Shown here piece after piece: positions 1-33,469 of a DNA stretch of 33,469 nucleotides (the first letter of the stretch is position 1; the number at the start of each line of letters is the position of its first letter). The translations under genes were made by a program, and so were the position numbers. This DNA comes from Desulfosporosinus sp. (lineage in GTDB: Bacteria > Campylobacterota > Campylobacteria > Campylobacterales > Arcobacteraceae). The notes under the pieces are model-generated. The model saw only the letters and a list, made by a program, of their open reading frames with translations. It ran no database searches and had not been told where the DNA came from. The stretch lies in assembly GCA_020719775.1 (NCBI GenBank), contig DYPS01000023.1, positions 1-33,469 of the forward strand, in the 5' to 3' direction.

Positions 1-38
1 CAACCCCAACCCCAACCCCAACCCCAACCCCAACCCCA
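1..38. repeat. Left telomere, C4A2 repeats
   Basis: The sequence opens with six CCCCAA-type units and changes abruptly at base 39 to unique AT-rich DNA. It is the complement of the G4T2 array at the other end, so this is a real chromosome end. C4A2 is the repeat of Tetrahymena and related oligohymenophoreans; spirotrichs have C4A4. No C3A3 units are mixed in, unlike typical Paramecium telomeres, although the array is short. Confidence 0.97.
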
Positions 39-268
39 TGATATTTGTTTGCAATATACACAATTATTCATTTTATTAACTGAAAAATCATACAATAATT
101 AATAGTTTGTTTTAAGGGAGCAAAATAATTTGGACATTTGCTTTACTATCTTAAAAGATATTCTGATGAATTAATGACACGAAACATCTAAACAAAATTG
201 AGGTTGATGTCTTTTTTAAAACTAATCTAGTTATTCGATAAATAATTTTCGAAGATCATTGTGATAGA
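39..268. other. Left subtelomeric non-coding region
   Basis: About 230 AT-rich bases lie between the telomere and the stop codon of the first gene. I find no open frame, repeat array or similarity to the right subtelomere. It probably holds only the 3' end of the first transcript and sequence near the chromosome-breakage site. Confidence 0.6.
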
Positions 269-759
269 TCAGTTCATCCAAGGAAATCTTTATTTGTAGT
301 TCTTAGATGTCTCAGTGTTGAGTTCGTTTACCAATCCAACTTCTGCCTTTTTGTTGTTGTACTATGTGAGAGTTGGCTTAATATGAACTCGGCAGGCCAT
401 GACAGCGGCAATGCAATGACGAAGGTTAGAAATCTTAAGATAATGAACTGCCTTGTAAAGTGAATTGATTTCCTTTGCATCAAGTGAGCCGATTAGAGTA
501 TTGAGTTCATTTCCAATTACATTATTAACTACATTAGTAGTAACTTTAGGGGGCTTGGCAATGTTATAGTGGAGTGTTTCAAGAATATTGAGAATAAACT
601 CAAATGTTTTTTGATCGATTGTGTTAATAGTAATCTACTTCATATGAAAAGTACCGCTCCTTTCTCAGCAATTGCAATGGATTCTTGAACAAATACCATA
701 GCATTGACTTGCTGTTCATTGAGTTGATAATCCTTACCGTCAACAGTAACACTCACCAT
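269..759 (-). CDS. Divergent Skp1-like protein
   Basis: The reconstructed protein has 156 residues, close to the ~160 of Skp1, which links F-box proteins to cullin in SCF ubiquitin ligases. It starts MVSVTVDGKDYQLNEQQ, like the first strand of a BTB/Skp1 fold. It has a middle segment TFEFILNILETLHYN and a helical stretch LYKAVHYLKISNLRHCIAA that resembles the Skp1 helices before its F-box-binding end. A 20-nt intron (635-654, GTAC...TAG) is needed to keep the frame; without it TGA follows at once. TAA and TAG codons are read as Gln near the C-terminus (NYKQRFPWMN). Identity to canonical Skp1 is low, so elongin C or another BTB-fold protein is possible. Confidence 0.55.
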
Positions 760-917
760 TCAATTTTTTTTTATTATGATATATCTGATTGGGCAGATAA
801 AGCGATTTGAAAGAGTATATTATTTATTTAAATAAGCCAATATCTTACTTTTTGAAATAATTTTTTTCGAAATCTATATTTAGTGTTTAGTTTGGAGTTA
901 TAAATGTTTAGTGCAAA

Positions 918-1630
918 TCATATTTTTACGGCTTCATAAATGTAGAATTTAAAGATACTCAAGAAGAAATTTCCTCCACATCTTTCATTAAGGGTTAATT
1001 TCAAATCGTGGCCCAGCAAAAACTCCTAAAAATCACTACGATAAGTAACTCTTCCGAAATCAATAGTGCTTAAGTATTTCAAAAGTGGTTTTACGTATTC
1101 CATAAATTTATTGAATCCATTCTTTTCTTCATAAAGTGTCAACAAAAAGTAGATGCGTCCATTTTTGCTGAGTCTGCGTTTAGCAATTTCTAGAGCTTTA
1201 GTTTGATCTGGCATAATCATAAAAGATGAGCCAAAAATAATAACATCGAATAGAGTTTAAGGGTAGTGAGTTTCAAGATCGTAATAATCCATTTGTCTTA
1301 TTTATACGTTGGTATAACGTTCAAATAGTTTTTTGCAGGCGGGAACATAGTGGGGATTGTAATCAATACCGACTACATTTGCGCCTTAAAAGTTATCAAT
1401 AATGCTGTGTAGGGGGTGTCCAGTAGCAGTACCGATATCCAGCACATTTTTAACTTCTTTTCTCTTCTGATTTCTTTCTCCGATTTGTCTGTAAGTTTCT
1501 CTGGATAAGTGTATGTGTACAAAGTGAAGAAATGAGAAAAAACGTATTCGTAGATCATTGCTGGGATATAGCTGACTATTGATTGTAGTGTGGTGATGAT
1601 GAGTGTGAGATACTTCTTGAAATCGAACAT
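918..1630 (-). CDS. SAM-dependent methyltransferase
   Basis: The protein has 230 residues and a class I methyltransferase core. Motif I is VLDIGTATGHPLH near residue 62, followed by VVGIDYNPHYV (motif II, with the acidic ribose-binding residue). Then come FDVIIFGSSFMIMPDQTKAL (motif IV region) and LSKNGRIYFLLTLYEEK (motif V/VI region). The first ~45 residues are hydrophobic and aromatic (LTLIITTLQSIVSYIPAMI), so membrane association is possible. A 20-nt intron at 1501-1520 (GTACACATACACTTATCCAG) joins the N-terminal exon to the catalytic frame. The substrate cannot be told from the sequence. The gene is compact and runs in the same direction as both neighbours. Confidence 0.8.
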
Positions 1631-1942
1631 ATTTTATTGCCAACAAAATAATTATTAGGTTCAACAATTGTAGATGCTTATTTATAGATTAAGTAGAAAT
1701 ACTACCCATACACTGATTTCAAATATCAGGAAAAATAAAATTTATTAAACTGATGCACCAAAAAATTGGAAAATTGAGGGAAAAGTTATTGTCAAGGTGC
1801 TTTCAAAAGATTTTGAAAATGAATAAAAATAGATTTTTATTAGTTGCAGACATTTGTCGGAAATAAATGCAATGAATGAGATTTGGATGATATGATTGAA
1901 TTTAAGTTTTATTGGTATTTTATGTAATATTAAATAACAAAT
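1631..1942. other. Intergenic region, methyltransferase 5' flank
   Basis: About 310 AT-rich bases separate the methyltransferase start from the stop of the next gene, both minus strand. A 40-codon plus-strand open frame near 1753 lacks protein-like composition and I do not call it. The region probably carries the methyltransferase promoter and the 3' end of the upstream gene; I recognise no motif. Confidence 0.5.
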
Positions 1943-2332
1943 TCATTTTACATCCAATCTGGTTTGCTGAGATAGAAGATGCTTATGTTGCACAAATTCT
2001 GGAAAATCATGAGAAATTCTTCTCAGATTATTTTACTTATTCATGCGTGCTCCATAAATCTAACACTTTATCGACGATAATTATTCATTGCTATCCCCCT
2101 TCAATGATTTCATTAAACTTCGAATTTTCAGCAAATTGATTGAACTATTTTTATTCTCCTCGTGAATTTCAGACATGTACTGATGCTTCAGCAGAACCAT
2201 TGAACCCTATATTTCTCTATTTTTTTGGGTTAGCCTGGTTGAGTGATACTCCTTGAGGTAAGGTTTACTTTGATCGATGAAGGGAAAACACTTGGGAGTG
2301 TACTTGTATGGATCTTCGAGATAATAGCTCAT
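1943..2332 (-). CDS. Small unknown basic protein (129 aa)
   Basis: A single-exon frame starts MSYYLEDPYKYTPKCFPFID and ends QQTRLDVK at TGA. Four in-frame TAA/TAG codons hide it from standard-code translation. The protein is hydrophilic, rich in Lys, Ser, Asn and Gln, with a predicted helical middle (GSMVLLKHQYMSEIHEENKN) and no transmembrane segment. I do not recognise a family. Support for it being real is the long frame without TGA, the 36-nt spacing from the EF-hand gene upstream, and base composition similar to neighbouring genes. Confidence 0.6.
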
Positions 2333-2368
2333 TAACTGTTTTAATATTAAAATTATGAGGCCCAATAA

Positions 2369-2884
2369 TCAGTACTCGATGCGATTGGCGCGCTTAAAAG
2401 CATTTTATAATTCTTGCCTGCTGAGTTTGCCATCACTATTCTTGTCCATCGAGAGAATGAATTCAATGATTTATAACTCGGATGGAGAGTGGGTACTTCC
2501 CATGTGTTTTAATGAAGCTTCAATCAAAGTCTTTACTTCGCCTCGATCGAGAAAATTATCTTTATTTTTATCATATTTTTTGAAAATGTAGTCCACTGCT
2601 TCTTTAATTTATTCAGCGGAATAACCCATTTAGTGGATATCTTCATAGCACTTATGTTGTAAAAATTTGCTGTAAATGGTAGAAAACGATCTTTCATGTC
2701 GACTTGAAGGAGACTTAGAACTTCTCTCCCCAGGTTTTAGAGGTTTCAGTTCATTCAATGTTTTTGGCCTGAAGGCAAGTTGTCTCCGAGAGTTTGGACT
2801 AATGTTCCTATCAGAAGGAGATGGGCTTTTGGTTGGTGGTTTTGAGTTTGGAGAACGAGTTTGTTTCGGATTAGGTGAACTCAT
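2369..2884 (-). CDS. Two-EF-hand calcium-binding protein
   Basis: This is a single exon of 171 residues. The first ~75 residues are a disordered Ser/Pro/Lys-rich tail (MSSPNPKQTRSPNSKPPTKS), a likely phosphorylation target. An EF-hand pair follows: DKNKDNFLDRGE near residue 106 and DKNSDGKLSRQE near 146. Both have acidic or polar residues at positions 1, 3, 5 and a terminal Glu, so both should bind calcium. TAA-encoded Gln occurs at HQMGYSAEQIKEAV and in ELQNAF. The protein resembles ciliate calmodulin-like or centrin-like sensors, but with one pair only, so no specific partner can be named. Confidence 0.85.
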
Positions 2885-2963
2885 TGGTGAGTAATTATTG
2901 CAGATTAATTGATATTTTATAGATTTCAGTTGATAGAAAGAGCTAAATATAGATGATGATCTA

Positions 2964-5625
2964 TCAATTAAAGCCCCAAGCCCGAGGGTTTTCGGGATTA
3001 TAGGCTTGATCAGCAGCCAAAATCCAAGTAAAACGTTCACGAGGGCCAAGGTTGACTTGCCATCTGCGATCAGTAAGTGGAATATGCTTGTATTCCTCAA
3101 TTTCAGCAGCAATCTTTCCTCCGTAGTTCTCCTCATTGTTATAGGATGTTAACAACACTAGATGATCGAATTTAACTCTGCTCAGATCGGCAATGGCGCT
3201 AGTATCTCGATCAGTAGCATTTTCTACAGTCAACAAGATGAGATTGCTTTCGGGGTGGTAAAGGAAATATTGAATTGTAGTTTTGTTGAGATCTGTTCTT
3301 TTACCGTTGCTAACATTAACAGATTCGAAACTTTGACTGATGAGATTGGGAACTTTATCAGTGTAAACTCTTTCGAAATCGACTCTCTCTGATCCGTAGA
3401 AAGTCAAATTATAATTGTGTTCATGAGATTTCCATTGTCCAGCAACGAAAATAGTATAAGTTCCAGGAGTTAAATTAACTTCAAGATCGAGATTTCTGGT
3501 TCCATGAGTAAAAGCTAAATAAAAAAAATTGTACCTGCATTAATAAGAGTGGTTTGATCTCCTTCAGTCTTATGAAGAATAATATGGAAAGGAGAATATT
3601 CATATCCACTGTTGGTAGGGAATAAACGTTAGTCCCATTGACTCACTGTAACAAATCCGTGAGCGTTGTTACGAATTTTGAAGTTATAAGATGAATAGAA
3701 TCCATATTTGTGAGTAGACTGAATAGTAGTTGTGGAATATGCTGTGTTGAGATGAGCAATTAGAATGTGACTAATATTATCTCTCACTTGAGCTGATCCA
3801 AGTTCAAATGTTCCTTCAGGTTTGTAACTGATTTTTGATCTTTCTTCAAGAGTTCCCCAACTGTTGCGGAGTTCAAGATTACCCTTTGATGAATAGTTAA
3901 TGACGCTATATGAGAAATTGGGATTAATTCCAAGAGCAGCTATTTTTTCATTGGGAACAGCAAAAATAACTTGTCCTGCAGCAATAGCCTTTTTGATGAT
4001 ATTTCCAATGTCGGGATTGTCGCTAAATTATATAAAATTTACAAAGAGTATTTTTTCACTGGTGCACCAGTAAGATCTCTCAAGTAATTCTCTCTTGGCT
4101 GAAGTCTTGAAAACACATCATATCCTCCAAAGGATTTAGCATAAGCTTTTTCAATTAAAGCAGAAGAAAGCTCGAACTCAGAATCAGTATTGCTTAAAAC
4201 ACCTGCATTTTCACCCTCGAGGAAAGGAAGAAGGCTGTCAACTGGGACATATCTCCAAACTGAATTGATGAACAAACGAACCAAGTAAAATCCATTTGAG
4301 TTGGTTTTTTGATCTTAAATCAATCTCTTGATATTGGCCTCAAGTTCAGAAAGTCCACTAAGGGTACTGGCAAAATGAGGAGAACTTAAAGTTCCAACTT
4401 TGATATCATTGGGATCAATATATTTACCGAAGTTGACAGTTTTTGCAAGTTCATTGGGTCTTTTCCAAACTGATTCTTTGGCTTTGTTTTAAGCTCCCAA
4501 AGAGACAGATGATGAAGGGAATTAATAATCAACATAATCGAAATTATTGAGTTTTCTTTGTCTGGTTCTGTCAGTTTCAAATGGTCTAACAACATCAACA
4601 GATGAGTGAAGAGTTACATTTTCTTCAGCAAATTTAAAGTCTTCAGCTACTTTTTTCAATTTTCTGACATAACCAGGTTTGTTGAAGGAAGTTTTAACTG
4701 AAAATGGATGAAGTTTATCAATAAATTCAAGATCTTCATATTGAACAGGCTGTATGGGAGCAACTTCTTTTTTTGTTTCAGCGGGAGGGACAATCTTAGA
4801 ATCAGGACCTTTTGGTTCAACATAGTTGTTTATCTTAGGAGCAGTAGGAGCAGTTGGGGCAACAGTAGCTGGTAGTTTAGGATTACTGATTAAACCAATA
4901 GTCTTAATACCTCCATCAGTAGTTTCATTGCTTGGAACAATTACTGAAACATCTTCTTTTCCTTTAGCAACAATTTTGCTTTGTTGAGGAGCTTCAACTT
5001 TTACAGTTGCTCCAGTTACACTAATATTTACTGAATTCTTTACGGAATCTCCTGATTTGTTAAGGTTTGTAGTTGCTGGCTTTGGTTGTTCAGCGGGCTT
5101 AACTGGTTGTTGAGGTTGAACAACAGGTTGTTGAACTGGTTTTATTGGCTGTTGAGCGGGCTGAACTGGTGCTTGGGGAGGTTTAATTGTGCTATTAGTT
5201 ACGGGAGTAGTTTGAGGAATAACTACTTTGGGTTTTTAGGGAGTATTGCTTGTGACTGCGGGCTTAGGTTGTTCAACTGACTTGGGCTGTTCGGCAGTCT
5301 TGGCTTCAGGAGTTTGTCCGGTAGCTCTTCTTCTGACTGGAGCAGGACCCATTCCTCCGAAGAGCATAGAGTCAAGATCTTTTTCGAAATTGCCTTTTTT
5401 TCTGTCGGCATCGAGTTCTGATTTGAGAATAGTGTTTACTTTGATATTCATAGACTGGTTTGGCCTCATCGTCATCGTCAATATGCAATCCTCTGCGAAT
5501 TCCTCCGTTCATAATATATCTTAATAAAAATTATACGAAAACTCACTTAAAAACAGCTTATCCCATCCGACTTCTTTTTCTACTTGATCCTTATCAAAGA
5601 TTGTTAATATAATTGAATAGTCCAT
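2964..5625 (-). CDS. Calpain-like protein, catalytic Cys and His replaced
   Basis: The model has 860 residues from ATG 5625, or 828 if it starts at ATG 5512. After an acidic N-terminus (DDDDEAKPVYEY) comes a long Pro/Gln/Lys-rich linker with repeated QQPxKP units. The calpain protease core follows: WKRPNEL, YIDPNDIKVGTLSSPHF, NGFYLVRLFINSVWRYV, KAYAKSFGGYDVFSRL and ENYLRDLTGAPVK. The usual LGDCWF nucleophile motif reads LSSPHF, with Pro for Cys. The HAYSV motif reads FSYSV, with Phe for His. The Asn motif LRNSWG is kept. Beta-rich C2-like (domain III) segments follow (LDLEVNLTPGTYTIFVAG). Introns are at 3515-3534, 4023-4042 and 5418-5439, plus a possible 17-nt intron at 5520-5536. It is probably a non-proteolytic scaffold. 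Confidence 0.88.
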
Positions 5626-6163
5626 TTAGATCAAATATTAAACGATTTTATTTACTCCCTTTGAATTTAAGCAACAAAATAGAAGCTATTGTCATCTTAA
5701 AAAATATATTTCAAACTTCAGGAAAATAGTGATTTGCTTTGGCATTAGGAAAGAAGAAAATAAAACAGTTTTATTTTATTAGTATAAACAAATATAAGTT
5801 TAGGATTTTAAGTTATTCCGAATAACAGTTCGTTTGGAAGTAAGCTAGAAAATATATTCGAGCTATAGTCGAAATTTGATATATTTTTTAATAACTTTCA
5901 AATAATTCAAGTTATTTTCTAATCGAAAATGAATTCAGTAGAAAATTAATAGAATTTAAAAAATGATGTACATTTAAATTTACTAAAATCGGATTCAAAA
6001 CTGCAAAATAATTGATAATTAAGGTAAATCATAAGCTGTTATGGTGGTTGTAAAGTAAATTAATACTCTAAAGAGAAATTTTATTATTATTTTTCATTTT
6101 TTAACCTTTCTGAGCTCTAATTAATGTTTAGAAGTTGTAGTTATAATTCTTCTATTAAAAAGC
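5626..6163. promoter_or_regulatory. Divergent intergenic region, calpain-like / CDPK
   Basis: About 540 bases, the longest non-coding stretch on the chromosome, separate the minus-strand calpain-like gene from the plus-strand kinase gene. It is very AT-rich, has no long open frame in the TGA-only code, and presumably holds both promoters. I see no recognisable motif beyond short A and T runs. Confidence 0.55.
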
Positions 6164-7991
6164 ATGGGCAATACGCCGTGCGCGCTTCGTAATTCTGATA
6201 ATTCCAACTAAATCAATGAAATAAGGGATGTAACAGAAGACTGTTCATTTAAATCGCTTTAAAATTTATAAAATGATGAAGCACCTGTTTGGGCTCTGCG
6301 TAGTAAACTTAACGAAAGCTTTACTCACACTATTATCGCCAGTAAAAATATAATGAATTGCACATCCACCAATCAAACCTTGAGCAGTACACATCAAGAG
6401 TATGTTTCTCAGAGTACTGGTGGAAAGGAAAATTAAAATTTTAATCTAATTTCACCTCAAATGTCAGCTCAATTGGAGGAAATGCTTTTTATTCCTGTTT
6501 GTAGTTTTATCAAAAAAATGAAAGTTAAAAAACCATAATTCACTATGATTCAAATTGATCCCAAAAATTTTATTGTCATGAAGGAAAAGCCAATCAAGGA
6601 AGACTATGAAATCCAAAATTAAATAGGAAAAGGAGGATTTGGTAGCGTTTACAAGGCCAGGGAGAAAAATATTGGAGAAATGAGGGCAGTAAAAAAAATT
6701 AGTAAAAATTAAATGAATAACGAAGAAAAATTAAGTTTGATCAACTAATTCTAAATTTTACGGAGATTAGATCATCCAAATATAATCAAACTATATGATA
6801 TCTATGAGGATGATGAATTCTTATATGTTGTAACAGAGTTATGCGAAGGAGGAAATCTTCTTCAATTCACTAATAAAAATCCAATGACAGAAAGAATAAT
6901 CAGATAAATTATGACTCAAGTTTTGAGCGCTGTTAAGTATATGCACAGCTTTAATATTTTGCATAGAGATCTGAAATTATAAAACATAGTTGTTGTGAAA
7001 AAGACTCAATAGTTTAATAAATAAAAAATATAAATAAAATTGATTGACTTTGGAATTTCTGTTGATCTTAATAAAGACAAAATTGATCCTAATGATGATC
7101 TTCTCGGCACTCTCATTTATATGTCTCCTGAAGTGTTTGATGGAAACGTGGGATTAGCTTTGGACATGTGGAGTTGTGGTATTATCTTTTACATGATGAG
7201 TACTAAAAAAATGCCTTATACTTATAAATCAGAAGAATAGCTTGTGCATAAAATTACGAAAGCTGATATTATCCGTAAAAGTACATATGTTGACATTTAG
7301 ATCTTCAAAAAATATCGCTCTAGCTTAAGGTTTTTATAATGAGTTTTTTATAAAAAGATCCAAAAAGCAGAATAACTGCTGATAAATCTTTGAAAAATGT
7401 TTGGATTTGCAAGTAAAAGAGGGGTTCTAAAATGACTCAGTCAAAACGAGCGCAAGCTGTCAATGATTTGCTCAGTTACGATGTACATTTACCTCCATTC
7501 AGGCAAAAAATAATTTGGTTTCCATGATAGAAAGTTATCTTGTTTGCAAAAAAATCAATCAATCTGAAAGACAAAGATTAGCTCGTATTTTCCAGGAATT
7601 TGATTAGGACAAAAGTGGTATAATTTAAGTGCAGTAATTCAAAAAATTCTACGCTTAAAATTCAGATCATTACGATGTCAAAGAAGTTGAATAATTATTA
7701 AAAATCATAGACAAAAACAAATCAGGTAAGATAGACTTCAATGAGTTCATCAGTGCGATGTACTCACGCCGTAAGCTATTCCAGATTAAAGCTTTGGAGT
7801 AGGCATTTGATTTTTTCGACAAAGATAAATCAGGCTAGTTATCGAAAAATGAAGTTCGTATAATTTTATAGGGAATTCAAAACTAATAAATTGAATATCT
7901 GTTTAAGCAGTTAGATTCAAATAAGGATATGCGTATTTCGAAAAAGTAATTCATTACTTATTTGATTAATCATCAAGAAAATGTTCAGTGA
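6164..7991 (+). CDS. Calcium-dependent protein kinase (CDPK), four EF-hands
   Basis: The protein has 595 residues. It starts MGNTPC, a good N-myristoylation signal (Gly2) with a nearby palmitoylatable Cys, so it is probably membrane-anchored. After a ~150-residue Ser/Asn-rich extension comes the kinase domain: IGKGGFGSVYKARE (Gly loop), MRAVKKISK (ATP Lys), HRDLKLQN (catalytic loop), LIDFGISVDL (DFG) and LGTLIYMSPEV (SPE for APE). A junction helix leads to four EF-hands: DQDKSGIIQVQQ, DKNKSGKIDFNE, DKDKSGQLSKNE and DSNKDMRISKKQ. The first and last end in Gln and may bind Ca2+ more weakly. Two 20-nt introns (7281-7300, 7483-7502) restore the frame precisely where the kinase consensus demands. 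CDPKs phosphorylate targets in response to calcium. Confidence 0.93.
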
Positions 7992-8043
7992 ATTATTATT
8001 TCGAAATGCAGCGCTGTGATATACATATCAATTTTATCCTCTT

Positions 8044-8681
8044 TCACATAAACACTCTTTTTCGTTGATTGAATGGTTGGGGAATTAAAGCCTACATGTT
8101 TAATCTTATTTTTGATTTTGGTGTCATGCAGTGATTCTACTTTGCTCTATCAACACTATTGTTTGTCACTGAACTTGTGCGCATTGAATTCTAATAAGAG
8201 CATGTTGCTGATCTCAATTAATTGTATTTTGTCTTGACTACAGAGTTGCCATTTGATCTTTTATCTTTTGACTAAGATTATCTATTAAATAGATTTGATT
8301 GAAAAGTTGTATTGGCTTTGAGTTGGGTTAACTCTTGATATAGTTCCTGATTTTATTTATCTTTTTTATCAAGTTACTGTCGCAATTTACAATTGATTTC
8401 TTCGTAATTACTAATCTGTTCCTTGGTGTTGGCTTATTGTTATCGACGAAAATCGAGTTATTGTTGAATGAGTAAGTAATTTTATGTATCTTTAAACTGA
8501 ATAGAACTAAACTTACGTTCATTTATATTTTCATCATCAACTTTTTGTTAGTTTATTTCAAACTTGTGATTTGAAAGTAAGCTGCTTTGAGTTATAGCTT
8601 CAATTCTTCAACCTAATTCCTGGTTGTTGTGAAACAAGGTTCAATATTTTCTTTATTATTGGTTGGTCGTATGAGCCTCAT
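8044..8681 (-). CDS. Small coiled-coil protein (205 aa)
   Basis: The protein starts MRLIRPTNNKENIEPC. Residues ~23-120 are a Gln/Lys/Leu-rich predicted coiled coil (VEELKLQLKAAYFQITSLKQ; NCKLRQQLDKKDKQNQELYQ). A basic, Ser-rich tail without coil ends at RKRVFM. A 20-nt intron at 8497-8516 (GTAAGTTTAGTTCTATTCAG) keeps the frame open. Many Gln codons are TAA or TAG. It converges with the kinase gene (52 nt between stops) and diverges from the next gene. I do not recognise a family; a structural or basal-body role is only a guess from the coil. Confidence 0.68.
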
Positions 8682-8816
8682 CGTTAAATTTAATAATCAA
8701 TTTCAAAGATAGTATTCGAGTGTCAAATTTAATAATTTCATACAATCAAGTTGGACATTTATTTATAGAATTAACTCTGATTATATGACTTTTTGAACTA
8801 TATTGAATTGACACTA
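8682..8816. promoter_or_regulatory. 135-nt divergent promoter region
   Basis: Two divergent coding regions are separated by only 135 nt, which must contain both 5' UTRs and both promoters. A direct repeat of AAATTTAATAAT occurs twice, about 35 nt apart (near 8685 and 8727). Its function is unknown. Confidence 0.45.
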
Positions 8817-9767
8817 ATGAGTAAAATTACTAACAAATTCATCGCCAACAAACTGAAAGAAGTGTCAGGCATCGTGGATGGAACTTTGCCCAATGAGATT
8901 GATGATGAGACTGCTCTTAAAATCATCTTTTAAAGCTATGATGATGAAATTTTCTTATTTCAAGAGTAAATCAAATTAATGAATAAGAAAAATGCAGAGC
9001 TCAAGGTGATTGAGTTATAGTTAAGAGTGCAGATAAAAAAAATGATTTAGGTCTAACTTAAAAATAACAAAAAAAGAAGTTCGACTTTATTTTGTAAACT
9101 TGCAGATCCAATTGCTTTCTAAAACGCGCCTTAAAAACAATTGAATAAATAAATAAAAGATTTATTTGCAAGATGTGAAGGCCTTTAGAGTTAAAAAGTT
9201 TAATTAAGTAATTCGAACGATAATTTGTCACAAAAAATATTATAGAATCAACATAAATTTGCCTAAATGCAAACTCAAATTGAATGTATCATTAAATAGA
9301 AATAATCAAAAGATGAATCTTTAAGATTAAAGCAAATATAAATTGATGGTTTAAAAGAATAAAATCGTCAACATATTGCCATGCACAAATAAGTTGTTTA
9401 AAAATATTAAAGCAAGTTTATGAAAGATTTGAACAAATGCTTGTAAGAAAGGAACAAAGAAATGGAGAGGAAACACGATGCAGAAATAAGAATTTTGTAA
9501 CAAAAAAATAAATAATTGAGTTCAATTCAATTAAAAATACAAAATTATGTATCTTTTATGTTTAACCTCGGAGATCCGAATAGAGAAGCAAAAGAATGGG
9601 TCGAATTACTAAAGCAATAATACAACAAATTTGAGAACAATATCAAAGAAGAACTTGAAAATGATGACGAAAATGAAAGAAAGAAAAGAACTAATCTCAT
9701 CATGAATGACCAAAAAAATAAACTTCAAGCCAGAAGATATCTCCTCTCCAAGCTTGTAAAGCAATGA
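8817..9767 (+). CDS. Coiled-coil protein (316 aa)
   Basis: A single exon starts MSKITNKFIANKLKEVSG and ends YLLSKLVKQ at TGA. Almost the whole length from residue ~45 to 250 is predicted coiled coil, with many TAA/TAG-encoded Gln residues. A more conserved-looking C-terminal segment (SFMFNLGDPNREAKEWVELL, then a Glu/Asp-rich stretch) follows. There is no signal peptide or membrane segment. It converges with NUDC, 80 nt between stops. I do not recognise the family; proteins of this shape are common in ciliate cytoskeleton and basal bodies. Confidence 0.75.
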
Positions 9768-9847
9768 TAGAAAATATAATCATATTCTATTTTATAATTA
9801 ACATCTAATAATTTGTTCAAATTTAAATTATTGACATCACATACTCT

Positions 9848-10835
9848 TCACATCGGAGGTGGTTGATTCGAAAAGTTAATAAGATTTGGATTATAAGGTT
9901 GTCCTTTGAACGGAGACCCTTAAGCATCCCAAGCTTGCTTTAAAGCATTCATCTGTGTTTCTTCTTCTGTTGTTGGTAAACCCATTTGTTTTCTTTGTTG
10001 TTCATACATTAGCTTTCTAATTGCTCCTTGAGTTTATTAATCAAATTATTGCAATGGTTTGGTATTATTAACCTTTGTTGTATCGATTTCAGGATCTCCC
10101 TTAAAAACAGTACTCCAAATCTTTTCTTCAGCTTTTTATAAATTTAAAACGATGAAACTTTTCCCTGCTGATTTTTCTATTTTCCAAACAGAATCACCTG
10201 AATTAATTCTTTCTACAAGAATTCCATCAATAACTGTTTCTCCTGTTTTCTTTTTGATAGAAATATGATCATTTTTCAATTGAACTGTAATCTGAATAAA
10301 GTTAGTCATACATTTTTGGATGTTATTGACGATTCAATTTAAATTGTGACTTAAACTTCTCGAATTTATTGGCTCCAACTGTATTTTTAATTTGTTCCCC
10401 CATTGTAGGTGCTAATGATTGGCTATTTTGCTTATTTCTTCTTTTATTACACTTTTTTAACCACTTATTCTTTTTTCTATACTGTTTATACTTTGGATGC
10501 TATTTGCTTATTTTGATTATTTTAAACTGGTTTAACATTGTGCTGCTTTGCTTTTGCTGCTTCTAATTTTTTTTGAAACTCTTCTTGTGACTTTTGTGGT
10601 ATTTTTTTATAATGTTCTTGTTGAAACTATTCCATAATTCCAAATATCTGAATTATAAATTATGTACTAATTTCTTATTGTATCCCGGAGGAAATCCCAT
10701 CTTATCTCCCGGATCACATTCATAGAAAAAGTCTGTTTTTCTAAACATGAAATCAAAGAAAGAACGTACGAATCCTTCAATCCCTCCCACTTACTTGCAG
10801 ATTGTGAAAAAGAACTAATCAAATCTTTGGCTCAT
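9848..10835 (-). CDS. NUDC: NUDC nuclear distribution protein
   Basis: The protein has 315 residues, close to human NUDC (331). The N-terminal dimer segment reads FFDFMFRKTDFFYECDPGDK, matching the NUDC motif around RKTDFF. A Lys/Gln-rich coil follows, then the CS (p23-like) domain: YSWSQQIREVQVTIQI, ISIKKKTGETVIDGILVERI, SVWKIEKS and EEKIWSTVFKGDPEIDTTKV. The C-terminal signature is RKLMYEQQRKQMGLPTTEEE. NUDC is an Hsp90 co-chaperone that supports dynein/LIS1-dependent transport and mitosis. Two 20-nt introns (10292-10311 GTATGACTAACTTTATTCAG, 10648-10667 GTACATAATTTATAATTCAG) are required. Start at ATG 10835 gives MSQRFDQFFF, aligning with the family N-terminus. Confidence 0.95.
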
Positions 10836-10989
10836 TAATCAAATAATTATAAATTAAAAAAATGTTTGAACTATTTTAAGATTAAATATCCAACAATGAT
10901 TTCAGCTGTTGGATATAAATTTAATAAGTTGAACGCATTCAACTTAAGTTTGTATGTATTTTAATATAAAATTATACATTGACCATTTG

Positions 10990-13900
10990 TCAATTAACTT
11001 CAACATGTTTGTGGGAAGTTTAATGAAGCATCATCAGAGTTTCTCCGAATTTATCAACTTGCAATTGATTGAATAATTTGAGTGTATCAATCAAGTCTTT
11101 GATGACAATTGTATCTTTTGATTATTATCTGAAAATCTAGAAAATAAACCCTTTGAGAATTTTATACTATTCAGGATTTGATGTTAGATTAAAAATAAGT
11201 TAAAATTCTTTAAAATGCAGTTATTCTTTTATAAATTAATAATTTTGCTGAATCGTTTGATTGTTTCTACCACAAAGTTGTCCTTCATACTAGCTAATTT
11301 GATCTTAATTAAAAATTGGTATCTTCCAAAGCAGCATAGCAAGGGCCAGTTCTTTATAATTGAGATACTAATCAGTAACCAGATATTGTTGTACTTGATC
11401 ATAATTAATTTTCAGCAGTTACTAATCCAGTAATTTGGATTTAATTCTTTTTTAAAAATAGTATTGGAATTGTTTAAAAGGAATTCTTCCACCTTGAGCA
11501 AGACATTTGATTTATTGCATGAAAGTTGCATAAGAAAGAATTTTAAGTTTTAATTGTTATGTGCATTCAGTTATTGGTAATCGTTGATGTGGCAAACTTG
11601 ATATGGGGTGTAATAATTCAGTGATGTCTTTTACAAATAAATCTTTGATTCCTGATTTACGGGCTTATGTGATGTTTTTCTTCATGTTTTTATAGATATC
11701 ATATACAAATTAATTTTAGTATTTGATGCCTAGGATAATCCAGTCATCCATTTTATTAACTAAAACTTTGAAGAAACAGTAGTATTCTAAATACATTTAT
11801 TTGATTTTGCTGTTTATTTGAGTAATTCTTTGCTTAACATTTGCAATTCGGTTTTAAATAAACTGTTTTAAGATGGGTTCTATAATTTAATTCTTAATAA
11901 TTTTGAATTTTTTTTATTTTTCTAAGTAATAAAAATTTTACTGTTTAGCCATTCGGTTAAATTATTTAAGTATTCGTATGTTTGTTTGCAGTAATAGTTA
12001 AATCTTTCACTTGTGAAGTGAATATTTTAAAAACTTGAAATTGGTTCTAAATGAGCAGAAATGCCTAACACTAAATATTCACAGGGAATATCTTCCTTCG
12101 ATCCATTCAGCGCATTGTTAAGGTTATAAATGAAGAAAACTATTTAAACTAGCAAGGTGAGTTAGTTTTAAATTAATACTTTCGACACTTCAATAATTTT
12201 TTATATTTAGCTGTTTAGCATATTTGAATTCATTATTTTTTGTCTTTATTGAACTGCTTCATTTTTTTTGCTTTATAATGAAGTCCAAAGACTATCATAT
12301 AGCTCATCCAGTTTTGAAATTAGATGTTTTGAAGCTTCGACATCTTTAACAATGTTGGTTTTTTCAGACAGTAGTTTATTATAATTTTCCTGGAAATTTA
12401 ATATTTTTCCCTAAATAGTTAAATATTTACTGCTTTATCATCAGGTCGACTGATTATACTAATAAAATGCTGCTGCGCTGATAAAATTTGTTTCTAAAAT
12501 GAATCTCTATGACTATCTAGATCAGAAAACGACTGAGTTATTTTAGAAAAATAACTTTGATAAAAATTAATAAATCTATTCAATAGCATTTAACTACTAG
12601 GTTTAGTAATGTTTTTCAAAGCTGAGATGATTGGAGTTTAAGTATTTACTTATTCAACAATATGTACTTCGCTTTTTTGTTGATTTGCATTATGAATTGC
12701 TTCATATTTAGAGTCTAACAAAGATTCAATAACCTTCGTGATTTCAGAACAACACTCTTAAATACTGGTTTAATTATTGATTTTATGAAAAGCCTTACAT
12801 TTGGTATGTTCGTCTCCGAAGCAACTATAGTATGATTCGATTGAGCTATTATCCTTATGAGAAATAATTGATTTTTATCCAGTTTGCCTGAACTCAAGTA
12901 TTTAATTTTTAGCTTCAAGTTAAATCAATAAATCAAAGACTCCTTGATGAAGTTTATTATCTTTTATTGCTTTTGGAATTGGAATGATGTTGGATATTAA
13001 AGATTTAGTTTACTCTCCTTTGGGATTAATTCTTTATTAAAATGATATAAATCCATTTAATCTTTTCTACAAAAATTTAATATTTTACAGTGATAGGTCA
13101 ATCCCATCGATAATGAATCCTTTCGTGTAAAAATATTTTCTTTAACTGGGAGGTTCATCACTTTAAGGTGCTCCGCCTTTTTTACTGTCTTTTTTGCCCT
13201 TCTTTTGTAGTTATTCAAATTATTTTAAGGCTTTGTTGAATCTTTATGTTTAAGCAGTTTTAGACTCTTCAAATTATTTTATAATTTATTAGCCAACTTT
13301 ATTTTGAAAATTGTAATTTAATTTAAATTGAATGGCTTCAAAGTAATGCTCAATGGTAGCTTCATTTACGTTATGTAATCTCTTCATTAAATCTGCTCCC
13401 CATTCCTTTAAAGCTATTTTTTCAGGATTTTATTCTTCTGGTTTTTTTGAATCTTTCTTTTTTTTAGGATCTTAAACGACTGGTTATTTATTAAGCTAAA
13501 ATGCCTAATGAATCACTGTATGAGGATTAATGACAATAACCCCATATTTTGCTGATAATTTTTGACTGATTGTACTTTTTCCAGAGAGTGAATCTCCAAC
13601 AAATCCAATTTTGACAGGCATATACAATGGCACATTGATTTTCTATGGTAGTTATATTTTTGGGTAAGCAATTTCAACTAGATGTGAAATAACTTCAGAT
13701 AGGCTTAATTTTTATTCAGTTTTTTATTTAAATGCCCATACTCCTGATTGATTTATATATTATGTTGTGCTTGTTTAATAAGAAGCGTCTATATATCGTG
13801 ATTGATCTTTTGCCCTTCTCTCTTTCTTTTAAAAGGCCAAAAATTATTTTTCTATTTGTTTCCATTATGCATAATTAAAACCTTTGTTATTTTCATAAGT

Positions 13901-15217
13901 CTCTTCGTTGCTTATAATTAAATCAATAATGGCTTATAATGCGTTCTAGGCAATAGCTTTATGCTTCTTTTGTCTTCGTTATAGTCGAACAACTGTTTCG
14001 TCTAAATATTGTATTTTTTTTCTCCTATATTAATTGTTTCTCTCCTATTCACTTATAACTGCCTGAGGCAGTTCAGTAAATGATCGGTTTTTTAATTTTT
14101 ATCCTCCATTCTTTTTTTCTGCTTTTTGCCTGTTTTTTTATTTTTAAATTAAATTGCATTTGTCGATTTGTGTTTTTATTTTTTTTGCATAGTTTTATAC
14201 TAAATTATTTTAATTCCAAACCACCTCTGATTTGAAGTTTGCTTCTTTTGCATCGACTGTTTTTTTATTCTATCTTTTTATTCTTTCTTTTTTTTATTTT
14301 TAATGGATTTTTATGTTATCTTTTATTCTTTCCAATACAACTTGCTTATTGAAATTTTATTAAGTTGAATGCTTAGGTTTGTTTGGATCGTGTTAAAGTT
14401 CAATTCCTTGTCTTATACAGTTTAATTGAAAAGCTTCCAGTCCTTCATTGAAAGTATTGACTTCTTCATCTCGAAGGGATTGGTAAAATTTATTTTTCTT
14501 TTCCTCTAAAAATTTATTAAGATTGGTATCTTTTTAAATTCTAATTTTTTTAATTTGCTAAGTTTTCATCCAAACATCATAAACTTTTCTCTAATGTTCT
14601 TTTACAAATTAATGCGTAGCTCTTACTTTATTGATTTAAAAATATCGATGTTACTCTATTGCTCGTCTATTTTATTATAGTTATCTTTTGCGATCTTATA
14701 AAGCCATAAGCTAATGCTGAGTTTTAATATCCCTGTATTTTTATAGTTTCGACTCGATTTAAATAATTTTTTTTGGAAATTTGCTTCCAGTTTGATTCAG
14801 CTTGGAAGTTGATAATATATCCTTTTGTCTACTTGCAAACATTTTTTCTTAATGCGGTTGTATTTTACTCTCTGAAAATGATTAAATTTTCTTCATAGTT
14901 GCTTCTTTACGATCCTTATTGTATTTATGACAGCAATCTCTGATGGTAGTTAGAAGTGTCTCTGCGTTATACAAGATATTCTGAATGGGAAAGTCGACTT
15001 TGAAATTTTAATAGAGTAAATCTCTAACATTCTTGAAGTTTTGGAATTTACAAGCCATATCTTTGGTATTTTTAAATTTGCGTCCTTTCGCTAAGTTGAG
15101 TCTCTCGAAAATTACTCCTAAGTAATATCCGTTTTAAAAGTCGCTTATATACTGCAATTTGTCTCCTAGTTTGAGACTGCTGAGCCATTGATATGTTTCG
15201 TTATCGATGTCACTCAT
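10990..15217 (-). CDS. SPEF2: SPEF2/CPC1-like axonemal central-apparatus protein
   Basis: The protein has 1395 residues. The N-terminus carries the CH-like domain typical of SPEF2 (YQWLSSLKLGDKLQYISDFQ, GYYLGVIFERLN). Long basic coiled coils follow. Near residue ~540 is an adenylate-kinase-like P-loop, PVKIGFVGDSLSGKSTISQK, followed ~150 residues later by YTKGFIIDGID, the SPEF2 counterpart of the KGFI.DGFPR motif. The C-terminal half has FINFYQSYFSKITQSF, a coil ending near KMDDWIILGI, and EF-like helices. SPEF2 (Chlamydomonas CPC1) builds the C1b projection of the central pair and is needed for normal ciliary beating. Introns of 20 nt lie at 11922-11941 and 12411-12430. The Arg of the kinase-like motif is lost, so activity is doubtful. 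Confidence 0.87.
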
Positions 15218-15334
15218 TTTGGAAATAAGTTTTATAAATAGGGAATCAATAAATTAGCTTAATTTAACTCATATATATTTTCACTCATATGAAATGATGA
15301 GTTTTGAATAAGATATAAACAATTAATCATTAAT

Positions 15335-18049
15335 TCAGTCAAGCAGTTCTATTTCCTAATTTATTTTTGTTAATAAAAGTTATAAAATTTGTTGATTTTA
15401 TAGTCTCCAGCCACCTTGACTTTACTGTATTTGTTTCCATTTGCGACCTTCAAGAGAACCTTAAATTTAGGAAAATTTTTATAGTCCTTAATTTTTATCA
15501 TTCTCAAAGCAACACTCGAGTAATTTTATATATAAAGCCCAAATATCTCCATTATTTGGGTTCATTTTAAGAGCCTCTTCAAACCATTTTTTAGCTTTAT
15601 CGAATTTTCCTTATTTCCAGAAGAGTTTAGCAACAGAACTATTAATATAAGCATTTTGTCCGCAAACTTAAATGGCGGCACTAGCTTTCTTTTTACGAGT
15701 ATTTTGAGGTTAAAGTTCTATAGAAAGACCCCATATTTATGGACTCTTGGGGAAGGCTTTCATGGCCTTAGCAAGTGAAAATATAGCATCTTTCTTATTT
15801 TTACACTTTCTTTCCAATTCGATTGATAAAATGAATAATTCTTCACATTTTGGTATTTTCTGTAATGCTTTGTCTATCAAAGCTCTAGCCTTTGAGATAT
15901 GCTTGTTGTCCATTTCAAACTGGATAATGTCCTGCCAAATTGGAAGAGAATCTGGAAATGAAGAAGTTGCCTTCTATATTATTGCAAATGCTTCTGCATA
16001 GCTGCCGACTTTTTGCTTAACTTTAAATGCTAATCTCCATATATCTTCATTTTTACTTTATCTAAAATATTTTTCACATAACTTCCAAGAACCTTCATAA
16101 TTACCAACTTCATATTAAAATCTAATCCATTAGAATATTGATTGACCCTTGGGAAAATTAGTGGCTAACTCCTTCAATTATATTCTAGCTGATTCGTATT
16201 ATTTTTGAATCATAAGTATTTTTACTTTAAGCAATCTTATTTATTCTTCCTAGTCTTTGTTAACCTTTGCAGTGGCTTTTGTGATGAAATTAAGAGCAGG
16301 TTCTAGATTGTTTTCCTTGATTAATTTTTAAATAATAATTTTCCAAAACTAGTTATCATTTTCAAATATTTAAACTGCAAAATTTAATGTTTTATTTAAT
16401 TAGTCGTATTACTTTTTCATTTTTCTTCTATTTTAAAATTAAATCATTTCCTTCATTAATTCTTTGCTTTTAATCAATTTGATGCCATAGTAATAAATGA
16501 ATCTAGTTGTTTGATTGGACTATTTTTATTTTTAATAAAATTGTACATCTTTCGTTAGCACATTTCTAATTTATTATTAAGTCAATCCATATGAAATCGA
16601 TATTTTTACAAGCATTTCACAAACCAATAAACTTTGACTTTTTTAAGCATAAAAAGCTTATTATAACCATTCTTATCGAGAAATATTTGCCCCATTCTTT
16701 TTTAAAGTTTATCTTCCTTTTGTCAATATTGTTTATATCTTTTCTTCTCTGTTCACGATCGCTTCTACTTTTGATTGAGCTTATTACAAACGAGCAGCAC
16801 TGATCCAAATAGTCAAACTCAGTGGATTACATTTTCGTGCTTTATTCAATACTTTTTGCGCATTTTTGTAGTCTTAAACTTTGGCTAAAGCCAGCCAAAG
16901 ATCAATTTCTTTTGGTAATGATTATACTGCTTTATAAAGTAACTTTTTTGCCTATTAAACACTCTCCATTTCAATTAATTCTCTCCACAATTTAACTGAA
17001 GTTGGAATGTTTTATAAGCCTTTTCTTAATATTTTAGATTTCATTTATAAATTTTGATTCTCTCTTCTAGCTGCAAATATCCATAATTTTTAACTTCCTG
17101 GCAAAAAGCGAAGCCCTTCAATCAAAACATCATTTGCTTGATCAGCTTTCTAAATTCTTGAAAGCTAAATCCATAAATCTTCACAAAGAGGACATTATTA
17201 GATAGCTTTCCTTAAAATTTATCTACAATCTTTTAATTTTCCATCAAGCTCCTCGATTCTAGCTGCTGATAGCCATACATCTGAATTTTTTGGATTGGAA
17301 GCCAAAGCAGATTTTAACAGCATTCTCGCTTTTTGTACATCTCCTATGAATTATGAATCAATCTTTCTTGTGTTTAATGCAGTAATATAACCAATTTTAT
17401 CCACATTTGATTTGCCTGTCACTGAGCTTTCAGCATTATCAAGTTTAGACTTGAAAAGAATTTCTTTTGCATCATGAAAATCTTGAATATTTTCTCCATC
17501 ATCAGCTTCTACAGTTTTGACAGCTTCCTTTGAAGATAGAAGATTAACTACTAATGAGTCTGGAACTGGAGTATATTTGTCTTTTTTGCGTTTTTTTATT
17601 GATAAATCAACACATTAAGGTATACCTTCCCACTCTTCAGTTGTAACTTTTGCCAGTTATCTCTTTAAATCGATAAATTTCGATGTAATTGAGTTATCTA
17701 TTTTCGGTTGATCACTCAATTTTTTTTCCATTTACTATCTTTCCTTTTGCCTTCTTTCCCATAATCTTTTCTAACAAAAATCATATGCATCTTAAGCTTG
17801 CTTATCCTAATCGTCAAGATTGCTCTTGGCAAAGAGTGCACCTTGAAAACCTTACCATTAATCAAATTTTGCTTCATTATAGTTAACATCCTCCACTTAT
17901 GCTGTTTGTAAATTTTTAACTTATGGAACTCTTGCAGGCCCTAGATCACTTCTTGTGATGAAGCCAGTTGCTCCTCTTCCTAATCCAGCAACATATCCGG
18001 TCGGAGGAGGTCCAAAATTAGGTTTTTTTGGTGCCCATCTATCAGTCAT
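15335..18049 (-). CDS. PRPF6: Pre-mRNA splicing factor PRPF6 (Prp6, U5 snRNP)
   Basis: This is one uninterrupted exon of 904 residues (human PRPF6 is 941). The PRP1 N-terminal domain is clear: [20 protein letters not shown] then GPAR, and later [13 protein letters not shown] and KYTPVPDSL. The rest is a HAT/TPR helical array, e.g. [57 protein letters not shown] and [20 protein letters not shown]. The end aligns with human GDAWAFFYKFE as [16 protein letters not shown]6 bridges U5 and U4/U6 in the tri-snRNP. It has no intron itself, while many neighbours carry 20-nt introns. TAA/TAG occur throughout as Gln. Confidence 0.95.
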
Positions 18050-18119
18050 CTCTTATATTTTGATATTATAAATAGTATTCAACTCATTGATATCAAGTGA
18101 TGACTATGAAATATTCACT

Positions 18120-19014
18120 TCAAACAATATAAAAGAAGTTTGTAACTGAATTATATCTGACATTTTCGATAAGACTTTCCAAATCGTCTTTGAATCTCTC
18201 TTTGAATAGAGTTCTTGGAATCTTAACCTACACTTATTCTGCTTAATTTTATTTATCACTGAGGCATTTTAATTCTAATAATAATGAAGTAGAGCCTCTT
18301 GATATTTTCAGTAGAACTTCAGTAGTATCAATAGTGATTTGTTTTGGCCTTGAAAAGTAGCTGAATAGTTTCTAATTATTTTTGTACTTTTAATTCTACA
18401 TCTAAATAACTCGCGATTAGTTGGCAAGAGTGTGCATCTTTACTGGACTATCATTATTTTTTAGCTTTTCATCAATAATAATTTTGCGTCTTGAGAGATA
18501 CTTAAGTTCGTTATTATGCAAATCAAACTATTTTATGATATATTTGTACTTTTATGATAGTTTTGTTGGGTTTTAAGTTTTTATACCCAAACTTAGAGAT
18601 AGTATTAATGTATTTTTCAGTAGTGCTTCGCTGGTTAAGTATTCGTTCTGTATCGTACATCGGTTTGGTATGTTTTAAACGCAGATACAGTCCTTAATTC
18701 TAGCATTTAATTTTATGCTCTTAGTAATATCGTCTACGATTGCTTTTGGGAAGTGAATTATTTTGACTGCACATAGACATATCTTGACGATTTTGAACGC
18801 GATCTGTCAGTTTTTTAAGAAGAGCTTTGTTTTAAAGCTCAATTTATAAACTGTGGATGTAATTGCTTTTTTTAGATGAAGGACCTCGAGATAGATTTGA
18901 ACGGGTATTGAGAGTTGGCTTGATATGAATTAGACGATCTTCATGCTTGAGCCAGTTCTTTTTTATTTCATGAAAGGCAACGAGCCGACTTCCAGAGTTG
19001 ATTTATCGATTCAT
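18120..19014 (-). CDS. Probable CFAP97/hemingway-like ciliary protein
   Basis: The protein has 290 residues, starting MNRQINSGSRLVAFHEIKKN. It has two related helical segments, YIHSLQIELQNKALLKKLTD and YYQEHKIKCQNQGLYLRLKH. Both follow a pattern of aromatic, basic, ENQ-like, then Leu-Arg/Lys residues, as in CFAP97/hemingway-domain proteins that associate with axonemes. A basic stretch NLKPNKTII leads into a 22-nt intron (18528-18549), after which the frame continues KFDLHNNELKYLSRRKIIID. The C-terminal 100 residues (FSYFSRPKQITIDTTEVLLK, then LLLELKCLSD) look globular and are not part of that family. The family assignment is tentative; the gene model is firmer. Confidence 0.6.
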
Positions 19015-19190
19015 CGAAAAATAAAATAGAATTCGAAGGTATTCCTCATTTTACTGTAAATAACATAATGAAGAAAATTAAGTAGAAAAATATTTAAATA
19101 ACAACTTCTACCAATTAAGATGTTTATATTTATTTTTCATTGCTGAATTCGGTTTAATATCAGATGTTTTAATTCGTAAGAGATAAATAA

Positions 19191-21143
19191 TCATTTTGGT
19201 TTGCATTCAATGAGTTATACTTTTCCTTCAACTTAAAATTCCTTAAAATTATTTTTACTGATGATATGAACGCATTCTGTGATGGCTGTTTCTTTTTAAA
19301 AGTTTTTATATTGAATGGGCTCCATAGTTTGAAGCATTTACATGGTTACTTCTTTTTTCAGAATGGCTATGACTGTCTTTTTCAAATTAAGATTACTTAA
19401 ATTGATAAAAATAAATGGATCTCTTTTATTGTTACATTAAAAAAGAACTTAGAAAAATTATTTACGAATAGGGTTAATATCACGAGTGACATTAGCTGAA
19501 AAGATACAAGGAACTTTGGATTGTAATGACAAAGCTTCTTTTTTGAATTGTTCGAAATCTTTGAAGCCTATTCGAGTTGTAATAACTCCATTTATTGCAT
19601 AATAAATGCAAAAATCAGGTTTAGTTGTTGGCAAAAATTTAGTATGAGTTTTATAAGGAAAAATATGAGCAGGCCGAATACAATCTCCTCCTGAAATCGT
19701 GATTGCATTAGGGGCTTCTTCTGCAATATTTGGAATATTTCTATTTAAAAATTTAGTAATAACATATTTAATCTTTTCTTTAGGGAGGAAACTTTAATTA
19801 AAGGGCATTTATTTAATTCTCTTTTTTAATTCTTCAGCACATTGTCCAAGTTGTTTTTTTATAGTTTGACGAACTCTATCAATAATACTTTAGTGAAAAG
19901 TGCACATAACTCCATCATAACTATTATAATTTTTAAGCACTAAAACTATAGGAAATGGAGATTGAATGTTGATCAAATATTTAAGATATTCAGGCATGAT
20001 TGCATTTGAATTTTATCCGCTAATGATAAGTCCCATTGGCGTTCGAATATTGTTTTTAAAATCTCTGATTTATTTATCAAACTTATCATCTCCTTTATAA
20101 ATTTATGCAATTGAGAACTTCATTAAGGTGCAGGCATACAATTTTTGTATTTTTTTGCCTTCAGGTTTATTAACTCCAAACAAATAGACAAACTCTCCTT
20201 CTTCTTCTCTAATAAATTTGAATATGTCATCATTGAACACTATTTAACTGTTTAATTTGTCTTTATTATCCGAACAAAATCTTATGATGTTATCGATGAT
20301 GTTTTCATATTGACTATGTTATGAAAACTTCTAGGACAAATCCTATTGCTGAAATTACTATGGTTATTGAGAGTTTATATTTATTAACTATTCACTCTTT
20401 TTGCTGAAATCTAATTGCATTGGCTGTCCGACTTATAAGTCCATCATATTTAGCATAGAATTTGCATTGAAGCTGTTGCTTTTAATGTTGGGATTTGAAC
20501 TATTTTAATTTATGCTACTTATGTTTCCTAGACTTTAAAGACTATTTAATTCAACAAAACTTTCACTCTTTACTTCAACTATTTTTTTAATTTAACTTGG
20601 AGTATTTGTTGCTATAACTGGCTCCTCAACGATAATCTACTTGGGCTGTATGATAGCAAAGGTTGGTGATAAATTTTGTGCAGAAGTATTATGATAGGGT
20701 GTGGAAACCGAAAGAGGTGGTGGTGGATATTGATTATTATTAAAAGAAGAGGTTGATTATGGCTTTTGTTTTTACACAATAACACTTTTTGGAGGAGATG
20801 GATATGTTATATTTTGATTCATTTTTTGTATATTTTATCCACTTACATTTTTTGTTTGTGGGACTTATATAACTGATTTGGCAGGTTTAGTGTTATAGAC
20901 TTGAACTGGTTTTGGCTATTCGAATGTTGCTTATATTTTTTTCATAACTGTGTCTTGGATGCGGCCAAATTGAGAAAAACTTTTCAATGTCGTGATAATT
21001 TTATCTATTTTTTCTTTAACTTTGGTAGTTAGATTGTTTGATAATTTTTAATTCTTTTTGGCAATCCGAAACATTCTCAAGAGTTAATTTATTTTGGCAA
21101 GTTCATTGATGAATTAAGCTGGGACGTCGCTGCTATCCTGCAT
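19191..21143 (-). CDS. Unrecognised 650-aa protein with Q/N/P-rich middle
   Basis: A single exon of 651 codons has TGA only at its end. Residues 1-75 are helical (MQDSSDVPAQFINELAKINQ). Residues ~76-285 are low-complexity, rich in Gln, Asn, Ser and Pro (NQYPPPPLSVSTPYHNTS). Residues ~290-650 look like one or two folded alpha/beta domains: FVYLFGVNKPEGKKIQKLYA, TPMGLIISGQNSN, PFPIVLVLKNYNSYDGVMCT, ITISGGDCIRPAHIFPYKTH, FCIYYAINGVITTRIGF, PCIFSANVTRDINPIRK and DPFIFINLSNLNLKKTVIAI. I find no known catalytic motif. The TPMGLIISG part faintly recalls MPN-type folds, but I cannot support that. The long open frame makes the gene certain even though the family is unknown. Confidence 0.8.
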
Positions 21144-21243
21144 TTAAAATAAAAGTAAATTAATTATGAATGATATTATTACAAGACAATATTCTTCTTA
21201 TAGAATTTATCATGGTTTGCAAATGCATAAAATTAAAGAATAA

Positions 21244-24200
21244 TCATGACTTAATCAAATTGATCTTTTCGCTTTTCAGTATTTCTTAAATTTTTTCGCG
21301 CATTCTATCATATTCCTTTACAATCTCATTTTTTTAATTATCACTAGCTTTGTTTAAGGCTCGTGACTTAGAACGGGAAATCAATTCTAAAAGCTATAAT
21401 AAGGATGTTGCTGTTTTTGCCATCATTTAATCTTTAATCTTAAATGTTGAAATATTTAAAATTTATTTAGTTTTTTTATCCAACTCTGCAGCATAAGATT
21501 GAAATTTATTCATATCTTATTAAATTTTACTAGCCTGTTTTCTGGAAGGAAGTGAAGCTGCTTTTTATTTTTCCCAAGCCTATAAGCAATTTCTCAGCTC
21601 ACCATTCAAAGAAATTATTCTATTCTGAGAATTCATAAGCTACATTTATTGATGCTCAATCATTTCATCTTTTTGTTATAATAATTATTCGAGCTCTTCT
21701 CTCTCATGTTCAAAATATTCAATTTATGATTTTAACTATGTTCGCTAGCTCTATCTTTCTTATTCGAATTATTTTAATTTTTTTTATAGTTGTTTGCATT
21801 TTTATTTGAAAGAAATTATTTATTTTTGACTTTCATCCCAGTTTTTATTCTTAAAATTTTGATAAAATTCTTATTTTTCTTTCAGTTGATCCTGAAGCAA
21901 AGATAGCTTATTCTTGGCCTCTGCTTATTTAGTGTTTGAGCGTTGCACTTATTTTTTTGTTTCTGTTAAACTTTCCTTTAATTCATTAATTGTTCCATGC
22001 AATCCAACTTTTTAATTTTTTAATTATTCCTATCTTTTTTCTGTATCATAATTTTTATGGATTAATTTTTATATTTTTTCCTTTAAACTTAATATTTAGG
22101 CTTATAATTATTATATTTTAATTTTTTTCGACTCAAGTTACTCTTCAAATGTATTTTTTTAATTGTAATGCTATGATTTTTATTTCTAAACACCCATAAT
22201 TTGTCTGTTTAGTTATTCGATTTTATTATTGAGCTTATTTATTTGATTTCTTCTTTCTTAATTTTATTTCCGCAAATCAGAATTGATTGTTTCTTGCTAC
22301 TTTTGTCTCTCTTCTAATTGTTTAATTAAAAATTATTTAATTTCCATTTTTCCGGTTGTTTCAGTGAGTTGATCAAAGTATTTATTAGATTTTTTGATTT
22401 AATTATTCAAATTTTCTTCCAATTGAACTATCTTATTCTTTTGCTCTTCATTGCTCATTGTTGATGTTTTTTTAATGCTTTATAATTTATTCTATAAATT
22501 TTATTTGGCAATAAGTAAATCTGACAGTTCGTTATGAGCTTCATTTAACTTAGCTTCGATTTCCTTCTTCAGTTATTTTTCTCCTTTTATTTATATTTTC
22601 ATGTTTTATATGCTATGTTCCAATTAATTGATTTGTTTCTGACTTTCAATGTTGTTTTGTTATATTTGACTTTTTTATTCGCTTAATTTGATAAATTTGT
22701 CTTTAAAAATTTATAGCTACCCTTCTAATTTTCCTTTGTCTTCAGATAGACTACTATTTTTGGCTTTTAAATTACCAATTAATTTTTACTTTTATGCCAA
22801 AGATTTTTAGCTTTGCTGATAATCTTTTGTTAACTTTGTAACTTTTTCTCTTTATTGTTAGATTTAATTATTTAATTACAATTTTAATTTATGAACAGTT
22901 GTCTCATCTTCTGATTTTTTATTTATTTATCTGGATCTAATTTCAAGTATTTTTTCTTCTAATTTTTTAATATCTAAAAGAGATTGTTAAAATTTGATTG
23001 TAACTTATTATTTTTACAACTTTTACTATTAAAAGAGCTCGTTTAATAGTTTTAACTTATTCTATAATTTTTACTTTTAACTTTTTTAACTTTAAAGCTC
23101 ATTTCTTGCTTACTATAGTTAATTTTTTAAGTTTTAATTGTTTAAATTCAATTTTTGTTCTAACTCCATTAGCTTCTGACTATTTTGCTTAATTATTTTT
23201 TCAAGTTATTCACTTTTAAGTTGTAAATTTTTACTTTTATTTTAAACTTCTTTTTCCAAATAGTTAATTTCTACTTCCTGTTCTGCTATAGTATTTTTAA
23301 AATTATTGATATATTTATTTCTTAATCCCAAAGCTTCCAATTGAGTTCTCGCTAGGTTAATTTCAGGTACAGCTATTACTTCGTCACTACTTGAAGTTTC
23401 GCTATCTTTTGAAATAAAAATGAGAAGTTGCTGCATAGCTTTTTTAAATGTCTCCAACTGAGAAGATAAATTTTTATTTTGCTTTTATAATTCTTCAACT
23501 CTACATTTGAGATCACTTGTCAATTTAATATGTCCTTTTTAATCTTAACTAAATTTGCCTAAACTTTCTTCCAGTTGTTTTTTCAAACTATCATTTTATT
23601 TTTTCAAATCCTTGTTTTTCTACTCTTCTTCTTTTAATACTTTTTAATTCTCATCTAAAGTGATCGTTAACAATTTTGATTAACGAGTTAGCTGTCCTAA
23701 TTAATCATCAATTTTTTCATAATCTTTTTGAAGTTCTTCAAGACTATTTTTTTTATTTTATAGATTGTTTTTAAGATCGTCGATAATGATTTAATAGTTT
23801 ACGATTAAATCTTTATTGTCCTCAATTGTAACTTTTAGTTTAGAAGATGATAGGAAATACTCTTGTTCTAACTCATTAATTTTCTTTTTATAGGTAAAAA
23901 TAAGTTTTTATTTTTATTTCAATATATCCAAATTATCTCTCTCTCTTCTTTTTAAGTCTTCCATTTATTTTTTTAAGCCTTATATTTCGCAAGTTGATTA
24001 ATGAACACTTATTTCGAGTTGTTCAATAGTCTTTTGCAATTTTAATGAGGCTTATTGCTGTTTAATTATTTCTTCACCTCTTTATTTTAATTTTTTTTAA
24101 CTTTAATTATGACTCTCTCGTTCCTTTTCAAGTGCCCATTTTAAATCTTATAAATCTGATTAAATGTAATCTTTTGATTGAAATAATGAATTAACTTTGC

Positions 24201-25972
24201 TGAGCAAAGCTGTTTCTTTTTATGCAAACTAGGCTTATTATTGTTATGATTTTGTTTTGAGATCATTCAACCTTTAGTTCAAAAATGTATTTTTCGAGGA
24301 TAGGTTGTTATTTTAGCTTTGAAGCCTTGAAATGTCTTTCTAAAATGCAGTATTGGCTTTTTAAAAATCTGAGCATTTTGTTGATAATCTTTTTTTTTCT
24401 TTGGTAATTTATTAATAGCTGATTTCCATTACTTTATGACTATCTTTCAGCTCTTGATACTATAAAGTCATTTTGCTAAATTTGTCTTTTAATTTTTGGT
24501 ACTCTTGACTGCTCTAATTGATTTTTTTCTTCAACAAATTCTTTTAGATTTAAATGTTTTTAAGTTCTTCTAAATCTTTTTCCAATTATTTTTTCAGTCC
24601 CACTTATTTTTAAAGCTGCACTTTTTGAGTTTCAAAATTATGATGACAAATATCAAGTTCACTTTCCATTTAGTTTATTTTGATGCTTATATTTTTTTAT
24701 GAAATTATTAATGAGGTAGTTTTAGTAACCAATTACTCGTTTTATTCTCTTAATTTTGATATTTATTTTTATAGCTTTTCCCATTGTTATTTCCATTTTG
24801 ATTTTTATTATAGATATCCTTTTTATTTCTGTTTGCCTGTATTTTGATTTGCTTTTTCCATTAGCTCCATTTTTTAAAGTAATAAATTGTATTCGTGAAC
24901 TGATTTACTGTGGTCGATTTATAACTGCTGCATTTTTTAAATTAGTCTTTTCTCTCGATCTACAAAACTTTGTTCTTTGCTCTCCATTTTTCTTTCGAGG
25001 ACTGCATATTTCATATTAAGTGTTTCATACGTTTAGCTCATTCTTTTAATTTATATTACATTAGCTTTCATTTTTTTTTCATTTTCGTTATTTATTTTTT
25101 ATAGTTCTATTTGCTTGTTTTATAACTCCATAGATTTAATTCTTCTTTTTTATAGATTTTATTTCAATTACTTGTTTGCAGACTGTAATTATTTTTATTT
25201 ACGCTATGAAATTTTCCATTTTTATTTTATTTTTTACAATTACGTTTCAATCTCTTATTTATCCCTCTTTAATATATTCATCTTTCTTTCATTGTTTTAT
25301 TACAAATCTTTTAGTCGTATATCGATGCCTGGTATCACATTTTTTACTTTTGATGAAGCCAATCCTTTGATTTTTGAATCGTTCGATGATGATTTACTCG
25401 AAAATCTATTCATCTTTGGTGATTATTCTTCTTTTGTTTTCAGAAGCATTGGAGGAACCCTTAAGCCATTTGAAGGTTTTTCTGTTGATTTCATATTTCT
25501 AAGGGTAATAGGAATTGATTTTTTTGCTTATTCTTCAATATCTTTAATTTTTTTAATTTTTGCAAATCCTACATTGATTGTGGCAGATGCTGTTTTATCA
25601 GAGCATCTTTTCAATGGTAAAGTTTCAATTTTATTTTGTGCAGCATTGAAAGTGACAACGCCTGCAACTATTTTGCCGCTGGCAGTATTGATTGAGATGA
25701 TGAGATCGACCTAATTTAAATTGGATTTACCATGACTTCTGAGTAGCTATCGATATTGTTAGTGTAAGTAGATTAGATTTGAAAGGTAACGCTGTCTCCC
25801 ACTTCACATTCGTTATTGCTGAGGGGATATAATTTTGGTAAATCTTAGTAAAGATGAGCTGAATGAAGAAAGGGTTACTGTTCTTGAACTGAAAGGAGAG
25901 TTGACCTGGGAAGCGAATGGCCAGTTTAACTTTTTCGATCTAGACAACAACTTTTATCAAATGCAACTACAT
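21244..25972 (-). CDS. Giant coiled-coil protein with N-terminal C2-like domain (1562 aa)
   Basis: The protein starts MQLHLIKVVVQIEKVKLAIR. Residues 1-130 form a beta-rich C2-like domain of the EEIG1/EHBP1 N-terminal type: RFPGQLSFQFKN, ECEVGDSVTFQIQSTYTNN, EVMVDLIISINTASGKIVAG and VTFNAAQNKIETLPLKRCSD. Two 20-nt introns (25859-25878 GTAACCCTTTCTTCATTCAG; 25711-25730 GTAAATCCAATTTAAATTAG) join three frames into this domain. A Ser/Lys-rich linker follows. From ~residue 220 to the end nearly everything is coiled coil in one unbroken frame of ~4 kb, very rich in TAA-encoded Gln. The family's C2 domains bind membranes, and such proteins tether organelles or vesicles. No motor domain is present. 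The exact family is unresolved. Confidence 0.85.
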
Positions 25973-26365
25973 AATAAATATGAACGATCTCTAATCACAA
26001 AACAAGATCAAAAGGAAGGAAAATGATAAAATATGCAATAAATAGTGCATTATTTTAAAATTGGGAGTCATCTAATGTTCAAATAGAAAAATGCAAAATC
26101 ATCGATCTTAATAAAGTGAATATAATTTTATTTCAATATATTAGAATGGTTAGGACTATTTATAGGATCAATTTTTTAAATTTGCAATTTTTACGTGTAT
26201 TGAGGGATTATTGAAAAGAAATAATAAAAAAATGAGGCAAAAGTAAAAAAAATATATATTTTACTTCTTTTTAAAAAGAAAAAGATAGAGTGAGTATTAA
26301 TATTTAATCATTGAACCAATAAATTAATCTGATTTATATCAAACTATAACCCTAACAAAAATGAA
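25973..26365. promoter_or_regulatory. Divergent intergenic region, C2/coiled-coil gene / BBS2
   Basis: About 390 AT-rich bases lie between two divergent start codons. There is a short CTATAACCCTAACAAAA stretch just before the BBS2 start. A plus-strand open frame ending at 26026 is the shadow of the first exon of the minus-strand gene. I see no RNA gene. It presumably contains both promoters. Confidence 0.5.
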
Positions 26366-28420
26366 ATGAGTCAAATTTACTTAATATCTATAATGTTAGA
26401 AAACAGCTGGTCAAACAAACTCACTCAATAACCAAAATATTCAACCATTGTTAACCTACCCCATCCAGCCATCGTTTATCAAAGTCAATCAAACCAGCTC
26501 ATGGTCCACTCGCAATCATAATCATCTCCCCTTCCCATTCGTAAAGATATTCTCAGTATCGGTTCACTGCCAACTGGATAAATTTTGTTACTGACAAGAT
26601 ATCAACTCAGTTGTTTTGATTTGTTGAATAATAATGAACTGTTTAGTTTGGAGTTCTAAAATGCTATAAAGTTATATGTGGAAGAGAATATGATCTTGGT
26701 CGTATGTGGATGTGATTTGTTTTGTTATAATTTGCAAGGAGAGGAATTATATGTAAATCACTGTTCTGCACTGATCGAATGCCTGACAACTATCGATATT
26801 AAAGGCAATAAAGAGATAGTTTTAGGACTGAATGACTTAAATATGTTGAGATATAAAGGGGTCAATATTTCATTGGACTATGGTAAAATAGTGGGAATAC
26901 CTGTTTCAATTTGTTCATTATAGGCATTTATATTGCTTGGCACTCAAGAAGGGACCATTGCTCTTTATGAAGGAAAAAAATCAAAATGGAGGGCCAAATC
27001 AAATCATCCTGTTTTTAAAGTCATGGCTTTTAGGACAGAGAGTGATTATTTAGCAATCATAGGCAGAAAGGATGGATTTATAGAGATAAAAGATTGGAAA
27101 AATAAAGGAGAAACTGTTCATAAAGTTAAACTGAATTAATAGCTGATTGGTCTTCATATACACGATTTTAGATAAGAGGATAATTAGCAATTAATTTGTA
27201 TACTTAAATCTGGAAACGTAAAAGGCTTGAATATATATGAATAAACTCGTAAAAATTAAAAAAAACTTGTGGCTGATTAGGTGAAGCTATAACAGCAAGG
27301 TTATGATGCCCTTCAAAATTAAAAATTAACTCTTTAGTTTTAGATTAATCAATTGAAAGAAAGAATTACTGCGCATTCGAATTCATAACAAATGCAGTAA
27401 GATTAAAACATTCTTTCTGCTGATTTTAATTTTACGAATTTCCTCATCCACGAAAAAGATGGATTGGTGCTAAGGATTAAATGTTTTAATGGATATATTA
27501 GTGGCTTGATTTTTGAATAGCCCATTATGCCAGTTCAATTCGACAGAGCAGTTGAAATAGTTTATAACTTTAAGGCTGAAAATATGATTTTTGGATAAGT
27601 AAATTGTTCTGCTTTGGTGCATTCAAACTTCAACTCCAAAATATATTAGGCAAAACATTTTAAGATATTACTTCCTAAATTTTGGAAATTCGACTATTCA
27701 GCTGAAACTGTGTATAAAATTAGCAGTGGAATCAGAATTAATTTGGTTTAAAGAAATGCCAGATTTATCAAATGGATTAGTCAATGTTTCTTCATGAAAT
27801 GGCAGGAGGATTAAAAAGTCAAATTATAAAATGTAAATCCTCTCAAATTGAGATATAGCAATGCTTATGATAAGATTGGTTTGGAGTTCGTTTTCGCTTC
27901 GAAATAAGGAAAAGTTGAGATTTGGTGTGATTGTCTTAAAACTTTGGGGGATATCTTCCAAGATCTAATCGAATACGTGGGTTTAAAAGAACTAAACTCT
28001 TAACTATGGTTCCCCAACGAAAAATAAAAGTTAAAGGATACTCTGAAAGTAATTGAGAAGCTGAGTCAAGCAAAAGTTTCAATATCTTCCGAGATGGCCG
28101 AAGCAATAGACAACATTAAATTTCTATTAGTCAAAGGCTAAAGTTCTAGATGTGTAGGTTCGATGAACGATCTAAGAAAGACCTATACTGACATAATGGG
28201 TTATAACCGAAATTTACTGACATAAATCTAGAAAAAAAGTCAAAACACAAAGCAATTGTCCTAATCTCTAAAAATACTAGGCCAATTTATAAACCAAACA
28301 GCTAATGTCCGTTATGGAACAGCCAAATAGCAAATGGTGGTAGCATGTCGTTAAGCAATCAAGCGTAAATAATTTCCAAAGATATTAACGATTATGTAGC
28401 GAGGAATTAGTAGCACATGA
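26366..28420 (+). CDS. BBS2: BBS2, BBSome subunit
   Basis: A single exon encodes 684 residues (human BBS2 has 721). The N-terminal beta-propeller is short and divergent. Its end shows the family signature: LLGTQEGTIALYEGKKSKWR then AKSNHPVFKVMAF, matching human VGVYD...YWRIKSKNHAMSIHAF, and IIGRKDGFIEIKDW and QLICILKSGNVKGLNIYEQ. A coil of ~50 residues follows (LQQQGYDALQNQKLTLQFQI). The helical C-terminus is DLRKTYTDIMGYNRNLLTQI, ...KILGQFINQTANVRYGTAKQ and QMVVACRQAIKRKQFPKI. The BBSome moves membrane proteins through cilia. Start: ATG 26366 or in-frame ATG 26393; the first gives MSQIYLISIML. Some propeller strands normally present seem missing, so the N-terminus is shortened. Confidence 0.93.
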
Positions 28421-28440
28421 TATCATCTATAATTATAGTC

Positions 28441-29256
28441 ATGCAATTGCATATTGAATCTCAAAAACTAGACATCATTTTCATCAGTGATATTCATCTA
28501 AATTAAGACAATTTAGGGAAACTTATCCAACATGTGATAGCCAATCAACTTCACTTTGATTATTGCTTGGTGGGAGGAGATATAGCTGAATGTGATCATA
28601 TTAAAAATACTCATGATGAACAGGCTCAATACTAGGCTACTAAAAAGATGTTAACTACTTTGCAAAATCTATTTCAATGTAAGATACTTTTCATCCCTGG
28701 GAATCATGATCCTTTGGTTTTTTTGCAAAATGAACCAGATATCTCTCCAGATATCATCAATATACATAAAAAAGAGTTTGTACTTGAAGTGGGGCTCAGT
28801 ATTGTTGGACTTGGAGGGTCAATTCCTGCTTATTCAGATCCAGAAGGGAAAATTTTAATTTGGAATGGTTTTCCTTATAAATGTGAAGAATAGTATCAAA
28901 AAGATGTAGAAGCTGTTTTCAAAGAAGATTAAGTAAGAACTTCACGCATCTATTTTACTCATAATGGCCCGTCCCTTTCATAGACTACTGAAGTCCGCAC
29001 AAATGAGCAGACTATTTATTCAGGAAGTAAATCATTAAACAAGGTAATGTAAAATCAAAATTTGCTTATGCTCCTTCATGGACATGTTCATGCCGGTGGA
29101 AAGTACAATATGTAATTATGTTTTTTATTCAGATTCAATGGAAAGCCCATTATAAATCCTGGCGCATTTTCTCTAGGAGATTATGCGGTAATGCGTTTAT
29201 CGCGTATCCAAAAAATATGGAAATTAACTCGAATATCTTTCTAAAAATTATTCTGA
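28441..29256 (+). CDS. Calcineurin-like metallophosphoesterase
   Basis: The protein has 271 residues unspliced, or 264 if the 21-nt intron-like segment 29112-29132 (GTA...TTCAG) is removed. Splicing gives KYNIFNGKPIINPGAF. All metallophosphoesterase blocks are present: IIFISDIHLNQDN (DxH), LVGGDIAECDH (GD), LFIPGNHDPL (GNHD), RIYFTHNGPS (His) and MLLHGHVHAGG (GHxH). It therefore should bind two metals and hydrolyse a phosphomono- or diester; the substrate cannot be told. The start codon is only 20 nt after the BBS2 stop and its stop is 16 nt before the next ATG, so 5' UTR and promoter must be minimal or overlap the upstream gene. Confidence 0.92.
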
Positions 29257-29272
29257 TATCAATATCATCTAA

Positions 29273-30687
29273 ATGTTTGTCAAATACGCACGAACACTAT
29301 TAAAAACATCATTTGTAAACCAGTTTGCATTCACCACCACCTCCAATAAGCTGCAACGCATTCTACAAAAAATATAAGTGCAAACAGAATCAGGAAAAAA
29401 CACCATTCTGACAGAATCAGGATTGATAGCTGGACAACATATTGATGAAAGCAATCAGAAAGTTACTATTTCTTTGAATCTTAGTAAGGATTATAGAAGA
29501 ATTAAGTCTTTACTAAAAAATGAACTTGAGTTGGGAGGTTTCAAAGAAGTTGATATTGTTTTAGCTCCAAAAGCAAAATAATAAAAATTCAATAGAAAAG
29601 GAAATCTTTTAGGGATTAAAAAAATCATTGCAGTATCAAGCTGTAAAGGTGGAGTTGGCAAAAGTACAATTGCTATTAATGTGGCTGCTACCTTACTTAG
29701 TCAAGGCCATAAAGTCGGAATTTTTGACTCTGATATATATGGTCCTTCTTTGCCAACCCTAATCAACAGAGAAAGTGAAACATTAAAACCATATGAGAAA
29801 AATGAAAAGGAGATTGAACCAATAGACTACTAAGGTTTGAAGTGCATGAGTTTTGGTTTTGTGGGACAAAAGCCAGCTATAATGAGAGGACCAATTGTAT
29901 CTTCAATTGTTTCTCAGTTACTTTATCAAACCCACTGGGGGTAGCTTGACTATTTAGTAGTTGATATGCCTCCGGGAACTGGTGATATTCAACTGAGTCT
30001 TTGTCAAGAGATGAAATTTGATGGTGCAGTTATTATCACCACTCCTCAAAGATTAAGCTTCATAGATGTCATAAAGGGTATTGAGATGTTTCAGGATTTG
30101 AGAGTTCCCATCCTCGGTATCGTTTAAAACATGGCTTACTATGAATGCGGTAAATGCGGACATCAGGATTTAATTTTTGGTCGAGGATATTCCCAAATGA
30201 TGATGACTCAGTTCGGTATCTAAGTACATAATTATCTATTCAGAATACTGTTAAGATTCCACTTCTAAGCTAAATATCCAGATTATCAGACAACGGAACT
30301 CCCTTAGCTTTTGTTTTACCACCTGAACATTCTTTATCCAAAATATATGGATCTCTCTGTTCAAATATTAAGAAAGAGCTATAGAAAGAGCAATAGCGTG
30401 TATTTGTATTCTACAATACTGCCGAACGTAAAGTTGTTGTTGAGGAGAAGGGTGTTAAAAAATTGATTGACCCATATACACTTCGATTAAACTGTCGATG
30501 CGCATTATGTATTGATGAGCTAAGTGGAGCTTTACTCATTAAGAAAGAGGAGATCGATAGAGAAGTCTTTCCAAGTAAAATTGAGGAAAAAGGAAATTAC
30601 GCGGTAGCAGTTGTTTGGTCTGATGGACATAAAAGCAGTATATACCCCTACAAAAGACTTACTTCACCATAAGTACCTGCTGCTTGA
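29273..30687 (+). CDS. HCF101: HCF101/MRP-type iron-sulfur ATPase
   Basis: The protein has 464 residues. The N-terminus is [20 protein letters not shown], Arg/Lys-rich without acidic residues, a likely mitochondrial presequence. A divergent FSCA (DUF59) domain follows ([30 protein letters not shown]). Then comes the Mrp/NBP35 ATPase: deviant Walker [40 protein letters not shown], and CxxC ([14 protein letters not shown]) for the bridging cluster. The C-terminal DUF971 domain reads [20 protein letters not shown] and [18 protein letters not shown]. This order is that of HCF101, a [4Fe-4S] cluster carrier. A 20-nt intron (30224-30243, GTACATAATTATCTATTCAG) is needed. TAA near the end is read through to give SPQVPAA. 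Confidence 0.93.
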
Positions 30688-30918
30688 TTGTATGTAGATT
30701 CATTAATTATTTTAGTCAGCATTGACTTTCTTACATAGTCCCTCAATCATGAAAAATAGCAAAAATTCATAAAAATCCGTATTTCTATTCAAAATGCAAC
30801 CTTAACCTAGATTTGTCTTCCTCAGATCATACAAATATCATTAAAAATCATTCTGTTCTTAAATCGTGTTATGGCAATATTATAAACAGTAATAATCTAG
30901 CGGTCACATTTCCATAAA
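30688..30918. other. Intergenic or 5' region of CRC gene
   Basis: About 230 bases precede the CRC gene. An in-frame upstream ATG at 30871 would add 16 residues (MAILQTVIIQRSHFHK) to that protein, and another ATG at 30792 opens a separate frame (MQPQPRFVFLRSYKYHQ) ending before 30925. I cannot tell whether either is used; no clear 20-nt intron links the second to the CRC frame. Confidence 0.4.
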
Positions 30919-31599
30919 ATGAAAAGACATAACAAAGGAAACAGTTAATCAACTCCCATCAAGAAGGGACTACATGCTAGTCCAATGGACAAAGATTTAG
31001 CTATATATTAAAGTGATGATTCTCAATCTGAGCTTTTTGAGGAGATACTTGGAAAAACTCCTTCCTTTCACGGTGACTGTTCTCCATTTTCATTCTGCAA
31101 ATCTTAATCTAAAGAAGAATAGGACAGTTATTATAGCTTTACAGAGTCAGATAATGGCTCTTCAGAAAACCAAGATACCGTTAAAGATCTGAAGAAAGAC
31201 TAACCCCAAACAGCTTAAAGACTTCCGCTTGCCATAATTGATACCAATCGCAAGGGATGTAACTGCCGTCACTCAAAATGTGATAAAAATTATTGTGATT
31301 GTCTCAGATTTGGTTCTATCTGTGTTCCTGGGATATGCAGTTGCTAAGACTGCAAAAATACTTAAGAAAAAAAAATTCATTAAATAAATAAGCAAAAAGT
31401 ATTGATTCTCACCTAAGCTCCTAAGGGATGTAACTGTCGGAAGAATAAATGTTTAAAAAAATATTGTGAGTGTCACAATGGTGGGAGAAAATGTGGACAA
31501 TATTGTTAATGTGTTGATTGTCATAACAAGGATGAAAATGAAAATGATGACAGAGAAAGTCCATTTATGATGGGAAGCAAATTGGTTAAGTTGAATTGA
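30919..31599 (+). CDS. CRC-domain (tesmin/TSO1/LIN54) DNA-binding protein
   Basis: The protein has 226 residues. The N-terminal half is acidic and Ser-rich (DDSQSELFEEILGKTPSF). The C-terminal half has two Cys-rich CXC motifs separated by a ~30-residue linker. The first is KGCNCRHSKCDKNYCDCLRF followed by CxxxxCSCQDCKN. The second is KGCNCRKNKCLKKYCECHNG followed by CGQYCQCVDCHN. This is the CRC domain, which binds three zinc ions per motif and reads CHR-type TTYGAA elements in cell-cycle promoters (LIN54/DREAM). Gln residues inside the motifs (CSCQDC, YCQC) are TAA-encoded, so standard-code translation destroys the domain. Start at ATG 30919 is a choice; ATG 30871 is in frame. The gene converges with the tepsin-like gene. 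Confidence 0.92.
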
Positions 31600-31692
31600 A
31601 GAGATTTCATCTTCAGATAATTTATGCATTATTTATTTGTGTTTTTGATTATTGATATATAAATTCTCATTGAAGATGTAAGACAATAAGAA

Positions 31693-32857
31693 TCAATCAA
31701 ATAATAAGTTAATACTTTAGTCTTTCCCTTTTACAATTAAATTTGAAATTTGTTATTTTTTTGGCTATTCTGATTATTCTAGAAGGTTAACATTTGAAAT
31801 CACATGTTTTACGGGTTCAAACTATTCATTTAGAAGATTTATATTGGAAACTTTTTTATTGGAATTTGAAATTATAGGCTTTTGTTATTACATTGGTTTA
31901 TTTTTAGTCTGTCCTGGTCCAATAATAGGTCTTTTTGTTTAATTCTTTTTGTTTTTTGCTGCATTTTATTGAATAAAATTGCCAATGGCAGATTTATGTA
32001 ATTCTTCATTGTTGTATCCAGGGTCTAGAAATACTTGCTTTTGTTCATTTTTTTTCTAAATTTCCTCTGCACCTAGATAGCTTAGCACTATTTTTTGAAT
32101 TTTTTTATAATTTTCGACATTGTCTTATGGATCTGGAAATTATCTAATCTTATCAGCATGAATTTTGTAAAATGATAAATATTGTGAATCTTTCTTGATT
32201 AAATACTAAATGGTATAAAGAGCCTTAGCTTTAATTTGAAAAGCATAATTGGCTTCCAATTTGCTCAAAAGTAACGATCCAATAATACTAACACTCATAC
32301 CTTTACTTTCCTTCAGTAAATGAATAAGCATATTGTCGCTGGGTTTGATTCTGATACCTCCAGGTTGTACTATTTCTTCGATTATTTGTTTTTAACATTC
32401 TCTTGGTTAACGAATAAGTACATATCCTTTCGTTCATCTAATTAATCCCAAGTCAAATAACTTATCTATTTTGCTTCAACTGGTTCGTCTTTAATTGTTG
32501 TTAAGTTGGCAAATATTTATCCTTGAAGCAAATTCTGTTCAATTACCTTTGATGTGGATTTAATAGGCTCGACATTATTTTTTTTGACTTATTCATCATC
32601 ATCCCATCCTATATAATAGAAGTAATACCACCAAGCATCCGCTTCGATTTGACTGTTTCGTTTGTAGGCTTTGGTTTGTTTACAACATTCGCATTCTTTT
32701 TGCTTAAGAACATATTTAGCTATACGTATTATTAGATTTAATAATAATGGGTTGAATTGTCCACTTTTAGGTAAAACTTATGTTTTAAAAATAAATGTTT
32801 AAATTATGTTTGCACGTCAATTAAAAGAATTGAGTTACTTTAAATTTATTTATTCAT
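31693..32857 (-). CDS. Tepsin-like ENTH/VHS-domain protein
   Basis: The model has 373 residues, with the 5' end uncertain. A Cys-rich, aromatic N-terminal part (KECECCKQTKAYKRNSQIEA then DAWWYYFYYIGWDDDE) precedes a helical region. The helices are IIEEIVQPGGIRIKPSDNML, SVSIIGSLLLSKLEANYAFQ, IKAKALYTIQYLIKKDSQYL and DKIRQFPDPQDNVENYKKIQ. These fit the ENTH/VHS superhelix of tepsin, the AP-4 accessory protein. The tail has repeated short motifs with hydrophobic pairs: SNINLLNEQFEP, SNVNLLEQSEQ and SINLLFD. Such LL/F peptides often bind adaptor appendages. A 20-nt intron (32402-32421, GTACTTATTCGTTAACCAAG) is firm. The first exon (ATG 32857) depends on a 23-nt intron at 32703-32725. The open frame itself reaches 32816. 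Confidence 0.7.
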
Positions 32858-33392
32858 GAATTATTCCACTCTAGAGCCTTATAGCTATACTCGTCCACTC
32901 AGAAACTACAACGACATGCCTGAATGGGATGGTCAAAGAAGCTCTAAATTCGCAAAAACTATTCGTTTTAGTCCAGCTAAAGATTTAATCAAAACTAGTA
33001 CATTATCATTAATCATAGATTTTGATTTACCAGATCAAACGCCAAAACGAGGAAGAGTTCATTTTTATTAACCCAGCAGCATCGAAAAACCAGTACGTCC
33101 CTAACTTCACAAAGTACCACCAATAAATCATTGGCACCTTCGATAAAGTAAGATAAGGACAATGGACTTTAAGCCAATTGAACATCATCCAAGATGTTAG
33201 AAAAAACACAATAACTAATTAGTTCATAATCCTTAAAAAATGAGGCCTGAGAGTTTGAGAACTATTTATAAGACAGGGTGGGAAACAAATAGGGAATATA
33301 GTGTATAAAATAGAATGCAACAAAAAATAAGAATTGATCAAGCTTAGCTACGATAGACATACTTTAAAGGTATAAATATCTTTAAAAAATGA
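32856..33392 (+). CDS. Subtelomeric unknown basic protein (178 aa)
   Basis: A single exon starts MNYSTLEPYSYTRPLRNYND and ends at TGA 33390-33392, only 53 nt before the telomere. It is basic (Lys/Arg/Gln-rich), without membrane segments or coiled coil, e.g. MPEWDGQRSSKFAKTIRFSP, KRGRVHFYQPSSIEKPVRPQ, SLRTIYKTGWETNREYSVQN and RMQQKIRIDQAQLRQTYF. It contains repeated short Pro/Tyr motifs, as seen in microtubule-associated ciliary proteins, but I cannot assign a family. Several TAA/TAG codons are read as Gln. Its start codon overlaps the proposed start of the opposite-strand tepsin-like gene. Confidence 0.65.
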
Positions 33393-33445
33393 TTGCTTCT
33401 TAATAATTTTCAAAATAGTCAACACCATTAAATTAAAATTAATTA

Positions 33446-33469
33446 GGGGTTGGGGTTGGGGTTGGGGTT
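33446..33469. repeat. Right telomere, G4T2 repeats
   Basis: Four GGGGTT units end the sequence, the mirror of the C4A2 units at the left end. Only 53 bases separate them from the stop codon of the last gene, so the 3' UTR and polyadenylation signal of that gene must be extremely short. Confidence 0.97.

Follow-up and report, generated by a model that had tools for sequence, protein, structure and literature searches.

The open reading frame at 19191-21143 raises the question of what its 650-amino-acid product is and from which kind of organism it comes. We analyzed it within a window of 33,469 nucleotides, the whole stretch of DNA under study, which corresponds to contig C76 in a 2.85-Mb assembly made up of 228 contigs.

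Origin of the DNA and its genetic code

Telomeric repeats are found at both ends of the window:

1-38, no strand: telomeric repeats CCCCAA, left end; many contigs of the assembly end in these repeats as well
33444-33469, no strand: telomeric repeats GGGGTT, right end

Because it starts with CCCCAA and ends with GGGGTT repeats, the 33.5-kb stretch represents one small ciliate macronuclear chromosome in full. Other contigs carry Campylobacterota-like bacterial genes (a placement that is our own reading of the gene products), and many further contigs end in the same telomeric repeat as the window. The presence of both bacterial-type and telomere-capped contigs means that the assembly is a mixture of a bacterial genome and ciliate chromosomes; among those contributing to this mix are C6, C8, C29, C31, C48, C49, C59, C76 and C78, along with others. 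The assembly is nevertheless filed as a prokaryote, with 100% completeness and 0.32% contamination. Its ciliate chromosomes are about 6-40 kb long, several having CCCCAA telomeres at both ends. Two small chromosomes capped by telomeres, C8 (10.2 kb) and C6 (10.4 kb), contain very long open frames of about 1,100-1,660 codons. The products of those on C8 are rich in cysteine, have the look of secreted or surface proteins and are similar to that of a frame on C29 (7727-10828 of locus L042).

The initial annotation and our early analyses translated TAA and TAG as glutamine. Substituting glutamate raised the Pfam bit scores for PRP1_N (131.5 versus 125.1), TPR_14 (135.3 versus 130.5), Pkinase (207.9 versus 203.2), ParA/NUBPL (262.1 versus 260.5), BBS2_hp (74.4 versus 69.8), BBS2_pf (35.4 versus 30.8) and CFAP97 (29.3 versus 24.6), whereas slight decreases were seen for Calpain (85.8 versus 86.5), BBS2_Mid (47.1 versus 48.2) and certain overlapping models of the repeat or P-loop kind. 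Lysine and aspartate scored below glutamate for PRP1_N, TPR_14, Pkinase and BBS2_hp, as did tyrosine and serine, tried on Prp6 only (PRP1_N and TPR_14). Glutamate was also favored when TAG was considered alone, but more weakly, and C29, another ciliate chromosome of the assembly, agreed by Pfam bits in nearly all families. The protein kinase encoded at 5963-7342 has TAA at the invariant helix-C glutamate position and at the E of DLKPEN, and human PRPF6 has glutamate opposite 20 of the 62 TAA/TAG codons and glutamine opposite 4.

Judged from these comparisons, TAA and TAG encode glutamate (NCBI table 30, the peritrich nuclear code), not glutamine. In Peritrichia, UAR codons have been reassigned to glutamate in a single evolutionary event (PMC10553269), so the source organism is most likely a peritrich ciliate. 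The change alters every protein that was initially described from the chromosome, which needs to be translated with TAA/TAG as glutamate; in the 650-amino-acid protein, 35 residues switch to glutamate under table 30. All glutamine-based translations from the window carry wrong residues, and the same code is found on C29.

The gene and the layout of its product

The frame contains 651 codons on the minus strand, with an ATG at 21143 followed, after 650 codons in all, by a TGA stop at 19191-19193. TGA is the sole stop codon in use, and at its local frequency of 2.1% the probability that a frame stays open over 651 codons by chance is ~1e-6. A codon-usage model trained on four neighboring genes gave positive scores for the gene's frame in nearly all intervals (1 of 21 was slightly below zero), with mostly negative scores in the other five frames and a fall upstream of the ATG. 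As codon usage revealed no frame change within 19191-21143, a frame-shifting intron is not needed. The locus is a genuine single-exon gene, and the 650-residue protein first annotated there is confirmed, running from ATG to TGA and coding in its own frame only.

Those neighbors that have recognized domains are ordinary conserved eukaryotic genes, encoding Prp6, BBS2, a NUBPL-type P-loop NTPase, a protein kinase and CFAP97. The last of these, a CFAP97/Hemingway-family protein at 18523-19206 (minus strand), lies above the Pfam cutoff only with TAA/TAG as glutamate. The adjoining gene at 21244-25614 (minus strand) encodes a large coiled-coil protein of 1456 amino acids, about 20% glutamate under the correct code, with a weak TPR/MLP1-type match (23.0 bits, below the cutoff).

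The gene and the parts of its product are as follows:

19191-21143, minus strand: whole coding sequence, 650 amino acids, single exon, ATG to TGA, NCBI table 30 (TAA/TAG = Glu)
20913-21143, minus strand: N-terminal helical part, residues 1-77, with predicted helices at 6-30, 36-54 and 57-73 (AF2 single-sequence, block pLDDT about 52-77, Gln reading)
20277-20912, minus strand: predicted disordered linker, residues 78-289, mildly acidic and Ser/Asn/Pro-rich (pLDDT about 25-40; composition from table 30)
19194-20276, minus strand: C-terminal part, residues 290-650, predicted mixed alpha/beta, no recognized family
20004-20033, minus strand: motif GLIISGENSN, residues 371-380
19659-19697, minus strand: motif ISGGDCIRPAHIF, residues 483-495
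19470-19505, minus strand: motif IFSANVTRDINP, residues 547-558

The protein would thus consist of three parts, a layout that we infer from structure prediction. The AF2 model of the whole protein had a pLDDT of 37, with moderate confidence for the N-terminal helices, residues 78 to ~280 unstructured and very low confidence for the C-terminal alpha/beta part; residues 298-450 modeled alone (pLDDT 49) gave four beta strands followed by an alternation of strands with helices. Both models were made without relatives and with glutamine at positions that should be glutamate (35 in the whole protein), and they are too weak for assigning a fold. The alternation of strands and helices initially claimed for the C-terminal part is therefore predicted, though at the very low confidence of these Gln-reading models. 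The three motifs quoted with it are all present, but one of them, given as GLIISGQNSN, should read GLIISGENSN. No internal repeat emerged when the C-terminal part was tested for one (p about 0.1-0.6), and residues 1-77 matched no family in profile searches, Pfam included.

The N-terminal half had also been described as a prion-like stretch rich in glutamine, asparagine and proline, of the kind associated with RNA granules or condensates. On switching from the glutamine to the glutamate code, residues 80-285 go from 30 to 14 glutamines and from 27% to 19% Gln+Asn, and the highest Q/N count in any 80 consecutive residues falls from 28 to 19. The customary threshold for Q/N-rich prion-like sequences is at least about 30 Q/N in 80 residues; the maximum of 19 lies below it, and even the 28 of the glutamine reading is unexceptional among the neighboring genes (17-32). 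The apparent glutamine richness was partly an artifact of the wrong code, and because the linker is not Gln-rich with TAA/TAG as glutamate, the prion-like argument falls, together with the granule or condensate assignment, which rested on the glutamine reading. A long linker with much Ser, Asn and Pro, modeled at low confidence, would be in keeping with such a protein, which we consider very improbable.

Searches for relatives and candidate folds

No credible match to the protein, its C-terminal part included, was obtained in Pfam, nor in NCBIfam, PHROGs or PADLOC with Gln-reading queries, nor among PDB sequences for the C-terminal part. GTDB genomes and IMG/VR contigs yielded no relatives, and no second copy of the gene was found in the same assembly; the collections searched contain neither ciliate nor other protist proteomes. 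Weak Campylobacterota matches to residues 509-604, one to a ParA-type ATPase and one to a protein with no relation to it, were at chance level over 397 genomes and were discarded. Foldseek matches of both AF2 models (Gln reading) were at noise level, with Mre11/SbcD phosphoesterases repeatedly among the leading PDB entries, mostly at rmsd >12 Å. The initial annotation had recognized no family and had named a confident match to a known domain as the finding that would overturn it. The libraries searched gave no match of that kind, and within them its statement is borne out. With the tools used, the protein matches no known family and, pending the discovery of relatives, counts as an ordinary unplaced protein.

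Three leads to known folds, suggested by eye or by a top match, were tested, and none held up against profile or shuffle controls. The best PDB sequence match was the NYN ribonuclease domain of MARF1 (5yaa, 6fdl), an isolated segment at E 0.024, which might indicate an NYN/PIN-type RNase domain, possibly inactive, at residues about 309-408. About 100 residues are colinear with MARF1, and the score exceeds all shuffles. With the correct residues, however, the match drops to E 0.11, and unrelated T-cell-receptor chains reach E 0.12. A bacterial NYN profile places MARF1 correctly, whereas the query is aligned to it in a shifted register only, and Pfam gave no match to NYN (PF01936). As for the conserved acidic positions of NYN, of which the first lies in a central strand and is followed by (A)DD and then S(G)D, DDK is present, the central first strand is not evident and the third position reads SGEN under the glutamate code. 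In view of the profile control and the equally good spurious matches under the correct code we rejected a MARF1/NYN identity, and we hold an NYN-type domain to be highly unlikely. The reading as a degenerate replicative DNA polymerase B-subunit (like POLE2, POLA2 or POLD2), a non-catalytic polymerase scaffold composed of a helical N-terminus, a linker, OB strands and an inactivated phosphoesterase, is persuasive by eye, since the order of elements fits (for example, GEFVYLFGVN against GQVVIMEGIN and GLIISGENSN against CILFGPFLD). Several Mre11/SbcD phosphoesterases stand near the top of the weak Foldseek lists for both models (E 0.04-0.2), and some phosphoesterases are among the matches in a viral structure library. 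Against this, profile, local, global and HMM-HMM scores to human and yeast B-subunits (chains checked against PDB records) equal the shuffled mean, PF04042 gives no match at E<=10, and Tetrahymena POLA2 is present in the PDB (7uy8), yet was not matched. A check of the OB-then-phosphoesterase fold had before it a low-confidence model and weak Mre11 matches amid noise. The likeness of the N-terminus to POLE2 is no better than p about 0.09, and none of POLE2, POLA2, KIX or LW domain, each tried for this region, does better than p about 0.08. Shuffles, profiles and PF04042 thus decide against a polymerase B-subunit, which we regard as decidedly unlikely.

A degenerate MPN/JAB-fold scaffold of the eIF3f/Rpn8 kind, to which EFVYLFG and GLIISGENSN...PFPIVLVL can be fitted as MPN strands by eye with no tool result behind it, appears extremely improbable: profile and pairwise scores to human and yeast chains are near shuffled values, which speaks against the domain, and Pfam JAB gave no match. 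Since three different folds could all be matched by eye, such matching carries no weight for this protein.

A tentative reading and comparison with known systems

The reading that we prefer, tentatively, is a fast-diverged, non-catalytic adaptor subunit, with both the adaptor role and the hidden orthology put forward conjecturally, whereas the gene, its code and the failure to detect relatives are established. The protein would belong to a conserved eukaryotic complex, as a subunit that has diverged in sequence beyond recognition; its N-terminal helical module would dock on one partner, the flexible linker would supply reach, and the C-terminal alpha/beta module, which has no recognizable active-site signature, would bind another partner. 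In favor of this are the real coding frame with the glutamate code confirmed, the helical N-terminus, disordered middle and alpha/beta C-terminus of the low-confidence models, and the lack of matches to catalytic families in Pfam, NCBIfam, PHROGs and PADLOC. Since the neighbors with recognized domains are all conserved eukaryotic genes of an ordinary kind, it is plausible to assume by default that this gene, too, is conserved but diverged. Weighing against it, no homolog was found, and both AF2 models are poor and Gln-based. Alternatively, the protein could have no ortholog among known eukaryotic proteins and represent a family restricted to peritrichs or to ciliates, its fold being new or unrecognizable. 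We deem this somewhat unlikely: it agrees with the failure to detect a relative in any collection searched, but those collections contain no ciliate or other protist proteomes, and single-sequence searches can be expected to fail for any ciliate protein that evolves fast. That the C-terminal 360 residues form a conserved, undescribed ciliate family with a fold outside the known superfamilies is improbable.

Unplaced proteins are common in ciliates, so the gene alone matters little. Two outcomes are useful: the need to translate the chromosome with TAA/TAG as glutamate, and the finding that a supposedly prokaryotic genome entry includes a number of small macronuclear chromosomes of a peritrich, several of them with telomeres at both ends.

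Compared with known systems, the protein is similar by eye to POLE2/POLA2/POLD2 (PF04042) in the order of its parts, with a helical N-terminus, a linker, a beta-rich segment and an alpha/beta part devoid of catalytic residues, a likeness that is statistically unsupported in every test. The MPN/JAB scaffolds eIF3f and Rpn8 are alike by eye in strand pattern, likewise with no statistical support. The MARF1 NYN domain has ~100 residues colinear with the query and the DDK motif in common with it, but differs in possessing a first strand and a third acidic position that are not seen in the query.
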